Assembly: GCA_904419785.1 (NCBI GenBank)
Contig: CAJFSY010000008.1
Location: forward strand, 62,001 to 126,000
Reading direction: 5' to 3'
DNA length: 64,000 nucleotides
Source of the DNA: an uncultured Neglectibacter sp.
GTDB lineage: Bacteria; Bacillota; Clostridia; Oscillospirales; Acutalibacteraceae
Under the pieces are notes generated by a model. That model made no database searches. It worked only from the letters and a program-made list of their open reading frames with translations, and had not been told where the DNA came from. The stretch's first letter is position 1, and the number at the start of each line of letters is the position of its first letter. This document shows positions 1 through 64,000 of this stretch, one piece after another. A program made the translations under genes and the position numbers.

Positions 1-99
1 GTTCTTCTCTGGGAAGGTCCCAAGGGAATGGGGAACGCGCTCCTTTCCCAACGCGGCGTGGGCGTTTTCACCAAAGCACGCGATAAGGAATTTGAATAA
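1..99 (+). CDS. C-terminal tail of an upstream gene (partial)
   Basis: An open frame enters from the left edge and stops with TAA at 97-99, leaving 32 residues that end in KARDKEFE. It sits 30 bases before oppB on the same strand. In most opp/dpp operons the gene in this place is the extracellular substrate-binding lipoprotein, so that is the best guess, but the tail is too short to show any family signature. The function is therefore inferred from position only. Confidence 0.5.
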   Translation, partial: VLLWEGPKGMGNALLSQRGVGVFTKARDKEFE

Positions 100-129
100 A
101 ACGATTGTTGGAAAGGAGGAATCCGCCGT

Positions 130-1068
130 ATGTTCAAGTATGTGTTAAAACGTGTGGGGTATGCCGTGGTCACTTTGTTCGTGCTGGTCACCCTTACGTT
201 CTTTATGCAGAGATTGTTACCCGGCGATCCTTTTGTGGGCGATAAAAACCTGCCCGAGGCCACCATGGAGGCGCTTCGCGCCAAATATGGGTTGGATCAA
301 CCGGTGTGGGTGCAATACTTGATGTATCTCGGCAACTGCCTGCATGGAGATTTAGGCATTTCCCTGCAAAATAACCGTCCTGTCACAGCTATTATTAGCG
401 AGTCCTTTGTGGTCTCCTTTGATGTGGGTATGCGGGCGATTATCTTCGCGTTTATCCTGGGCGTGCTTTTGGGCACGGTGGCCGCTATCAAACGGGGCCG
501 TCCCGTGGATACCATCTGCATGTTCGTGGCCTTGATCGGCGTTTCAGTGCCCAGCTTTATTGTGGGTTCTATCCTCCAATATTTCCTTGGTTTGCAGCTG
601 ACCCGTGCGGCAGGTACGGCTATTTTCGCCACCACCGGCTGGGGGGCTATGAATTCCAAGATTTTGCCGGTGTTTGCTTTGGGCTTCGGCTCTTTGGCGC
701 AGATCTCCCGGTTGACCCGTACTTCTATGTTGGACGTACTGGGCCAGGATTACATCAAAACGGCTAAAGCAAAAGGGCTTTCCCAGCCCGCCATTATTTG
801 GAAGCATGCTTTGCGCAACGCTATTATGCCTGTGGTCACGGTGCTTGGTCCCATCACCGCCGGCGTTTTGACCGGCGCCTTTGTGGTGGAGAACATCTTC
901 GCCATCCCGGGCCTGGGCCGCTATTTCGTGCAGAGCATTCAAAACCTGGATTACACCATGATTTCCGGCACCACCATTTTCTACGGGGCGTTTTTGATCC
1001 TGGCCAACCTGGTGGTGGACCTGGTATATGGCGTCATCGATCCGAGAGTCAAGCTGCAGGAGGGATAA
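130..1068 (+). CDS. oppB: Oligopeptide/oligosaccharide-type ABC transporter permease (OppB/DppB family)
   Basis: This 312-residue inner-membrane permease forms half of the channel of a peptide- or oligosaccharide-type importer. It begins with the family's N-terminal segment (MFKYVLKRVGYAVVTL, first membrane helix) followed by the LLPGDPF motif near residues 29-35. The cytoplasmic EAA loop that docks the ATPase is visible as DYIKTAKAKGL followed by HALRNAIMPV around residues 207-235. Length is normal for the family. The start follows GAAAGGAGGA at 111-120. oppC begins four bases after its stop, and the oppC ribosome site lies inside the 3' end, so the two are translationally linked. Substrate cannot be read from the sequence; the adjacent GH42 gene makes an oligosaccharide possible. 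Confidence 0.93.
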   Translation: MFKYVLKRVGYAVVTLFVLVTLTFFMQRLLPGDPFVGDKNLPEATMEALRAKYGLDQPVWVQYLMYLGNCLHGDLGISLQNNRPVTAIISESFVVSFDVGMRAIIFAFILGVLLGTVAAIKRGRPVDTICMFVALIGVSVPSFIVGSILQYFLGLQLTRAAGTAIFATTGWGAMNSKILPVFALGFGSLAQISRLTRTSMLDVLGQDYIKTAKAKGLSQPAIIWKHALRNAIMPVVTVLGPITAGVLTGAFVVENIFAIPGLGRYFVQSIQNLDYTMISGTTIFYGAFLILANLVVDLVYGVIDPRVKLQEG

Positions 1069-1072
1069 CCAC

Positions 1073-2026
1073 ATGGAAAAAATCGATAAGAGCAGGTTTG
1101 CCTGGGTGGGTTCCGACCCAGACCGGCGGGAAGGTATCGCCCGCCCCAGCGTGACTTATTGGAAAGATGCCATGGGCCGTTTGTTCCGCAACCCTGTGGC
1201 GGTGGTCTGTTTGGTGATTATCCTTTTGCTGATCCTCTCCTGCGTGGTGGTGCCGTTCCTCACGCCCTTTGAGAGCCGTGAGCAGCACCTTTCTGAAACA
1301 AATGTGGGATTTTTCAGCGCCTGCACCGACGAACGCTATGCAGGCCAGAACGCGATGCATATTTTCGGCACCGACCGTTTGGGCCGTGACCTTCTGGCCC
1401 GTACCTTCGAGGGCGGCCGGGTGTCTTTGATGATCGCTTTCGCGGCAGTGTTTATCAACCTTATCATCGGTATGATCTACGGCGGAATCTCCGGCTATTT
1501 CGGCGGCATCGTGGATAACATCATGATGCGTATCGTGGAAGTGGTCAATGGTATCCCTTATTTGATCGTGGTGGTGCTGTTGATGATGGTGCTGCCCAAA
1601 GGCATATTCACCATGGTTGTGGCTTACGCCACAGTGGGCTGGACCGGTATGGCCCGGCTGGTGCGAGGCCAGTGTCTGGCTTTGAAGAACCAGGAATTCG
1701 TGGTGGCTTCGGAAGCCATGGGCGCGAAAGCTTCCCGGATCATTGGAAAGCATCTTCTGCCCAACACCTTGTCGGTCATCATAATCAACGTGACCTTGCA
1801 GGTGCCCAGCGCCATCTTTACCGAGGCGTTCCTTTCCTACATCGGTATGGGCGTGCCCGTGCCCCAGCCCTCTTGGGGCATGTTGGCCCAGGAAGGCGCC
1901 AGCGTGTTCCAGCTGTATCCCTTCCAGTTGTGGATTCCCGCCATCGCCATCAGCTTGACCATGCTTTCGTTCAACCTGTTAGGCGACGGCTTGCGGGATG
2001 CCTTTGACCCGCGTTTGAGGAGGTGA
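1073..2026 (+). CDS. oppC: Oligopeptide/oligosaccharide-type ABC transporter permease (OppC/DppC family)
   Basis: Second membrane permease of the importer, 317 residues. A cytoplasmic N-terminus of about 35 residues leads into the OppC_N helix (VAVVCLVIILLLILSCVVV), then the FGTDRLGRDLLARTFEGGR motif typical of OppC/DppC, and an EAA loop (FVVASEAMGAKASRIIGKHL) around residues 205-225. I chose ATG 1073 because AGGAGGG (about 1059-1065) lies 7-8 bases upstream; the in-frame ATG at 1028 lies inside oppB and has no ribosome site. The stop is 5 bases before the oppD start, and its last codons carry the oppD ribosome site GAGGAGG. Confidence 0.93.
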   Translation: MEKIDKSRFAWVGSDPDRREGIARPSVTYWKDAMGRLFRNPVAVVCLVIILLLILSCVVVPFLTPFESREQHLSETNVGFFSACTDERYAGQNAMHIFGTDRLGRDLLARTFEGGRVSLMIAFAAVFINLIIGMIYGGISGYFGGIVDNIMMRIVEVVNGIPYLIVVVLLMMVLPKGIFTMVVAYATVGWTGMARLVRGQCLALKNQEFVVASEAMGAKASRIIGKHLLPNTLSVIIINVTLQVPSAIFTEAFLSYIGMGVPVPQPSWGMLAQEGASVFQLYPFQLWIPAIAISLTMLSFNLLGDGLRDAFDPRLRR

Positions 2027-2031
2027 CCATC

Positions 2032-3060
2032 ATGGCCAAAGATATGAAAAACGTAGTATTAGACGTAAACGACCTGCACGTTTCCTTCGACACCTATGCC
2101 GGAGAAGTCAAAGCTGTGCGGGGCGTCACGTTCACCCTGCATGAGGGCGAAGTGCTGGCCATCGTGGGCGAGTCCGGCTGTGGCAAAAGCGTTACCGCCC
2201 AGACGATTATGAAATTGAACCCCATGCCTCCTGCCCGCATCCCCCAGGGCCAGGTACGCTTGGGCGACCACGATATCGTGAAAGCCAGCGAAAAAGAAAT
2301 GCAGAAGCTTCGGGGCAAGGAAGTTTCCATGATCTTCCAGGACCCCATGACATGCTTGAACCCCACCAAGACCGTGGGCAAGCAGATCGTGGAAGCCATC
2401 CGCCATCACCGCAAGCTATCGGCGGCGGAGGCCAAAGAGGAAGCCATCAAATATCTGAAAATGGTGAACATCCCCAATCCGGAGGAGCGGGCAAAGCAGT
2501 ATCCTCACGAGTTTTCCGGCGGTATGCGCCAGCGTGCCATGATCGCCATGGCTCTTTCCTGCAACCCCAAGGTGCTCATCGCCGATGAGCCCACCACCGC
2601 TTTGGACGTGACGATCCAAGCGCAGATCATGGACTTGCTGGCGGAGATCAAAGAGGAGACAAACACCGCCATTATCCTGATTACCCACGACTTAGGCGTG
2701 GTGGCGGGCATGGCCGACCGGGTAGCGGTGATGTACGCCGGTAAAGTGGTGGAGACCGGCACGGTACAGGATATTTTCTACAGCAATGCCCATCCCTACA
2801 CCCGGGCGCTGCTGAAGAGCCTGCCCTCGGTAGACGCTACCAAAGACCAGCGCCTGGTATCCATCCCCGGCACGCCCCCGGACCTGCTGGCCCCGCCCAA
2901 GGGTTGTGCCTTTGGGGCCCGGTGCAAGCGCTGCATGAAGATCTGCCAAGAGGAGCAGCCCCCGGAGTTCATCATTTCCGAGGGACATGTAGCCTCTTGC
3001 TGGCTGCTCCATCCCGACTGTCCCAGCCCGGAAGAAAGGGGAGAGAAAGATGTCGATTAA
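2032..3060 (+). CDS. oppD: ABC transporter ATP-binding protein (OppD/DppD family)
   Basis: Cytoplasmic ATPase of the importer, 342 residues from ATG 2032 (MAKDMKNVV). Walker A is GESGCGKS (about residues 46-53), the signature is FSGGMRQRA, Walker B is VLIADEPTTALD, and the H-loop is ITHDLG. The C-terminal oligopeptide-transporter extension has the cysteine pattern PPKGCAFGARCKRCMKIC that is characteristic of OppD/DppD and binds an Fe-S cluster in studied members. ATG 2032 is preferred over GTG 2023 because the ribosome site GAGGAGG (2017-2023) would overlap the GTG. It overlaps oppF by 11 bases. OppD normally pairs with OppF as a heterodimer. Confidence 0.94.
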   Translation: MAKDMKNVVLDVNDLHVSFDTYAGEVKAVRGVTFTLHEGEVLAIVGESGCGKSVTAQTIMKLNPMPPARIPQGQVRLGDHDIVKASEKEMQKLRGKEVSMIFQDPMTCLNPTKTVGKQIVEAIRHHRKLSAAEAKEEAIKYLKMVNIPNPEERAKQYPHEFSGGMRQRAMIAMALSCNPKVLIADEPTTALDVTIQAQIMDLLAEIKEETNTAIILITHDLGVVAGMADRVAVMYAGKVVETGTVQDIFYSNAHPYTRALLKSLPSVDATKDQRLVSIPGTPPDLLAPPKGCAFGARCKRCMKICQEEQPPEFIISEGHVASCWLLHPDCPSPEERGEKDVD

Positions 3061-4027
3061 CAACAACGAGGTGCTCCTCTCCCTGGAGGACATCTGCAAA
3101 TACTTTAAAGTTTCCGGCGGCACCCTGAAAGCGGTGGACCACGTTTCCTTTGACATCCACAAAGGCGAGACTATGGGCCTGGTGGGTGAGTCCGGATGTG
3201 GCAAGTCCACGTTGGGACGGGTAACTATGGGAATTTATCCTCCCACCAGCGGCAAGCTGCGGTATAAGGGCAAAGAAGTAAACCTGAAACGCTCTAAGGA
3301 CCGCTTCAATTATTCCAAGCTGGCCCAGATCATCTTCCAGGACCCCTACGCTTCTCTGGACCCCCGTATGACGGTTTCCTCTATTATTGAGGAAGGCATG
3401 GTCATCCACAAAATGTATGATGACAAGCGGCGTAAAGAGCGGGTGTATGAGCTGCTGGAGATGGTGGGTCTGAACCGCGAGCACGCCAACCGGTTCCCCC
3501 ATGAGTTTTCCGGCGGACAGCGGCAGCGTATCGGCATTGCCCGTGCCTTGGCCATCGAGCCGGAGTTCATCGTGTGCGACGAGCCCATTTCCGCTTTGGA
3601 CGTGTCCATTCAGTCTCAGGTGATCAACCTGCTCCACGATTTGAAGGAGCGTTTGGGCCTGACCTATTTGTTCATCGCCCACGACTTGAATATCGTCAAA
3701 TACATTTCAGACCGTATCGCGGTTATGTATTTGGGCAACGTGGTAGAGCTTGCCAGTTCCGACGAGCTGTATCAGAACACGCTGCACCCTTATTCCAAGG
3801 CGCTGCTGTCGGCGGTGCCCATCCCGGACCCCAGCCAGGAGGCACAGAAGAAGCGGATCATTATTTCCGGCGACGTGCCCAGCCCCATCAACACACCCAA
3901 GGGCTGCAATTTTGCCGGCCGCTGCCCCCAAGTTTTTGACCAATGCAAAGAGTCCAAACCCAAGCTGCAGGAGATCACTCCTGGCCATTTCGTGGCCTGC
4001 CATTTGGTGCAGCCTCAAAAGGGGTAA
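3050..4027 (+). CDS. oppF: ABC transporter ATP-binding protein (OppF/DppF family)
   Basis: Second ATPase subunit, 325 residues. Walker A GESGCGKST, signature FSGGQRQRIGIARAL, Walker B FIVCDEPISALD and H-loop IAHDLN are intact, so both OppD and OppF should hydrolyse ATP. The C-terminal extension has the PKGCNFAGRCPQVFDQC cysteine motif, as in OppD. ATG 3050 lies inside the end of oppD and follows GAAAGGGGAGAG, indicating coupled translation. This is the last gene of the unit; a strong hairpin follows at 4073. The four genes therefore lack only a visible substrate-binding protein, which should lie left of the window. Confidence 0.94.
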   Translation: MSINNNEVLLSLEDICKYFKVSGGTLKAVDHVSFDIHKGETMGLVGESGCGKSTLGRVTMGIYPPTSGKLRYKGKEVNLKRSKDRFNYSKLAQIIFQDPYASLDPRMTVSSIIEEGMVIHKMYDDKRRKERVYELLEMVGLNREHANRFPHEFSGGQRQRIGIARALAIEPEFIVCDEPISALDVSIQSQVINLLHDLKERLGLTYLFIAHDLNIVKYISDRIAVMYLGNVVELASSDELYQNTLHPYSKALLSAVPIPDPSQEAQKKRIIISGDVPSPINTPKGCNFAGRCPQVFDQCKESKPKLQEITPGHFVACHLVQPQKG

Positions 4028-4072
4028 ACCATAAAGTTAAGAAAATAGGCTTTCCCAGCGAAAGCCCATCTG

Positions 4073-4104
4073 GACGCCCACAGTTTGTGGGCGTCTTTTT
4101 TTTC
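4073..4104 (+). terminator. Rho-independent terminator of the opp operon
   Basis: A perfect 10-bp stem, GACGCCCACA (4073-4082) with TGTGGGCGTC (4086-4095) and a 3-base GTT loop, is followed by eight T residues. It lies 45 bases after the oppF stop. Confidence 0.92.
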
Positions 4105-4207
4105 GGGGAAAAATCTCCGATTTTCCCTCTTTTAAATTATGGGGGAACAAGGTACAATGAAAGCAAATCCCCGGCGGTAAGCTGGGAATACCCGGGAGGA
4201 ACAGAAA

Positions 4208-6232
4208 ATGAAATCTTTGACGCCGAAATATCCCCATATGCTCCATGGGGGAGACTATAATCCAGACCAGTGGCTGGATTGCCCCGAGATTTTGGAAGAG
4301 GACATCCGTCTGATGAAAGAAGCCCACATCAACTGTGTGTCGGTGGGTATTTTCGCTTGGGCCAAGCTGGAGCCCCAGGAAGGCGTATACGACCTGGACT
4401 GGCTGGGGGAGATCATCGACCGGCTGTATGAAAACGGCATCTATACCGTGTTGGCCACTCCTTCGGGAGCCAAGCCTGTGTGGATGAGCGAGAAATACCC
4501 GGAGATCCGACGGGTCCAGGCGGACCTGCACCGGGATGAGACCGGTGGGCGGCACAATCACTGCTACACTTCACCCTATTACCGCGAAAAGGTGAAAGCC
4601 ATAGATACCGCCCTGGCGAAACGGTTCAGCAGCCATCCTGGAGTGATTTTGTGGCACCTTTCCAACGAGTATGGCGGCGAGTGTTATTGCCCCCAGTGCC
4701 AGGCGGCTTTCCGGCAGTGGCTGAAAGAGAAATACGGCACTTTAGACGCGCTGAACCATCAGTGGTGGACCACCTTTTGGAGCCATACCATTACCGATTG
4801 GGACCAGATCCACGCGCCGGGACCTCGGGGGGAAACCAGCGTCCACGGTTTGACTTTGGATTGGAAGCGGTTTGTCACCCATCAGGTTATCGATTTTATG
4901 AAAGTGGAACGGGACGCGGTGAAAGCGGTCAATCCCAACATCCCGGTGACCACCAACTTTATGTATGATTTTTACCAATACAACTATTTTAAATTCAAAG
5001 ACGAGCTGGACGTGATCTCCTGGGACGCTTACCCCCAGTGGCACAACCGGGATAACGCTCCCATAGCGGCGGATTTTGCCCTTTGGCACGACGTGATGCG
5101 TTCCTTAAAGCGCCAGCCCTTCCTGCTGATGGAATCCACCCCCAGCTACACCAACTGGACCCCTGTCTCCAAGATGAAAAAGCCTGGGATGCACATGGCA
5201 TCTTCCATGTCGGCGGTGGCTCACGGCTCCAACTCCGTGCAGTACTTCCAGTTTCGCAAGAGCCGGGGCTCTATGGAAAAGCTCCACGGCGCGGTGGTGG
5301 ACCACTACGGCAAAAGCGATACCCGGGTGTTCCGGGATGTGGAGGCGGTAGGACGTCGCCTGGAAGAGATCGACCAGGTGGCCCAAAGCAATGTGAACGC
5401 CCGGGTAGCCTTGGTGTTCGACATGGAAAACCGCTGGGCCATCGAGGGAGCAGCCGGCCCCCGCAACTGCGGCATCCATTACGCCGAGCAGGTGAGAGCC
5501 CATTACCGTGCGCTGTGGCGCATGGGCGTGCCGGTGGACATTGTGGATGAAGAGTGCGATATCAGCGGCTATGACTTGGTGATCGCCCCCATGCTGTACA
5601 TGCTCCGGGCAGGCTTTGAGAAGAAGCTGCGGGCCTTTGTGGAACAGGGCGGCACGTTGATCGGAACGTATCACACAGGGCTTGTTAATGAGAACGACCT
5701 GTGCTATCTGGGCGGGTGGCCCGGCGCCGGCCTGATGGACGTGTTCGGCGTATGGCATGAAGATACCGACGCTCTGTGGGATGACGAGTCCAACACCCTG
5801 CGCACCCAGGACGGTCAGGAATATGAGATACGGGAGCTTTGCGCTCTGGTGCATCCCAAGGGAGCCCAAGTGCTGGGCACATATGGCGAGGATTTTTACC
5901 AGGGCGAGGCGGCTTTCACCGTGAACCAGTTTGGCAAAGGCAAAGCCTATTATATCGCCGCGCCTTTGGAAGAACGCTTCTATTTGGATTTCTACGGAAA
6001 TTTGGCCGAAGAACTGGCGTTGGAAAAGGCTCTGCCCCAGCTGTCTCCGGAAGGGGTGGAAGCCTGCCTGCGGGAAACGGAAGAGAACCAATATTTGTTT
6101 GTGCAGAACTTTTCTGGAAAAGAACAGCGGATTGAGCTGGCAAAGGGGTATACTACCTTGGAAGGGCAGCCAGCAGCGGAAGCGGCTTTGGCTCCCTATG
6201 ACAGCCAGGTATTTTGCCGCCAAAAAGCCTAA
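4208..6232 (+). CDS. GH42 beta-galactosidase
   Basis: A 674-residue glycoside hydrolase family 42 enzyme that removes terminal beta-galactosyl residues from lactose or galacto-oligosaccharides. It has the family opening HGGDYNPDQW at residues 13-22. The acid/base glutamate is E154 in LWHLSNEYGG and the nucleophile is E309 in FLLMESTPS. The GH42 zinc cysteines appear as C119, C159, C161 and C164 (GECYCPQC). The TIM barrel (about 1-380) is followed by the trimerisation and small beta domains, at normal family length. There is no signal peptide, so the enzyme is cytoplasmic and needs an importer; the opp genes just upstream are a natural candidate. ATG 4208 follows GGGAGGA. The terminator before it means it is transcribed separately from opp. 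Confidence 0.95.
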   Translation: MKSLTPKYPHMLHGGDYNPDQWLDCPEILEEDIRLMKEAHINCVSVGIFAWAKLEPQEGVYDLDWLGEIIDRLYENGIYTVLATPSGAKPVWMSEKYPEIRRVQADLHRDETGGRHNHCYTSPYYREKVKAIDTALAKRFSSHPGVILWHLSNEYGGECYCPQCQAAFRQWLKEKYGTLDALNHQWWTTFWSHTITDWDQIHAPGPRGETSVHGLTLDWKRFVTHQVIDFMKVERDAVKAVNPNIPVTTNFMYDFYQYNYFKFKDELDVISWDAYPQWHNRDNAPIAADFALWHDVMRSLKRQPFLLMESTPSYTNWTPVSKMKKPGMHMASSMSAVAHGSNSVQYFQFRKSRGSMEKLHGAVVDHYGKSDTRVFRDVEAVGRRLEEIDQVAQSNVNARVALVFDMENRWAIEGAAGPRNCGIHYAEQVRAHYRALWRMGVPVDIVDEECDISGYDLVIAPMLYMLRAGFEKKLRAFVEQGGTLIGTYHTGLVNENDLCYLGGWPGAGLMDVFGVWHEDTDALWDDESNTLRTQDGQEYEIRELCALVHPKGAQVLGTYGEDFYQGEAAFTVNQFGKGKAYYIAAPLEERFYLDFYGNLAEELALEKALPQLSPEGVEACLRETEENQYLFVQNFSGKEQRIELAKGYTTLEGQPAAEAALAPYDSQVFCRQKA

Positions 6233-6337
6233 ACAAGAAGAGTTTCGCTGAGGGGAAGCACAAAACTGGGCGAAAAATTGAGATAAAAATTGTTCGGTAC
6301 GGCAAAAATACAAAAACAAAAGAGTTTTTGTAGAAAA

Positions 6338-6366
6338 TTGACAGGATTTATGTTAAGATTTGATTA
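6338..6366 (+). promoter_or_regulatory. Probable sigma-A promoter for the PRPP synthetase gene
   Basis: A consensus -35 TTGACA (6338-6343) lies in AT-rich DNA, with TGATTA at 17-base spacing (6361-6366) as a weak -10. The -35 is convincing; the -10 choice is uncertain. Confidence 0.45.
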
Positions 6367-6442
6367 AGAGACAGGCGGTGTGCAAAATCCCGCCTAGAGC
6401 ATTCGTGTTTTCCAAAACGGAAAAGAAAGGAATGGCCTGCAT

Positions 6443-7621
6443 ATGGAACAATCGGCTCAGTTTTTTTTCAGCCCCGAAAATCGGGTAGCTCCCCTGGGAA
6501 TTGTGGCGCTGCAAGGCGCCGAGGAGCTGGCGAACGACATTGAGACACACCTGGTAAGGTGGGCGAACCAGGCGGGAATGGACCTGGACAGCTTCCGTAT
6601 CGGATGCAATTGCCCCCGTTTTTCTTCGGGAGACGGCAAAGGTATTTTGAGCAGCTCGGTGCGGGGTTATGATCTGTACTTTGTGGTAGATGTAGGCAAC
6701 TATAGCTGCACTTACAAGTACTTTGGCCAAGAGAACCACATGTCGCCTGACGACCATTTTCAAGACTTGAAACGGCTGATCCAGGCCGCCATGGGCAAAG
6801 CCCACCGCATTACTGTGGTTATGCCCCTGCTGTATGGCGGGCGGCAGCACCGCAGAAGCTACCGCGAGTCTTTAGACTGCGCCTTCGCGTTGCAGGAGCT
6901 GCAGCAGATGGGCGTGGATAACGTGGTGACCTTCGACGCCCACGATCCCCGGGTGCAGAACGCTGTGCCCCTGATGAGCTTCGACAATCTGATGCCCTCT
7001 TATCAGGTGCTCAAAGCAATGTTCCGCAACTTCCCGGATATTTCCACCGACCGGAAGAACTTTATGGTGGTCAGCCCCGACGAGGGCGCTTTGAACCGCA
7101 ACATGTATTACGCTTCCGTGCTGGAAGTGGAACTGGGCATGTTCTATAAGCGCCGGGATTATTCCCGCGTGGTGGATGGCCGCAATCCCATTGTGGCCCA
7201 TGAGTATCTCGGCTCGGATGTAGCGGGGAAAGATGTGTTTGTTTCCGACGACATCATTTCTTCGGGCGAGTCTATGCTGGATATCGCCTACAATCTGAAG
7301 GCGCGCAAAGCCAAGCGGATCTTCACCTATGCCACTTACGCCATTTTCACCAATGGCCTGGAAACCTTTGACAAGGCTTATCAAGAGGGCGTCATCGATG
7401 GCGTGTTCGGTTCGAACCTGACTTACCGCACGGAAGAACTGAAGAACCGTCCCTGGTTCTATGAGGTGGACGTTTCCAAGTATATCGCTTACTTCATTTC
7501 CGCTCTGAACCATGATATGTCCGTCAGCGCCATGATCGATCCCCACGAAAAGATCAAGGCTTTGCTGGAGCGCCGCCGTCAGGAGCTCAGCACTCAGAAA
7601 GGCGCTCAGCTGACCTTCTGA
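6443..7621 (+). CDS. prs: Ribose-phosphate diphosphokinase (PRPP synthetase), long form
   Basis: Makes phosphoribosyl pyrophosphate from ribose 5-phosphate and ATP, feeding purine, pyrimidine, histidine and tryptophan synthesis. The N-terminal half has the HDPR-like catalytic segment PLLYGGRQHRRSYRESLDCAFALQELQQMGVDNVVTFDAHDPRVQ; the C-terminal half has the PRPP-binding loop VFVSDDIISSGESM, a variant of the usual DDIIDTAGT. At 392 residues it is about 75 longer than the standard 310-320-residue enzyme. The added length is mainly N-terminal (about residues 1-60) and in insertions, a form common in Clostridia. ATG 6443 follows GAAAGGAATG. It has its own promoter and terminator. Whether this divergent form is the housekeeping enzyme or a specialised paralogue cannot be told here. 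Confidence 0.85.
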   Translation: MEQSAQFFFSPENRVAPLGIVALQGAEELANDIETHLVRWANQAGMDLDSFRIGCNCPRFSSGDGKGILSSSVRGYDLYFVVDVGNYSCTYKYFGQENHMSPDDHFQDLKRLIQAAMGKAHRITVVMPLLYGGRQHRRSYRESLDCAFALQELQQMGVDNVVTFDAHDPRVQNAVPLMSFDNLMPSYQVLKAMFRNFPDISTDRKNFMVVSPDEGALNRNMYYASVLEVELGMFYKRRDYSRVVDGRNPIVAHEYLGSDVAGKDVFVSDDIISSGESMLDIAYNLKARKAKRIFTYATYAIFTNGLETFDKAYQEGVIDGVFGSNLTYRTEELKNRPWFYEVDVSKYIAYFISALNHDMSVSAMIDPHEKIKALLERRRQELSTQKGAQLTF

Positions 7622-7670
7622 CCAGCGTGACGCAATACCCTGTTGCGTCATTAGAATAGCGGATAGTGAA

Positions 7671-7709
7671 AACGTGGACTTGCGAAAACCGTAAGCCCAC
7701 GTTTTTTGT
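7671..7709 (+). terminator. Rho-independent terminator after prs
   Basis: A 14-bp stem, AACGTGGACTTGCG (7671-7684) with CGTAAGCCCACGTT (7690-7703) and two wobble/mismatch positions, ends in a run of T. A second smaller inverted repeat, TGACGCAA with TTGCGTCA, lies just upstream at 7628-7650. Confidence 0.8.
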
Positions 7710-7737
7710 TGATATAAATTTTTGGAAAACTCTCGGT

Positions 7738-7895
7738 GCCCGAGGCGGTAGATTTCCTATAAGCCAACGGCGAGAAAGCGCAAGGGTATAAATCCAGTAC
7801 AATGGAACCCCGCGGACAGCGCACCAACGAATGCCAGCGCTGGGAGTAAGCGCAGCGCACGAATCCGCGACATGGGTCCAGCGTCACGCTGGGGG
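7738..7895. repeat. Dispersed GC-rich intergenic repeat, copy A
   Basis: A non-coding stretch related to the one at 34740-34925. Shared blocks in the same order are CGCGGACAGC (7811-7820), CCAACG, GCGCTG, the 17-base AGTAAGCGCAGCGCACG (7845-7861) and TCCGCG. The outer CGCGGA and TCCGCG are inverted complements, so the core can fold. A short palindrome CCAGCGTCACGCTGG follows at 7878-7892. It fills most of the gap between the prs terminator and the T-box promoter. Confidence 0.65.
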
Positions 7896-7924
7896 TTTAC
7901 AAATGGGGGGAAAGGGCATATAAT
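7896..7924 (+). promoter_or_regulatory. Promoter of the T-box / cysE transcript
   Basis: TTTACA (7896-7901), a 17-base spacer and a perfect TATAAT (7919-7924). Initiation is expected near 7931, which is where the T-box stem I begins. Confidence 0.75.
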
Positions 7925-7930
7925 AGGAGC

Positions 7931-8158
7931 AAATGCGGAGATGGAAAGAAGTACCCACTTTGTCCGGCGTCAGAGAGAAGGGGCCACCGGCTGCAAACCC
8001 CTTTCACCGGAAGATGGGGAAATGCGTTCCGGAGCAGGCAGGGGGAAATCCCTGCCCGGTGGGAGCCGTTAAAAACCAAACGAGCCTAAAGCGAAGTGGG
8101 ACCGCGAGTGATCATCGCCTTCGCAAACGTGTTATGCGTTTGCGGGGGCATTTTTTAT
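7931..8158 (+). promoter_or_regulatory. Cysteine-specific T-box riboswitch
   Basis: The leader has the ordered parts of a T-box. Stem I shows an AGTA motif near 7949-7952 and a CAGAGAGAAGGGG / GGCTGC distal part around 7971-7993. A TGC codon (8023-8025) sits in the specifier-loop position before TTCCGG. The antiterminator T-box sequence is AAGTGGGACCGCGAG (about 8094-8108), close to the family consensus AGGGUGGNACCGCG. A terminator, TCGCAAACG (8121-8129) with CGTTTGCGG (8137-8145), precedes a T run at 8151-8157. Uncharged tRNA-Cys should stabilise the antiterminator and switch on the downstream serine acetyltransferase, and perhaps cysS by read-through. Confidence 0.9.
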
Positions 8159-8188
8159 TGGTCCCGTTACGAGAAAGGGGATGCTGTC

Positions 8189-8857
8189 ATGTTTCGCACA
8201 TTGAAAGAGGACCTGGACGCAGTGATGGACCGGGACCCGGCCGCCCGTTCCCGGTGGGAAGTGTTTTTCCTCTATTCCGGATTTAAGGCGGTGCGTTCCC
8301 ATAGAAAGGCCAACTGGTGTTACCGTCATAACCTGAAATTTCTGGCCCGCTGGATCTCCCAGCGTTCCCGGAGGAAAACAGGGATCGAGATCCACCCGGC
8401 GGCCCAGATCGGAAAAGGGCTGTTCATCGATCACGGCATGGGCGTGGTCATCGGAGAGACTACCCGGATCGGCGACAACTGCACCCTGTATCAAAACGTG
8501 ACGTTAGGCGGCACCGGCAAAGATCATGGCAAGCGCCATCCCACCCTGGGCAACAATGTGTTGGTAGGGGCGGGGGCCAAAGTATTGGGCCCCTTTACCG
8601 TAGGAGATAACGCCCGGGTAGCCGCGGGAGCCGTGGTGCTGGACGCTGTCCCGGACGACGCCACCGCCGTGGGCGTGCCCGCCAGGGTGGTAAAGATCGG
8701 CAACAAGCGGGTGGAACATCCCAGCCAGCAGCTGGACCAGATCCATGTGGCCGACCCGGTATCCATGGAACTGTGCAGGCTGCGGGGAGAATTGGAACGT
8801 TTGCAGCGCCGCGTAGAGGACCTGGAAGGGACAGAGCACCTTCCGGTTGGAAAATGA
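8189..8857 (+). CDS. cysE: Serine O-acetyltransferase
   Basis: Transfers acetyl from acetyl-CoA to L-serine, giving O-acetylserine for cysteine synthesis. The 222-residue protein has a helical N-terminal region, then left-handed beta-helix hexapeptide repeats (IHPAAQIGKGLFIDHGMGVVIGETTRIGDNCTLY and VTLGG, about residues 66-110), including the catalytic-region histidine in DHGMGVVIGET. The C-terminal part is charged and helical. It is the short clostridial/EpsC-like form. I chose ATG 8189 after GAAAGGGG; an in-frame ATG at 8096 lies inside the T-box antiterminator and cannot be the true start. The Cys T-box upstream confirms the role in cysteine supply, and cysS follows 72 bases later. Confidence 0.93.
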   Translation: MFRTLKEDLDAVMDRDPAARSRWEVFFLYSGFKAVRSHRKANWCYRHNLKFLARWISQRSRRKTGIEIHPAAQIGKGLFIDHGMGVVIGETTRIGDNCTLYQNVTLGGTGKDHGKRHPTLGNNVLVGAGAKVLGPFTVGDNARVAAGAVVLDAVPDDATAVGVPARVVKIGNKRVEHPSQQLDQIHVADPVSMELCRLRGELERLQRRVEDLEGTEHLPVGK

Positions 8858-8929
8858 CTTGAAAATATCCGGTTTTGTGCCAGTGGAATAGAGCTGAGCC
8901 GGGGATTCCCGGAAGAAAGGATGGAACGT

Positions 8930-10348
8930 ATGGAACTTTATAATACTTTAACACAAAAAAAGGAACCTTTTGTGCCTCACACACCAGGCCAGGTGAAAAT
9001 GTATACCTGCGGCCCCACGGTGTACCACTATGCCCATATCGGTAACCTGCGCACCTACATCATGGAGGATGTGCTGGAAAAATTCCTTCGGTATGACGGC
9101 TATCAGGTGGACCGGGTGATGAATATCACCGACGTGGGGCATCTGTCCTCAGACGCCGATACCGGCGAGGACAAAATGCTGGCCGGCGCCCGCCGGGAGC
9201 ATAAGACCGTGCTTCAGATCGCCAAATTTTATACCGACGCCTTTTTTGCCGACTGCGAGAAACTCCACATCCGCAAGCCCGACACCGTAGTTCCCGCCAC
9301 CAGCCGGGTAGAAGATTTCATCCATATGGTGGAAGTGCTGCTCCAGAAAGGCTATGCCTATGAAGCCGGCGGCAACGTGTATTTCGACACCGCCAAGCTG
9401 GAAAATTATTACGTGTTCGGCAACCAGAACAGCGAGGATTTGGCTGTGGGCGTCCGGGACAGCGTGGAAGAGGACGGCAATAAGCGGAATAAGACCGACT
9501 TCGTGCTGTGGTTCACCAAGTCGAAGTTCGACGACCAAGAGCTGAAATGGGAGAGTCCCTGGGGCTTGGGATACCCCGGCTGGCACATCGAGTGCTCCGC
9601 GATCAGCGTCCATTTTCTGGGGGAATATCTGGATATCCACTGCGGCGGCGTCGATAACGCCTTCCCCCACCACACCAACGAGATCGCCCAGAGCGAAGCC
9701 TTCCTGGGCCATCCCTGGTGCAAGTATTGGTTCCATGTGCTCCATCTCAATGACGCCCGGGGCAAAATGAGCAAGTCAAAGGGTGGGTTCCTCACCGTAT
9801 CCCTGTTGGAAGAAAAAGGCTATGACCCATTGGTGTACCGGTTGTTCTGCTTGCAGTCCCATTACCGCAAGCCTTTGACCTTCTCTTATGAGACGCTGGA
9901 CAACGCGGCCCAGGCCTATCAAAAGCTCACCGCCCGTATTGCCGCCCTGAAAACCGAAGGCCAGCCCGATTTGGAAGCCGCCAAGCCCTTCCAGGAAAAG
10001 TTCAAGGAAGCCTTGGGAAATGACTTGAATACCTCCTTGGGCCTCACCGTTCTGTATGACGTGCTGAAAGCCGATTTGACCGACGCTACCAAGGCATATC
10101 TGGTGGGGGATTTTGACCAGGTGCTGTCTTTGGGATTGTTGGAAGCGGCGGCAAAGGGAGCCAAACCCGCCGGGAAAGAGCTTTCTGCTGAGGAAACCGC
10201 GGAGATCGAAGAATTGCTGCAAAAGCGGGCCGAAGCCCGGAAAGCCAAAGACTGGGCCACTGCCGACGCGATCCGCGACCAGCTTGCCGCCCGCCATGTG
10301 GTGATGAAGGATACTCCCCAAGGCGTGGAGTGGCATGTGGAGTCGTAA
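8930..10348 (+). CDS. cysS: Cysteinyl-tRNA synthetase
   Basis: Class I aminoacyl-tRNA synthetase that charges tRNA-Cys. The HIGH-type motif is HIGN in YHYAHIGNLRTY (about residues 36-47) and the KMSKS motif is KMSKSKGGF near residue 280. The zinc-binding residues appear as C26 (TCGPTVY), the CSAIS cysteine and the later HHTNE region. A DALR-type helical domain closes the 472-residue protein, a normal length. ATG 8930 was preferred to ATG 8921 because the ribosome site AAAGGA (8915-8920) is only suitably spaced from 8930. Pairing with cysE under a Cys T-box is a standard arrangement. Confidence 0.96.
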   Translation: MELYNTLTQKKEPFVPHTPGQVKMYTCGPTVYHYAHIGNLRTYIMEDVLEKFLRYDGYQVDRVMNITDVGHLSSDADTGEDKMLAGARREHKTVLQIAKFYTDAFFADCEKLHIRKPDTVVPATSRVEDFIHMVEVLLQKGYAYEAGGNVYFDTAKLENYYVFGNQNSEDLAVGVRDSVEEDGNKRNKTDFVLWFTKSKFDDQELKWESPWGLGYPGWHIECSAISVHFLGEYLDIHCGGVDNAFPHHTNEIAQSEAFLGHPWCKYWFHVLHLNDARGKMSKSKGGFLTVSLLEEKGYDPLVYRLFCLQSHYRKPLTFSYETLDNAAQAYQKLTARIAALKTEGQPDLEAAKPFQEKFKEALGNDLNTSLGLTVLYDVLKADLTDATKAYLVGDFDQVLSLGLLEAAAKGAKPAGKELSAEETAEIEELLQKRAEARKAKDWATADAIRDQLAARHVVMKDTPQGVEWHVES

Positions 10349-10385
10349 CCGGCACAGCCGGATAAGAAAAACCAAGGAAACAGGG

Positions 10386-10415
10386 AGGGGCCTTTGGGCC
10401 CCTTCGACATTTTTC
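10386..10415 (+). terminator. Possible weak terminator after cysS
   Basis: A GC-rich hairpin, AGGGGCC with GGCCCCT, is followed after a few bases by ATTTTT. The T run is not directly adjacent, so the call is weak. The rest of the gap to 10531 holds no recognisable gene, and its composition shifts toward AT. Confidence 0.35.
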
Positions 10416-10531
10416 GGATGTCTGAGAAGTAGCCCTGCCTCAAGCACAATGCGATAGCTTGGCTTTTCTGGCCGCCTTACGCAATGGGGAACAAATTTGA
10501 GTAATAAAATACCAGTAAAGAGAGAAACAGC

Positions 10532-11239
10532 ATGAAAAAGGTGATAGTTTTTGATTTGGGTGGAACCTTAATGGAGTATGAAGGGATGCCTCTTTCTTGG
10601 ATTCCTTATTATGAGACGGGATTTTCCCAGGTGAACCACCGTTTAAATCTGGATTTGAGTGGAGAGGAAATACAAAAGTCGGTTGAAATTTTAAAAGAAT
10701 ATAACCCCCGGTTTCATCCCCGCGAAGTGGAAATTCCCCCAGAGGAGATATTTATTCATGCCATCAAGCATTGGCATCAGGCAGTTACTGTGAAACAGGT
10801 TATAGAAGTGTTTTTCCAAGGGCTCAGTCTGGTTCCCAGAATCTATGAGGATACCCTGACAGGGCTGAAACAGCTGCGAAAAATGGGATATAAGACAGCC
10901 TGTTTTACCAATCTTCCTTCTGGGATGCCTGATGAGATATTTCAAAAGGGAATTCCAGAGTTGATAGACTCTCTGGATTTGTACATGTCCTCTGCATTGT
11001 GCGGTTATCGGAAACCCAATCGGGCCGGATTGGACAAGATTGCGGAAAAATTCCAAGTGCCCACGAACAAATTGCTGTTTGTTGGGGATGAAAGCATCGA
11101 TGCGGAAGCGGCATACAATGCCGGTTGTCCTTTCGTGTTTATGAATAGAGGGAAAAAGCCCATCCAAAGGCAGGAAACAGCTTCAGTAGAAACTATGGAA
11201 GAGCTCATTTCCCAAGGTTTGGGGCGGGAAATTCCTTGA
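10532..11239 (+). CDS. HAD-superfamily hydrolase-like protein
   Basis: A 235-residue haloacid-dehalogenase fold protein. Motif I is VFDLGGTLMEY near residues 6-16, motif II is the threonine in CFTNLPSG, motif III is the lysine in GYRKPN, and motif IV is FVGDESIDAEAA. The second aspartate of the usual DxDxT is glycine here (DLGGT), which removes the general acid/base of phosphatase members, so a simple phosphatase activity is doubtful. The gene is visibly richer in A and T than cysS before it and the peptidase after it, suggesting later acquisition. Its ribosome site (AAGAGAG) is weak. Substrate unknown. Confidence 0.8.
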   Translation: MKKVIVFDLGGTLMEYEGMPLSWIPYYETGFSQVNHRLNLDLSGEEIQKSVEILKEYNPRFHPREVEIPPEEIFIHAIKHWHQAVTVKQVIEVFFQGLSLVPRIYEDTLTGLKQLRKMGYKTACFTNLPSGMPDEIFQKGIPELIDSLDLYMSSALCGYRKPNRAGLDKIAEKFQVPTNKLLFVGDESIDAEAAYNAGCPFVFMNRGKKPIQRQETASVETMEELISQGLGREIP

Positions 11240-11338
11240 CGAAAAGCGCCGTTGTGGTGTATAACTTTACTAAAGCAAAGGCCTGGCGGACTGCCGCCGG
11301 GTCTTGTGGTATTTTGGAATGAGAAGGAGGATCACACC

Positions 11339-12616
11339 GTGGAAATTTGTGGGAAGCGTGAAATGGAGCTGCTGGAGAAGATCGGCTTTACCCGCATCGC
11401 GGGCTCGCCGGAGGAGGAGAAAGCGGCCCAAATTCTGAAAGCGGAGTGCGACGCCATAGGCGTGCCCGCTATCATTGAGCCCTTCGAGATCGAACAGGGT
11501 ATTGTGGAAGAGGCTGTGCTGGAAATTTTAGAGCCTTTCCATCAGGAATACCCGGTAACTGGATATCAGTGCGCGGAAAATACCCCCGAAGAGGGCTTGA
11601 CCGCAGAGTTTGTTTATGTAGAGAACGGCACCGATGTGGATTTGGCCGACGTGGCAGGGAAGATCGTGCTGGTGAACGGCTTTATGCGAGTGCCGCTGTT
11701 CCGAAAGCTGATGAAAGCCGGCGTGGCGGGTATCGTCACGATGGAGGGCCAGCTGCGGGATAAACGGGAGGAGACCGACCTTTCTACCCGGAAGCTTCGC
11801 CGCACCCTGCGGGCGTTTGGCAATGTACCCATGGTGCACACCCGGGTGCTGGATGCCATAGACATGGTGCGCAAGGGCGCCTGCAAGGCCCGGATGGTCT
11901 TGAAAGGCCGCACTGAGGAATGGACTTCCCACAACGTGGTGGCCACCGTCCTTGGCACAGAGAAACCACAGGAGATCGTATCCTTTGGCGCCCACTATGA
12001 TTCGGTGGATTTCTCCAAAGGCGTATACGATAACGGCGCTGGCTCCGTCATCAATATGGAAGTGCTGCGGTACTTCAAAGAGAATCCCCCCAAGCGCACC
12101 TTGAAGTTCATGTGGTACGGCTCTGAGGAGATCGGTCTGGAAGGCAGCTGGGCTTATGTAAAGGGCCACAAGGACGAGCTGAAAGACCATTTGCTGATGA
12201 TCAACGTGGACGTGGGCGGCCCTGTGCTGGGCGTGGACCGGATCACTGCCACAGCGGAGGAGAAGCTGGCCACCTATCTGGAATATTTCACCAAGATCCA
12301 CGGCTTTGGCGCCGAGGTAAAACAGGGCATCTATTCCAGCGACAGCATCCCCTTTGCCGACAGCGGCGTGCCGGGAGTCAATTTCAGCCGGGACGGCGCG
12401 GCTGGCGCGGCATATATCCACAACCGTTTCGACACTTTGGATTTCCTTTCCGCGGAAGCTTTGCAAAAGACCACGGAAATCGTGCTGGAATTCGGCAAAG
12501 AGATGGCGGATGCCAAAGTCCTGCCGGTAGAGCGGAAGATCCCAAAAAACATAGAAGAGGATGTGGAGAAATACCTCTACAAGAAAGAACTCTCCGAAGC
12601 CGCCGAAGAGAAATAA
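11339..12616 (+). CDS. M28-family zinc aminopeptidase with PA-type insert
   Basis: A 425-residue metallopeptidase expected to release N-terminal amino acids from peptides with a two-zinc centre. H219 (GAHYDSVD), D231 (YDNGAG) and the EE pair at 263-264 (YGSEEIGLEGS) match M28 metal and catalytic residues; later ligands are likely D294 (NVDVGG) and the histidine in YIHNRFD. Residues about 85-180 resemble a protease-associated domain (AGKIVLVNG, AGVAGIVTMEG). No signal peptide is visible, so it should be cytoplasmic. GTG 11339 is chosen because AAGGAGGA (11323-11330) sits 8 bases upstream; the in-frame ATG at 11252 has no ribosome site. It converges on the ABC-F gene at a shared terminator. Confidence 0.88.
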   Translation: MEICGKREMELLEKIGFTRIAGSPEEEKAAQILKAECDAIGVPAIIEPFEIEQGIVEEAVLEILEPFHQEYPVTGYQCAENTPEEGLTAEFVYVENGTDVDLADVAGKIVLVNGFMRVPLFRKLMKAGVAGIVTMEGQLRDKREETDLSTRKLRRTLRAFGNVPMVHTRVLDAIDMVRKGACKARMVLKGRTEEWTSHNVVATVLGTEKPQEIVSFGAHYDSVDFSKGVYDNGAGSVINMEVLRYFKENPPKRTLKFMWYGSEEIGLEGSWAYVKGHKDELKDHLLMINVDVGGPVLGVDRITATAEEKLATYLEYFTKIHGFGAEVKQGIYSSDSIPFADSGVPGVNFSRDGAAGAAYIHNRFDTLDFLSAEALQKTTEIVLEFGKEMADAKVLPVERKIPKNIEEDVEKYLYKKELSEAAEEK

Positions 12617-12629
12617 AAAAGGCATATTT

Positions 12630-12670
12630 AAAAACCGCCGCACGGTGTTTGCCGTACAGCGGTTTTTTTT
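12630..12670. terminator. Bidirectional terminator between M28 peptidase and ABC-F genes
   Basis: AAAAACCGC and GCGGTTTTTT arms enclose an inner ACGG/CCGT pairing. T runs are present on both strands, so it can end transcription of both convergent genes. Confidence 0.8.
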
Positions 12671-14228
12671 ATTGCTGGGCTTGCGCCCAAAGGTTTTCGG
12701 TTTTTTTAAGGCCTTCCGGTTCCAGGCGGTAAAGGGTGGGGCAAACCTGGCCCAGGTATTTCCGGTCGTGAGAGACGCTGATGATACATCCGGGGAACTC
12801 TTCCAGAATGCCCCGGATCACCGGCCCGGACAGGGGGCTGAAATTCCGGGTGGGCTCATCCAGTATCAGCACGTTGCTGCCGTCCAGGATCATTTTAAGG
12901 AAAAACAGCTTGGCTTTCTGTCCGCCGGAAAGTTCCCGGATGGTGTGTTCCTGCTCCTCGGCGGTGTATTTCATGCTGCCAAGATAGGTCTTTGCCTTGG
13001 TGATCTCCTCTTTTTCCCCGCTTGTTGTCAAAAACTCCACCGGGGTCAGGTCTTGGTTGACGGTTTCCCCATAATCCTGGGGCATATAGGCGGCCCGCAG
13101 GTCAGAGCGGCCCAGCAGTTCCTGGGCGATCTTCCGCAAGAGGGTGGTCTTGCCCGCCCCGTTGCGCCCGATGATGGCTACATGTTCCGGCCCCCGCACA
13201 TACAGCCGCAGGTTTTCCGCCAAAGTCCCATCCTGTGTCTCCAATACGGGGAGGGAAAAGTCCAGCACGGTTTTGCCGCTGGGCACGGCAGTATCTTCTC
13301 CAAACCCTACCAGGATGGCCTCTTCGCTGTCGGGGAACTCCGTCATGTCCTGCCGTTCCCGGTCCAGGCGGTGCTCCAGGGACTTTACCGCCTTCATCTT
13401 CTTTTTCAAAAGCTGCCCCACATGGTCCCGTTCGGCGTGGGAAATGGTATTTAGACGGTGTTCCACCTTCTGCTGGATCTTTCGGAACTTTTCCTGCTGC
13501 TTCCGGTCCTCTTCCCGTTCCTTTCTGGCAACCTGCTCCTGGTGGGAGAACTTTTGCAGCCGTTCTTCCACATACTGGCGGTAACCCATCCGGGCAACGG
13601 TCCAGCGGGGCAATGTTTTGCGCCGCAGCTGCTCCATGTGCACGATGACGTTGGCGGTTCGTTCCAGAAGCAGTTCGTCGTGGGAGATATACAGCACCGG
13701 CTGGGGACAGTCCCGGATAAATTCTTCCAGCCAAGAAAGGGTTTCAATGTCCAGGTCGTTGGAGGGTTCGTCCAGCAGATAGCAGTCCGGCCGGCGAAGA
13801 GTGAGCAAAGCCATGCGCAGCTTCACCTTTTCCCCTCCGGAAAAAGTCCCCATCTTCCGGTCGGAGTAGAACCACTCCATGGGGAACCGCAGCCGTTTGG
13901 CGGCAGCGGCCAGTTCCCCCGGGGAAGCTTCCAGAAAAGCCGGTTCCTCACAGCAGAACTCGTAGGCAGTGAAAGCGGCCTGGTCCGGGGGCAGCTCTTG
14001 GGAGAGATACCCCAAGATCATGCCGTCTTTCTGGATGGCGCCGCTGTATTCCACATAGCCTTCCACCAGGGCCGGGTCGTAGATCAGCTTTAGCAGGGTG
14101 GATTTCCCGTTGCCTTCCTCCCCGATAATGGCGGCTTTGTCCCCTGGGTTGAGGGCGAAGGTGAACTCTTTTAAAAGCTGGCGCAGGTCTTTTTTCATGG
14201 TGACGCTGAGATCTCGTATTTGAAGCAT
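12669..14228 (-). CDS. ABC-F family ATPase (ribosome-protection-type candidate)
   Basis: Two ATP-binding cassettes with no membrane segments: the ABC-F layout of proteins that act on the ribosome, some of which dislodge antibiotics. In the 519-residue protein, Walker A motifs are IIGEEGNGKST (35-45) and IIGRNGAGKTT (352-362), signatures are FSGGEKVKL and LSGGQKAKL, and Walker B is LLDEPSNDLD and LILDEPTRNFSPLS. A charged helical linker (about 215-295) joins them; the linker tip decides drug type in this family but cannot be interpreted by eye. ATG 14228 follows AGGAGGT. An in-frame extension to 14453 is leader RNA, not protein. The attenuator-like leader supports, but does not prove, an antibiotic-response role. 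Confidence 0.88.
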   Translation of the reverse strand: MLQIRDLSVTMKKDLRQLLKEFTFALNPGDKAAIIGEEGNGKSTLLKLIYDPALVEGYVEYSGAIQKDGMILGYLSQELPPDQAAFTAYEFCCEEPAFLEASPGELAAAAKRLRFPMEWFYSDRKMGTFSGGEKVKLRMALLTLRRPDCYLLDEPSNDLDIETLSWLEEFIRDCPQPVLYISHDELLLERTANVIVHMEQLRRKTLPRWTVARMGYRQYVEERLQKFSHQEQVARKEREEDRKQQEKFRKIQQKVEHRLNTISHAERDHVGQLLKKKMKAVKSLEHRLDRERQDMTEFPDSEEAILVGFGEDTAVPSGKTVLDFSLPVLETQDGTLAENLRLYVRGPEHVAIIGRNGAGKTTLLRKIAQELLGRSDLRAAYMPQDYGETVNQDLTPVEFLTTSGEKEEITKAKTYLGSMKYTAEEQEHTIRELSGGQKAKLFFLKMILDGSNVLILDEPTRNFSPLSGPVIRGILEEFPGCIISVSHDRKYLGQVCPTLYRLEPEGLKKTENLWAQAQQ

Positions 14229-14466
14229 ATATAACCTCCTAGGGTAGAAAAAAGGGCTTGTTCCGCCGCCGGAACAAGCCCAAGATACCCAGGAAAAGGC
14301 AGGCCAAAGGCACATAGCCCTGGCGCTGGCCACAAAAAAAGGATGTCCTAAGCCATAAAAACCGGCAGCACAGAACCGCCCCCGGGCCACGCCCGAAAGC
14401 CTGATTCTATCGTTTCCGTTCTTTAGGCTTATACTAACATCCTTCCACTCCATTCATAAGGTCGTT
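14229..14466 (-). promoter_or_regulatory. Attenuator-like 5' leader of the ABC-F gene
   Basis: The transcript is predicted to start near 14466 and to carry about 238 untranslated bases. Near its 5' end are short reading frames: MNGVEGC (14457-14434) and ATG-TTA-GTA-stop (14440-14429), the latter with GGAG seven bases upstream. The second frame lies within an arm (14442-14426) complementary to 14354-14341, and that arm is followed by seven T on the transcribed strand, forming a first terminator. A second, perfect 11-bp hairpin (14281-14271 with 14264-14254) followed by TTTTTT ends just before the AGGAGGT ribosome site. The layout fits ribosome-stalling attenuation of drug-resistance ABC-F genes. 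Confidence 0.7.
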
Positions 14467-14472
14467 AGGCAC

Positions 14473-14501
14473 AGGATAGCACGAAGGGGCGGGTTTGTCA
14501 A
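14473..14501 (-). promoter_or_regulatory. Promoter of the ABC-F transcript
   Basis: Read leftward: TTGACA (14501-14496), a 17-base spacer and TATCCT (14478-14473). It lies back to back with the promoter of the P-loop kinase gene. Confidence 0.75.
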
Positions 14502-14527
14502 CCGGTTGAGGGGAAGAAAAAGAAATG

Positions 14528-14556
14528 TTGACAAACCCTGGAGAGTCCCCTATGAT
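14528..14556 (+). promoter_or_regulatory. Promoter of the P-loop kinase gene
   Basis: TTGACA (14528-14533), exactly 17 bases, then TATGAT (14551-14556). The predicted leader is very short, with AAAGGAGGG directly before the start codon. Confidence 0.85.
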
Positions 14557-14579
14557 ACAAACCAAAAGGAGGGAAAGTC

Positions 14580-15086
14580 ATGAAAGAGAAATCGACCCTC
14601 ACCTTGATGGTGGGCCTGCCGGGGTCTGGAAAGACGACCCTGGCCAAGCGCTTGGAGGAAGAGACCGGGGCAGTCCGCTTTACCCCGGATGAATGGCACA
14701 TTTTTCTGTTTGGGGATGATTTCCACGACCCTCAGCAGCACCAGCTCCACGACAGCCGCCACGACCGGGTGGAAGAACTGATGTGGTCCCTGGGGAAAGA
14801 ATTGCTCCAAAAGGGCGTCAGCGTGATTTTGGATTTCGGCTTTTGGGCCAAAGAGCAGCGGGAAGAAAAGTATCGGGAAGCCAAGGCTCTGGGGGCAGAG
14901 TTTCAAATCCGGTATACCCACGCGCCTTTTGAGGAATTGTGCCGCCGTTTGGAGTTTCGGGGCAAAGAGGGCCGGGGCGATGTGTTTGAAAGCATCACCC
15001 GGGAGGACATGGAAGAATGGGCTTCGCTGTTCCAGCCGCCCGATGAGGAAGAATTGGCAGGACGCTATCCGGGCGGCAACACATAA
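14580..15086 (+). CDS. AAA_33/zeta-type P-loop kinase
   Basis: A 168-residue single-domain ATP-binding protein. The P-loop is GLPGSGKTTLAKRL at residues 12-25, followed by the FTPDEWH segment that corresponds to the substrate-side aspartate of zeta-toxin/polynucleotide-kinase-like enzymes. The region RYTHAPFEELCRRLEFRGKEGRG carries lid arginines. Members phosphorylate varied small molecules or nucleic-acid ends; the substrate here is not identifiable. No antitoxin-like gene adjoins it, so a toxin role is not supported. ATG 14580 follows AAAGGAGGG. It ends exactly where the recA SOS box begins. Confidence 0.8.
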   Translation: MKEKSTLTLMVGLPGSGKTTLAKRLEEETGAVRFTPDEWHIFLFGDDFHDPQQHQLHDSRHDRVEELMWSLGKELLQKGVSVILDFGFWAKEQREEKYREAKALGAEFQIRYTHAPFEELCRRLEFRGKEGRGDVFESITREDMEEWASLFQPPDEEELAGRYPGGNT

Positions 15087-15099
15087 AAACATTTGTTCG
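15086..15099 (+). promoter_or_regulatory. LexA (SOS) box upstream of recA
   Basis: AAAACATTTGTTCG matches the Gram-positive LexA consensus CGAACNNNNGTTCG at every specified position except the first two bases. It lies 18 bases before the recA -35 element, which fits LexA control of recA-recX. Confidence 0.7.
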
Positions 15100-15117
15100 G
15101 AAAATTTGGGAAATCCA

Positions 15118-15146
15118 TTGCTTTTCCCGGCGGATTCTTTTATAAT
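15118..15146 (+). promoter_or_regulatory. recA promoter
   Basis: TTGCTT (15118-15123), a 17-base spacer and a perfect TATAAT (15141-15146). Confidence 0.8.
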
Positions 15147-15184
15147 AAAAAGTAGAAACAAACGCTTCACAGGAGGTATCATAT

Positions 15185-16363
15185 ATGGCGGAGAGCAAGC
15201 GGGCGGCAAGCGCCAAAGCGGCTAACGGGGCGGAGGAAAAGGCCAAAGCCTTGGAAACGGCCCTGGCCCAGATCAAAAAGCAGTTTGGCGAGGGGGCCGT
15301 TATGCGGCTGGGGCAGGATTCCGCCCTGAATGTGGAGGCCATCCCCACCGGGTCTTTGTCTTTAGACCTGGCTTTGGGAATCGGCGGTATGCCCCGGGGC
15401 CGGATCATCGAAATCTACGGGCCGGAATCTTCCGGTAAAACCACCCTGGCGCTGCACTGCATCGCCGAGGGGCAAAAGCGGGGCGGCAACGCTGCCTTCA
15501 TCGATGTGGAACACGCTTTGGATCCGGTATACGCAGGCAACCTGGGAGTGGACGTGGACAGCCTGCTGGTGAGCCAGCCGGATACCGGCGAGCAGGCGTT
15601 GGAGATCACCGAAGCGCTGGTGCGTTCCAACGCCATCGATGTGATCGTGGTGGACTCTGTAGCGGCTTTGGTGCCCCGGGCGGAGATCGAGGGCGAAATG
15701 GGAGATTCCCACGTGGGCTTGCAGGCCCGGCTGATGAGCCAGGCTCTGAGGAAGCTGGCCGGCGCCATTTCCAAATCCAACTGCGTGGCCATCTTCATCA
15801 ACCAGCTCCGGGAAAAAGTGGGCGTCATGTACGGCAACCCGGAAGTCACCCCTGGCGGCCGGGCATTGAAGTTCTACTCTTCCGTGCGCATCGAGGTGCG
15901 CAAAGCCGAGGTCATCAAGAGCGGCACGGATATTATCGGCGCCCGCACCAAGGCCAAGGTGGTGAAGAACAAGATCGCCCCGCCTTTCCGCACCGCGGAA
16001 TTTGATATCATGTACGGCACGGGTATCTCCCGCATGGGCGAGCTGCTGGATATCGCCGTGAAGCTGGAGATCGTCCAGAAGAGCGGCGCCTGGTTCTCTT
16101 ACAACGGGGAACGCATCGGCCAAGGACGGGACAACTCCAAGGAATTCCTGAGCAATCACCCGGAGATGGCCGAGGAGATCGAGCAGCAGGTGCGGGACAA
16201 CGTGGACAAGCTGTATGACAAGATCCCCACCCGCCCCGCTTCTAAGGACGTGGCTAAGCCGGTAGAGCTCCCCAAAGTGGAAGAAGTTCCCGAAGCCCCG
16301 CCGGCTCCCGCCAATAAAGCGGCCGCCAAGCAGAGCATCGACATCACCGTGGATGACGACTGA
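15185..16363 (+). CDS. recA: RecA recombinase
   Basis: The central strand-exchange protein of homologous recombination and the co-protease for LexA self-cleavage. Walker A is GPESSGKT (residues 79-86), Walker B is [10 protein letters not shown], and the L2 DNA-binding/signature segment [34 protein letters not shown] is intact. At 392 residues it is about 40 longer than the typical protein. The surplus is an alanine/lysine-rich N-terminal stretch of about 20 residues and a proline- and acid-rich C-terminal tail ([17 protein letters not shown]). ATG 15185 follows AGGAGGT. It overlaps recX through ATGA-type coupling. Confidence 0.98.
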
Positions 16364-16992
16364 TGGAACTGACAGCGGCAGAACCCCGGAGAAAGGGGCT
16401 GGTCCAGCTTTTTCTGGACGGCGAGCCAGGGCCGAAGATAGATGGGGAAGTGTTTTTGCTTTCCCGGCTGAAACCGGGCAATGAGCTGACAGAGGAAGAG
16501 CTTTCCCAGCTGGTGGAACGGTCAGACGCCCGGCGGGCTCGGGAAAAGGCCCTTTACCTGTTGGAGCACCGCAGCCACAGCAAACGGGAGCTGACGGAGA
16601 AGATCGCCCGCACAGCGGCTTCACGAGAGGCGGCGCAAGCGGCGGCGGACCATATGGAAGAGATCGGCCTGATCGACGACCAAGCCTACGCTGAGAGCTA
16701 CGCCAGAGAATTGTTTTTGCGCAGGCGTTTCGGGGCCAGGCGGGTGAAGCAGGAACTGGCCCGGAAAGGGATTGACCGGGAGATCATCCAGCAGGTGCTT
16801 GCCCAGTATGAAGAGGAAGAGGACGGGCAGGAGAGGGCTGGGGAAAACATAGCCCTGGTGCTTTCCAAACGGTATCCCTTGTGGCGGGAGGACGAAAAGA
16901 CCCGCCGCCGGGCAGTGGCGGCCCTGCAAAGGTTGGGATATTCTTACCAGCAGATACAAAGCGTTATGGGCCACCCCGACGATATGGAATAG
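16363..16992 (+). CDS. recX: Regulatory protein RecX
   Basis: RecX binds RecA filaments and modulates their activity. The 209-residue protein is made of three-helix repeats; the diagnostic stretch is ALYLLEHRSHSKRELTEKI, followed by GLIDDQAYAESYARELFLRRRFGARRVKQELARKGI and a C-terminal third repeat. Its ATG at 16363 shares one base with the recA stop codon (TGATG), so expression is coupled to recA and hence to SOS. A strong terminator follows. Confidence 0.95.
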   Translation: MELTAAEPRRKGLVQLFLDGEPGPKIDGEVFLLSRLKPGNELTEEELSQLVERSDARRAREKALYLLEHRSHSKRELTEKIARTAASREAAQAAADHMEEIGLIDDQAYAESYARELFLRRRFGARRVKQELARKGIDREIIQQVLAQYEEEEDGQERAGENIALVLSKRYPLWREDEKTRRRAVAALQRLGYSYQQIQSVMGHPDDME

Positions 16993-16993
16993 G

Positions 16994-17026
16994 AAGGAAG
17001 CCGGACACAATGCCGGCTTCCTTTTT
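16994..17026 (+). terminator. Rho-independent terminator after recX
   Basis: AAGGAAGCCGG pairs with CCGGCTTCCTT across a short loop and is followed by T residues. Confidence 0.88.
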
Positions 17027-17087
17027 GCTGCCAGGGGTGTGGAATGAAAAAAGATGCAATAGTCAAAACTAACCGTCCCTTTGTGCC

Positions 17088-17116
17088 TTGACAAGGGGCG
17101 GCAGAGCCAGTATAAT
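17088..17116 (+). promoter_or_regulatory. Consensus promoter of potABCD
   Basis: Perfect TTGACA (17088-17093) and TATAAT (17111-17116) with a 17-base spacer. A promoter this strong normally needs repression, which fits the palindrome placed just downstream. Confidence 0.9.
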
Positions 17117-17128
17117 CAAGCAAGAAAG

Positions 17129-17153
17129 AAACTATACCGATTCGGTATAGTTT
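17129..17153 (+). promoter_or_regulatory. 25-bp perfect palindrome: probable repressor operator of potABCD
   Basis: AAACTATACCGA (17129-17140), one central T, then TCGGTATAGTTT (17142-17153): 12-1-12 with no mismatch. It begins about six bases after the expected transcription start, where a bound dimer would block RNA polymerase. Size and symmetry suit a TetR- or Xre-type dimer. It is not followed by a T run, so it is not a terminator. No regulator gene adjoins it. Confidence 0.75.
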
Positions 17154-17191
17154 ATAAATGGAAGAATCCATGAGGGAAGAGGCGGTTCCAT

Positions 17192-18271
17192 TTGAGCCAG
17201 ACCATTTTGGTGCTTCAAGAAATTACAAAAAGTTTTGGTGGTACCCCCGTGCTGCGGGGTATCAGCCTGGAAGTAGCCCATGGGGAGTTCATCACCCTGC
17301 TGGGTTCCTCGGGGTGCGGAAAAACCACCACACTCCGCATTATCGCCGGGTTAGAGTCTCCCGACCAGGGCCGGGTGCTGCTGGAGGGCAAGGATATGAC
17401 CGACGCCGAGCCCAACAAGCGGGACGTGAACACTGTGTTCCAAAATTACGCATTGTTCCCCCACATGAGTGTGGAGCAGAATATCGGCTACGCGCTGAAG
17501 ATACGCAAGCGGCCCAAGGCCGAGATCAAAGAAGAAGTGAAGAAAATGCTGGACCTGGTGCAGCTTTCGGGCTTTGAAAAGCGTATGCCCGGCGAGCTCT
17601 CCGGCGGGCAGAAACAGCGGGTGGCGATTGCCCGGTCTTTGGTGAACCGGCCCAAGCTGCTGCTGTTGGACGAGCCCCTTGGCGCTTTGGATCTGCAGCT
17701 GCGGCGGCAGATGCAGCAGGAATTGAAACGGCTGCAAAAGAAACTGGGCATCACCTTTATTTATATCACCCACGACCAAGAGGAAGCTCTGAACATGTCC
17801 GACCGCATCGCTGTGATGAAGGATGGGCGCTTCGAGCAGATCGGCACGCCCTCTCAGGTGTACGATTCTCCCAAGACCTCTTATGTGGCCCGGTTCGTAG
17901 GCACGGCCAATATCGTGGAAGGAACGGTGGGAACCGTTTCCGGAGATATGGTGGAGTTTGTGGGCCAGGATGGGAAAGCCTCTTTTGGCAGCAGAGGGCA
18001 CAGTTTTGCTCCCGGCTCCCCGGTGACCTTGGCGGTGCGGGGGGAACAGGCCCAAGCCGTGAAAGGTGGAGAAGGCCCCGGACTGGCGGGCGTGGTGAAG
18101 GAGAAGAGCTTTGCCGGAGGGATGCTGCGCATCGCTGTGGAACTTGCCGGCGGCGGTGAGTTTATTTGCAGCCGCCACGGCATCGATTCCGAGCTGGTTC
18201 CCGGAGATGAGGTGCGGGTGACCTGGCAGCCGGAGCACGCATGTCCTGTGGATTTGGAAGAGGAGGGCTGA
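17192..18271 (+). CDS. potA: Spermidine/putrescine ABC transporter ATP-binding protein
   Basis: ATPase of a polyamine importer, 359 residues. Walker A is GSSGCGKTT (about 38-46), the signature is LSGGQKQRVAIARSL, Walker B is LLLLDEPLGALD, the H-loop is ITHDQEEAL, and a TOBE-type domain (about 240-355) ends the protein. The start is TTG 17192, six codons upstream of the first conserved strand; GGGAAGAGG precedes it by about 8 bases. A GTG at 17210 would remove part of the first strand. potB begins 3 bases after the stop. With potBCD this is a complete importer. Confidence 0.92.
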   Translation: MSQTILVLQEITKSFGGTPVLRGISLEVAHGEFITLLGSSGCGKTTTLRIIAGLESPDQGRVLLEGKDMTDAEPNKRDVNTVFQNYALFPHMSVEQNIGYALKIRKRPKAEIKEEVKKMLDLVQLSGFEKRMPGELSGGQKQRVAIARSLVNRPKLLLLDEPLGALDLQLRRQMQQELKRLQKKLGITFIYITHDQEEALNMSDRIAVMKDGRFEQIGTPSQVYDSPKTSYVARFVGTANIVEGTVGTVSGDMVEFVGQDGKASFGSRGHSFAPGSPVTLAVRGEQAQAVKGGEGPGLAGVVKEKSFAGGMLRIAVELAGGGEFICSRHGIDSELVPGDEVRVTWQPEHACPVDLEEEG

Positions 18272-18273
18272 CC

Positions 18274-19152
18274 ATGGCGAAAAGCGTGCCCTCCCTGAAA
18301 AAGAAGAAGGCCCGGGGGGAATTCCTCACCGTGCTGCCTTTGATCTTGTTTACGGTGCTGTTCATCGTGGGCCCCCTGATCTATATGGTGGTGCTGAGTT
18401 TTATGACACGGGCCGAAACTTGGGGAACCTTGCCGGAATTCACTTTGAAAAATTACGCCGACATCGGCCAGCCGGTCTACTTAGAGACCTTTTGGCAATC
18501 CTTGCGGCTGGCGGTCATCAGTACCGTGCTGGTGATAGCCATCGGCTATCCCTTCGGCTATTTTATGGCCAAGCTCGGCCCCAAGTGGAAAAAACGCACC
18601 ATGTTGCTGTTGATGATTCCCTTTTGGACAAGCTCTCTGATCCGGCTGTATGGATGGATCATCATTTTCCGGGCCGGGGGTGTGTTCGACCAGATTTTGA
18701 TGGCGCTGCACATCACCAGTGAGCCCTTGAAGGTGTTGTATACTTACCCGGCGGTGGTGGTAGGCATGGTGTACGCCTTGCTGCCGTTTATGATCTTCGC
18801 CGTGTATTCCAGCGCGGAAAAACTGGATTTCAGCCTGGTGGAAGCTGCCCGGGACCTGGGGGCCTCTCCTATGAAGGCGTTTCTTACCGTATCCTTAAAG
18901 CTGACTTTGCCGGGACTGCTTTCCGGCGTGGTGCTGACCTTTGTGCCCAGTATGGGGCTGTTCTTTATCGCGGACATCCTGGGAGGAAACAAAGTGGTGC
19001 TGGTGGGCAATCTGATCCAGGAACAGCTGATGAAAGCCCATAACTGGCCTTTCGCGGCGGCCCTTTCCGTGGTGCTGCTGCTGCTCACCACGTTGATCAT
19101 CTGGCTTTACAGGAAATTGTCCGGTGTGAAAGACCTGGAGGGTCTGGTTTAA
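18274..19152 (+). CDS. potB: Spermidine/putrescine ABC transporter permease PotB
   Basis: A 292-residue inner-membrane subunit. A basic N-terminus (KSVPSLKKKKARGE) is followed by a first helix at about 20-42 and further helices forming the binding-protein-dependent permease domain. The EAA loop is VEAARDLGASPMKAFLTVSLKLTLPG (about 189-214). ATG 18274 follows GAGGAGGG (18260-18267); the in-frame ATG at 18241 lies inside potA and has no ribosome site. A 195-base non-coding insert separates it from potC, which is unusual for this operon. Confidence 0.93.
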   Translation: MAKSVPSLKKKKARGEFLTVLPLILFTVLFIVGPLIYMVVLSFMTRAETWGTLPEFTLKNYADIGQPVYLETFWQSLRLAVISTVLVIAIGYPFGYFMAKLGPKWKKRTMLLLMIPFWTSSLIRLYGWIIIFRAGGVFDQILMALHITSEPLKVLYTYPAVVVGMVYALLPFMIFAVYSSAEKLDFSLVEAARDLGASPMKAFLTVSLKLTLPGLLSGVVLTFVPSMGLFFIADILGGNKVVLVGNLIQEQLMKAHNWPFAAALSVVLLLLTTLIIWLYRKLSGVKDLEGLV

Positions 19153-19330
19153 GCGGGTGACCCCGCTGGGTGATTCGCACCACGGGGCGGCGGCTTAGCG
19201 CCGCGCCTGTGCTGGACGTGAGAGCGCGTCTGCGCCGAAAGCGGGTAACGTTTTTAGAAAAAACTTGCCGGCTCGGTGGGCGCCTTGCGCTCTGCAAACT
19301 TTTACGCGTGCCCTGTGCGCTCACTTCATT
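19153..19330. repeat. Dispersed GC-rich intergenic repeat, copy B, inside the pot operon
   Basis: This stretch shares ordered blocks with 34740-34925: GGGGCGGCGGCT (19184-19195), the 14-base CGCCGCGCCTGTGC (19199-19212), GGACG, AGCGCGTC and GCGCCG. The left part can form GGGGT/ACCCC-type and GCGGC/GCCGC hairpins. Non-coding, with no T run. It lies between potB and potC, so it would be part of the operon mRNA. Confidence 0.65.
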
Positions 19331-19347
19331 GGAAAGGAAGTAGCTTC

Positions 19348-20154
19348 ATGAAAAACCGCACAAAGCTTCCCAATATCTATCTGGGCATAGTGCTTGCGTT
19401 GATGTACGTTCCCATCCTGCTGGTGATCCTTTATTCCTTTAACGAAAGCAAGATCAGTTCCGTATGGGGGGGATTTTCCCTGAAATGGTATGAGGAGCTG
19501 TTCCGGGATAAGGATATGTTCCAGGCTTTGTGGAATTCTGTTGTTTTAGGGGTGCTCAGCAGCCTGTGCGCCGCTGTTATCGGCACTTTGGGTGCTTATG
19601 GCATGAGCAAGGTGAAATTCCCATTGAAAGGCGTTGTGGAATATGTTTCCACTTTGCCCATCATGATCCCGGAGATCATTTTGGGCATGGTGTTTATGGC
19701 CTTTTTCTCTCTGATGGGACTTCCCTTTGGCATGGCCACTTTGGTCATCGCCCATACTGCCTTCTGCATCCCTTATGTGTTCATGCTGGTAAAGGCCCGG
19801 CTGGTGGGCATGGATAAAAGCCTGCCGGAAGCCGCTCAGGATTTGGGAGCGTCCCAGGCCCGGGTGTTTTTCGATATCACTCTGCCGCTGGTGTTTCCCG
19901 CCATTTTGTCCGGTATGCTGCTGGCTTTCGCCATGAGCATGGACGATGTGATCATCAGCGTGTTCGTCACCGGTGTGAATACCAATACCCTGCCGGTAAA
20001 GATCTATACCCAGTTAAAAACCGGGGTGACCCCGGAGATCAACGCCCTGTGTACCTTGCTGTTCGCCGCCACCCTGCTTTTGTGCGGGCTGGCCGCCCTG
20101 CTGGGACGGGCGCCTAAAAAAGCAAATTCAAAAAAGGATGTGACCGAGCAATGA
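19348..20154 (+). CDS. potC: Spermidine/putrescine ABC transporter permease PotC
   Basis: Partner permease of PotB, 268 residues, the usual length. The first helix is at about 11-33, and the EAA loop is PEAAQDLGASQARVFFDITLPLVFPAI (about 161-187). ATG 19348 follows AAAGGAAG. An in-frame ATG at 19276 belongs to the repeat element and is not a credible start. The stop overlaps the potD start (ATGA), so these two are translationally coupled even though potB and potC are not. Confidence 0.93.
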   Translation: MKNRTKLPNIYLGIVLALMYVPILLVILYSFNESKISSVWGGFSLKWYEELFRDKDMFQALWNSVVLGVLSSLCAAVIGTLGAYGMSKVKFPLKGVVEYVSTLPIMIPEIILGMVFMAFFSLMGLPFGMATLVIAHTAFCIPYVFMLVKARLVGMDKSLPEAAQDLGASQARVFFDITLPLVFPAILSGMLLAFAMSMDDVIISVFVTGVNTNTLPVKIYTQLKTGVTPEINALCTLLFAATLLLCGLAALLGRAPKKANSKKDVTEQ

Positions 20155-21209
20155 AAAGGATTTTGGCCCTTGCCATGGCAGCTTTGCTGCTGGTAGGTAC
20201 GTTCGCCGGATGTTCCAATTCCTCTCAAGGGGAAAAGAAAGAACTGGTGCTGTTCACTTGGGAAGGCATGTTCCCCCAGGAGGTGCTGGACGGCTTTACA
20301 GAGGAGACCGGCATCGAAGTGACCTACGCCAATTTCGATTTTGACGAGACCATGCTGGCCAAGCTGGAGACCGCCAAAGGCGGGGAATATGACTTGGTGA
20401 TCGCCGACGATTATATCATCGAAACGGTCATTCAAGAGGGGTTGGCCCAAGAGCTGGATACCTCCAAACTGGAAAATTACGGCAGCATCAACCCCGTATA
20501 TCAGGGGCAGTTCTTCGACCCCGAGGACAAATATACCGTGCCCTATGGCGCCGGTGTGCAGACCATTGTCTATGACCCCAACTTGGTGGATGTGGACATC
20601 CAGGGTTACGCTGACCTGTGGGACGCTTCTTTGAAAGACAACGTGGGAATCATCGGCAGTTTCCGCGTGATCAACGGCATGGCCTTGAAGGTTATGGGAG
20701 AAAGCTACAATACTGAGGATGCCGCTACTATCGAGGCGGCAGGTCAAAAGCTTTTGGAGCTGGCTCCCAATATCCGGCTGATCAAAGACGACAACACCCA
20801 GGATGACCTGCTCTCCGGTGAGGTAGGCGCCGCGGTGCTGTATACCTCTCAGGTGACTATGGCGAAAATCGCCAATCCCGATCTGAAAGTGGTGTTCCCC
20901 AAAGAGGGCATTGGGTTCGGCATCATGGCCCAGTTTATCCCCTCCAACGCGCCCCACCCGGATTCCGCTTACGCCTTTATGGATTATATCCTCCAGCCCG
21001 AAGTGGCAGCCAAGTGCTATGAGCATTTGGGATATTACTGCACCAATAAAGACGCGGAGCAGTATATCTCCGAAGAGTATCGGGACTTCTTGACGCTGCC
21101 GGAGGACATTGACACCAGCAGCATGGAGATGATCGAGAACATCTCCGCTGACGCGATGGAAGTCCATCAGCGTGTGTGGACCGAGTTTAAATCCGCCTGT
21201 GGTCAATAA
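20151..21209 (+). CDS. potD: Polyamine-binding lipoprotein PotD
   Basis: The extracellular receptor of the importer, 352 residues. The signal peptide is MKRILALAMAALLLVGTFAG with the lipobox FAGC, so C21 becomes the lipid anchor. The mature domain shows the PotD/PotF pattern: LVLFTWEGMFPQEVLDGFTEETGIEV, then DLVIADDYIIE and VPYGAGVQTIVYD. The polyamine-coordinating acidic residues cannot be aligned with certainty. It is the last pot gene; a perfect bidirectional terminator follows 62 bases later. Confidence 0.94.
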   Translation: MKRILALAMAALLLVGTFAGCSNSSQGEKKELVLFTWEGMFPQEVLDGFTEETGIEVTYANFDFDETMLAKLETAKGGEYDLVIADDYIIETVIQEGLAQELDTSKLENYGSINPVYQGQFFDPEDKYTVPYGAGVQTIVYDPNLVDVDIQGYADLWDASLKDNVGIIGSFRVINGMALKVMGESYNTEDAATIEAAGQKLLELAPNIRLIKDDNTQDDLLSGEVGAAVLYTSQVTMAKIANPDLKVVFPKEGIGFGIMAQFIPSNAPHPDSAYAFMDYILQPEVAAKCYEHLGYYCTNKDAEQYISEEYRDFLTLPEDIDTSSMEMIENISADAMEVHQRVWTEFKSACGQ

Positions 21210-21271
21210 CCAGCGTGACTTGCCCTTAGCAGTTTAAGCCTTGGACGGCATAAAAAGACATTCCATAAATC

Positions 21272-21312
21272 AAAAAGGACAGCCAGGTTTTCCACTTGGC
21301 TGTCCTTTTTTT
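21272..21312. terminator. Bidirectional terminator (potD / small lipoprotein)
   Basis: AAAAAGGACAGCCA (21272-21285) and TGGCTGTCCTTTTT (21297-21310) form a perfect 14-bp stem with T runs on both strands. It serves the two convergent operons. Confidence 0.93.
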
Positions 21313-21796
21313 ATGGGTTGCCTGCTTCTGGGGGAGGGAAACTGCCGATTTCCGGCAATTGATTTTCTCCTACCAATTCCGGTTGGGCATCAATGGAATC
21401 CCATAAAACGTCTTGGTTGGGGGAAATCTCCCGCTTAAGCTTATAAAAGCCCTCGCCGGTGTAGAGTAAATCTCCGCCAGAGCCGACCAGTACGGTTTCC
21501 CGAGAGGTGTCTGCCCGGTAAAAGCTGAAATAAGTCCCTATGCCGCCGCAAGGCACATCTTCATTCACCGCGTCCCGCTCTACTTTCAAAGCAAACAAGG
21601 ATTTTGCCACGCGTTGGATTTCTTCCGGGTCCGTGGTGATTTTTCGATGGGCATCCGCTGGTACTCCTCCTTGGAACACGTGCAGTTCCACCATCTCTTC
21701 CGCGTCCCAGTCCAACCCTTGTACATGGGAAGTTTGGCAGCTGCACAGATTCAGAAAAAGGAAAAAGATAAGGCACAACATCAATCCGCGTTTCAT
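21311..21796 (-). CDS. Small uncharacterised lipoprotein
   Basis: A 161-residue protein with a signal peptide (MKRGLMLCLIFFLFLNLCSC) and lipobox LCSC, so it is likely anchored at C20 outside the membrane. The mature part is predicted mixed alpha/beta and ends in a proline-rich tail (LPEIGSFPPPEAGNP). No family is recognised. ATG follows AAAAGGAGG. It lies 45 bases after prmC on the same strand and is probably the last gene of that unit. Confidence 0.75.
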   Translation of the reverse strand: MKRGLMLCLIFFLFLNLCSCQTSHVQGLDWDAEEMVELHVFQGGVPADAHRKITTDPEEIQRVAKSLFALKVERDAVNEDVPCGGIGTYFSFYRADTSRETVLVGSGGDLLYTGEGFYKLKREISPNQDVLWDSIDAQPELVGENQLPEIGSFPPPEAGNP

Positions 21797-21841
21797 AGGT
21801 AAGCCTCCTTTTCAAACAGCCACCCCAAAGGCACTGGATAT

Positions 21842-22696
21842 TTAGGCTTTCCGGCCGCTGACTACCCGGTCAAGGCCGGACCAGTCTTGCGTGATAGTAA
21901 CGTCTTGTAAACCCCCTTGGCGGAACAGTTCCGCCACCTGGCAGCCCTGGCTTTCGCCGATTTCCACCCCGACTATGCCTCCAGGCCGCACCAGGGGCAG
22001 CCACAGTTCTGCGATAGCCCGGTAAAACACCAGACCGTCCTTGCCTCCATCCAGAGCCAGGGCCGGTTCGTTTCGCACCTCCGGCGCCAGGGCTGGAATC
22101 TCCTCCGTGGCGATGTAAGGAGGATTGGAAGCAAGAAAATCCAAGCTTTCGGGGGCGAAGGCTCCTACCGTTTCCCGGGAGAGCACGTCTCCGGGAAAGG
22201 CGGTTACCTGCCCTTTTCCATAACGCTTTAAGTTTTCCTCCAAATAAGGCAAAGCCTTTTGAGAGACCTCTACGCAGTGGGCGGCAAGGCCCGGAACCAA
22301 AGCCGCCAAGCCCAATGCTACCGCTCCGGTTCCCGCGCATAAGTCCAGGCCCTTGGGAGAGGCGGTTTCTTCCAGGCCCTTTGCCAGGGTCTCCACCAGC
22401 ACGACAGTGTCCTCTCTCGGCACCAGCACCCCTTCTCCCAGGGTGAGGGAAAGCCCCATGAACTCCCATTCGCCTAAAATGTATTGGAGGGGCCGGCGGT
22501 TTTCCCGTTCACGCAGGGCGGCGAGAAAAGCTTGCGCTTTTGGGGAAGGGGCTTCTTCCTCCCCGTGAAGGGCCAGCCCCCGGCGGTCCAGGCCCAGAAA
22601 GCGTTCCGCCAAAAGAGCCGCGTCCACGCCCGGGGAATCCACCCCCGCCTGCTGCAGCCGCTGCCGGGCCTGTAAATAGAGTTCCCGGCAGGTCAC
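21842..22696 (-). CDS. prmC: Release-factor glutamine methyltransferase
   Basis: Methylates the glutamine of the GGQ motif in peptide-chain release factors RF1/RF2. The 284-residue protein has the helical N-terminal substrate domain, VPREDT (92-97), SAM motif I LDLCAGTGAVALGL (117-130) and the catalytic NPPY (191-194). The usual neighbour prfA (RF1) is not in this window; instead its start overlaps the DUF1385 gene by 4 bases. In many Firmicutes the order is DUF1385-prmC-prfA, so prfA has apparently been displaced. Confidence 0.95.
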   Translation of the reverse strand: MTCRELYLQARQRLQQAGVDSPGVDAALLAERFLGLDRRGLALHGEEEAPSPKAQAFLAALRERENRRPLQYILGEWEFMGLSLTLGEGVLVPREDTVVLVETLAKGLEETASPKGLDLCAGTGAVALGLAALVPGLAAHCVEVSQKALPYLEENLKRYGKGQVTAFPGDVLSRETVGAFAPESLDFLASNPPYIATEEIPALAPEVRNEPALALDGGKDGLVFYRAIAELWLPLVRPGGIVGVEIGESQGCQVAELFRQGGLQDVTITQDWSGLDRVVSGRKA

Positions 22697-23631
22697 TTGA
22701 TCAAATCCTCGCCGTTTTCGGGGATCACAGCTTCCATAGCGGTAATGGCGGCTTCCATCATTTTGTCATCCGGTTCTTTCACGGTGAGACGCTGCATCCA
22801 CAGGCCGGGAGCCGTGACTATGCGGGACAGCAGGTTGTCGTGGCGGGCGCATACCTTTTGCAGTTCATAGCCGATGTTCATGATCACCGGGATGCACAAA
22901 AGCTTCGTGAAGGTGCGCAGGAAGGGGTTGGAGAAGGGGATGAAGAAACCTACGATGATGCCCAGTACCAGCATGAGGATCAAAAAGCTGGTGCCGCAGC
23001 GGGGATGGAACCGGCGCTGTTTGCGGACGTTTTCCACAGTGAGGGGCAGGTCGTTCTCATAACAAAAGATGGTTTTATGTTCTGCCCCGTGATATTGGAA
23101 CGTGCGCTTGATATCCGGCACCATGCCGATCACAGCCACATAGGCCACGAACAGGCCCACCCGCAGGATACCCTCGAAAATAGAGCGCCATCCGGCGATG
23201 TCACCGGATACAGCGGATTGCAGCAGGTTAAAGAGCACGGTGGGCAGAAAGAAAAACAAAAGGATGGCCAAGGCGATGCCCAGTATGGAGGCGATGGTCA
23301 TGATGACCCCGGTGATCTTGTCGCCCAAGTGTTCGGTGAGCCACTTATCGATGCCGGTGAGCTCTTCCTCTTCGTCCCCTTCGGTAAGCTTGTCCGCCGA
23401 GATGGACAGGGCCTTGTAGCCCATGCGGAAAGAGTCGATCAGGGCGAACACGCCGCGAATAAAGGGTTTGCCCAGGATGGGGTATTTTTTGGTCAGGCGC
23501 TCAACGGAAATCTCTTCGGTAGAGATGTTTCCTTCTTCGTCGCAGAAGGCAGCGACGGTGCGCTTGGGGCCCACCATCATGATGCCCTCCATCAAAGCTT
23601 GGCCGCCGATGGTGGTGATCTTTTTAGTCAT
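22693..23631 (-). CDS. DUF1385 (YqhQ-type) membrane protein
   Basis: A 312-residue protein with the family opening GGQALMEGIMMVGPKRTVAAF (about 9-28). Membrane segments lie near 103-135 (MTIASILGIALAILLFFFLPTVLF), 155-172 (VGLFVAYVAVIGMV) and 205-235. The conserved YHGAEHKTIFCYE and RFHPRCGTSFL motifs, with histidines and cysteines that look metal-binding, are intact. The biochemical role is unknown. It overlaps the sensor-kinase gene by 8 bases and prmC by 4, so all three are coupled. Confidence 0.88.
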   Translation of the reverse strand: MTKKITTIGGQALMEGIMMVGPKRTVAAFCDEEGNISTEEISVERLTKKYPILGKPFIRGVFALIDSFRMGYKALSISADKLTEGDEEEELTGIDKWLTEHLGDKITGVIMTIASILGIALAILLFFFLPTVLFNLLQSAVSGDIAGWRSIFEGILRVGLFVAYVAVIGMVPDIKRTFQYHGAEHKTIFCYENDLPLTVENVRKQRRFHPRCGTSFLILMLVLGIIVGFFIPFSNPFLRTFTKLLCIPVIMNIGYELQKVCARHDNLLSRIVTAPGLWMQRLTVKEPDDKMMEAAITAMEAVIPENGEDLIK

Positions 23632-25108
23632 GTGCGTTGGAGTTCCTTTCCTCGATGAATTTTAAAATTTCGGGCAGCTGGGCCAGTTGGGGGTCGGCTT
23701 CCAGATGGGAGCAGGTGGGCAGAGAAATGGTGACGGTGGTGCCCACGCCTTCCTGGCTTTCGATCTCTAAAGAGCCGCCGTGGAGGCGGACGATCTCGTC
23801 GGCCACCGCCAGCCCGATGCCCGAACCCCGGACCAGCTGGTTGGCTTTGTAGAACTTCTTTTTCACATTGGGCAGATGCTCGGCGGGGATGCCGCAGCCG
23901 GTGTCGCTGATGACCACCCGCACCCAGCCGCTGTCCTCCCGGGAAGAGACGGAAATGGTCCCCCCGGGGCTGGTATATTTCAACGCGTTGTCGATGATGT
24001 TGACAAACACCTGCCGCAGCCTGTCCACGTCGCCGTAAACAGGGGGCAGTACAGTAGTTTCCTCGTAATTGAGCTGTTTTTGTTCTGTGCGGGCCCGGTC
24101 GGTGAACATATACACCGCCTGGTCCAATTCCGAAAGGATGTCAAGCTTTGAGACAAGCAGGCGCATCCGGCCGTTTTGCAGACGGGAGAAATCGAGAAGC
24201 TCTTCCACCAGCCCCGAGAGCCGTTCCGCCTCCCGGATGATGACCTTCATGCCTTTCTCAGCGGTATCCGGGTCGGCCCCCTCCTGCAAAGTCTCGGCCC
24301 AGCCTTTGATGGCGGTGAGGGGCGTGCGCAGTTCGTGGGAAACGGAAGAGATAAAGTCGTTTTTCATCTGTTCGGCGGCGCCCAGTTCGCCGGCCATGTC
24401 GTTGATGGCGTCGCACAGGTCGCCGATCTCGTCGTCTTTGGGTTTGTCGATACGCACGGCAAAATCACCTTGGGCAATCTGCCGGGCGCTTTGGCTCAGC
24501 TGCCGCACTGGCACCAGGATGGACCGGATAAAGTAAGCGCCGGACAAAGTGAGCAGCAGCATGATGAATATCCCCGCCGCTATCAGGATGAGAATGACTA
24601 GGGAAATCTGCTGGTCGGCCATTTCCATGGAGACGAGATACCGCACCGAGCCAAGGAGCCCGCCGTTATTGTCCCGTATCACACGGGTGATGGCCATGGC
24701 CTTTTCCCCGGTGTTCAATTTGCCTACCCATTTCCCATCGCCTACGGGATTTTGCAGGGCTTCCTCATAATCGGGCATTTCCTGGTCCTGGTCAGGTACA
24801 AAGCCCGTAGATGTGATGAACACCTGCCCGTTGCGGTCCAGGGCCATGATCTCCATCTGGTTCTTGTCGGGGAAAACCTCGATATATCCCCGGACAATGC
24901 CCATGAATTCTGAAGAACTGTTATATTGCCCGCCGGTGGAAAGCCAGTTTAAAAGCTCGTCGGCCCGGCCGGCCAAAGCCTGTTCAATGCCGTTGTAGAG
25001 GGAACTTTGCACCATGATGGAAAGCGTGGTGATAGAGATGGTGAGAATCAAAAACACCACGCCAATGGTATTTACCATCCACCGGCGGGACACGCCTTTT
25101 GCGAACAT
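23624..25108 (-). CDS. Two-component sensor histidine kinase
   Basis: A 494-residue membrane kinase. Helix 1 is at about 11-33, an extracellular PAS/Cache-like sensor at about 34-168, helix 2 at about 169-195 and HAMP at 196-248. HisKA has the phospho-accepting H258 in SSVSHELRTPLTAIKGW. HATPase_c has the N box NIIDNALKYTSPGG, G1 ISDTGCGIP and G2 GSGIGLAV. ATG 25108 follows AGAAAGGAGG. The response-regulator gene is directly upstream. The architecture is that of PhoR/WalK-type kinases; the signal is unknown. Confidence 0.93.
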   Translation of the reverse strand: MFAKGVSRRWMVNTIGVVFLILTISITTLSIMVQSSLYNGIEQALAGRADELLNWLSTGGQYNSSSEFMGIVRGYIEVFPDKNQMEIMALDRNGQVFITSTGFVPDQDQEMPDYEEALQNPVGDGKWVGKLNTGEKAMAITRVIRDNNGGLLGSVRYLVSMEMADQQISLVILILIAAGIFIMLLLTLSGAYFIRSILVPVRQLSQSARQIAQGDFAVRIDKPKDDEIGDLCDAINDMAGELGAAEQMKNDFISSVSHELRTPLTAIKGWAETLQEGADPDTAEKGMKVIIREAERLSGLVEELLDFSRLQNGRMRLLVSKLDILSELDQAVYMFTDRARTEQKQLNYEETTVLPPVYGDVDRLRQVFVNIIDNALKYTSPGGTISVSSREDSGWVRVVISDTGCGIPAEHLPNVKKKFYKANQLVRGSGIGLAVADEIVRLHGGSLEIESQEGVGTTVTISLPTCSHLEADPQLAQLPEILKFIEERNSNAHD

Positions 25109-25193
25109 GGCTTTCCTCCTTTCTACCGGTTGTTTCTATACGAAAGTAAAGCTGTAAAAGAATCGTAACGCCCCGGGGCCTGGGGTAAGGGTG

Positions 25194-25898
25194 TCAAACG
25201 TCCCAGCGGTACCCAAGGCCCCAAACGGTGACGATATGCTTGGGGTTGGAAGGTTCTTCCTCCACTTTCATGCGCAGGCGGCGGATATTCACGTCCACGA
25301 TCTTTTCTTCCCCGGTATATCCGGCGCCCCACACGTGTTTCAAGATGTCGCCCCGGGCCAGGGCCACGCCCGGATGGGAAAAGAAATACTCCATTATCTG
25401 GAATTCCACCTGGGTCAGCTCGATGGGGCGCTTGCCTTTCAAGAAAGATCGGTTGCGCAGGTTCAGGCAGAACTCGCCGGAGACCAGTTCGTCCCGCACG
25501 TTCTCTTCCCGCTTGTTAGAGGCCAGAGCCACCCGGCGGTAAACAGCGTCCACACGGGCCACCAGTTCCGAGGGGGAGAAAGGCTTCGTCACATAGTCGT
25601 CGGCGCCCATCATCAGGCCGCTTACCTTGTCCATTTCCTGGGTGCGGGCGCTGAGCAGGATGATGCCGATAGAAGGGTTTTTCCGCCGCAGCTCTTTGCA
25701 GACCGCCAGACCGTCGTGGTCGCCGGGCATCATAATGTCCAGCACAGCCACGTCGAAATCGCCGTTTTCCCGGTCATAAAGTTCCAGGGCCTGGTCGCCT
25801 GTTTCAGCCTCGAAGGCTTTGTAGCCGGCACGTTCCAGATTGATGACCACAAATTCCCGGATGTTCTGTTCGTCCTCCGCCACAAGGATTTTACGCAT
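25194..25898 (-). CDS. OmpR/PhoB-type response regulator
   Basis: A 234-residue DNA-binding regulator and the evident partner of the downstream kinase. The receiver domain (1-118) has the acidic pair E8/D9, phospho-acceptor D54 (VAVLDIMMPG), T/S switch region LLSARTQ and K (KPFSPSEL). The winged helix (about 135-232) ends in VDVNIRRLRMKVEEEPSNPKHIVTVWGLGYRW. The start at 25898 (MRKILVAEDE) follows AAAGGAGAAG; an in-frame ATG at 25949 gives a non-conserved leader. Confidence 0.95.
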   Translation of the reverse strand: MRKILVAEDEQNIREFVVINLERAGYKAFEAETGDQALELYDRENGDFDVAVLDIMMPGDHDGLAVCKELRRKNPSIGIILLSARTQEMDKVSGLMMGADDYVTKPFSPSELVARVDAVYRRVALASNKREENVRDELVSGEFCLNLRNRSFLKGKRPIELTQVEFQIMEYFFSHPGVALARGDILKHVWGAGYTGEEKIVDVNIRRLRMKVEEEPSNPKHIVTVWGLGYRWDV

Positions 25899-25974
25899 AC
25901 AGAAACTTCTCCTTTCTTGCTTGCAAACGCCGCTTTTTAGTGAATCCATTTATTGAGAAAACCCCGGCGGGGCC

Positions 25975-27345
25975 TCATTCCAAAATGACCCGGAACTGAC
26001 GTTTTATACGGGCGATGGCCCGCAGATAGGTTTCGTCCTGGGTGAGGGTCTGCATCCCGTAGACCAAGTCGCCTTGAGCCGCCAACAGTTCATAGCCGCT
26101 GGTCTCTCCCCGGCTGTTCCAGGCGGAACGGGTGAACACCCGCACAGAGAACAAAGGCGACCCTAAAAGCTGGGAACCGTCCTCGCCGGTGACCACTTCC
26201 GTATAGGTCACCGTGCGGGTGGAGGTGTTATTGGAAGCGGAAATTTTGCCTATCAAGGAATCCGGCAGGGGAAACCAGTAATTTTCCGCCAGGTTCATCA
26301 AAGTGGTAAGGGCTGTGTAATAGTCCGACGGCGGCTGGATGTTGCTCCACTCCACCATATAGCAGGTAGAATCCAAAGAGACCCCTTCGGGCAGCCCCGG
26401 AAGCCTTGTGGCAACAGGGATTTCCAGCAGCCCGTCCCCGTTGATATCCTGGCAGACAAACACCGCCGCCGAGGAACGGGAAAAAGGGTTTTGGTAGGTT
26501 TCTGTGTTTACCCCTGGAGGGCCGTTTTTCAAAAGGCCGTTTTCTAGGTAAAAAAGCTGGGTGGTCATGCTGCCGTCGGCTTTGGCGCCGTCCACAGCCA
26601 CCCCGTTGAGGGTGCGGCTCAGTTTCCCAAAATGGATGGACGTATAGCTGGTGATGGAATTGTCTGCATTGGCTGTGTAAAGCTCTTTCAGGGAATCCCC
26701 TTGCCAGGCGTAGACGTGAGCCAAAGCGGGAAGGGCCTCGTCGCCTTCTTCTTCGGCAGGCAGATATCTATCCACGGTGAACACTTCGTTTACCTTGTCG
26801 CCGTCAAGGTCGGTGACAGCCATTTCTCCATACGTGCCCAAGGCGTATTCCGCAACATTGCCATCTTGATACAGATAGGCCGAAACAGCGGCGGTGCGGC
26901 CAGTGGTACCGGCGGCGCTTCCCCAGCCGATGAGCACGTCCTCTTTTTGGTCGCCGTTCAAATCCCCGAAGCATACCAGGTCCACCTGGGTGGCGGTGTT
27001 TGTGAAGGAGGCCGCGGTGTGCCAGCCATGTTCCGATTTTTCCAAAAAGTAGACCTCTACGCCTTGGTCCAGGGCAACAAACCCAATGGCGTCGGAAACG
27101 CCGTCGCCGGTCCAGTCCCGCATAATAATGGCCGACCGGTTTTCGCCACGTTTTGGGTAGACGAATTGAAGCTCTTGCCGGTCGCCTTGCAAAAGCTCGT
27201 AAATATCTTGTTGCTCCAGGTTGGCCCGGGGCGGGGACATAAGGTTCTGCGGGTCCAGCCCAGAGAAGGAGCAGCCTGTCTGTGTCAGGCAGAGAGCGGC
27301 GCCCAAAGACAAAGCAGCCAGCTTTTTCCAAAAACGCCCATACAT
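25975..27345 (-). CDS. VCBS/FG-GAP-like repeat lipoprotein
   Basis: A 456-residue exported protein. The signal peptide ends in LTQTGCSF, so C25 should be lipidated. The mature part carries calcium-binding-like repeats of the FG-GAP/VCBS kind: DWTGDGVSDAIGF, GDLNGDQKEDVLI, TDLDGDKVNEVFTV and QDINGDGLLEIPVA, suggesting a beta-propeller on the outer membrane face. It lies 76 bases upstream of the response regulator on the same strand and may supply the ligand-sensing part of that system, though only proximity supports this. A short GC hairpin with TTTT just after its stop could partly uncouple it from the regulator. Confidence 0.82.
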   Translation of the reverse strand: MYGRFWKKLAALSLGAALCLTQTGCSFSGLDPQNLMSPPRANLEQQDIYELLQGDRQELQFVYPKRGENRSAIIMRDWTGDGVSDAIGFVALDQGVEVYFLEKSEHGWHTAASFTNTATQVDLVCFGDLNGDQKEDVLIGWGSAAGTTGRTAAVSAYLYQDGNVAEYALGTYGEMAVTDLDGDKVNEVFTVDRYLPAEEEGDEALPALAHVYAWQGDSLKELYTANADNSITSYTSIHFGKLSRTLNGVAVDGAKADGSMTTQLFYLENGLLKNGPPGVNTETYQNPFSRSSAAVFVCQDINGDGLLEIPVATRLPGLPEGVSLDSTCYMVEWSNIQPPSDYYTALTTLMNLAENYWFPLPDSLIGKISASNNTSTRTVTYTEVVTGEDGSQLLGSPLFSVRVFTRSAWNSRGETSGYELLAAQGDLVYGMQTLTQDETYLRAIARIKRQFRVILE

Positions 27346-27432
27346 ATCGGCAGGCCCCTCCTTTCTGAATCACACAGCGGTCTCCCTTATAAAACCTGGG
27401 GGGCATGGCCGCCGGCGAAAATGGTTGGGAAT

Positions 27433-27438
27433 ATTATA
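27433..27438 (-). promoter_or_regulatory. -10 element for the VCBS lipoprotein / two-component unit
   Basis: Read leftward, TGCTATAAT is an extended -10 hexamer in an AT-rich gap. No good -35 is seen at 16-18 bases. The predicted start is near 27426. Confidence 0.5.
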
Positions 27439-27490
27439 GCATATTGTTGCGAAAAAATCATCAAGAAAGTGGGAGGAACACAACTGCTCG

Positions 27491-27519
27491 TTGACAAACC
27501 CTGGGGGTGGGGATAGAAT
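27491..27519 (+). promoter_or_regulatory. rsmE promoter
   Basis: TTGACA (27491-27496), 17 bases, TAGAAT (27514-27519). The first 14 bases, TTGACAAACCCTGG, are identical to those of the kinase promoter at 14528. Confidence 0.85.
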
Positions 27520-27542
27520 TTTAGAAAGAAAGGGGGAGCGCT

Positions 27543-28289
27543 ATGCCCAGATTTTTTGTGGACGAAACGCCCCAGGGCCAGTATTTCATCGGCGGGGAGG
27601 ATGGCCGCCACATTGCCAAATCCCTGCGGATGCGGCCGGGGGAAGAACTGACTTTGTGCGACGGCCAGGGCGCCGACTATTTTTGTACCGTCGTCTCTTG
27701 CGATGGGGAAGGAGCGTTGGTCCAGGTGGAGGGAAGCGCTCCCAGCAAAGGGGAGCCCCCCACGAAAGTAACCGTGTGCCAGTGCCTTGCCAAAGGGGAC
27801 AAAATGGAGACCGTAACCCAAAAGTCTGTGGAACTGGGGGCTTGGGAGATCTGGCCGGTGGAAAGCTCCCGGTGCGTGGTGCGGCTGGATGGGAAATCCG
27901 CCGGGAAAAAGACCGCCCGGCTGCAAAAGATCGCCCGAGAGGCCGCTATGCAGAGCGGCCGGGGAGCCATTCCCCAGGTGCTGGAACCCGCGCCTTTGAA
28001 GCAGGCTTTGGAAACCGCCGCGAAAGAAGGGGAAATCTTCTTTTTCTACGAGCGGGGCGAGGAAAGCCTGAAAGCCGCTCTGGCGTCGGCAGGGGAAAGA
28101 CTGTTTGTGTTCGTGGGGCCGGAAGGGGGATTCTCCCCGGAGGAGGCGGCCCTGGCCCAATCCCTGGGAGGGAAGCTCCTCACGTTAGGGCCCCGTATCC
28201 TCCGCACGGAGACCGCGCCCTTGGCGGCGTTATCCTGCATATTTTACGAGCGGGGCGACATGGAAGTGGAAAGGGGGAACCGGCAGTGA
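27543..28289 (+). CDS. rsmE: 16S rRNA (uracil1498-N3)-methyltransferase
   Basis: A SPOUT-fold methyltransferase acting on the decoding centre of the small ribosomal subunit. The 248-residue protein has the N-terminal PUA-like domain (MPRFFVDE, IGGEDGRHIAKSLRMRPGEELTL) and the C-terminal trefoil-knot motifs FVGPEGGFSPEEA and LGPRILRTETAPLAAL. Length and motifs are standard. ATG 27543 follows AAAGGGGG. Its stop overlaps the next start (GTGA), so the SDR gene is translationally coupled. Confidence 0.96.
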   Translation: MPRFFVDETPQGQYFIGGEDGRHIAKSLRMRPGEELTLCDGQGADYFCTVVSCDGEGALVQVEGSAPSKGEPPTKVTVCQCLAKGDKMETVTQKSVELGAWEIWPVESSRCVVRLDGKSAGKKTARLQKIAREAAMQSGRGAIPQVLEPAPLKQALETAAKEGEIFFFYERGEESLKAALASAGERLFVFVGPEGGFSPEEAALAQSLGGKLLTLGPRILRTETAPLAALSCIFYERGDMEVERGNRQ

Positions 28290-29011
28290 AAAACGTGCTG
28301 GTGACTGGTGCTTCCGGGGGCATTGGAAGGGCCATTGCCCTGGAGCTTGCCCGCCGGGGCTGGTCAGTGGCCCTTCAATACCGGCGGAACCAGCAAGCCG
28401 CGGAAGAGCTGGAAAGGGAGATTCTCCGGCTGGGGGGCAGCGGGAAAGCTTATCAGGCGGACTTGACCGACGAAGCCCAGGTGGAGGATTTGTTTGCCGC
28501 CGCCGAGAGGGATTTGGGCTTTTTGGAAGGTCTGGTGAACAACGCCGGATCAGCCTGGAAAGGATTGTTCACCGACATGACCCTGGCCGACTGGCGCGGG
28601 GTGATGGACGCCGACCTGACCAGCGTGTTTTTGTGCTGCCGCCGTGCCTTGCCTTCCATGATACGCCAAAAGCGGGGGAGCATTGTAAATGTGAGTTCCA
28701 TGTGGGGCCAGGTGGGAGCTTCCTGCGAGGCGGCCTATTCGGCGGCCAAAGCGGGGGTCATTGGCCTGACGAAAGCCTTGGCAAAAGAGGAAGGGCCTTC
28801 GGGGGTGCGGGTCAACTGCCTGGCCCCCGGGGTGATCGATACCCCCATGAACGGGGATTTATCCCAGGAGGATCTGGACGCCCTCCGGGAGGAGACGCCC
28901 CTGGAGCGGATCGGCACACCGGAGGAAACGGCGAAAGCGGCGGCGTTCCTGCTGGAACAGGAGTTCCTTACCGGGCAGGTGCTGGGGCTCAACGGGGGCC
29001 TGGTGATTTGA
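28286..29011 (+). CDS. Short-chain dehydrogenase/reductase (FabG-like)
   Basis: A 241-residue NAD(P)-dependent oxidoreductase. The nucleotide-binding TGASGGIG is at 7-14, the NNAG motif follows (LVNNAGSAW), and the catalytic serine and YxxxK appear in VNVSSMWGQVGASCEAAYSAAKAG. It resembles FabG (3-oxoacyl-ACP reductase), but the true fabG lies in the fab cluster 3.3 kb on, so this is likely a paralogue with another substrate. GTG 28286 is chosen because AAAGGGGG (28270-28277) precedes it and it overlaps the rsmE stop. Gap 29012-29087 holds no gene. Confidence 0.88.
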   Translation: MKNVLVTGASGGIGRAIALELARRGWSVALQYRRNQQAAEELEREILRLGGSGKAYQADLTDEAQVEDLFAAAERDLGFLEGLVNNAGSAWKGLFTDMTLADWRGVMDADLTSVFLCCRRALPSMIRQKRGSIVNVSSMWGQVGASCEAAYSAAKAGVIGLTKALAKEEGPSGVRVNCLAPGVIDTPMNGDLSQEDLDALREETPLERIGTPEETAKAAAFLLEQEFLTGQVLGLNGGLVI

Positions 29012-29087
29012 AAACGCTTCCCTGAGGGGAGGGCTTTCTCGAAAAGCCGTAAAAGGGCATGGTCCCTTTGGAAAGAATGGGGAGGGT

Positions 29088-29116
29088 TTGACAAATCCTC
29101 CCTTTTCTTATAAAAT
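29088..29116 (+). promoter_or_regulatory. Promoter of the fab-acc cluster
   Basis: TTGACA (29088-29093), 17 bases, TAAAAT (29111-29116). The predicted leader to fabH is about 95 bases. I see no clear FapR or FabT palindrome in it. Confidence 0.8.
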
Positions 29117-29217
29117 AAAGAGGTTAAGCTCCCCCAGGGAAAACGGCTGGAAATCCGGGCGCAGAACCGAGGGGAAAGCGGTAGAAACTACAAGAAATTT
29201 GACAGGAGATTCGGGAT

Positions 29218-30174
29218 ATGAGCTTTCAGATTCTGGGTACAGGCAGCTTCACACCGGAAAGAGTTCTCACAAACGATGACCTTTCCAAGATGGTGGAAAC
29301 ATCGGACGAGTGGATTACAAAACGGGTGGGCGTGAAAGAGCGCCACGTGTGCACTACCGAGAGCAACACAGATATGGGTGTGGCCGCGTCCCTGGCGGCT
29401 TTGGAAAACAGCGGCGTGAAGCCTGAGGAGCTGGATCTGATTATCGGCGCCACCATCAGCGCCGACACCATTTCCCCCGGCTTGGCGGGCATGGTGCAGA
29501 ACCGCATTGGGGCTCATTGTCCCTGTTTTGATATGAATGTGGCCTGTCCGGGGTTCCTGTTCGCCCTGGATACGGCGGACGGCTTTTTTGCCCGGAAAAA
29601 GGTGAAGAAGGTGCTGGTGGTCAGCTCGGAACGCATGAGCGGCCTAACGGACTGGACCGACCGGAGCACCTGCGTGATTTTTGGGGACGGCGCCGGAGCG
29701 GCTGTGCTGGGAGAGGGGGACAATTACCTTTCCTCCACCCTGAGCACTATCGGAGGCGACGACGTGATTTCCATTGCCACCAAATGGGATAATTCCCCCT
29801 TCTATGAAAACGAGCTGAAAAAGAACTGCGTGATGATGGCGGGGCAAGAAACCTATAAATTCGCTGTTACTTCCATGGTGCGGGACGTGCGGCTGGTGAT
29901 GGAACAGGCCGGGATCACCGGGGAACAAGTGAAAGCTGTCATTCCCCACCAGGCCAACTACCGGATCATCAACGAGGCCCGCCGCCGCCTGCCGGAGATC
30001 GCCCCGGAGAAGTTCCTGATGAACATCGACCGTTATGGCAACACCTCCTCTGCAAGCGAGCCCATCTTGCTGGATGAGGTTAACCGGCAGGGACTTCTGC
30101 AGCGGGGGGATTATGTGGTGCTCACCGCTTTTGGCGGCGGGCTGTCTACAGCGGCTTGCGTAGTCCGCTGGTGA
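29218..30174 (+). CDS. fabH: 3-oxoacyl-ACP synthase III
   Basis: Starts fatty-acid synthesis by condensing acetyl-CoA with malonyl-ACP. In the 318-residue thiolase-fold protein, the active-site cysteine is C110 (NVACPGFLFALD). The histidine lies in VIPHQANYRI and the asparagine in DRYGNTSSAS, completing the Cys-His-Asn triad. ATG 29218 follows CAGGAG. First gene of a ten-gene fab-acc run. In relatives acpP commonly follows fabH; here the next 155 bases hold no ACP gene, only a short hairpin (GTCGG/CCGAC). Confidence 0.96.
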   Translation: MSFQILGTGSFTPERVLTNDDLSKMVETSDEWITKRVGVKERHVCTTESNTDMGVAASLAALENSGVKPEELDLIIGATISADTISPGLAGMVQNRIGAHCPCFDMNVACPGFLFALDTADGFFARKKVKKVLVVSSERMSGLTDWTDRSTCVIFGDGAGAAVLGEGDNYLSSTLSTIGGDDVISIATKWDNSPFYENELKKNCVMMAGQETYKFAVTSMVRDVRLVMEQAGITGEQVKAVIPHQANYRIINEARRRLPEIAPEKFLMNIDRYGNTSSASEPILLDEVNRQGLLQRGDYVVLTAFGGGLSTAACVVRW

Positions 30175-30329
30175 ATTTGTCAATTTACCAGCGGACCGGG
30201 AGTGTGGCTCTTTCGTCGGAAGGATACCGACGAAACCGCCAAACAGGGCCAGTGGTAAGTGATGTATGGGAAAAACGAGAGATTGAGATATGCCGGGTGT
30301 CCGGCAATATTGAGAAAGGAAGGATCGTT

Positions 30330-31274
30330 ATGATTAGAACGCCCATCTGTGACCTTTTGGGCATCCAATACCCGATTTTCCAAGGCGGCATGGCTTGGAT
30401 CTCCGACGGCAAGCTGGCAGCGGCTGTGTCCAACGGCGGCGGCCTGGGAATTATTTCCGCCATGAACGCCAACGCCGAATATTTGAAAAAGCAGATCGAT
30501 CTGGCCCGCAGCCTGACCGATAAGCCTTTTGGCGTGAACATCATGCTTATGTCCCCCTTCGCGGAAGAGGTGGCCAAGCTGGTAGCCGAAGAAAAAGTGG
30601 CCGTTGTCACTACCGGAGCAGGCAACCCCTCCCGGTATATGCCCATGTGGCTGGAAGCGGGCATCAAAGTGATTCCCGTGGTGGCTTCGGTGTCTATGGC
30701 CCGGCTGGTGACTAAGGCCGGCGCCGCCGCAATCATCGCCGAGGGCGGAGAATCCGGCGGGCACGTAGGGGACCTGACCACCATGGTGCTGGTGCCTCAG
30801 GTGTGCGACGCTACCGATCTGCCTGTGCTGGCAGCCGGCGGCATCGGCGACGGCCGGGGCATCGCGGCGGCCTTTATGCTGGGCGCTGTGGGCGTTCAGG
30901 TGGGCACCCGGTTCCTGGTGGCCGAGGAATGCGGCGTCCATCCCAACTACAAGAAAAAAGTGCTGAAAGCCAACGATATCGCCACCATGGTCACCGGCAA
31001 ACGGCTGGGCCATCCGGTGCGGCAGATCAAGAACCAGTTCGCCAAGGATTACGCCAAGGCCGAATACAGCCAGATCTCTGATGAAGAGCTGGAGAAGCTT
31101 GGCAGCGGCGCTTTGTACCGGGCCGCTGTGGAAGGCGACGAAAAGACCGGCGACTTCCTGGCCGGGCAGATCGCCGGTATGGTGAATAAAGAGCAGCCCG
31201 CCGCCGAGATCATCCAAGAGATGTTCCAGCAGGCGGAAGAGGTGCTGAAAGGAGCGGGCAAATGGGTAAAATAG
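30330..31274 (+). CDS. fabK: Enoyl-ACP reductase II (FabK, FMN-dependent)
   Basis: Reduces trans-2-enoyl-ACP with NADH and FMN; an alternative to triclosan-sensitive FabI. The 314-residue TIM barrel has the family motifs YPIFQGGMAWISDGKLAAAVSNGGGLG and EGGESGGHVG, and the FMN-phosphate site AAGGIGDGRG. The catalytic-region histidine lies in GESGGH. ATG 30330 (MIRTPICDLLGI) follows GAAAGGAAGG; in-frame ATGs upstream lie in non-coding sequence. It overlaps fabD by 13 bases. No fabI is present in the window. Confidence 0.95.
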   Translation: MIRTPICDLLGIQYPIFQGGMAWISDGKLAAAVSNGGGLGIISAMNANAEYLKKQIDLARSLTDKPFGVNIMLMSPFAEEVAKLVAEEKVAVVTTGAGNPSRYMPMWLEAGIKVIPVVASVSMARLVTKAGAAAIIAEGGESGGHVGDLTTMVLVPQVCDATDLPVLAAGGIGDGRGIAAAFMLGAVGVQVGTRFLVAEECGVHPNYKKKVLKANDIATMVTGKRLGHPVRQIKNQFAKDYAKAEYSQISDEELEKLGSGALYRAAVEGDEKTGDFLAGQIAGMVNKEQPAAEIIQEMFQQAEEVLKGAGKWVK

Positions 31275-32176
31275 CCTTTGTTTTCGCGGGCCAGGGCGCC
31301 CAATACAGCGGCATGGGCCAGTCTTTGTGTGAAGCAAGCCCCGCCGCCAAAGCTGTGTTTGACGTGGCGGACAAGCTGCGTCCCGGCACTTCTCAGCAGT
31401 GCTTTACCGGCACGGCGGAAGAGCTTTCCATCACAAAGAACACCCAGCCCTGCCTCTACTGCGTAGACCTGGCGGCAGCCAAGGCGTTGGAAGAAGCGGG
31501 CGTCCACCCCGACTATGTGGCGGGCTTCTCCCTGGGAGAGATCGCCGCGCTGGCTTACGCCGGTGTGTTCACCGAAGAGCAAGGGTTTTCTTTCGTGTGC
31601 AAGCGGGCCCAGGCCATGCAGAAGGCCGGAGAGGAAAATCCCGGAGCTATGGCCGCGGTGCTGAAACTGAAAAATGAGCAGGTGGAAGAGCTCTGCGCCG
31701 GATTTGAAAAAGTCTGGCCCGTGAACTACAACTGCCCTGGACAGCTGGTGTGCGCCGGAGAGAAATCCCAGATCGAGGAATTCTGCCAAAAGGTGGGGGA
31801 AGCCGGCGGCAAGGCCGTGCCCCTGGCTGTCAGCGGCGGGTTCCACTCCCCCTTTATGGAAAGCGCTTCTCAGACCCTTCAAGAGGAGCTGGGGGCCATG
31901 GAGCTCTCTGAGGCCAAGGTGCCGGTGTACGCAAACTTTACCGCGCGGCCCTATGACGAAACCGCCAAGGAACTTCTGACCCAGCAGGTGAAAAATCCGG
32001 TGCGCTGGCAGGAGACCGTGGAGGCTCTCCACAGCCTGGGAGTGGACACCTTTATCGAGTGCGGCCCGGGCAAGACCCTTTGCGGGCTGATCCGCAAAAC
32101 AGTGAAGGGTGTGAAAACCTTGAACGTGCAGGATGGGGAAAGCCTGCAAGCCGCTTTGGAGGCGCTCAAGGACTGA
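31262..32176 (+). CDS. fabD: Malonyl-CoA:ACP transacylase
   Basis: Loads malonyl units onto ACP. In the 304-residue protein, the nucleophile is S90 in GFSLGE; the usual histidine of GHSLGE is phenylalanine, a variant seen in some Firmicutes. The catalytic histidine lies in VSGGFHSPFM (near 200), and the oxyanion-side QGAQ motif is at 11-14. ATG 31262 is inside the fabK end and follows AAAGGAG, so translation is coupled. A 146-base gap with a small hairpin follows before fabG. Confidence 0.95.
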   Translation: MGKIAFVFAGQGAQYSGMGQSLCEASPAAKAVFDVADKLRPGTSQQCFTGTAEELSITKNTQPCLYCVDLAAAKALEEAGVHPDYVAGFSLGEIAALAYAGVFTEEQGFSFVCKRAQAMQKAGEENPGAMAAVLKLKNEQVEELCAGFEKVWPVNYNCPGQLVCAGEKSQIEEFCQKVGEAGGKAVPLAVSGGFHSPFMESASQTLQEELGAMELSEAKVPVYANFTARPYDETAKELLTQQVKNPVRWQETVEALHSLGVDTFIECGPGKTLCGLIRKTVKGVKTLNVQDGESLQAALEALKD

Positions 32177-32322
32177 GCCCGAAAACAGGACAAAAAGCAG
32201 AACGCCCCATAGGGGGAATCCGGCGGCAAGCCGGGACCTTGTGGGGATGACATAAAAAACAGACTAAAACCAAAGAAGGAAGCCGTTCCATAAGGGAAAG
32301 GGACGGATAGGAGGTCAGACAT

Positions 32323-33060
32323 ATGAAGCTGGAAGGAAAGATCGCGCTGGTGACCGGCGCTTCACAGGGCCTGGGCAAAGCCATTGCCCTCAAGCTGGCG
32401 GAAAACGGCGCGGATGTGGCCGTCATCTATGTGGGACCCCAGGAACCTGCCCTGGAAACCTGCAAAGAAATTGAAGCTCTGGGCCGCCGGGCGGTCAGCT
32501 ATCCCTGCGACGTGCGGGACGAAAAGGCCGTTGAGGAGACCGTGGAAGCGGTGAAGAAAGGTCTGGGCAAGGTAGACATCCTGGTGAACAACGCCGGAGT
32601 CACCCGGGACGGCTTGATGGTCACCATGAAGGACGAAGATTACGACATGGTGCTGGATATCAACCTGAAAGGCGCGTTCCACATGATCCGTGCCTGCTAC
32701 CGCGACTTTATGCGGAAGAAGTCTGGAAAGATCATCAATATCAGTTCCATTGCGGGCCTGGTGGGCAACGTGGGCCAAGTGAACTACGCCGCCAGCAAGG
32801 CGGGTCTCATCGGCATGAGCAAGTCTGTGGCAAAAGAGCTTGGCAGCCGCGGCGTGTGCTGCAACTGCATTGCCCCCGGTTTTATCGAGACCGCTATGAC
32901 CAAGGATATCAAAGAGGACAACCCCTTGCTGGTGCAGGTGCCCATGCGGAAGATGGGCACTCCCGAGGATGTGGCCAACCTGGCTTTGTTCCTGGCTTCT
33001 CCCGAGTCTGATTACATCACCGGCGAGACCATCCGCGTGGACGGAGGACTGGCCATATGA
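32323..33060 (+). CDS. fabG: 3-oxoacyl-ACP reductase
   Basis: NADPH-dependent ketoreductase of the elongation cycle, 245 residues. Cofactor motif TGASQGLGKAIA (about 11-22), NNAG (LVNNAGVTRDG), and catalytic S/Y/K in INISSIAGLVGNVGQVNYAASKAGLIG. The C-terminal motif [16 protein letters not shown] is typical of FabG. ATG 32323 follows GGAGGT. The last bases (ATGA) form the fabF start. Confidence 0.96.
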   Translation: MKLEGKIALVTGASQGLGKAIALKLAENGADVAVIYVGPQEPALETCKEIEALGRRAVSYPCDVRDEKAVEETVEAVKKGLGKVDILVNNAGVTRDGLMVTMKDEDYDMVLDINLKGAFHMIRACYRDFMRKKSGKIINISSIAGLVGNVGQVNYAASKAGLIGMSKSVAKELGSRGVCCNCIAPGFIETAMTKDIKEDNPLLVQVPMRKMGTPEDVANLALFLASPESDYITGETIRVDGGLAI

Positions 33061-34289
33061 GAAGAGTGGTAATTACCGGACTGGGATGCGTTACCCCTGT
33101 GGGCAACGATGTGCCCACTTTTTGGGAAAGTCTGAAAAGCGGGAAATGCGGCATTGGGCCCATCACCCACTTTGACGCCACCGACTATAAAGCCAAAGTA
33201 GCCGGCGAGGTGAAAGACTTCGACCCTCTGCAATACATGGAGAAATCCGACCTGCGGAAATATGACCTGTTCTGCCAGTATGCCATGGCCGCAGCCACCC
33301 AGGCTGTAGAGGAAAGCGGGATCAAAGGCACATTGCCCCCCGAGCGTATCGGCACATATTTCGGATCGGGCATCGGCGGTATGAGCACTTTTGCCGAAGA
33401 GCAGAACATACTTATGGAGAAGGGCCCCCGGCGGGTATCCCCCTTCTTCGTTCCCGGCATGATCATCAACATGGCTGGCGGCTTGATCGCCATTAAATAC
33501 AATTTCCAGGGAGCTTCCATTCCCATTGTCACCGCCTGCGCTACCGGCAACAACGCCATTGGCGAAGCGTACCGGGCGGTAAAGCACGGCTATTTGGACG
33601 CTGTGCTCACCGGCGGCGCGGAAGCGGCCATTATTCCCATCGGCGTGGCGGGCTTCTCCAACATGAAGGCCCTTTCCACCTGCGAGGACCCTGCCGCCGC
33701 CTGCACTCCCTTTGACGTCCGCCGCAGCGGTTTCGTCATGGGCGAGGGCGCCGGCGCTTTGATGCTGGAAGAATATGAGCACGCCAAGGCCCGCGGCGCC
33801 AAGATCTACGGTGAATTGTGCGGCTATGGCGTCACCTGCGACGCCCACCACATCACCGCCCCCCATCCGGAAGGCTTGGGCGGCGCGGCGGCCCTGACCA
33901 TGGCTTTGGAAGAGGCCGGCGGCTGTGAGGACCCCTCCAAGCTGTATATCAACGCCCACGGCACCAGCACGCCCCTCAACGACGCCTGCGAGACAAAGGC
34001 CATCAAGAAGGCTTTGGGAGAGGACGCTGCCAGAAAGTGCATGATCTCCTCCACCAAGTCCATGACGGGCCATATGCTGGGCGCGGCCGGAGCGGTGGAA
34101 GCCATCGCCAGCGTGCTGGCAGTAAAGGAAGGCATCGTGCCTCCCACCATCGGCTATCAGCAGCCCGACCCGGAGTGCGACCTGGATTACGTACCCAATG
34201 AGGCTCGTGAGGCCCAGATCGACCTGGCGCTTTCGGCGTCCTTGGGCTTTGGCGGACACAACGCCTATCTTGCTTTCCGGAGGGTTTGA
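33057..34289 (+). CDS. fabF: 3-oxoacyl-ACP synthase II
   Basis: The elongating condensing enzyme, 410 residues. The nucleophile is C161 ([14 protein letters not shown]), and the two active-site histidines are in [12 protein letters not shown] and [12 protein letters not shown]. The start [15 protein letters not shown] is canonical. Its ATG overlaps the fabG stop, so production of reductase and synthase is coupled. AccB begins 3 bases after the stop. No fabB was found; FabF may be the only elongation synthase here. Confidence 0.97.
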
Positions 34290-34291
34290 CA

Positions 34292-34738
34292 ATGGATGTA
34301 AAAAAGATTGAAAGTCTGGCAAGATTGATGCAGGAGACCGGTCTTACCGGCCTGGAGCTGGTAGAAGAAGGCATGGAACTGCGTTTGGAACGCAAGCAGG
34401 AAATCATCGCGGCCGCCCCTGTGGCGGCGGTAAACGCGCCGGTTGCCGGGCCTGAAATGCTGGGGGTCGTCTCTCAGGAAGAGGCCGCTCCTTCACAGAA
34501 AGAGGGCACTATGGTGCTTTCTCCCACTGTTGGCGTGTTTTACGCTTCTCCCTCCCCGGATAGCCGTCCCTTTGTGGAAGTGGGCGACCAGGTGAAGAAA
34601 GGCGACACGTTGTGCATCATCGAGGCCATGAAGCTGATGAACGAGATCCCCGCCGAGGTGGACGGCACCATTGCGGAGATCTGCGTGGGCAACGGCCAGG
34701 TGGTAGAGTATAACCAGCCCCTGTTCCGGATCGTCTAA
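34292..34738 (+). CDS. accB: Biotin carboxyl carrier protein of acetyl-CoA carboxylase
   Basis: Carries biotin between the carboxylase and transferase subunits. The 148-residue protein has an N-terminal helix region, an alanine/proline-rich linker (about 40-70), and a biotinyl domain with the attachment lysine K114 in [14 protein letters not shown] 34292 follows GGAGGG (34279-34284); a TTG at 34286 is too close to that site. A 244-base non-coding insert, mostly a dispersed repeat, separates it from fabZ. Confidence 0.96.
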
Positions 34739-34739
34739 C

Positions 34740-34925
34740 CGGGGGTTGCACCCCTGGCAGGTCGCGCATGGGGGCGGCGGCTGAACGCCGCGCCTGTGCA
34801 GGACGACGGAGCGCGTCCGCGCCGTTAGCTTTCGCGGACAGCAAGCCAACGGTTTTCGGCGCTGCAAGTAAGCGCAGCGCACGGTTCCGCGTTTTGCCTC
34901 TGGTGCAACCAGAGGGTTGAAGGCG
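34740..34925. repeat. Dispersed GC-rich intergenic repeat, copy C, inside the fab-acc cluster
   Basis: The fullest copy: it joins the blocks seen separately in copy B (GGGGCGGCGGCT at 34771-34782, CGCCGCGCCTGTGC at 34786-34799) and copy A (CGCGGACAGC at 34833-34842, the 17-base AGTAAGCGCAGCGCACG at 34867-34883, then TCCGCG). It is flanked by GGGG/CCCC and CCTCTGGT/ACCAGAGG inverted repeats. No coding sequence and no terminator T run. Confidence 0.7.
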
Positions 34926-34982
34926 GCTAACAAGTTCTTTACCTGCTTTCTCTCAAGAAAGCGGGGTATGGAGGTTTATCCC

Positions 34983-35402
34983 ATGAATAAAGAAGAAATC
35001 AAAAAGATTCTGCCCCACCGTGAGCCCATGCTGCTGGTGGACGAGGTGGAACTGATCGACGGCGTAGCCCATGGCAAGTGCCATATCAAGGGCGACGAGT
35101 ATTTTCTCCAAGGGCATTTCCCGGGGAATCCTGTAGTTCCTGGAGTGATCCAGTGCGAAATGCTGGCCCAGTCTGCCTGCGTGCTGCTGGCCAACGGCGC
35201 CGCAGAGGGTACTACTCCCATGTTCACCAGCCTGGATAATGTAAAGTTCCGGGGACAGGTAAAGCCCGGCGATACTTTGGAGACCCAGTGCGAAATCACC
35301 CGGCAGCGGGGAAATTTCTACTTTGCCAAGGGCAAGGGCCTGGTGGACGGCAAACTTTGTATCAGCGCGGAGTTTTCCTTCGCCCTGGTGAAATCCGAAT
35401 AA
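34983..35402 (+). CDS. fabZ: 3-hydroxyacyl-ACP dehydratase
   Basis: Hot-dog-fold dehydratase of the elongation cycle, 139 residues. The catalytic histidine is H45 in LQGHFPGNPVVPG and the acidic partner is E59 in IQCEMLAQ. ATG 34983 follows TGGAGGT; an in-frame ATG at 34917 belongs to the repeat-derived leader. Length is normal. accC follows after 45 bases. Confidence 0.96.
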   Translation: MNKEEIKKILPHREPMLLVDEVELIDGVAHGKCHIKGDEYFLQGHFPGNPVVPGVIQCEMLAQSACVLLANGAAEGTTPMFTSLDNVKFRGQVKPGDTLETQCEITRQRGNFYFAKGKGLVDGKLCISAEFSFALVKSE

Positions 35403-35447
35403 GGCGGCTCACAAAAGCGCCGTCTTTTACGGAAAGGATGAAATAAT

Positions 35448-36770
35448 GTGTTCACGAAAATTCTGATCGCCAACCGGGGCGAGATCGCCATCCGGATCAT
35501 CCGGGCCTGTAAGGAAATGGGCATCGCCACTGTGGCGGTGTATTCCGAAGCCGACCGGGAATCCCTGCATGTGGCGCTGGCTGATGAGGCTGTCTGTATT
35601 GGCAAAGCGAAAGCCGAGGAAAGCTATTTGAACGCCCAGCGCATTGTCAGCGCGGCCATTGCCACCCATGCCCAGGCCATCCACCCGGGCTATGGTTTTT
35701 TGGCGGAGAACGCCCAATTCGCTTCCCTGTGCAAGCAGTATGGCGTGGTGTTCATCGGGCCGTCCGCTGAGATTATCTCCAAAATGGGGGATAAGGACGC
35801 CGCCCGGCGGCTGATGAAGGAAAATAACGTGCCTACCACTCCCGGCACCGATATTTTAAAGGACGCTGGGGAAGCTGTGGAAGCAGCGGAGAAAATCGGT
35901 TACCCGGTGTTGATCAAAGCCAGCGCCGGCGGCGGTGGCAAGGGTATCCGTCTGGTAGAGCGCTCCGAGGATATGGAACGGGCGTTCCAGACGGCTTCCA
36001 GCGAAGCGGAAAAGGCTTTCGGCGACGGCCGCATGTATATGGAAAAATATCTGGACCCGGTGAAGCACATCGAGGTGCAGCTGTTGGCTGACCAGGAAGG
36101 GAATATCGTCTGCCTGGGAGAGCGGGAATGCTCTATCCAGCGCAACAATCAAAAGCTCATTGAGGAGTCCCCTTCCCCGGCGGTAACCCCCGAGGTTCGC
36201 CAAAAACTGATGGAGACCGCTGCCCGTGCCGCTAAAGCTTCCGGCTATGTGAACGCCGGCACAGTGGAGTTCCTGATGGACAAAGACCGGAACTTCTATT
36301 TTATGGAGATGAATACCCGGCTTCAGGTAGAACATCCTGTGTCCGAGCTGGTCACCGGCGTGGATATCGTCAAATGGCAGATCCGCATTGCCGCCGGGGT
36401 GCCCCTGGACTTCACCCAGGAGGATATCCATGTGCATGGGGCGGCTATCGAGTGCCGCATCAACGCCTTGGGCCCGGGCAAGGTGGATTTCTTCCACACT
36501 CCCGGCGGGCCCTGGGTGCGGTTCGATACCTTCCTGTATCAGGGGTATGATATCCCTCCCTACTACGATTCCATGCTGGGCAAGATGATCGTGTATTCCT
36601 CCACCCGGGAGGAGGCCATCCGCAAAATGCAGTCGGCCCTGTGCGAGCTGGTAGTGGGAGGCACCAAGAACAATATCGAGGACCAGATCGAGATCATCCG
36701 GGACGAGCGCTTTAAGAAAGGCGACTATTACACGGATTTTATGAAGCATTTTCACAAGGCGGGGAATTGA
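35448..36770 (+). CDS. accC: Biotin carboxylase subunit of acetyl-CoA carboxylase
   Basis: Carboxylates BCCP-biotin with ATP and bicarbonate. The 440-residue ATP-grasp enzyme opens with FTKILIANRGEIAIRI. The glycine-rich lid is KASAGGGGKGIR (about 162-173), and metal/catalytic residues lie in EMNTRLQVEHPVSELVTGVD. The start is GTG 35448 after GGAAAGGA; the overlapping ATG at 35446 is out of frame and stops after six codons. accD follows 28 bases later. Confidence 0.97.
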   Translation: MFTKILIANRGEIAIRIIRACKEMGIATVAVYSEADRESLHVALADEAVCIGKAKAEESYLNAQRIVSAAIATHAQAIHPGYGFLAENAQFASLCKQYGVVFIGPSAEIISKMGDKDAARRLMKENNVPTTPGTDILKDAGEAVEAAEKIGYPVLIKASAGGGGKGIRLVERSEDMERAFQTASSEAEKAFGDGRMYMEKYLDPVKHIEVQLLADQEGNIVCLGERECSIQRNNQKLIEESPSPAVTPEVRQKLMETAARAAKASGYVNAGTVEFLMDKDRNFYFMEMNTRLQVEHPVSELVTGVDIVKWQIRIAAGVPLDFTQEDIHVHGAAIECRINALGPGKVDFFHTPGGPWVRFDTFLYQGYDIPPYYDSMLGKMIVYSSTREEAIRKMQSALCELVVGGTKNNIEDQIEIIRDERFKKGDYYTDFMKHFHKAGN

Positions 36771-36798
36771 GCCGCTAAAAGAAGGGTGATGGCAAGGT

Positions 36799-37656
36799 AT
36801 GAATTTGATGGGCCTGTTCCGCTCGCCGCAAAACGAGCTGGAAAAGGGCGGCAAGCTGGTGCCGGAAGAGGACGCCGGCATTCGCACCACCTGTCCCCAT
36901 TGCGGGGCACAGCTGCCCTTAAACGAATTGCAGGATAACCTTCACGTATGCACGGCCTGCGGGTATCATTTCCGCATGGGTCCCCGGGACCGCATCGTCT
37001 ATTTGACGGACGAGGAGAGTTTTTCCGAGCTTTATGGGGATAAGAAGAGCCGTGACGTGTTGAATTTTCCGGGGTATGAGCAAAAGCTTCGGAACGCCAA
37101 GCTGGCTTCCCGGGAGCGGGAAGGCGTTGTGTGCGGTACCGCCAAAGTGGGCGGGGAGGACTGCGCCCTGTTCGTCATGGACCCCAATTTCATGATGGGC
37201 AGCATGGGCACTGTGGTAGGCGAGAAGATCACCAGCCTGTTCGAGTATGCCGCTGAGCACAGCCTGCCGGTGGTGGGCTTTACCGTGTCCGGCGGCGCCC
37301 GGATGCAGGAAGGCATCCTGTCCCTGATGCAGATGGCGAAAACCAGCGCGGCGGTGCGCAAGCACAGTGACGCCGGGAACTTCTATCTGACGGTGCTCAC
37401 CGACCCCACCACAGGAGGGGTCACTGCCAGCTTTGCTATGGATGGGGATATCATCATGGCAGAACCGGGAGCCACCATTGGCTTTGCCGGGGCCAGGGTG
37501 ATTGAGCAGACCATCCGGAAGAAGCTGCCCCAGGGCTTTCAGAAGGCGGAATTCCTTTTAGACCACGGTTTTGTGGATTTGATCGTTCCCCGCACGGAGC
37601 AGAAAGAAACCATTGGGAAGCTCTTGAAGCTTCACCGGAAGGGGGCCAACGCATGA
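36799..37656 (+). CDS. accD: Acetyl-CoA carboxylase carboxyltransferase subunit beta
   Basis: Beta half of the carboxyltransferase that makes malonyl-CoA. The four-cysteine zinc ribbon is C32, C35, C51 and C54 (TCPHCG and CTACGYH). The crotonase-fold core has [10 protein letters not shown] and [15 protein letters not shown]. It is 285 residues long. The stop overlaps the accA start by ATGA, ensuring equal alpha and beta synthesis. Confidence 0.97.
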
Positions 37657-38417
37657 GCGCTTATGAAAAGGTACTGCTTGCCCGGGCTAAAGACCGCCCC
37701 ACAGGGCTTTCCTATATCGAGAACATCTTCGAAGATTTCGTAGAGCTCCACGGGGACCGGCGTTTCGCTGACGATCCGGCCATTGTGGGAGGCATTGCCA
37801 CCTTGAACGGCAGGCCCGTCACCGTCATCGCCATGGATAAGGGCAAGGATATGCGGGAACGTGTGAAGCGCAATTTTGGCTCTTCCAATCCGGAAGGTTA
37901 CCGGAAAGCGTTGCGCTTGATGGAGCAAGCGGAGAAATTCCACCGGCCCGTGGTGTGCTTTGTGGATACCGCCGGGGCGTTCTGCGGCATGGGCGCTGAG
38001 GAGCGGGGCCAAGGCCAGGCTATCGCCGAGAACTTAGTAGCCATGGCAGGGCTGAAAACTCCCATTGTGTCGGTGCTCATCGGCGAAGGCGGCAGCGGCG
38101 GTGCCCTGGCCCTGGCTGTAGCCGACCGTGTATGGATTTTGGAAAACGCGGTGTATTCCGTCATATCCCCCGAAGGGTGCGCCAGCATCTTGTGGAAGGA
38201 TTCCAAAAAGGTGAAGGATGCCGCCGAGTGTTTGCGGCTCACGGCCCAGGACATGATGGAACTGGGCGTGGTGGAGCAGGTTATCCCCGAGGAAAAAGAT
38301 TTTTCCCTGACCTACAGCCACATTCAGGAAGAACTGGAAACCACTCTTTCCCAGTTGGAAAAACTTCCGGTGGAAGAGCTGCTGGAGCAGCGCTACCAGC
38401 GGTTCCGTAAATTTTAA
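37653..38417 (+). CDS. accA: Acetyl-CoA carboxylase carboxyltransferase subunit alpha
   Basis: Alpha half of the carboxyltransferase, 254 residues: a short form lacking part of the N-terminal helical region of the 320-residue E. coli protein. Core motifs are [61 protein letters not shown] and [18 protein letters not shown]. It is the last gene of the fab-acc cluster. Confidence 0.97.
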
Positions 38418-38468
38418 GAATACGGCCCAAGGTGGGCGGCGCGGAATGCGGCCTACCGGAAGCCACTG

Positions 38469-38510
38469 AAAAGGCCCGCCAGGAAAATGCCCGGCGAGCC
38501 TTTTCCTGCC
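38469..38510 (+). terminator. Terminator after accA
   Basis: AAAAGGC-GCC pairs with GGC-GCCTTTT around a loop containing CAGGAAAATGCC. The T run is short. Confidence 0.6.
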
Positions 38511-38531
38511 TTTATGAGAAAGGAGTACCTT

Positions 38532-39734
38532 ATGGAAAAACGCCATACCTCTCGCTCAATGCCTGCTAATCCCCAAAAGAAGGAGAACGCGCCCTGCCCG
38601 GTTTACCGGAAGTGCGGAGGCTGCCAGCTGCAAAACCTCAGCTATTCCAGACAGCTTGCCTGGAAACAAGACCGCTGCCAGAAACTTTTGGGGAAATTTG
38701 GGAAAGTATCCCCCATTTTGGGTATGGAGCGCCCCTATCATTACCGGAATAAAGTCCAAGCGGCCTTTGCATGGGACAAACGTCATGGTAAGCTGATCTC
38801 CGGGGTGTACCAGTCCAGCACACATCGGATCGTGCCCATCGACTCCTGCCAGACCGAGGACGAGACTGCCGACCGGATCATCGTTTCTGTGCGGAAACTG
38901 CTGAAAGACTTTAAACTTACCGCTTACGACGAAACCACAGGCCGGGGGTTTCTCCGCCACGTGCTGGTAAAACGGGGGTTCCACACAGGGGAAGTAATGG
39001 TAGTGCTGGTAACAGGGACGCCGGTGTTCACCGCCAAGAAGCATTTTGTAAAGGCACTGCTGGACCTTCACCCGGAGATCACCACCATATTGCAGAACGT
39101 AAACAACCGGTATACCTCTATGGTGCTGGGAGAACGGGAGAAAGTGCTTTACGGTCCGGGCACCATCACCGATGTGCTGTGCGGCTGCAAGTTCCGGATC
39201 TCGGCCAAGTCTTTTTACCAGATCAACCCCACCCAGACGGAAGTCCTCTACAACAAAGCCATGGAGTTTGCAGGGCTCACCGGCAAGGAAAAAGTTTTGG
39301 ACGCCTATTGCGGTATCGGGACTATCGGCCTGGTGGCGGCAAAGCGGGGCGCGGGCCAGGTGCTGGGGGTGGAGGTAAACCCCGACGCCGTGAAGGATGC
39401 CATCCAAAACGCCAAAGAGAATGAGGTGAAGAACGCCTATTTCACCTGCGGCGATGCGGGGGACTTCTTAGAGGAAGCGGCTCTGGCCGGGGAGAATTGG
39501 GACGTGGTGTTCATGGACCCGCCCCGGGCGGGAGCCAGCCGGGAGTTCCTTACGGCGTTGTGCGCCTGCGGCCCCAAGCGTGTGGTGTATATCTCTTGCG
39601 ACCCGGAGACACTCTCCCGGGATTTGGGGATTCTCAAAGCCAACAAGTATCAGATCGAGGCCATCCAACCAGTGGATATGTTCCCCCACACCCAGCACAT
39701 CGAGTGCGTGGTAAGACTAAATAAAATTTTGTAA
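38532..39734 (+). CDS. rlmD: 23S rRNA (uracil-C5)-methyltransferase, RlmD/RumA type
   Basis: A 400-residue TrmA/RumA-family enzyme that methylates uracil C5 in 23S rRNA. The Fe-S cluster cysteines C22, C28 and C31 are in CPVYRKCGGC, with a likely fourth in DSCQTED. The SAM motif is LDAYCGIGTIGL, NPP-like FMDPPRAGAS, and the catalytic cysteine lies in VYISCDPETLSRD. No N-terminal TRAM domain is visible. ATG 38532 follows AAAGGAG; an in-frame ATG at 38487 is within the accA terminator. Position-specific target (U1939 or U747) is not certain. Confidence 0.92.
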   Translation: MEKRHTSRSMPANPQKKENAPCPVYRKCGGCQLQNLSYSRQLAWKQDRCQKLLGKFGKVSPILGMERPYHYRNKVQAAFAWDKRHGKLISGVYQSSTHRIVPIDSCQTEDETADRIIVSVRKLLKDFKLTAYDETTGRGFLRHVLVKRGFHTGEVMVVLVTGTPVFTAKKHFVKALLDLHPEITTILQNVNNRYTSMVLGEREKVLYGPGTITDVLCGCKFRISAKSFYQINPTQTEVLYNKAMEFAGLTGKEKVLDAYCGIGTIGLVAAKRGAGQVLGVEVNPDAVKDAIQNAKENEVKNAYFTCGDAGDFLEEAALAGENWDVVFMDPPRAGASREFLTALCACGPKRVVYISCDPETLSRDLGILKANKYQIEAIQPVDMFPHTQHIECVVRLNKIL

Positions 39735-39741
39735 AAACAGC

Positions 39742-39788
39742 TTGACTTCTATCCAGTTCTGTGTATAATTAGAAATAGAATAATTCTA
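39742..39788 (+). promoter_or_regulatory. Promoter and Fur/PerR-like operator of the Fur-QueD-like pair
   Basis: TTGACT (39742-39747), 16 bases, TATAAT (39764-39769). A 6-1-6 palindrome TAGAATAATTCTA (39776-39788) lies at the expected transcription start and resembles the 7-1-7 boxes of Fur, Zur and PerR, closest to the PerR form TTATAATNATTATAA. Autorepression by the downstream regulator is likely. Confidence 0.7.
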
Positions 39789-39806
39789 AATTAGCGATGA
39801 GAAAAA

Positions 39807-40202
39807 ATGAGATACAAAGATACGATCTTAGAAATTATTAATGCTTCTACAGAACATTTAACTGCTGAACAGATATTTTTAAGTTTAAAAAGACAATTTC
39901 CTTCTGTGGTGCTTGCTACGGTTTACAATAATCTCAACACACTGTACGCGCAAGGAAAAATTCGCAAGATCAGTATGGAGGGTTACCCAGACCGATATGA
40001 TAAAATCGTGCGCCACGATCATTTGATTTGCTGTCAATGCGGGAAATTGGCGGATGTGTATTTGTCGGACATAACAGGGGAATTGGAACAGCAGATTGGC
40101 TTTTCCATTGAGGGATATGATTTGAAAATCAGGTATCTTTGCCCTGAATGCCGCAGCCGGCAGGATGTTTCTACAGGTTCAGACGAGCAAACACGCTCGT
40201 AA
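39807..40202 (+). CDS. Fur-family metal- or peroxide-responsive repressor
   Basis: A 131-residue Fur-superfamily protein. The winged helix (about 1-80) has the recognition region VVLATVYNNLNTLYAQGKI; the dimer/metal domain has RHDHLICCQCGKL and a second CxxC in CPECRS, the pair that holds structural zinc. Histidine and aspartate ligands of the regulatory site are partly visible (RHDH), but Fur, Zur and PerR cannot be separated by eye. The DNA is AT-richer than both flanks. It is co-directional with the QueD-like gene 33 bases downstream. Confidence 0.88.
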   Translation: MRYKDTILEIINASTEHLTAEQIFLSLKRQFPSVVLATVYNNLNTLYAQGKIRKISMEGYPDRYDKIVRHDHLICCQCGKLADVYLSDITGELEQQIGFSIEGYDLKIRYLCPECRSRQDVSTGSDEQTRS

Positions 40203-40235
40203 CTATAAAAAATAATTTATAAGGAGGCTTACCAA

Positions 40236-40802
40236 ATGAGAAGTATCACAACATTGGATCTGCAATACGCCCACAGATTTTACGGATTTAAAGGTGAGGC
40301 CCAATATCTGCATGGCCATACCGGCGTGCTGACTATTGAGGTGGAAGATACTATAGAACCCGGCGTCAATATGGTATTTCCCTGTAATGAGATTCAAAAG
40401 ACTGCTTGGTCGGTGTTGAAGAATTTTGACCATGCCCTTATTTTGCGGGAAGATGATCCGTTGCTGCCTGCTGTGCTGAAAGTATATGAGGAGCAGGGAA
40501 TTCGGGATGGAGCTCCCCAAAACCAGATGAAGGGACCCGCCTTCAAGACAGAACTGGCAACAGCTTATCCGGAATGCCGTTTGGTAGTCACCAAAGAAAC
40601 CCTGACGGTAGAAGGTATGATCAAAATTGTATATGATCTGCTGAAAGACAAGCTGAACATTGCCAAGATCACCTTTACCAGCGGTGTGAACGCAGCTTCT
40701 GCGGAATTTACCACTGAGAACAAGATCGACCGCTGTCCTCTGTGCGGCATCGCCTTGAATGAAAATGGTGTTTGCCCCAAATGCGGTTATAAAAAGCCGT
40801 AA
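40236..40802 (+). CDS. 6-pyruvoyltetrahydropterin synthase/QueD-like protein with C-terminal zinc ribbon
   Basis: A 188-residue protein of the PTPS/6-carboxytetrahydropterin synthase fold. Zinc ligands H13 (YAHRF), H26 and H28 (LHGHTG) and the H66 region (NFDHALIL) are kept. The catalytic cysteine four residues before HGH in QueD (KCGRLHGH) is alanine here (EAQYLHGH), though E21 lies next to it. The last 25 residues add a zinc ribbon, C167-x2-C170 and C180-x2-C183, absent from ordinary QueD. No queuosine or folate genes adjoin it. Its promoter appears Fur-type controlled, so a zinc- or stress-linked paralogue is possible (inference). Confidence 0.78.
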   Translation: MRSITTLDLQYAHRFYGFKGEAQYLHGHTGVLTIEVEDTIEPGVNMVFPCNEIQKTAWSVLKNFDHALILREDDPLLPAVLKVYEEQGIRDGAPQNQMKGPAFKTELATAYPECRLVVTKETLTVEGMIKIVYDLLKDKLNIAKITFTSGVNAASAEFTTENKIDRCPLCGIALNENGVCPKCGYKKP

Positions 40803-40824
40803 ATAAATTGCATCCAAGCTTTTT

Positions 40825-40853
40825 GGCCGACAGTAAAAACTGTCGGCCTTTTT
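40825..40853 (+). terminator. Terminator after the QueD-like gene
   Basis: GGCCGACAG (40825-40833) and CTGTCGGCC (40840-40848), perfect 9-bp stem, TAAAAA loop, five T. Confidence 0.92.
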
Positions 40854-40940
40854 GCGTTCCAAAAGGCAAGAACATTGCAAAAAATCCCCTGGGAGGATAT
40901 AATAAATTGATTTCAACAAAAAATGGAAGGACTATGGGTA

Positions 40941-41376
40941 ATGGAACAACTGCAACTGTATATCCCCAAGCTGGAAGACTTGTGGTTTCGGGTGAAGATG
41001 ATGTCCGACCCTGTTACCATGTCCTATAACAAAGGGTGGGACGTGAAGTATCCGGGATATCACCGGGATACAGGTTGCGTTGATTTTCCCAGGGAGCAGT
41101 GGGAATCGTGGTACCGGGACTGGATCAGCCGGGAACCGCAGCGGGAGGATGTGGACGCCTACGACCTCTGCCGGGAGAAGAACTGGTGGGCTCCCGGCAG
41201 TTCCATGTGTGGGACGAGCCCGGCTGCCACGAGTTGGATATGGAATATCTTGTAGACGCAACCCCTCAGAGTTTTTGACGTGGCAGCGAATCCATGTGTG
41301 GCCGTACATTCACGGCCTGGGAAGCCGCTCGAAGAGATTGCTAAAAACATGAAAATGCGATTTGACGGGAGGAAAT
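40941..41376 (+). pseudogene. Decayed GNAT-type acetyltransferase remnant
   Basis: From ATG 40941 the frame reads MEQLQLYIPKLEDLWFRVKM, then YNKGWDVKYPGY, PREQWESWYRDWISREP, like the N-terminus of a GNAT family protein, but ends at 41255 without an acetyl-CoA motif. Another frame over 41200-41278 reads QFHVWDEPGCHELDMEYLVD, and a third (to TGA 41378) reads KPLEEIAKNMKMRFDGRK. These pieces look like parts of one or two degraded genes joined by frameshift and deletion. The last piece runs into the MATE ribosome site. GNAT assignment is by eye. Confidence 0.5.
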
Positions 41377-41382
41377 GAGATC

Positions 41383-42747
41383 ATGCCCCAAAAGACCGAC
41401 CTGACTGCCGGGCCTATTACGGCCACTATGCTGCGGTTTGCCCTGCCTATGATTTTAGGAAATCTGCTGCAGCAGTTCTACAACGTGGCGGATACCTTTA
41501 TCGTAGGCCAGTTTCTGGGAGCGGGAGCCCTGGCAGCGGTGGGCTCCTCCTATACCCTGATGACTTTTTTGACCTCCATCCTGCTGGGAATGTGCATGGG
41601 CAGCGGAGCGGTGTTTTCTATCCGGTATGGGGAACGGGATATCCCACGGCTGAAAAACAGCATGGTCCAGTCCTTTGTGATGATCGCTGGGTTTACCCTG
41701 GTGCTGAACCTGCTGGTGTTTCTGCTCATCGACCCTATGATGGCCCTGCTTTCCGTTCCCGCCGATGTGTACCCTCTGATGCGGGAATACCTGTGGGTGA
41801 TCTTTTTCGGCATTGGCGGCACCTTTTTCTACAACTATTTTGCTTCCCTGCTGCGGGCGGTGGGGAATTCCGCCGCGCCTCTGCTGTTTTTGGGAATCTC
41901 CGCCGTGCTGAATATCATTCTGGACGTGGCCCTTGTGGTGGGTATTCCCTGGGGCGTGGCAGGAGCGGCTTTTGCAACCTGCTTTTCCCAATGGGTGTCC
42001 GGCCTGGGACTTTTTCTGTACACCTGGAAGAAAATGCCCCAGCTTCGCCCCGGCCGGCAGGATTTCCGGTGGGAAAAAGCCAGCGTGCTGGAAATCACCC
42101 GGTTTTCTCTGCTCACCTGTGTACAGCAGTCTGTGATGAACTTCGGCATCCTTATGGTGCAGGGATTGGTGAACAGCTTTGGTACGGTGGTGATGGCTGC
42201 CTTTGCCGCCGCGGTAAAGATCGATTCTTTTGCCTATATGCCTGTGCAGGATTTCGGCAACGCCTTTTCCACGTTCATTGCCCAAAACTACGGCGCCAAA
42301 CGCATCGACCGTATCCGCAAAGGCATGAAAAGCGCGGTGATCTGCGCTGTATGCTTTTCCCTGGCGGTGTCGGCGCTGGTGTTTGTGTTTGCCAAGCCCT
42401 TGCTGCTGTTGTTCGTCCAACCGGGAGAAACAGAGATTCTGGCTGTGGGCGTTCAATACCTGCGGATCGAAGGCGCTTTCTATTGGGGGATCGGAGGACT
42501 GTTCCTGCTTTATGGTTTGTACCGGGCCATCGAACGGCCGGGCATGTCCCTGGTGCTTACGGTGATCTCCCTGGGTACCCGGGTAGTTCTGGCCTACGCC
42601 TTGGCAGCGGTGCCTGCCATTGGGGTGGTGGGCATTTGGTGGTCGGTGCCCATTGGCTGGATATTGGCCGACACAGTAGGGCTGCTCTATTACCGGAAGA
42701 TACAAGTCAGCCTTTTGAAAGGCCAGGAAAAACTGGGAGAAAAATAG
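41383..42747 (+). CDS. MATE-family multidrug/sodium antiporter
   Basis: A 454-residue, probably 12-helix exporter of the DinF/NorM superfamily. The family start is visible: TAGPITATMLRFALPMILGNLLQQFYNVADTFIVGQFLGAGALAAVGSS, with later motifs LRAVGNSAAPLLFL and FIAQNYGAKRIDRI. Substrates are unknown. ATG 41383 follows GGGAGGA; an upstream in-frame start at 41362 belongs to the degraded gene before it. It is one of three MATE genes in this window. Confidence 0.92.
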   Translation: MPQKTDLTAGPITATMLRFALPMILGNLLQQFYNVADTFIVGQFLGAGALAAVGSSYTLMTFLTSILLGMCMGSGAVFSIRYGERDIPRLKNSMVQSFVMIAGFTLVLNLLVFLLIDPMMALLSVPADVYPLMREYLWVIFFGIGGTFFYNYFASLLRAVGNSAAPLLFLGISAVLNIILDVALVVGIPWGVAGAAFATCFSQWVSGLGLFLYTWKKMPQLRPGRQDFRWEKASVLEITRFSLLTCVQQSVMNFGILMVQGLVNSFGTVVMAAFAAAVKIDSFAYMPVQDFGNAFSTFIAQNYGAKRIDRIRKGMKSAVICAVCFSLAVSALVFVFAKPLLLLFVQPGETEILAVGVQYLRIEGAFYWGIGGLFLLYGLYRAIERPGMSLVLTVISLGTRVVLAYALAAVPAIGVVGIWWSVPIGWILADTVGLLYYRKIQVSLLKGQEKLGEK

Positions 42748-42769
42748 GACAGGCGCCATATTCCCCTTC

Positions 42770-42798
42770 TTGTGATTTTACGGGGAATGTGGCACAAT
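42770..42798 (+). promoter_or_regulatory. Possible promoter of the RlmI-type methyltransferase gene
   Basis: TTGTGA, 17 bases, CACAAT. It lies within an 11-bp inverted repeat (CCATATTCCCC with GGGGAATGTGG, 42757-42792) that could be an operator or a weak terminator. The following 134 bases to 42932 hold no other recognised element. Confidence 0.4.
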
Positions 42799-42932
42799 AA
42801 AAACAGGGAAGCTCTTTAAGCGACCGGCAAGGTTTTGCGACAGATATCTCAATACAGAGTTTTGTGTCCTGGATTTTGGACACTTTGGGCGTGATGAAAA
42901 TCTGAGATAGTTGGGAGAGAAAGGGGACACCT

Positions 42933-44150
42933 ATGAAAACACAACGAGACTATCCCGCCGTGGTGATCGACGCCCGGGGGACGAAAAAAGCCCAAGGGGG
43001 CCATCCTTGGGTGTTTGACAATGAGATCACCGAAGTGAAAGGCGCGCCCCAGGATGGCGCCCTCTGCGACGTGCTCAGTCCCAAGGGGCGGTATCTGGGC
43101 ACGGGGTATTATAATTCCCACTCGAAGATACGGGTGCGGATGATCTCTCAAAACGCCAACGATACTTTTGGGGAAGCTTTTTTCCAGCGGCGGGTCCGCT
43201 ATGCCTGGGATTACCGCAAAACAGTAATGGGAGCGGACGGCACCCAGAACTGCCGTGTGATCTTTGGGGAAGCCGACGGCTTTCCGGGACTGACCGTGGA
43301 CAAGTTCGGGGAAATCCTGGTGAGCCAAACTTTGTGCCTTGGCACCGAGCTGCGGAAAGATTTGATTTTCCCCGCCTTGGTCCAAGCAATGGAGGAGGAT
43401 GGGGAGACCATCCGGGGCGTTTATGAGCGCAACGATGTGAAGATTCGGGAATTGGAAGGGATGGAGCAGAACAAGGGCTGGTACGCCCTTGCCGGAAAGG
43501 AGCTCCCCCAAAGTACCGAAACGGAAATTACCGAAAATGGCATCCGCTATAAGGTGGATTTTGAAAACGGCCAAAAGACCGGGTTCTTTTTAGACCAAAA
43601 GTATAACCGGGTGGCGGCCGCCCGCATTGCTCCCGGCAAAACCGTGCTGGACTGCTTTACCCATACCGGCTCCTTTGGGCTCAACTGCGCAAAGGCTGGA
43701 GCCAAGCGGGTGCGCTCGGTGGATATTTCCGAAACAGCCATCGCCTGCGCCAAAGAGAACGCCGCCTTGAACGGCCTCGATCTGGAATATCAGGTAGCCA
43801 ATGTGTTCGATCTGCTGCCTGCCCTTACCCCTGGGGAATTTGACTATATCATTTTAGACCCGCCCGCGTTTACCAAGTCGGGAAAAACGGTGAAAAATGC
43901 CCAGCGGGGGTACAAGGAGATCAACTACCGGGCTATGAAAGCCCTGCCCCGAGGCGGATATCTGGCCACTTGTTCCTGTTCCCATTTTATGACCGATGCC
44001 CTTTTCCGGCAGATGCTCCAAAGCGCCGCGGCAGACGCCCAAGTGGAACTGCGACTGGTGGAAGCCCGCGCCCAAGGCCCCGACCATCCTGTCCTGTGGA
44101 ACGTGCCGGAAACGGACTATTTGAAGTTCTATATTTTCCAGGTAGTGTGA
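42933..44150 (+). CDS. Class I SAM-dependent rRNA methyltransferase (RlmI family)
   Basis: A 405-residue enzyme of the family that methylates C5 of a 23S rRNA cytosine (C1962 in E. coli). It has an N-terminal PUA domain (about 1-85: ARGTKKAQGGHPWVFDNEI), a middle EEHEE-like region (FGEADGFPGLTVDKFG), and a Rossmann methyltransferase with motif I VLDCFTHTGSFGLNCAKAGA, LDPPAFTKSGKT and the catalytic cysteine region LATCSCSHFM. ATG 42933 follows GAAAGGGG. Family assignment is firm; the exact target is inferred. Confidence 0.9.
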   Translation: MKTQRDYPAVVIDARGTKKAQGGHPWVFDNEITEVKGAPQDGALCDVLSPKGRYLGTGYYNSHSKIRVRMISQNANDTFGEAFFQRRVRYAWDYRKTVMGADGTQNCRVIFGEADGFPGLTVDKFGEILVSQTLCLGTELRKDLIFPALVQAMEEDGETIRGVYERNDVKIRELEGMEQNKGWYALAGKELPQSTETEITENGIRYKVDFENGQKTGFFLDQKYNRVAAARIAPGKTVLDCFTHTGSFGLNCAKAGAKRVRSVDISETAIACAKENAALNGLDLEYQVANVFDLLPALTPGEFDYIILDPPAFTKSGKTVKNAQRGYKEINYRAMKALPRGGYLATCSCSHFMTDALFRQMLQSAAADAQVELRLVEARAQGPDHPVLWNVPETDYLKFYIFQVV

Positions 44151-44330
44151 GAGAGGCTCTCAATGCCGAGGTGGTAGCGCGGGCGGGCAGGTAGAAAAAT
44201 TTTTACTTGTTTCTGGGGCGGCGGACTGAAGCCTGCGTTGATCTGGAAAAAGCACACAGGACATTTCTTAGAGCGGCAAAGCAAAACAGACAGAAAGTGC
44301 TCTTCAAATGTGTAAAGGAGGGACACTGGG

Positions 44331-44621
44331 ATGGAGGGTATTTTTACATCAGCCATTGCGGTGCTGGTCATGGTGGCGCTGGTAGCGCTGCTGTGGTCCA
44401 ACCAGGTGCGGGAAAAAGAGAACTACCTAACGGAAGGCATGTGCCTGGGAATTGCCTTGAGCGCTGGACTCAGGAGCATTTTGGATATGGAGCTGGGTTT
44501 AGCCATCTCCATGGGAATGTTGCTGGGTGCCCTGGTGGGCCAACAGATTCCCAAAAAGAAGAACACAAGCCAAGCCGGAGGGGAAACTAGCCAGAAGGAG
44601 GACGACCATGAAGAGGATTGA
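44331..44621 (+). CDS. Small two-helix membrane protein, uncharacterised
   Basis: A 96-residue protein: an N-terminal membrane helix (about 5-22, TSAIAVLVMVALVALLW), a short loop, and a second glycine-rich hydrophobic segment (about 56-70, GLAISMGMLLGALVG). The C-terminal tail is charged and soluble (KKKNTSQAGGETSQKEDDHEED). A strong AAAGGAGGG site precedes ATG 44331. The next gene starts inside its tail. No family recognised. The preceding gap 44151-44330 holds no gene. Confidence 0.72.
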   Translation: MEGIFTSAIAVLVMVALVALLWSNQVREKENYLTEGMCLGIALSAGLRSILDMELGLAISMGMLLGALVGQQIPKKKNTSQAGGETSQKEDDHEED

Positions 44622-45039
44622 CCATTTTTCCTATGAACTAGGGGCTGCGGACTGCTTTTGCGAAATGGTCCGGGCGGGGGTGAAAAAACTGGCCTTGGCC
44701 CACCCTTGCGATACCAAAGCGGAGCGGGACGCTTTTCTGCCGGAGTTTGAAAAGCTGTGCGGGGAATATGGAGTGAAGATGTATGTGGAGGATGACCCCT
44801 TCCTCAGCGATCTGTTTCCCATCTCCATGAACAAGGGGAAGTTTAACGCCATTTTCTATCAGGAGGATTCTGTGCTGGAAGAATACCTGAGTTTGAAAGC
44901 GGAAAAGCGCCTTGCCTGGGAAACCGGCAGCTATACCCCTGAAAAGCGCCGGGACATTGCTTGGCGGTATGGCAAGCTGCTTTCTTATACCGATGAGGGT
45001 ATCGAAAGGCTGTTGGCCGGGAATCAGGAAAAGGAATAA
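44608..45039 (+). CDS. Conserved-looking cytoplasmic protein, function unknown
   Basis: A 143-residue soluble protein (MKRIDHFSYELGAADCFCEM) with a cysteine pair C16/C18, an AHPCDTKAERD segment and a tryptophan-containing helical C-terminus. I recognise no domain. ATG 44608 follows AGAAGGAGGA and overlaps the 3' end of the membrane-protein gene by 14 bases, so the two are co-translated and may act together. DAHP synthase follows 34 bases later. Confidence 0.72.
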   Translation: MKRIDHFSYELGAADCFCEMVRAGVKKLALAHPCDTKAERDAFLPEFEKLCGEYGVKMYVEDDPFLSDLFPISMNKGKFNAIFYQEDSVLEEYLSLKAEKRLAWETGSYTPEKRRDIAWRYGKLLSYTDEGIERLLAGNQEKE

Positions 45040-45073
45040 CCACAAAGATTGAAATAGAAAAGAGGGAAGCGTT

Positions 45074-46105
45074 ATGGCAATGCGGTATAACCGTCAGCTG
45101 CCCCAGCCGGAGGAATTGAAAGGGGAGTATCCCCTGCCTTTGAGACTGCGGGCCATCAAAGAAGAGCGGGATCAGGAGATCCGCAAGGTGTTCGAGGGGA
45201 AATCCCAGCAGTTCTTAGTGGTGGTGGGACCTTGTTCCGCCGACCGTGAGGATTCTGTTTTGGAATATGTGAGCCGCCTGGCAAAATTGCAGGAACAGGT
45301 CAAGGGCCGGCTCATTCTCATCCCCCGGGTGTATACGAATAAACCCCGCACCACTGGAGCCGGGTATAAGGGGATGCTCCACCAGCCTTCCCCGGATAAA
45401 GAGCCCGACCTGCTGGGAGGGATCATCGCCATCCGGCGGCTGCATCTGCGGGTGATGGAGGAATCCGGCTTGACTGCCGCCGACGAGATGCTGTATCCCG
45501 AAAACCGCAGCTATCTGGATGACGTGCTTTCCTACGAGGCGGTAGGGGCACGGTCGGTGGAGAACCAGCAGCACCGGCTCACCGCCAGCGGCATGGATAT
45601 TCCCGTGGGCATGAAGAATCCCACCAGCGGCGACCTTTCCGTGATGCTCAACTCCATCCAGGCGGCCCAAAGCAGCCATACCTTCCTGTATCGCAGCTGG
45701 GACGTGACCACGGAGGGCAACCCCTTGGCCCACGCCATTTTGCGGGGCGGCGTGGATAAATATGGCACCTGCGTGCCCAACTACCATTATGAAGATTTGA
45801 TGCGCCTGTGGGAGCTGTATCAAAAGCGTGAGCTCCAATTCCCAGCGGTGGTGGTAGACGCCAACCATTCCAACTCGGATAAGAAATTCCGGGAGCAGCC
45901 CCGCATCGTCAGCGAGGTGCTTCACAGCCGCAATTACAGCCCCGAACTGAAAAGGCTGGTCAAAGGCGTGATGATCGAAAGCTACCTGGAAGAGGGCAGC
46001 CAACCCATTGAAGGGGAGCGGGTGTATGGGAAATCCATCACCGACCCCTGCCTTGGGTGGAAAGATACGGAACGGCTGCTGTTGGAGATGGCGGAGAAAG
46101 TGTAA
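45074..46105 (+). CDS. aroF: 3-deoxy-7-phosphoheptulonate (DAHP) synthase, class I
   Basis: First enzyme of the shikimate pathway, condensing erythrose 4-phosphate with phosphoenolpyruvate. In the 343-residue type Ialpha (AroF/G/H-like) protein, GPCSADRED carries the metal-binding cysteine; PRVYTNKPRTTGAGYKGM, the KNPTSGDLSVMLN substrate motif and VDANHSNS are all intact. No fused ACT or chorismate-mutase domain, so feedback control, if any, would be through the N-terminal region. No other aro genes adjoin it. Confidence 0.95.
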   Translation: MAMRYNRQLPQPEELKGEYPLPLRLRAIKEERDQEIRKVFEGKSQQFLVVVGPCSADREDSVLEYVSRLAKLQEQVKGRLILIPRVYTNKPRTTGAGYKGMLHQPSPDKEPDLLGGIIAIRRLHLRVMEESGLTAADEMLYPENRSYLDDVLSYEAVGARSVENQQHRLTASGMDIPVGMKNPTSGDLSVMLNSIQAAQSSHTFLYRSWDVTTEGNPLAHAILRGGVDKYGTCVPNYHYEDLMRLWELYQKRELQFPAVVVDANHSNSDKKFREQPRIVSEVLHSRNYSPELKRLVKGVMIESYLEEGSQPIEGERVYGKSITDPCLGWKDTERLLLEMAEKV

Positions 46106-46130
46106 GAAAAACTGAGAAAAGAGAGGGCCT

Positions 46131-46454
46131 ATGAAAGAACGGGTGTACAATAAGCTGGTGCGGGACAACATTCCGGAGATCATCCGGCAGCAGGGGGAAA
46201 CCCCGGTGACCCGCGCCCTGGAGGACAGAGAATTCCTTGACTGCCTAGAGAAGAAGCTTCGGGAAGAGGTGGAGGAATTTCTGGCGGAGAAAAATCTGGA
46301 CGAGCTGGGAGACATTCTGGAAGTCTTGGAGACCATCGCCTACCTTCAAGGGTGGACCGAGGGACAGATCCGCCGGGCCAAAGAGGAGAAGGCCCAGCGC
46401 AACGGGGCATTTCGGAAGCGGGTGTTCCTGGAAAAAGTGCTGGAGGAGGAATGA
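46131..46454 (+). CDS. MazG/phosphoribosyl-ATP pyrophosphohydrolase-like protein
   Basis: A 107-residue all-alpha NTP pyrophosphatase-like protein. It opens with YNKLVRDNIPEIIRQQG, typical of the small clostridial MazG-like group, and carries the EExxE...DExxD metal motif as LREEVEEFLAEKNLDELGDILEVLETI. It probably cleaves a nucleoside triphosphate, possibly house-cleaning; substrate unknown. It lies between aroF and a TetR gene with 4 bases to the latter, suggesting one unit. Confidence 0.85.
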   Translation: MKERVYNKLVRDNIPEIIRQQGETPVTRALEDREFLDCLEKKLREEVEEFLAEKNLDELGDILEVLETIAYLQGWTEGQIRRAKEEKAQRNGAFRKRVFLEKVLEEE

Positions 46455-46458
46455 CCCC

Positions 46459-47031
46459 ATGGAAGGCCAGGAGCGTACCCGGGAGAAGCTGGCCCGGGCC
46501 ATTAAAGAAGAGATGGAGCAAACTTCCCTCGACAAGATCACCGTGACCCAGATCGTGGAACGGGCCGGGGTGACCCGTCAGACCTTTTACCGGAACTTCA
46601 AGGATAAATATGACCTGGTGAATTGGCATTTTGAGCAGCTGGCCCAGCGTTCCTTCAAGCAGATGGGGGTGAGCCTGACCCTGCGGGAAGGGCTTATCCG
46701 GAAATTCCAGTTTCTCAAAGGGGAGCAGATCTTTTTCACCCAGGCGTTCCGCTCCAACGACTGCAATTCGGTGGTGGCTTACGATTACCAGTGCATCCTG
46801 GATTTTTACGGAACCATCCTGCGGAAAAAGCTTGGATGCCGGGAGCTTCCGGCGGACGTGGCTTTTTTGCTGGAGATGTATTGTTCCGGGTCCATCCGCA
46901 TGACCGTGGAATGGGTGACCGGGGGCATGGGGCGGCCCATCCCGGAATTGGTGGACCTTTTGATCGAGGCCATGCCCCAGCGGCTTTACAGCCTTCTTTC
47001 GGATTTGCGGGGCCCAGTGGCAGAAAATTGA
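46459..47031 (+). CDS. TetR/AcrR-family transcriptional regulator
   Basis: A 190-residue regulator. The N-terminal helix-turn-helix reads KITVTQIVERAGVTRQTFYRNFKDKYDLV (about 22-50), and the rest is a helical ligand domain of the DhaS/TetR_C_8 type. Targets and ligand unknown. It could control the fucO promoter just downstream, which has a palindrome over its -35, but only position supports that. ATG 46459 starts four bases after the previous stop. Confidence 0.9.
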   Translation: MEGQERTREKLARAIKEEMEQTSLDKITVTQIVERAGVTRQTFYRNFKDKYDLVNWHFEQLAQRSFKQMGVSLTLREGLIRKFQFLKGEQIFFTQAFRSNDCNSVVAYDYQCILDFYGTILRKKLGCRELPADVAFLLEMYCSGSIRMTVEWVTGGMGRPIPELVDLLIEAMPQRLYSLLSDLRGPVAEN

Positions 47032-47032
47032 T

Positions 47033-47063
47033 AAAAGAGACAGTGTAACGCTGTCTCTTTTTG
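47033..47063 (+). terminator. Terminator after the TetR gene
   Basis: AAAAGAGACAG and CTGTCTCTTTTT arms around TGTAACG, with a good T run. Confidence 0.9.
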
Positions 47064-47094
47064 ATTTTTCTAAGCAATTTGTTACAATCAACCC

Positions 47095-47133
47095 CAAGTG
47101 TCACTTGTATTTTAAAGATGTCCTTGCTACAAT
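47095..47133 (+). promoter_or_regulatory. fucO promoter with palindrome over the -35
   Basis: TTGTAT (47105-47110), 17 bases, TACAAT (47128-47133). A perfect 6-1-6 palindrome CAAGTGTCACTTG (47095-47107) overlaps the -35, and a looser AGGAC/GTCCT repeat follows the -10. These look like regulator sites. Confidence 0.6.
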
Positions 47134-47218
47134 GCTAATAAGGACCATCAGAACACTTGTGTCCTGAAAGAGACTGAAATATTGTTTTAAAAGATACATA
47201 GAAAGGATGTCATGCAGT

Positions 47219-48367
47219 ATGGCCAATCGTTTTGTGTTGAATGAGAGATCTTATCACGGCAAGGGCGCGATTCAGGAGATCGCCAACGAAGCCAAGGGCA
47301 GAGGTTTTCAGAAAGCGTTTGTCTGCTCCGACCCTGACTTGCTGAAATTCGGTGTGACCAAGAAAGTCACCGATGTACTGGAAGCCGCGGGCCTTGACTA
47401 TGAGATTTATTCCAATATCAAGGCGAACCCCACGATCGAAAACGTGCAGACCGGTGTGGCTGCTTTTGAGAAGTCCGGCGCCGACTACCTCATCGCTATC
47501 GGCGGCGGCTCCTCCATGGATACCGCCAAGGCTATCGGCATCATTGCCGCGAACCCTGAGTTTGCCGATGTGCGCAGCCTGGAAGGCGTAGCTGATACCA
47601 AGAATCCCGCCAAGCCCATCATCGCTGTGCCTACCACCGCTGGTACCGCCGCTGAGGTCACCATCAACTATGTGATCACCGACGCGGAAAAGAACCGGAA
47701 GATGGTTTGCGTGGACCCCCACGATATCCCCGTGGTGGCCATTGTAGACCCCGACATGATGTCCTCCATGCCCAAGGGGCTGACTGCCGCTACCGGCATG
47801 GACGCTTTGACCCACGCTATTGAAGGTTACATCACCAAGGGCGCTTGGGAGCTTTCTGACATGTTCCACCTGAAAGCCATCGAGATCATCTCCCGTTCTC
47901 TCCGGGGCGCTGTGGAGAACACTCCCGAAGGCCGGGAAGGCATGGCACTGGGCCAGTATGTGGCCGGCATGGGCTTCTCCAACGTGGGCCTGGGCATCGT
48001 ACACTCCATGGCTCATCCTCTGGGCGCTTTGTATGATACTCCCCACGGCGTGGCTAACGCCATCATCCTTCCCACGGTGATGGAGTACAACGCTCCCGCC
48101 ACCGGCGAGAAGTACCGTGAGATCGCCCGTGCCATGGGCGTGAAGGGTGTGGACGAAATGTCCCAGGAAGAGTACCGTAAAGCCGCCATTGACGCGGTGC
48201 GCCAGCTTTCCCAGGATGTGGGCATCCCCGCTGATCTGAAGGAGATCGTAAAGCCCGAGGACGTTGCATTCCTGTCTCAGTCTGCTTATGACGACGCCTG
48301 CCGTCCCGGCAATCCCCGTGACACCAGCGTGGAAGAGATCGCGGAACTGTACAAGTCTCTGCTGTAA
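47219..48367 (+). CDS. fucO: Lactaldehyde reductase (iron-containing alcohol dehydrogenase)
   Basis: Reduces L-lactaldehyde to 1,2-propanediol in fucose/rhamnose fermentation. The 382-residue sequence tracks E. coli FucO closely over its length (IAIGGGS, LEGVADTKNP, VPTTAGTAAEVTINYVITD, GQYVAGMGFSNVGLG). The four iron ligands are D195, H199, H262 and H276. ATG 47219 is used because GAAAGGA (47201-47207) would overlap the in-frame ATG at 47207. The final 48 bases are repeated exactly at 48467-48514. The TetR gene and its terminator lie upstream. Confidence 0.9.
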   Translation: MANRFVLNERSYHGKGAIQEIANEAKGRGFQKAFVCSDPDLLKFGVTKKVTDVLEAAGLDYEIYSNIKANPTIENVQTGVAAFEKSGADYLIAIGGGSSMDTAKAIGIIAANPEFADVRSLEGVADTKNPAKPIIAVPTTAGTAAEVTINYVITDAEKNRKMVCVDPHDIPVVAIVDPDMMSSMPKGLTAATGMDALTHAIEGYITKGAWELSDMFHLKAIEIISRSLRGAVENTPEGREGMALGQYVAGMGFSNVGLGIVHSMAHPLGALYDTPHGVANAIILPTVMEYNAPATGEKYREIARAMGVKGVDEMSQEEYRKAAIDAVRQLSQDVGIPADLKEIVKPEDVAFLSQSAYDDACRPGNPRDTSVEEIAELYKSLL

Positions 48368-48514
48368 TTGAAAACCCGGTGGGAGAAAGGCGGTCTTTCG
48401 CGAAGCGAAAGGGAAGCCGCTCCGGCTTCAAGCCGTTCTCCGGGAGGGCTGTAATACAGACCTCCCGACACCAGCGTGGAAGAGATCGCGGAACTGTACA
48501 AGTCTCTGCTGTAA
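48320..48514 (+). repeat. 48-bp direct repeat of the fucO 3' end flanking a 99-bp structured insert
   Basis: Bases 48320-48367, the last 15 codons and stop of fucO, recur without mismatch at 48467-48514. The 99 bases between them (48368-48466) contain a strong hairpin, CTTTCGC-GAA-GCGAAAG, set within longer imperfect GGAGAA/TTCTCC and GGCGG/CCGCT pairings. The offset is 147 bases, a multiple of three, but the intact first stop keeps the copy outside the protein. Confidence 0.85.
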
Positions 48515-48529
48515 AAAGAAACTAAACCG

Positions 48530-48556
48530 AAAGCCTGGGATTTTCCCAGGCTTTTT
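48530..48556 (+). terminator. fucO terminator
   Basis: AAGCCTGGGA (48531-48540), TTT loop, TCCCAGGCTT (48544-48553), then T. It follows the second copy of the duplicated fucO end, so it is probably the original terminator. Confidence 0.9.
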
Positions 48557-48573
48557 GTGTGTGGAGGAAAACC

Positions 48574-49041
48574 GTGGAATATACCATACAAGAACAAGTT
48601 TTACCAGAGAGAAAAGCACAGTTGGCCAGGGAAATACTAGAGGCGCTGCCGGAATGGTTCGGAATCCCCGAGTCGACGGCGGCATATGTGGAAGGCTGCA
48701 AGGCGTTGCCTTTCGCTGCTCTTTACCATGGGGAGGACGCTGTGGGGTTTTGTGCCTTAAAGCAAACCGCTTCTCAGGCGGGGGAACTTTATGTGCTGGG
48801 AATCCTACCCAACTTGCATCGAAAAGGCGGAGGCAGAATGCTGATGTCGTGGGCGGAAGGATATGCCCGCAAAGCAGGATGGAAGCTTTTGCAGGTGAAA
48901 ACCCTGGATGCTTTGGCCCGCAGTGCGGAATATGACCGGACCCGGGAATTCTACCATGCTATGGGCTTTCTGGATTTGGAATGCTTTCCAACTTTGTGGG
49001 ATGAGAAAAATCCCTGCCTGGTTTTAGTGAAGCCTTTATAA
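48574..49041 (+). CDS. GNAT-family N-acetyltransferase
   Basis: A 155-residue acetyltransferase. The acetyl-CoA segment appears as GELYVLGILPNLHRKGGGRMLMSWAEGYARKAGWKLLQVKTL, though the Q/RxxGxG/A motif is unusual (LHRKGGG). The C-terminal YDRTREFYHAMGFLDLECFP is typical of the family. GTG 48574 follows TGGAGG with 7-base spacing. Substrate unknown. Confidence 0.82.
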   Translation: MEYTIQEQVLPERKAQLAREILEALPEWFGIPESTAAYVEGCKALPFAALYHGEDAVGFCALKQTASQAGELYVLGILPNLHRKGGGRMLMSWAEGYARKAGWKLLQVKTLDALARSAEYDRTREFYHAMGFLDLECFPTLWDEKNPCLVLVKPL

Positions 49042-49059
49042 AGGCAATCTGTTTTTATT

Positions 49060-49143
49060 ATTACGGAATTACGAAATTTTTTAAAAATGTAGTTGATTTC
49101 TCTGCGATGTTATGATATTCTATAATTACGGAATTACAAAATT
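49060..49143 (+). promoter_or_regulatory. Promoter with repeated ATTACG operator motifs
   Basis: TTGATT (49093-49098), 17 bases, TATTCT (49116-49121). A 19-base motif, ATTACGGAATTACGAAATT, at 49060-49078 recurs with one change at 49125-49143, and a further ATTACG follows at 49141. One block is upstream of the -35 and the other covers the start point, which is the pattern of a repressor that loops or blocks. The regulator encoded next is the likely ligand. Confidence 0.65.
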
Positions 49144-49164
49144 ACGTAAGAGAAGGTGAGATTC

Positions 49165-49824
49165 ATGGAACGGGATTATGGCCGGGAAATCGACGAATTG
49201 CGAAACCAGCTCAATGAGTTGGTCCAGGAGACGCTGCCGCAAAAAATGGAAGAGATAAGGGAAAAGCTGGAAGCGGCCTTTCCCAATAAGCCGTGGGAGG
49301 AACGGATGGAACGAGTGCATGTGATGCACGAAATGCATCCGGATAGCCGGCTCAGCCAGCAAATGGAAGAGCTCTGCTACAAAACAGAAAAAGACGGAAC
49401 CAGCGGCTTTGTGACATATCTGGGTGTGTATAACGCAGGGGGAAGGCAGTCCAACTGGATTCGCAGCGAAGTGTCCACAGACGGGCTGCTCTCTCAGATC
49501 GAAAGCGGCATAGCAAGCAAAGTGCTGGCCTGCATCGGTAACGCCAACCGCCTGTCTATTTTGCTGGAGATACTGAGGGGGCCAAAAACGGTGGCAGCAC
49601 TGGTGGAAAACTGTGGCTTTGGCTCTACCGGGCAGGCATACCATCATATGAAGCCGCTGCTGGCGGCGGATTTGATCGCGGAAGATAGTTCCCAAAAGGG
49701 CGTGTATATTATCCAGCCCCATAAGGTACAGGGCATCATCATGCTGCTGGCGGGAATCAGCGATATGGTGGATGAGACCTATACCCAGGGTGCTTGGGAT
49801 GTTTCGGAAGAATCAGAAGATTAA
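49165..49824 (+). CDS. ArsR-like winged-helix regulator with long N-terminal helical domain
   Basis: A 219-residue protein. Residues 1-70 form a charged helical region (MERDYGREIDELRNQLNELV). Residues about 115-200 form an ArsR-type winged helix: ACIGNANRLSILLEILRGPKTVAALVENCGFGSTGQAYHHMKPLLAADLI. No metal-site cysteine pair (CxC) of classical ArsR is seen. ATG 49165 follows AGAAGGTGAG. The repeated motifs over its promoter suggest autoregulation. Function of the N-terminal part unknown. Confidence 0.8.
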   Translation: MERDYGREIDELRNQLNELVQETLPQKMEEIREKLEAAFPNKPWEERMERVHVMHEMHPDSRLSQQMEELCYKTEKDGTSGFVTYLGVYNAGGRQSNWIRSEVSTDGLLSQIESGIASKVLACIGNANRLSILLEILRGPKTVAALVENCGFGSTGQAYHHMKPLLAADLIAEDSSQKGVYIIQPHKVQGIIMLLAGISDMVDETYTQGAWDVSEESED

Positions 49825-49860
49825 ACCAGGGACACCATGTTGTCTTTGTCAGATGAGCGC

Positions 49861-49902
49861 AAAAAGCCTCCTGCCCGGAAAGCACCGGACGGGAGGCTTT
49901 TA
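49861..49902. terminator. Bidirectional terminator between convergent genes
   Basis: AAAAGCCTCCTGCCCGG (49862-49878) pairs with CCGGACGGGAGGCTTTT (49885-49901) apart from one mismatch; A/T runs lie on both sides. Confidence 0.9.
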
Positions 49903-49930
49903 CACTTAAAGGATAGCAAAACATGCTTTC

Positions 49931-50779
49931 TTATCCGAAAGCGGCCTGGCTCTGGTTGGGACTGCCACGCTTTTCCAGGTCGGGGAAGCGGTGCTCGATA
50001 GCAGCCAGGGAAATTTCCACATCTTCCTCCACTTCTTGGGCAGAGAAAGCGCCCAGGGTCACCATGTCGCAGGGACGGATGGCGTTCCAAGAGAAGGTGA
50101 GGCCCACATAGGGGGAACACCGCCCCGCCGCCATGGATTTGATGGTCATCACCGGTTTTTTGGCGTTTTGGATGATGGACGCCACTGTCTCGATCTCTAC
50201 CTGCATCAAAAAGCCCATGCAGTTGAAAATCTGGATGTAAGTTTCCACATCATAGCCGTTTTGGTCGGAATAGACCACCAGTTCCGGCATGTGGGCCGAA
50301 AGACCGGGGATCATGCCCGCGTCCCGGATCATCTTGGTGTAATCGTCCAGGCGGCAGATCTCCCCTTTGTTCTTGTTCACCAGCTGTTCAGCGCAGGAAT
50401 GGTGGAGCAGGCAGAATTTGGCGCCTCGTTTGGCCGATTCTTTTACCATGGATTCAGCTTCTTTACGGGCCTGGGGATTGTCGTCCACATTGAGGGTGGG
50501 GGTGTCTACCAAAATGATTTCCCGGCCCATTTTTTGTTCGGTGTCCTTGATGGCGGACAGAAGCTCCGGAGAAGCGCCCAAAGGCGCCATGAGGGTATCT
50601 ACCCCGTGGCGGAGGTAAGCCTCCAGCACGGGCTTGAAAGCTTCGGCACTGTCATAACGCCGGCGGATCATCTCATCGGCGGAAGCGCTGGTATGGCTCC
50701 ATCCCAGCAGCCAGTTGGTGCCGATGAGCATTCGGGAGAGGGAGACCCCTCCCACTGTGGTGCGTGGAAATTGTTGCAT
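49931..50779 (-). CDS. TIM-barrel-like protein, possibly aldo/keto-reductase related
   Basis: A 282-residue cytoplasmic protein. Strand-helix segments such as GVDTLMAPLG, KFCLLHHSC, GMIPGLSAHMPE, MQVEIETVASIIQNAKKPVMTIKSMAAGR and DMVTLGAFSAQEVEEDVEISLAAIE look like a (beta/alpha)8 barrel, and the ending resembles aldo/keto reductases. The AKR tetrad (D-Y-K-H) is not evident, so activity is unknown. The start at 50779 (MQQFPRTTVGG) follows GAGGAG. It is 32 bases downstream of an MFS transporter gene and probably acts on what that protein imports. Confidence 0.72.
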   Translation of the reverse strand: MQQFPRTTVGGVSLSRMLIGTNWLLGWSHTSASADEMIRRRYDSAEAFKPVLEAYLRHGVDTLMAPLGASPELLSAIKDTEQKMGREIILVDTPTLNVDDNPQARKEAESMVKESAKRGAKFCLLHHSCAEQLVNKNKGEICRLDDYTKMIRDAGMIPGLSAHMPELVVYSDQNGYDVETYIQIFNCMGFLMQVEIETVASIIQNAKKPVMTIKSMAAGRCSPYVGLTFSWNAIRPCDMVTLGAFSAQEVEEDVEISLAAIEHRFPDLEKRGSPNQSQAAFG

Positions 50780-50811
50780 AGTGAAAACTCCTCTCAAAAG
50801 TAAAAGGGATT

Positions 50812-52008
50812 TTATCCAAATACCCTTTCTTGATTGCCCACTTTCAAAAATAACGTGAGCAGCAGTCCCAAAACAGTAAGCCCACACAACGCGAGATAAA
50901 GGGCAGGGATACTTGTATAATCCACCAGCACGCCTCCGGCGTTTTGCAGCAGGATGGCGGACAGGTTGGTGGCGGAATTGATCACGGAAAGCCCCGTGGT
51001 AGTAAAACGGGGGTCTAAAAGGTTGCGGACGATCTTCAAGTTGATCATCACAAACAGGGTGGAAGCAATGGCCTTTAACAACACCATAGCCAGAATGACC
51101 ACCACAGCGGAACGGGAAAACCCATAAAACAGAAATTGTGCAATAATAATGGCAAAACTAGCGATAATCAAAGCTTTGCCGGAAAATCGGTCCATAAATT
51201 TGTTGGAGAAAAGAATCACAGGGGCTTCGATCAGTGTGCTGAAAAAAAGCACGGTGCCAACGGTGGAGGTGGGTACCCCCAAGCTGTTCAGCAGCATGGG
51301 GGCGTAGGTCATGTTTACGTTGGAGCAGCCGGTGAAAAGACAGGCGATCAGCAGGAACAGCAAAAAGGAAGGGTTTAGAAGCACTTTGAGCAGTGAAGGG
51401 CGCTTTGTGGGTTCATCCTTTTGGGGGGATGTCTCCTGTCCCTTGTCCTGGGGAGCCGAAGGGCAATCTTCCGCTCCCCAAAAACCTACCGCGGCAAAAA
51501 TGGCCGAAAGAAAGAGCATAACAAAAATAAAAGAAGGAGAAATGTATTCCATGGCAAACCCGGCTGCTTGGGCGCCTAGGGCGTATCCCACGGTACCCCA
51601 TACCCGCAGGTAGCCATAACGAAAGGCGCTGCGCCCAGCCATGCGTTCGCTGATAGGCATCAGGGAATTGATAAAGGAAAGAATCAGTCCATTCAAAAGA
51701 AAAAGAGCCCATACTTGCCTGCATTGGGCGAAAATCAGCCCCATAAAACCGGAGAGCAGCAGTGTGACAACACTAAGGGCTTTTGGGTTTTGTGTGCGGT
51801 CTGCCATATAGCCGGTTATAGGCACCATAAAAAAGGAAAAAATTCCGGAAGCGGAGACAATAAAGCTCATTTCAGAAGCGGATTTGCCCAGGTCGGTCAG
51901 GTAGACAGAAATTACCGAGCTGAACACAGCCATAGCGAAATAAAGCCATCCGAAGGCCATTACATAGGCCAGATAGCTGCCCTTATATCTTTTTATCACG
52001 AATCTCAT
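50812..52008 (-). CDS. MFS transporter (MFS_1-like, sugar/nucleoside symporter type)
   Basis: A 398-residue protein with about 12 predicted membrane helices. The N-terminal half has the loop ITGYMADRTQNPKAL, equivalent to the MFS motif A, and RMAGRSAFRYGYLRVWGTVGYALG, which recalls the LacY/NupG-like MFS_1 group. A charged central loop (about 188-215, APQDKGQETSPQKDEPTKRP) separates the two six-helix halves. The substrate is not readable. Transcribed from a promoter divergent to the HD-domain gene. Confidence 0.85.
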   Translation of the reverse strand: MRFVIKRYKGSYLAYVMAFGWLYFAMAVFSSVISVYLTDLGKSASEMSFIVSASGIFSFFMVPITGYMADRTQNPKALSVVTLLLSGFMGLIFAQCRQVWALFLLNGLILSFINSLMPISERMAGRSAFRYGYLRVWGTVGYALGAQAAGFAMEYISPSFIFVMLFLSAIFAAVGFWGAEDCPSAPQDKGQETSPQKDEPTKRPSLLKVLLNPSFLLFLLIACLFTGCSNVNMTYAPMLLNSLGVPTSTVGTVLFFSTLIEAPVILFSNKFMDRFSGKALIIASFAIIIAQFLFYGFSRSAVVVILAMVLLKAIASTLFVMINLKIVRNLLDPRFTTTGLSVINSATNLSAILLQNAGGVLVDYTSIPALYLALCGLTVLGLLLTLFLKVGNQERVFG

Positions 52009-52040
52009 AGAAATTCTCCTTCTTCTAGTTTCATAAAAGT

Positions 52041-52069
52041 ACCTTACAAGGAAGGCGGCGGAGAGTCAA
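52041..52069 (-). promoter_or_regulatory. Promoter of the MFS / TIM-barrel unit
   Basis: Read leftward: TTGACT (52069-52064), 17 bases, TAAGGT (52046-52041). Confidence 0.65.
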
Positions 52070-52106
52070 GCGTTTTTTGAAAATATCCATAAAAATTTTC
52101 TTTCTG

Positions 52107-52135
52107 TTGCCCGAAACTAATGGATGTGATACAAT
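52107..52135 (+). promoter_or_regulatory. Promoter of the HD-domain unit
   Basis: TTGCCC (52107-52112), 17 bases, TACAAT (52130-52135), divergent from the MFS promoter. Confidence 0.65.
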
Positions 52136-52178
52136 AATTATCTATAATATCGAAATACCTAAAAGGAGGAGCGCACCC

Positions 52179-52796
52179 ATGATCGGACAAATCCCCCAAG
52201 AACTGCGCCGGTATGTGGAAGAGTGCGTCCTGCCCCAATATGGGCAAGCGGATAGCGCCCATGGGATTGGACATATCCGCCAGGTGATGGAAAACAGCCG
52301 GGAATTGGCAGAGCCCTTGGAAGTGGAAGCGCGGCTGGTGTACGTAGCGGCGGCCTATCATGATCTTGGCGTCTGCCGGTTTGGGAGGAAGGATCATGAG
52401 CGCACCTCTGCCCAGCTGCTTCGAGAGGACCTGTCCTTGCGGCAGTGGTTTACCCCGGAAGAGGTGGAGCAGATGGCCCAGGCGGTAGAGGACCATCGGG
52501 CTTCTTCGGGCCGGGAACCCAGGAGCCTTTATGGAAGGATCATTTCCGAGGCGGATAGGGATATCGATCCCGAAAGGATCGTTCGAAGGTGCATGGAATA
52601 TGGAAAAGCCAACTTCCCCGAAATGGATGAGCAAGCCCAGATCCGCCGCACGGTGGAACATATAGAAGAAAAATACGGGGAAAATGGGTATCTCCGCTTG
52701 TGGCTGCCCTGTTCTAAAAACCAGGCGGGTTTGGACACTTTGAGGGAATGGCTGAGGACAGGAGAGCTGTGGGAGGTGTGTAAACGGTTTGGATAA
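52179..52796 (+). CDS. HD-domain phosphohydrolase
   Basis: A 205-residue metal-dependent phosphohydrolase-type protein. H32 (HGIGHIRQVM), the H61-D62 doublet (AAAYHDLG) and the distal aspartate in IISEADRDID complete the HD metal site. Nucleotide or other phospho-ester substrates are possible. ATG 52179 follows AAAAGGAGGAG; an in-frame ATG at 52077 lies upstream of the promoter. Its 3' end overlaps the HAD-GNAT gene by 8 bases. Confidence 0.86.
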   Translation: MIGQIPQELRRYVEECVLPQYGQADSAHGIGHIRQVMENSRELAEPLEVEARLVYVAAAYHDLGVCRFGRKDHERTSAQLLREDLSLRQWFTPEEVEQMAQAVEDHRASSGREPRSLYGRIISEADRDIDPERIVRRCMEYGKANFPEMDEQAQIRRTVEHIEEKYGENGYLRLWLPCSKNQAGLDTLREWLRTGELWEVCKRFG

Positions 52797-54114
52797 CACC
52801 TTGTATGTTTCAGATTTGGACGGCACTCTGCTGAACAAGGAAGAGCGGGTATCCCCGTTTACCGCCCGGGTGATCAACCGGCTGGTGGAGCAGGGGGTGC
52901 GGTTCACCTATGCCACTGCCCGTTCCCGGCACTCGGCGGAGATAGTCACCCAGGGCTTGAATAAACGCCTGCCGGTCATTGTGTATAACGGGGCGTTTAT
53001 CCGGCAGGGAGGTGGCCAGGTTTTGGTGAAACAATGCCTTTCCCCGGCCCAATGCGGAAAAGCCCGGGAGATTTTTGAGCGCTGGGGCCTTTCCCCTTTG
53101 GTGTATACCATGTTGGGCGGGACGGAACGGGTGCTTTGGCGGCGGGACCGGGAAACTCCGGGGGTAGCCCGCTACATTTCCAATCGGCAGGGGGACCCCA
53201 GGCTTCTGGCGGCATCGGATGACTCCATGCTCTATGACGGGAAGATATTCTATTTTACCTGTATCGGGGAGCGGGAAGCGCTGGCTCCCGCCTGGGAGGA
53301 ATTTCAGCGGGCCGAAGGAGTGCGGGCGCTGCTGCAGGAAGAAATCTACCGGCCAGGGGAATATTGGTTGGAAGTCATGGCCCAGGGAGCCACAAAAGCC
53401 CACGCCGCCCAGCTGCTGAGAGAACGTTTGGGCTGTAGTAGAATGGTGGCTTTTGGGGACGGCTTAAACGACCTTCCTCTGTTTGAGGCGGCCCAGGTGA
53501 AATGCGCCGTGGCAAACGCCGTGCCGGAACTGAAAGAATCCGCCAGCCAGATCATCCCTTCCAACCAGGAGGATGGGGTGGCAAAATGGCTTTTGGCCCA
53601 TACCGCGCCGGCTTTGGCTTTGGGAGAGCGGGCCGGAGAGTTCCATCTGCGGCTGTATCAGCCTGGGGACTTAGAGGGAATGATACAGCTGTTTTACGAG
53701 ACGGTCCACAGCGTGAACCTGCGGGACTATACCGAAGAGGAAGCAGCCGCCTGGGTGGCGTCTCCGGAGAGCGTGGACCGGAACGCCTGGAGCGCCAGCT
53801 TTTCTTCCCATTACACCCTGATAGCGGAAAAGGACGGCGTCCTTTTGGGGTTTGGGGATATGGACGATACCGGCTATTTGGACAGGCTGTATGTCCACAA
53901 AGATTTTCAAGGGCGCGGGGTGGCTTCCGCCATTGTACAGGGGCTGGAAGGCTACGCCTGGGGGCTGGGAGCTTCCAGCGTCAGTGTGCATGCGTCCCGC
54001 ACGGCGCGGCCCTTTTTCGAAAACCTGGGCTACAAGGTGCAAAAAGCCCAGCGGGTGCTGCGCAGGGGCGTGGAATTGGAAAACTTCGCCATGGAGCGGA
54101 AGCTTTCCCTGTAA
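52789..54114 (+). CDS. Cof-type HAD phosphatase fused to a GNAT acetyltransferase
   Basis: A 441-residue two-domain protein. Residues about 1-270 are a Cof/YidA-type HAD hydrolase: DLDGT at 9-13, the TYATARS threonine, TKAHAAQLL lysine and GDGLNDLPLF acidic pair, with a type II cap. Residues about 285-441 are a GNAT domain: LDRLYVHKDFQGRGVASAIVQGLEGYA holds the acetyl-CoA loop (Q-G-R-G-V-A), then ARPFFENLGY. The two are one continuous frame. The start is TTG 52789, inside the upstream gene, after GGGAGGTG. A joint phosphatase-acetylase on a sugar phosphate is possible but unproven. Confidence 0.86.
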   Translation: MDNTLYVSDLDGTLLNKEERVSPFTARVINRLVEQGVRFTYATARSRHSAEIVTQGLNKRLPVIVYNGAFIRQGGGQVLVKQCLSPAQCGKAREIFERWGLSPLVYTMLGGTERVLWRRDRETPGVARYISNRQGDPRLLAASDDSMLYDGKIFYFTCIGEREALAPAWEEFQRAEGVRALLQEEIYRPGEYWLEVMAQGATKAHAAQLLRERLGCSRMVAFGDGLNDLPLFEAAQVKCAVANAVPELKESASQIIPSNQEDGVAKWLLAHTAPALALGERAGEFHLRLYQPGDLEGMIQLFYETVHSVNLRDYTEEEAAAWVASPESVDRNAWSASFSSHYTLIAEKDGVLLGFGDMDDTGYLDRLYVHKDFQGRGVASAIVQGLEGYAWGLGASSVSVHASRTARPFFENLGYKVQKAQRVLRRGVELENFAMERKLSL

Positions 54115-54126
54115 GGAGGAAAAACC

Positions 54127-54666
54127 ATGGGTATGATAAAAGCGCTGCGGGCCTTGCTGGGGATCATCCTTTGCCTGGTTCTGGGGATCAGCGTCTGGCT
54201 GGCGGTGCAAAGCCAAGTGTTCCACCGGGAGGATATCCCCTTTTTCGGGATGACCCTGCGGGCGGTGAAAGAGGATTCCATGGCGCCGGCTCTTTCGCCG
54301 GGCGATCTGGCGGTAGTGGTCTCCAGGGAAACATACGATTTGGGCGACGTGGTGCTGTGCGGGGAAGAAGAGCGTTCTTTCCTGCGGCTGGTCGGCACTG
54401 CGGGAGAAGATTTCCTGGTGCGCACCGACAGCCAGCAGGAAGGTGAGGAAACACTGCTTTCCCCTCAGGCGGTGCAAGGGGAAGTGGTGGCGGCCCTGGC
54501 TGGCGCCGGAACGCTGGCAGGGTTCCTTGGGTCTCTTTGGGGGCCGCCTGCCGTGTTGGTGGCAGGGGCGTTCCTGCTGGTTTTGCCAAGCCTGTTGGGC
54601 GTAGGACGGGAACCAAAAGAGAGAAAAGCGAGACCGGCCCCGAACAGAGGGCGTCACGCCCGTTGA
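54127..54666 (+). CDS. S26-family signal-peptidase-like protein lacking the general base
   Basis: A 179-residue membrane protein: a helix at about 7-27, then DSMAPALSPGDLAVV, which matches signal peptidase box B with catalytic serine S51. The next box reads SFLRLVGTAGEDF; in bacterial-type enzymes this is VKRVVG..GD with a catalytic lysine, and in SipW-type it holds a histidine, but here leucine stands at that place. A second hydrophobic segment (about 125-157) and a basic tail follow. It is probably inactive or uses another base. ATG 54127 follows AAGGAGGA, 12 bases after the HAD-GNAT stop. Confidence 0.72.
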   Translation: MGMIKALRALLGIILCLVLGISVWLAVQSQVFHREDIPFFGMTLRAVKEDSMAPALSPGDLAVVVSRETYDLGDVVLCGEEERSFLRLVGTAGEDFLVRTDSQQEGEETLLSPQAVQGEVVAALAGAGTLAGFLGSLWGPPAVLVAGAFLLVLPSLLGVGREPKERKARPAPNRGRHAR

Positions 54667-54682
54667 AAGGAGAAGCTTTCTT

Positions 54683-55645
54683 ATGATAGTGGTTTGGGTC
54701 ATCTTAGGGATTTGCGCGGTTCTGGTGGCGGCGCTGCTGGCGGCGTCTGTGTTCTTTTTCCGGTTCTCCATCCGCCGTTACCGGGTGGAGGGTACTGACG
54801 AGCAGTATGAGGATGAGGGCTCTATCTGGAAGCCTTACCGGGAGCGGATGGAAGAGGCCCAGCGGTTTATCAAATCTCATACTACGCAGAAAGTGGATAT
54901 CGTCTCCTTTGACGGGCTGCGGCTGACGGCTTTGTACCTGCCCGCCAAAGGGCAGCCAAAAGGGGTGATCGTGGCTTTTCACGGATACCGTTCGCTGGCC
55001 ACGATCGATTTCGCGCTGGAAGTGGAGTTCTTCCACCAGCTGGGGTACCATGTGCTGCTGCCCTATCAGCGCTCCCACGGGGAGAGCCAGGGGAAATACA
55101 TCACCTATGGAGTGAAAGAGCGCTTTGACTGCCGGGACTGGGCCCACTACGCCGCCCGCCGTTTCGGGAAAGACCTGCCGTTGTTCTTGGCGGGCATCTC
55201 TATGGGAGCGGCTACGGTGATGATGGCCTCGGAGCTGGACTTGCCTGAGAATACCCGGGGCATTGTGGCGGACTGTGGATTCACCACCCCCTGGGAGATC
55301 ATGGCTTATGTGGCGAAACGCGACTTCCGCCTGCCGGAGTTCCCCCTTTTGTATTTGATGGACTGGGTAGCCAGGCTGCGGGCGGGTTTTGCCTTAAAGG
55401 GGGCGGATACCCGGGAAGCTTTGGCGAAAACGTCACTGCCGGTGCTGTTTATCCACGGCCAGGCGGATGACTTTGTGCCAGTGTCCATGACAGAAGAAAA
55501 CTACCAGGCCTGCCGCTCGGAAAAAGAGCTGTATCTCGTGCCGGAAGCGGGCCACGCTTTGAGCTTCGCCGTGGATACACAAGGCTGTGAAAAGGCCATC
55601 AAGGCCTTTTTGGAGAAGTATGGGGAGCAAGGGCCAAAAGGGTAA
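54683..55645 (+). CDS. Membrane-anchored alpha/beta hydrolase
   Basis: A 320-residue protein with an N-terminal helix (about 2-27) and an alpha/beta-hydrolase domain outside or at the membrane. The HGYRS oxyanion motif is near 99, nucleophile serine in GISMGAA (about 173), aspartate in GQADDFVP and histidine in EAGHALSF complete the triad. It resembles the BEM46/peptidase-S15-like group of hydrolases. It follows the S26-like gene by 16 bases and is likely co-transcribed. Confidence 0.86.
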   Translation: MIVVWVILGICAVLVAALLAASVFFFRFSIRRYRVEGTDEQYEDEGSIWKPYRERMEEAQRFIKSHTTQKVDIVSFDGLRLTALYLPAKGQPKGVIVAFHGYRSLATIDFALEVEFFHQLGYHVLLPYQRSHGESQGKYITYGVKERFDCRDWAHYAARRFGKDLPLFLAGISMGAATVMMASELDLPENTRGIVADCGFTTPWEIMAYVAKRDFRLPEFPLLYLMDWVARLRAGFALKGADTREALAKTSLPVLFIHGQADDFVPVSMTEENYQACRSEKELYLVPEAGHALSFAVDTQGCEKAIKAFLEKYGEQGPKG

Positions 55646-55677
55646 AAGAAAATCCCTGGGGAACGCAAAAATATGGA

Positions 55678-55706
55678 TTGCAAACCCGCAGGGGACATGA
55701 TAATAT
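55678..55706 (+). promoter_or_regulatory. Promoter of the tandem MATE genes
   Basis: TTGCAA (55678-55683), 17 bases, TAATAT (55701-55706). The leader (about 55713-55813) can form CCCCA/TGGGG within GGCG/CGCC arms and then has CCCTTTTT, a possible attenuator. Confidence 0.6.
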
Positions 55707-55813
55707 ATCATATGATGAGAGAGCGGCGTTCGCGGAGCCCCAAAACTGGGGAACTGACTTCGCCGTCCCTTTTTGCCTGTAGAACGTTTTATTTTTCAGA
55801 AAGGAGTCGTTTT

Positions 55814-57214
55814 ATGGCTCAGAGAATCCGCAGCATGACAGAAGGGTCCCCCACCAAACTGCTGGTCACCTTTGCCCTGCCCCTGATGGTAAGCAACGTG
55901 TTCCAGCAGCTTTATACGGTGGTGGATACCGCCGTAGTAGGCCAAGTGGTAGGCGTAAAGGCGCTGGCTGCCTTGGGCGCCGCGGACTGGCTCAACTGGA
56001 TGGTGCTGGGCATCATCCAGGGGCTAACTCAGGGGTTTGCCATTTTGATGGCCCAGCATTTCGGCGCCAAAGATCACAGGGAGCTTTCCCGCTCGGTGGG
56101 GGCTTCGGTGACGTTGTGCCTTATTTTCACGGTGCTGCTTATGGCTGCCAGCCAGCTGGCAGCTTATCCGGTGCTGAGCCTGTTGAACACTCCCGACGAT
56201 ATCATGGGGGGCGCGCTGCTCTATCTGCGCATCGTGTTCGGGGGCATTCCCGCCATCATGGCTTATAACCTGCTGGCGTCGATCCTCCGGGCGCTGGGCG
56301 ACAGCAAGACGCCGCTGTATGCCGTAGTCATGGCGGCGCTGCTCAATGTGGGGCTGGATCTGCTCTTTGTGATGGGCTTCCACTGGGGCATTGCGGGCGC
56401 GGCATCGGCCACGGTGCTTTCTCAGGCGGCCTCCGCGGTGTACTGCTTTATAAGCGTGCGGCGGATCACCATTTTGAAGGTCCACCGGGAGGACTTCCGC
56501 CTTGGCTGGAATCTGACCAGGACATTATTGAAGCTGGGCTCCCCGGTGGCGATGCAAAACGCCATTATCTCCATTGGCGGCATGGTGGTGCAGTCGGTGA
56601 TCAACCGGTATGGTATGCTGTTTATCGCCGGGTTCACCGCCACCAACAAGCTTTACGGCATCCTGGAGATCGCCGCCACTTCTTACGGTTTCGCGCTCAC
56701 CTCTTATGTGGGTCAGAACCTGGGAGCCAGACAGGTTCGGCGTATCAAAAAAGGAATGCGCTCGGCGGTGCTCATCGCGTTTCTCACCTCTGTGGTGATC
56801 GCCGTGGCCATGCTGTTGTTTGGAAAACTGTTTTTAGGGCTGTTCATTTCCGGAACGCCCCAGGAGGTGGAAGCCTCTCTGGGCATTGGCTACCACTATT
56901 TGGCCATTATGAGCGTGTGTTTGCCGATTCTTTATATGCTGCATATTTACCGTTCGGCGTTGATGGGCTTGGGCGACACGGTGGTGCCCATGTTCTCGGG
57001 CTTTGCGGAAATGGTAGTGCGTATCGGTGCGGCGCTGCTGCTGCCCTTGGCTATGGGCCAGGAGGGTATTTACTATGCCGAGGTGGGAGCTTGGGCCGGC
57101 GCGGCAGTGCTGTTGATCACGGCCTATTATTTGCGTATCCGCGCCCTTTCCCAAAGAAAAGGCTTTGCTTTGGACGAAACCGGGGAAGGAGGCCTCTATG
57201 GAGCAGACAATTAA
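55814..57214 (+). CDS. MATE-family efflux transporter (first of a tandem pair)
   Basis: A 466-residue, probably 12-helix exporter. Family opening TEGSPTKLLVTFALPLMVSNVFQQLYTVVDTAVVGQVVGVKALAALGA, later SILRALGDSKTPLYAVV and VGQNLGARQVRRIKKGM. ATG 55814 follows AAAGGAG; an in-frame ATG at 55673 is upstream of the promoter. The next MATE gene begins 17 bases before its stop, so both are made together. Confidence 0.93.
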   Translation: MAQRIRSMTEGSPTKLLVTFALPLMVSNVFQQLYTVVDTAVVGQVVGVKALAALGAADWLNWMVLGIIQGLTQGFAILMAQHFGAKDHRELSRSVGASVTLCLIFTVLLMAASQLAAYPVLSLLNTPDDIMGGALLYLRIVFGGIPAIMAYNLLASILRALGDSKTPLYAVVMAALLNVGLDLLFVMGFHWGIAGAASATVLSQAASAVYCFISVRRITILKVHREDFRLGWNLTRTLLKLGSPVAMQNAIISIGGMVVQSVINRYGMLFIAGFTATNKLYGILEIAATSYGFALTSYVGQNLGARQVRRIKKGMRSAVLIAFLTSVVIAVAMLLFGKLFLGLFISGTPQEVEASLGIGYHYLAIMSVCLPILYMLHIYRSALMGLGDTVVPMFSGFAEMVVRIGAALLLPLAMGQEGIYYAEVGAWAGAAVLLITAYYLRIRALSQRKGFALDETGEGGLYGADN

Positions 57215-58583
57215 AGAAAACAGCATCATCCAAGGTGTGATCTGGAAACAGCTTTTGATCTTCTTTTTCCCCATTTTGATCGGTACTTTTTTCCAGCAGC
57301 TTTACAACACGGTGGATACCATCGTAGTGGGGCAGTATGTGGGTACCCAGGCTTTGGCGGCTGTGGGCACTACTGGCACGCTGATCAATCTGCTGGTGGG
57401 CTTTTTCGTGGGCGTGTCCTCGGGCGCGACCGTTATTATCTCCCAGTTCTTCGGCGCGGGGGACGCCAAAAATGTTTCCAAGGCGGTGCATACTTCCATC
57501 GCTTTGGCTTTGGTGGGCGGGTTGATCATCATGGTGCTGGGCTTGCTCACTGCCCGTCCTTCTTTGGAGCTTCTGGGGGTCCCCCAGGAGATCATGGGGG
57601 ATGCCCTGACATATGTGAATGTGTATTACGCGGGCATCATCGCCTGTATGGTCTATAATGTGGGCACAGGTGTGCTCCGGGCTATTGGGGATTCCCGGAT
57701 GCCCTTGTATGTGCTGATCGTTTGCTGCCTGGTCAATATCGTGCTGGACTTGCTGTTCGTGCTGATGTTCCACTGGGGAGTGTTCGGCGTGGCCATCGCT
57801 ACGGCGCTGTCCCAGGTGGTCAGCGCGGTGCTGATCATGCTGCGGCTCATGCTCACCCGGGAATCTTACCGGGTAGAATGGAAAAAGATCCGGTTTGACC
57901 GTGGCATTCTGCGCAACATGATCCGAATCGGCCTGCCTGCGGGCTTGCAGTCGGTGCTGTATTCCGTTTCCAACCTGGTGATCCAGGCGGGGATCAACTC
58001 TTTTGGCACCGACGCCATTGCTTCCTGGGCGGCTATCGGCAAGATCGACGGCTTTATCTGGATGGTGATGAACGCCTTTGGCATTTCTATCACAACGTTT
58101 GTAGGACAGAATTTTGGCGCGCGCAAATATGACCGGGTCAAACGCAGCGTTCGTGTGTGCTTGCTGATGTCCTTGGGCACCACCATTGTCCTGAGTATTT
58201 TGCTGCTCATCTTTATGGAGCCTTTGCTTCGGTTCTTTACCGGGGACGAAACGGTAATCGATATCGGCCAGCGGTTCTTCTGGGTGCTGGGGCCCTCTTA
58301 TTTTACCTATGTGTTTATCGAGATTTTCTCCGGCGCTATCCGGGGTGCGGGCGAAGCGCTACAGCCCATGTTGATCGTGTGCTTTGGGGTGTGCGGCCTG
58401 CGGATTTTGTGGATGGTGCTGGCTGTTCCCCTGATGGGCACCATGGAATCGGTGGCCATGAATTATCCCGTGACCTGGGTGACCACGGCGCTGGTGTTCA
58501 TCGTCTACTATTACCGGATGAACTGGTTGAAACGATGTATCCACCGAAGCGGCCAGGATGCCCCTGCTCCGGAAGCAGGCTGA
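57198..58583 (+). CDS. MATE-family efflux transporter (second of a tandem pair)
   Basis: A 461-residue MATE protein similar in length to its partner: VIWKQLLIFFFPILIGTFFQQLYNTVDTIVVGQYVGTQALAAVGTTG, then GVLRAIGDSRMPLYVL and FVGQNFGARKYDRVKRSV. ATG 57198 lies within the first gene's end and follows GGAAGGAGG. The overlap indicates coupled, near-equal synthesis. A strong terminator follows. Confidence 0.93.
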   Translation: MEQTIKENSIIQGVIWKQLLIFFFPILIGTFFQQLYNTVDTIVVGQYVGTQALAAVGTTGTLINLLVGFFVGVSSGATVIISQFFGAGDAKNVSKAVHTSIALALVGGLIIMVLGLLTARPSLELLGVPQEIMGDALTYVNVYYAGIIACMVYNVGTGVLRAIGDSRMPLYVLIVCCLVNIVLDLLFVLMFHWGVFGVAIATALSQVVSAVLIMLRLMLTRESYRVEWKKIRFDRGILRNMIRIGLPAGLQSVLYSVSNLVIQAGINSFGTDAIASWAAIGKIDGFIWMVMNAFGISITTFVGQNFGARKYDRVKRSVRVCLLMSLGTTIVLSILLLIFMEPLLRFFTGDETVIDIGQRFFWVLGPSYFTYVFIEIFSGAIRGAGEALQPMLIVCFGVCGLRILWMVLAVPLMGTMESVAMNYPVTWVTTALVFIVYYYRMNWLKRCIHRSGQDAPAPEAG

Positions 58584-58600
58584 GACAACTTTTAAAAACC

Positions 58601-58638
58601 AAAAACAGGCAGCGGGAAAACTTGCTGCCTGTTTTTTT
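58601..58638 (+). terminator. Terminator after the MATE pair
   Basis: ACAGGCAGC (58605-58613) and GCTGCCTGT (58624-58632), then seven T. Confidence 0.92.
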
Positions 58639-58706
58639 ACAGCAACGTCTGTGAAAAGCGGGCAAAAAGTGCTTGTAAGACAAAATATCCATGAGGAGTG
58701 GTAAGG

Positions 58707-59216
58707 ATGGAACGTGACAGACCCTTTGTGTGTAGGATTCCCACTGAGGAGGAGATCTGCCGGAAATGGGACTATGAGATCTCCCACAATGAGGAAAGCC
58801 GGGAGAACTGGGTGGTGTGGAAAAAAGAAACTTTGGAAAATGTCCGGAAAGGCCGTTGCATTCTTTATTATGGCTTTTTAGGGGATGAGATCATCTGCGA
58901 GGCGACTGCCATGACCTGCCCGGAAAAGGTTCAGAACAGCCAGGGGCTGGTGGATGGTTCCACGGTTTATCTGGCGGCATTCAGAACCAATGAGGGATAC
59001 CGGGGAAAAGGGTATTTTTCCAAGCTGTTCCGCTATATGACCGCCGATTTGAAGAAGAAAGGTTTTTCCAAAGCCACGGTGGGTGTGGAGCCTGAGGAAC
59101 AGCGGAATAAACAAATCTACCGTCATTACGGGTTCACCGATTTCTTGAAACAGGGCCGGGAGACCTATCCCGACGGCACGGTGATCGATGTGGAGTATTA
59201 CGCTATGGATTTGTAA
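58707..59216 (+). CDS. GNAT-family N-acetyltransferase
   Basis: A 169-residue acetyltransferase. The acetyl-CoA loop is in AAFRTNEGYRGKGYFSKLFRYMTADLKKKGFSKATVGVEPEEQRNKQIYRHYGFTDF: R-G-K-G-Y plus the conserved NKQIYRHYGF. ATG 58707 follows GAGGAG. Substrate unknown. It lies between two terminators and has no obvious partner. Confidence 0.88.
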   Translation: MERDRPFVCRIPTEEEICRKWDYEISHNEESRENWVVWKKETLENVRKGRCILYYGFLGDEIICEATAMTCPEKVQNSQGLVDGSTVYLAAFRTNEGYRGKGYFSKLFRYMTADLKKKGFSKATVGVEPEEQRNKQIYRHYGFTDFLKQGRETYPDGTVIDVEYYAMDL

Positions 59217-59332
59217 AGCCATAACCTAAGGGAAAAGTTTTATCAAAATATCCGGATATTTTAACGTGTTTCGGTCTCTGCCAAAACCTTGGAATCCCCA
59301 GGGGATAAGCCCCGTTTCTCCAGAAAAAAGGC

Positions 59333-59361
59333 TTGCATTTTTAATGCTTTTAGACTATGAT
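59333..59361 (+). promoter_or_regulatory. Promoter of the fucose-isomerase-family gene
   Basis: TTGCAT (59333-59338), 17 bases, TATGAT (59356-59361). The leader is about 80 bases. Nothing else is recognised in 59217-59449. Confidence 0.75.
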
Positions 59362-59449
59362 ATTAAGGAATAATTGTGCGTACAAATTGGGCGGCAGATG
59401 CCGCTCGGCACGCAAGGTTTCAGAATTCTGAAAATGGAGGAACCAAACT

Positions 59450-60940
59450 ATGAATAATATCCCTCAGGTCAAGCTGGGCGTTGTGGCCGTCTCCCGTGAC
59501 TGCTTCCCCATCCAGCTCTCTCAGAACCGCCGGGCCGCTGTGGTGGCTGCCTGCGCCGCGAAGGGTTTGGAGGTCTACGAGGCCCAGACTACTGTGGAAA
59601 ATGAAAAAGATATGCTCAAGGCAGTGGAAGAAGTTACCGCCGCCGGCTGCAATGCCCTTACTGTGTTTTTGGGCAACTTTGGCCCCGAAACTCCCGAGAC
59701 CCTCATCGCCAAGTATTTTGACGGCCCCTGCATGTTCGTGGCTGCCGCCGAAGGCGACGGCGACCTGATCAATGGCCGCGGCGACGCTTACTGCGGTATG
59801 CTCAACTGCTCTTACAACCTGGGCCTGCGCGGCTTGAAGGGTTACATCCCCGAGTATCCCGTGGGCGACGCCCAGGAGATCGCCGACAAGATGGTGGAGT
59901 TCGTGCCCATCGCCCGTGCTATTTTGGGCATCAAGGGCTTGAAGATCATTACCTTCGGTCCTCGTCCCCAGGATTTCTTCGCCTGCAACGCCCCCATCAA
60001 CGGCCTGTATGAACTGGGCATCGAGATCGAGGAGAACAGTGAATTAGATTTGCTGGTAGCTTATAAAGAGCATGCCAACGATCCCCGTATTCCCGAAGTT
60101 TGCGCCGACATGGCTCAGGAAATGGGCGAGGGCAAGTATTATCCCGAGCTGTCCGCCCGCATGGCTCAGTTTGAGCTGACTCTGCTGGATTGGGCTGAGC
60201 AGCACAAAGGCAGCCGCCAGTATGTGGCATTCGCCGACAAATGTTGGCCCGCGTTCCCCAGCCAGTTCGGCTTTGAGCCCTGCTATGTCAACTCCCGCCT
60301 GGCTACCCGGGGCATCCCCGTGGCCTGCGAAGTGGATATCTACGGCGCTTTGAGCGAGTACATTGGCATGTGCATTTCCGGCGATACCGTCACCTTGCTG
60401 GATATCAACAACAGCGTGCCCGCCTCTATGTACGAGGCTCAGATCAAGGGCAAGTTCAGCTACGATTACAAGCTTACCGATACCTTCATGGGCTTCCACT
60501 GCGGCAACACCCCCAGCTGCAAGCTGTGTGCCGACCGCGCCGTGAAGTATCAGCTGATTCAGCACCGTTTGCTGGAGCCCGCTGGCAGCGATCCCGATTT
60601 TACCCGCGGCACCCTGGAAGGCGACATCGCTCCCGGCGAGATCACCTTCTTCCGTTTGCAGAGCACTGCCGATGGCCAGCTGCGCTCTTATGTGGCTGAG
60701 GGCGAGGTTTTGCCTGTTCCCACCTGCTCCTTCGGCGGGATCGGCGTGTTCGCTATTCCCGAGATGGGCCGGTTCTACCGTCACGTTTTGGTGGAGAAGC
60801 GTTATCCCCACCATGGCGCGGTGGCTTTTGGTCATCACGGCAAAGCCCTGTTCGAACTCTTCAAATTCCTGGGCATTCAGGATATCGGTTTCAACCAGCC
60901 CAAGGGGATGCTCTACAAGACCGAGAACCCCTTCTGCTAA
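59450..60940 (+). CDS. L-fucose isomerase-family sugar isomerase
   Basis: A 496-residue aldose-ketose isomerase of the FucI/arabinose-isomerase-like fold. E294 (ACEVDIYGALSEY) and D318 (LLDINNS) have the same 24-residue spacing as the metal-binding E337/D361 of E. coli FucI; a histidine ligand could be in FHCGN (350) or near the C-terminus (PHHGAVAF). It is about 95 residues shorter than E. coli FucI, so the exact sugar is uncertain. Own promoter and terminator. With fucO 11 kb away it fits deoxysugar catabolism, but fuculokinase and aldolase are not in the window. Confidence 0.85.
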   Translation: MNNIPQVKLGVVAVSRDCFPIQLSQNRRAAVVAACAAKGLEVYEAQTTVENEKDMLKAVEEVTAAGCNALTVFLGNFGPETPETLIAKYFDGPCMFVAAAEGDGDLINGRGDAYCGMLNCSYNLGLRGLKGYIPEYPVGDAQEIADKMVEFVPIARAILGIKGLKIITFGPRPQDFFACNAPINGLYELGIEIEENSELDLLVAYKEHANDPRIPEVCADMAQEMGEGKYYPELSARMAQFELTLLDWAEQHKGSRQYVAFADKCWPAFPSQFGFEPCYVNSRLATRGIPVACEVDIYGALSEYIGMCISGDTVTLLDINNSVPASMYEAQIKGKFSYDYKLTDTFMGFHCGNTPSCKLCADRAVKYQLIQHRLLEPAGSDPDFTRGTLEGDIAPGEITFFRLQSTADGQLRSYVAEGEVLPVPTCSFGGIGVFAIPEMGRFYRHVLVEKRYPHHGAVAFGHHGKALFELFKFLGIQDIGFNQPKGMLYKTENPFC

Positions 60941-60966
60941 GCTGGTTTTCTTACACAAGTACAGCG

Positions 60967-60998
60967 AAAGCCTGTCGGATGATCCGGCAGGCTTTTTT
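60967..60998 (+). terminator. Terminator after the isomerase gene
   Basis: AAGCCTGTCGGAT and its near-complement CGGCAGGCTT around GATC, with six T. Confidence 0.9.
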
Positions 60999-61129
60999 GT
61001 GTTTCAAAAGCCCCATAGGGCAGTTAAATTCCGGGGAAAATCTCCGATATAATAAATAGAGGAAATCATTCCCTGTTGGGCTGTTTCCGGGGACGGATAC
61101 AGCTTTTGGGGAGAAAAGGAGGCATGACC

Positions 61130-61990
61130 GTGAATTTTTCCATGATTGGGAACATCAACACCCATTTAAAGACCATGAAAATGCAGATGCAGTGGGATTT
61201 GAAGCGCCAGTCCGGGAATTATTCCGCCAAGGGAGAATCTTTGGACCAGTGGCTGGACTCCCCCATGAAAAAGACCGCGGAAGCGGCCCAGGTTCAGGCT
61301 CAGGTCGATGCTCAGCGGGAGAACGGGGATGACAAGCTGCGGGAGATACACCAGAAGCTGGAGGCTGGCGGTAAACTGACCGCCGAGGAGCGGAAGTATC
61401 TCCAGGTCAAAGACCCCGAAAAATACCGGGAGCTGGTGGCGGAAGAACAAGAGCAGAAAGCCTATGAACAGGCTTTGCGCCGGTGCACCACCAAAGAAGA
61501 GGTGGAACGGCTGCGCATGAGCAAACTGGGAAGCTCCCTGATGAAAGTGCAGTCAGTGGAGCACAACCCGGCTATCCCCCTGTCGAAAAAACTGGAGATC
61601 GCCATGGCCGAAAAGCGCCGGACAGACGCTGTGGCGGAAAGCACCCAGCGCTTTGTGGAAAGCGGAGAGTATGCCAAGCTGCCCACCGAGAGCGAAGAAT
61701 GGCAGGCCAGCCAGGAAGCCCAGGAGCAAAACAGCCCCCAAAAGCCGGAAGGACCCCAAGGACCGGAGCGGGAGCCTGCTGCTGTTCCCGGAGAGGACGC
61801 TGCCGCGGAAAGCGGCCGGGAGCCCGCCAAAGTGGAGGATTCTCCCAAGGAGGAGCAGGGAAAACCGGCAGTGGAGACAGAATCGGAAGCGGCCAGGAAG
61901 GTGCGCAGGGCCAAAGCCCAGGCGGCTTACCATACCGCGTCGCAAACGGAAATCCCTCAAGCACAGACCACCTTTACCCGGGATGTGTGA
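61130..61990 (+). CDS. Uncharacterised charged, partly disordered protein
   Basis: A 286-residue protein. Residues 1-180 are highly charged and helical, with likely coiled coil (DDKLREIHQKLEAGGKLTAEERKYL and KAYEQALRRCTTKEEVERLRM). Residues about 185-286 are low-complexity: rich in Glu, Pro, Ala and Gln (KPEGPQGPEREPAAVPGED). No signal peptide or membrane helix. I recognise no family; the N-terminus (NFSMIGNINTHLKTMKMQMQW) could be a short docking segment. GTG 61130 is preferred to ATG 61124 because AAAAGGAGG ends at 61122. Confidence 0.7.
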   Translation: MNFSMIGNINTHLKTMKMQMQWDLKRQSGNYSAKGESLDQWLDSPMKKTAEAAQVQAQVDAQRENGDDKLREIHQKLEAGGKLTAEERKYLQVKDPEKYRELVAEEQEQKAYEQALRRCTTKEEVERLRMSKLGSSLMKVQSVEHNPAIPLSKKLEIAMAEKRRTDAVAESTQRFVESGEYAKLPTESEEWQASQEAQEQNSPQKPEGPQGPEREPAAVPGEDAAAESGREPAKVEDSPKEEQGKPAVETESEAARKVRRAKAQAAYHTASQTEIPQAQTTFTRDV

Positions 61991-62005
61991 TATATGCAAA
62001 TAAGG

Positions 62006-62037
62006 AAAAGCGCCGCTGAGCCCAGCGGCGCTTTTTT
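62006..62037. terminator. Bidirectional terminator between convergent genes
   Basis: AGCGCCGCTG (62009-62018), AGCC loop, CAGCGGCGCT (62023-62032), with A and T runs on the two sides. Confidence 0.92.
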
Positions 62038-62057
62038 ATCGTCGGAAAAAGGTAAGA

Positions 62058-64000
62058 TTACAGGGTGAAGGTAACATCGCCAAGGTCAGCGTTTACGTGA
62101 AGCAGAGTGCCCATCCGGGTCTCTTCCGCCTGGGCGCCGGTGAGGTCCTTCACATTGGTGACGTTGCGGAGCATCACTTTCAGATTTTCCCCGCGGCCTT
62201 CAAAGGTCAGGGTTACCTTGCCGTTCTCGTTTACAGCGGTGGCTTTCAACATATCCGCGCCATACATGTCTTTGATGTCGGCCTGGGCCTTGTCCTTCAA
62301 GGCGAACAGGTGGAGGGTCAAATCCTTGCCAAAATCGTATTCCACGTTCTGGTCGTCGGCGCCCACCGCGATCAGGGAGTTTTCCCTGGCCATCAGGGGC
62401 AGGCTCATAAAGTCGTGGATCTCATGGCGCCATTTGCCGCCTTCCACGACCTCGCCGGTGAAGAAGTTGGTCCAGGTGCCTTCGGGCAGGTAGTAATCCA
62501 CGTCACCTTCTTTGGTGAACACAGGGGCCACCAGCAGACTGCCGCCCAGCATATACTGGCGGTCCAGGTCAGAGCAGGGGATATCCTGGGGGAATTCCAG
62601 GACCATGGCCCGCATGGTGGGCACGCCGGTCTGATGAGTCTCTACAGCGGCGGAATACAGATAAGGCATGAGGGTGCATTTCAAATTGGTGAATTTCCGT
62701 AAAACGTCCACAGCTTCGTCGCCGAAGAGCCAGGGCACCCGGTAGGAGTTGGAGCCGTGGAGCCGGGAGTGGGTGGAAAGCAGGCCGAAGGCTGCCCAGC
62801 GCTTGTATACGTCGGCGGGAGCAGTGCCCTCAAATCCGGAGATATCGTGGCTCCAGAAGCCGAAGCCGGACATGCACAGGGACAGTCCGCCCCGAAGGGA
62901 TTCGCTCATAGACAGATAGTTGGAAGAGCAGTCGCCGCCCCAGTGTACGGGGAACTTCTGGCCTCCTACGGTAGCGCTGCGGGCGAACAGGCAGGCCTGA
63001 TCCTTGCCTTTGTATTCCTCCAGCAGCTCAAAGACGCACTTGTTGTAAAGATATGTGTAATAGTTGTGCATCAGTTCCGGATCGCTGCCGTCATAGTAAA
63101 CCACGTCGGTGGGGATGCGCTCGCCGAAGTCGGTCTTGAAGCAGTCTACGCCCTGGTCCAGCAGCACCCGCAGTTTACCCTGGTACCATTTCCAGGCGTC
63201 GGGGTTGGTGAAGTCCACCAGGCCCATGCCTGCCTGCCACAAGTCCCACTGCCACACATCGCCGTTGGGACGCTTCAAGAGATAGCCTTTCTCCATGGCT
63301 TCCTGGAACAAGGGGGATTTCTGCCCGATATAGGAGTTGATCCATACGCAGATCTTCAGCCCGCACTCGTTCTTCATCCGGCTGAGCATGCCGGGCACGT
63401 CGTCGAACATGGCTTCGTCCCAGGTGAAGTTACACCATTCGTTCTCTTTCATCCAGTAGCAGTCGAAGTGGAACACGTGGAGGGGAATCTTCCGCTCTGC
63501 CATGCCGTCCACAAAACTGCGCACGGTTTTTTCGTCATAGGAGGTGGTAAAGGAAGTGGTCAGCCACAGGCCGAAGCTCCAGGCAGGGGGCAGGGCAGGA
63601 CGGCCGGTGAGAGCGGTGTAGTTGTTCAAAACGGTTTTGCCGTCGCCGCCGCCGATGACCATAAAGTCGATCTTCTCGCCGGGCACGGAGAACTGCGCCC
63701 GGGTCACGGCCTCAGAGCAGATCTCATAAGACACTTTGCCGCTGGTGTTTACCAACAGGCCATAGCCTTTGTTGGTCATGTAGAAGGGGATGTTTTTGTA
63801 GGAGATTTCTGTGCAGGTGCCGCCGTCCTCGTTCCACATGTCCACTACCTGGCCGTTCTTCACGAAGGGGGTGAACCGTTCGCCCAGGCCGTAGACCTTT
63901 TCCCCAATGTCCAGGTCCATCTGCACCCGCATGAAGGGGCCTTCCGGAGTGGTGAGGGTGCTGATCATGGCGTGGCCGAACCGGTCGCCGATGTTGGTCA
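62058..64000 (-). CDS. GH31 alpha-xylosidase (YicI-like), N-terminus beyond window
   Basis: At least 647 residues are visible, and the frame stays open past the right edge, so the N-terminal sandwich domain is partly outside; full enzymes are about 750-790 residues. The nucleophile aspartate is in CFKTDFGERIP and the acid/base aspartate in VHWGGDCSSNY. The following VVYYDGSDPELMHNYY is typical of YicI-type alpha-xylosidases rather than alpha-glucosidases. It removes alpha-xylosyl residues from xyloglucan oligosaccharides or isoprimeverose. It converges on the unknown gene at a shared terminator. Upstream neighbours are not visible. Confidence 0.93.
   Translation of the reverse strand, partial: TNIGDRFGHAMISTLTTPEGPFMRVQMDLDIGEKVYGLGERFTPFVKNGQVVDMWNEDGGTCTEISYKNIPFYMTNKGYGLLVNTSGKVSYEICSEAVTRAQFSVPGEKIDFMVIGGGDGKTVLNNYTALTGRPALPPAWSFGLWLTTSFTTSYDEKTVRSFVDGMAERKIPLHVFHFDCYWMKENEWCNFTWDEAMFDDVPGMLSRMKNECGLKICVWINSYIGQKSPLFQEAMEKGYLLKRPNGDVWQWDLWQAGMGLVDFTNPDAWKWYQGKLRVLLDQGVDCFKTDFGERIPTDVVYYDGSDPELMHNYYTYLYNKCVFELLEEYKGKDQACLFARSATVGGQKFPVHWGGDCSSNYLSMSESLRGGLSLCMSGFGFWSHDISGFEGTAPADVYKRWAAFGLLSTHSRLHGSNSYRVPWLFGDEAVDVLRKFTNLKCTLMPYLYSAAVETHQTGVPTMRAMVLEFPQDIPCSDLDRQYMLGGSLLVAPVFTKEGDVDYYLPEGTWTNFFTGEVVEGGKWRHEIHDFMSLPLMARENSLIAVGADDQNVEYDFGKDLTLHLFALKDKAQADIKDMYGADMLKATAVNENGKVTLTFEGRGENLKVMLRNVTNVKDLTGAQAEETRMGTLLHVNADLGDVTFTL

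Follow-up and report, generated by a model that had tools for sequence, protein, structure and literature searches.

A conserved leader carrying a three-codon frame upstream of a clostridial ABC-F gene is predicted to be a ribosome-mediated transcription attenuator

Overview

Upstream of an ABC-F gene in the window, the 64,000-nucleotide stretch of DNA analysed here, we identified a leader that very probably acts as a ribosome-mediated transcription attenuator, in which a block to translation of a three-codon frame would turn on the gene, whose product is probably a ribosome-protection protein. The frame, the two alternative structures, their conservation, the covariation and the modelled switch are computational results. 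An attenuator of this kind had been proposed in an earlier note on this DNA, together with covariation and folding analysis in homologues as its check; that analysis, run here, supports the proposal, with the frame, hairpin 1 (by covariation) and the terminator all conserved in relatives, the opposite of the lack of conservation that the note had named as counting against it.

The mechanism that we infer includes translation of the frame, stalling at a particular codon, the identity of the inducing drugs and protection by the ABC-F protein. In the absence of drug, ribosomes would clear the frame at once, and the frame RNA would fold into hairpin 1 with the 3' half of the hairpin locked away. 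With hairpin 1 formed, the terminator (14281-14254) would form and transcription would stop at about 14248. A drug of the pleuromutilin, lincosamide or streptogramin-A type would hold a ribosome on the frame, with a footprint covering both frame-side hairpin segments; the freed 3' half would pair with the terminator 5' arm before the terminator 3' arm had been made, and polymerase would read through into the ABC-F gene.

Anatomy of the leader

The gene and the parts of its leader all lie on the minus strand, as follows.

14473 to 14501, minus strand: sigma-70-type promoter, TTGACA (14501-14496), 17 nt and TATCCT (14478-14473), with TG preceding the -10
14446 to 14451, minus strand: GGAGTG, Shine-Dalgarno site for the three-codon frame, a conserved column block in alignments A1 and A7
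14429 to 14440, minus strand: putative regulatory three-codon frame, ATG-TTA-GTA-TAA (Met-Leu-Val), kept as M-x-x-stop or M-x-x-R/K-stop
14337 to 14446, minus strand: hairpin 1, predicted anti-antiterminator with the frame inside its 5' arm (from fold, covariation and arm swaps); helices 14442-14436 with 14347-14341 and 14431-14426 with 14354-14349, plus inner and apical helices
14334 to 14340, minus strand: seven T 3' of hairpin 1, possible first terminator or RNA-polymerase pause site
14341 to 14370, minus strand: predicted antiterminator 5' strand, common to hairpin 1, TGCTGCCGG (14370-14362) and GGCTTAGGA..ATCC (14354-14341)
14264 to 14290, minus strand: predicted antiterminator 3' strand, CCGGCGGCG (14272-14264), TCTTGGGCT (14285-14277) and GGGT (14290-14287), overlapping the terminator 5' arm and loop
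14248 to 14281, minus strand: intrinsic terminator, 12-bp perfect stem GGGCTTGTTCCG/CGGAACAAGCCC (14281-14254), loop GCGG, then TTTTTT; position conserved in A1
14235 to 14240, minus strand: AGGAGG, Shine-Dalgarno site for the ABC-F gene, conserved in A1
12669 to 14228, minus strand: ABC-F gene, ATG at 14228, 519 aa, two ABC domains, of a subfamily without a name

The promoter that the earlier note had placed about 240 bases before the ABC-F start was found at 14501-14473 as TTGACA-17-TATCCT; it equals the consensus at 10 of 12 positions, and transcription would start at about 14466. Also present are two further elements described there, namely the frame ATG-TTA-GTA with GGAG before it (14440-14429 and 14451-14448, respectively), which is conserved in relatives, and the pairing of the frame-side arm with 14354-14341, followed by seven T (14340-14334). 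The second terminator it reported was recovered with its perfect stem and T-run before AGGAGG, but the stem comprises 12 bp rather than 11 and is followed by six T. Folding of the whole 238-nt leader yielded -107.9 kcal/mol (z of -5.6), and that of the 137-nt stretch containing hairpin 1 a z of -4.4, with 0 of 200 shuffles as good in either case. The leader is single copy in the 2.23-Mb genome, a second match corresponding to 28 bases of the terminator palindrome on the other strand.

A small spacer hairpin (14324-14303) was also observed between hairpin 1 and the terminator, in the same place as the vmlR pause hairpin. Within the intergenic region shared with the divergent neighbour (14580-15086, plus strand), which encodes a small P-loop kinase-like protein (Pfam AAA_33, 84.7 bits), a plus-strand promoter-like site precedes that gene (TTGACA at 14528, TATGAT at 14556).

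Of 190 relatives found for the ABC-F protein, the best 80 served as homologous loci. The closest are labelled Neglecta/Neglectibacter, Acutalibacter, Lachnospiraceae and other Clostridia, many of them gut-derived (from animals) by label. Leaders were grouped by protein identity, not by tree, into a near group comprising the window and L012-L026 (16 leaders) and a far group comprising the leaders of more distant genes.

Terminator and the gene's own start

Attenuation might act mainly on translation of the ABC-F gene, through masking of its Shine-Dalgarno site and with termination secondary, as in Clostridioides difficile cplR, a reading that we regard as unlikely. In its favour, both layers are present in cplR (PMC10201436), the free fold of the window pairs AGGAGG with CCT-containing stretches, and in far relatives such as L058, L064 and L072 the terminator hairpin was seen, by reading, to reach the gene's own start. 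In the window, however, AGGAGG lies outside the terminator stem, and the intrinsic terminator and T-tract before the ABC-F gene are conserved in A1.

The group with MINR frames (L058, L064, L072, L074, L079 and similar loci) was seen by reading to have a terminator that extends as far as the start of the ABC-F gene and that carries a GAGAGRGGTG-like stretch in its 3' arm; the gene's own Shine-Dalgarno site therefore seems masked in this group, as in cplR.

Conservation of the short frame

Transcription attenuation by a ribosome on the short frame was examined through the frames of the homologous loci. Selected by reading, a three-codon ATG frame was found in the right setting at 36 of the 80 loci, and a four-codon frame such as MINR, MSNR or MIIK at 27 of the other 44. 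Neither was found by reading at 16 of the 79 loci with usable upstream sequence (e.g. L033, L037, L039, L042 and L046), L055 being the one locus that lacks it; a five-codon frame may be present at L063. A strict pattern of Shine-Dalgarno site and three- or four-codon frame between -560 and -100, drawn up after the frames had been seen, matched 54 of 78 testable upstream regions. The reverse strand gave 0 of 78, and 100 dinucleotide shuffles gave a mean of 1.36 (maximum 5). Peptides matching this pattern include MINR (10), MLV (7), MFR (6), MSNR (4), and MRK, MSSR and MIIK (3 each), with others such as MIV, MHA and MFA. Given this variation, what is conserved is position, length and stop rather than one peptide.

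Codon usage in the frame might point to an amino-acid attenuator gauging charged Leu or Val tRNA. Codon 2, TTA (14437-14435), accounts for 2.9% of Leu codons in the window's ATG-started ORFs of more than 300 codons (six frames, spurious ones included), and TTA GTA is used in all nine MLV frames among the 16 near leaders, with zero synonymous change. Against this, the residues after Met differ widely among relatives and the downstream gene is not biosynthetic, and we consider such a sensor most improbable.

The other short frame described in the earlier note, MNGVEGC (14457-14434), fared less well: it is identical in 2 of the 16 near leaders, while 6 have another ATG frame and 8 have none. Overlapping the Shine-Dalgarno site of the three-codon frame, it was rejected as a sensor for its lack of conservation.

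Hairpin 1

Since MAFFT misaligned the inner helices, whether applied to the hairpin or to the leader as a whole (RNAalifold found no more than 26 pairs on A1 and 9 on A2), a covariance model of hairpin 1 was bootstrapped from three close sequences, the window and two close leaders. Searched against 88 sources at E<=1, this model identified 17 leaders at the expected place and in sense orientation, 14 of them outside the building set, and 6 other matches, three of which were these hairpins picked up in antisense orientation. In A7 (14 rows), an alignment fitted to the structure and hence biased towards it, 86.4% of cells pair and two-sided changes occur in 25 of 40 pairs; none of 500 shuffles reached any of five measures, and pairing fell to 38-51% when the 3' partner was shifted by 1-3 columns. 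An alignment-free test was provided by swapping arms between leaders (fixed window, n=36), in which cognate arms gave -18.6 kcal/mol versus -12.5 kcal/mol for swapped arms, with 0 of 20000 permutations reaching the cognate sum; the result also holds within the near (n=16) and far (n=20) groups. Furthermore, when each leader was folded, a frame-bearing hairpin was obtained in 62 of 64.

A conserved, stable and long 5' leader structure ahead of a terminator is also what a riboswitch would present, with hairpin 1 binding a small molecule and the ribosome uninvolved. However, the best-conserved bases are those of the Shine-Dalgarno site, the ATG, the stop codon and the alternative helices, there is no conserved loop suggestive of a binding core, and the apical loops differ in both length and sequence. 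Nor does any Rfam family match the window at gathering score, the two matches at E<=10 being far below their gathering scores. We accordingly assign the riboswitch a very slight probability.

For the attenuator, hairpin 1 is predicted to serve chiefly as an anti-antiterminator. The earlier note had read it as a first terminator, and a run of at least four T within 8 nt 3' of the hairpin is indeed present in 8 of 16 near leaders, but in only 5 of 46 far leaders (1 of 19 with three-codon and 4 of 27 with four-codon frames), compared to a TTTT background of 0.088 of all 8-nt stretches of the leaders; by reading, at least four T follow the hairpin in 9 of the 14 A7 rows. Because the rate in far leaders is close to background, hairpin 1 is a terminator in at most part of the family. 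A role as first terminator is possible for part of the near group, where it could equally be a pause site like that of vmlR.

Antiterminator and modelled switch

Within the 3' half of hairpin 1, TGCCG complements a CCGGCA-like sequence within the terminator 5' arm and loop, and a second helix adjoins. In the window these helices pair TGCTGCCGG (14370-14362) with CCGGCGGCG (14272-14264) and GGCTTAGGA (14354-14346) with TCTTGGGCT (14285-14277). Arm swaps across 36 leaders, ten of whose terminators had been placed by hand beforehand, yielded a mean of -18.1 kcal/mol for cognate duplexes, which changed to -15.4 kcal/mol on swapping; the cognate value was reached in 0 of 20000 permutations overall, in 15 of 20000 among the near leaders (n=16) and in 26 of 20000 among the far leaders (n=20). 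The signal per leader is modest: the cognate outranks all others in only 3 of 36 rows, its median rank is 10.5 by row and 8 by column, and the far leaders L044, L045, L053, L056 and L067 rank 27-34 of 36 by row. The antiterminator is also less weakened by arm swaps than hairpin 1.

The effect of a ribosome was modelled by ending the transcript inside the terminator loop and masking about -12 to +16 around the ATG as the footprint. Pairing of the terminator 5' arm with the upstream leader increased from a mean of 0.24 to 0.70, the window itself going from 0.20 to 0.74. The rise exceeded 0.05 in 31 of the 34 leaders modelled; among the exceptions, L067 moved in the wrong direction, and L035 and L043 were almost unmoved. 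A footprint over the apical hairpin had no effect (0.25), and one displaced by 28 nt left the switch partly open across the family (0.53) and closed in the window (0.21). Placed six nucleotides further on, the footprint is as effective as at the start (0.72), and the anatomy therefore cannot tell stalling at the start codon from stalling at the last sense codon, a step that rests on the literature. In this model the antiterminator is the pairing predicted to make the leader a switch, and it was missing from the earlier note.

These results also bear on the notion that the leader holds two ordinary terminators and a fortuitous frame, with no regulation or merely the ending of an upstream transcript, to which we attach hardly any weight: terminator-like sites are not rare here (four between 13900 and 14900 on both strands, versus 2.0 in shuffles), such that a site of this kind alone is weak evidence and conservation decides, but each of the two mutually exclusive structures is backed by covariation or arm swaps, the adjacent gene is divergently oriented, and 15 of 16 near leaders have a promoter-like match at -80 to -5 relative to the frame (31 of 64 overall; mean 0.8, maximum 4, in mononucleotide shuffles of the 64). 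Promoter-like sites number 3 in the same 13900-14900 region on both strands, versus 0.3 in shuffles.

The ABC-F protein

Among the 25 best matches listed, no NCBIfam cut-off was reached by the window protein, the best being NF000355 (269.8 versus 380), with Vga at 200 versus 725, the CplR model NF043038 at 185.8 versus 780 bits and the Lsa model at 121.6 versus 750. Compared to solved structures, a profile of 36 relatives scored VmlR2 (8buu) at 248 bits, Lmo0919/VgaL at 247, 7p48 at 208 and VmlR at 207, followed by ABCF1 (204), Uup (202), YheS (200) and EttA (191). For the window protein alone (phmmer), the scores were VmlR2 178, YheS 144, EttA 140, Lmo0919 133 and VmlR (chain 6ha8, ExpZ) 128 bits. 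The distribution of the gene is patchy, with 9 of 150 family genomes positive at E<=1e-60, and patchiness within genera is used elsewhere as a sign of resistance ABC-F proteins (PMC6723617). No plasmid relative of at least 60% identity was found among 44 records, the matches listed being 26-28% identical. A resistance role through ribosome protection is likely; we infer it only, since no NCBIfam cut-off is reached and YheS and EttA outscore Lmo0919 and VmlR in the single-sequence search. In a same-genus ABC-F homologue (L004, 1501-3036), one in-frame TAA was observed in the matched stretch, and its leader still fits the model.

Distribution of the leader

An order-wide search of 394 genomes with model R2 (E<=0.01), under strict filters by which weak members are missed, yielded matches in 7 genomes, 6 of which precede window-type ABC-F genes, as established by tblastn for five genomes, the sixth being the window's own. 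The remaining match (L098) looks like chance from tblastn and reading. A class-wide search of 391 genomes with model R3, for which three leaders of the far group had been used (E<=0.05), also produced matches in 7 genomes, of which one, L109, is clearly real; the other six (L108 and L110-L114) look like chance from reading alone.

The L109 leader (1501-1616, minus strand) comprises a four-codon MKNR frame and a like hairpin and terminator, and precedes a different ABC-F gene, whose best model is Lsa (525 bits versus a cut-off of 750, from a 468-residue stretch). Over 114 nt, this leader, L109/L115, shares 72% identity with the leader of the window-type gene in L057. By a looser pattern, used with no shuffle control, short frames were also identified upstream of 9 of 30 Lsa-like genes from 196 genomes (MKNR, MRR, MRN, MCSK, MIR, MCI twice, MKISV and MSEN).

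These findings suggest movement of the cassette from one ABC-F subfamily to another; similar leaders before both may also reflect descent from a common ancestral leader, or convergence in certain cases. We tentatively raise, as a possibility somewhat short of even, that the leader is one portable Clostridia cassette exchanged among ABC-F subfamilies, with a frame that toggles between three and four codons, and with the hairpin of half of the near leaders, that of the window included, perhaps also a first terminator by virtue of its T-run, giving two checkpoints under one stalled ribosome.

Comparison with known systems

Among the papers listed, in literature mostly outside subscription journals and judged for the most part by title and opening of the abstract, no description of a leader of this ABC-F subfamily was recognised, and none of such leaders in Acutalibacteraceae or Lachnospiraceae. 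The leader of Bacillus subtilis vmlR, a gene induced by lincosamides and pleuromutilins, comprises a frame encoding MIN, an anti-antiterminator, an antiterminator, a terminator and pausing (PMC9226507). The window leader resembles it in having a three-codon frame with its own Shine-Dalgarno site in an anti-antiterminator hairpin, an antiterminator and an intrinsic terminator ahead of an ABC-F gene; it differs in its MLV frame, in a protein of another, unnamed subfamily, in the seven T after hairpin 1, and in relatives labelled Neglectibacter, Acutalibacter and Lachnospiraceae. The clostridial cplR leader, with a frame encoding MR[I/M], combines transcription and translation layers, the latter shown for C. 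difficile (PMC10201436). It shares with the window a three-codon frame, a 5' hairpin sequestering that frame, a terminator and an antiterminator, but hides its own Shine-Dalgarno site within the terminator stem, and the window protein is far under the CplR cut-off.

The tripeptide itself is identical to that of are5scL1, the frame of Streptomyces are5sc, on which lincosamides and pleuromutilins stall ribosomes (PMC12421871); the likeness is one of tripeptide, and are5sc is a Streptomyces ARE5 gene whose native frame starts with TTG. In the Listeria lmo0919/vgaL and hflXr leaders, the resistance gene is antiterminated when a ribosome-targeting drug is present, the hflXr leader differing in its 14-codon RLR frame (PMC6310831, PMC11550727).

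If correct, our reading extends drug-sensing attenuation to a large ABC-F subfamily without a name. The genes would then stay silent in the absence of a lincosamide-, pleuromutilin- or streptogramin-A-type drug, and resistance surveys scoring presence only would misjudge them. The natural series of three- and four-codon frames (MLV, MRK, MFR, MINR, MSNR, MIIK and others) could show whether residues tune the drug sensed, a follow-up urged in PMC10201436. Of the features typical of vmlR and cplR, computation recovered a conserved short frame, a frame-bearing anti-antiterminator, an exclusive antiterminator (more weakly than the hairpin) and an intrinsic terminator. By analogy, the window leader is of the same predicted logic as that published for vmlR and cplR, and extends this known kind to a further ABC-F subfamily.
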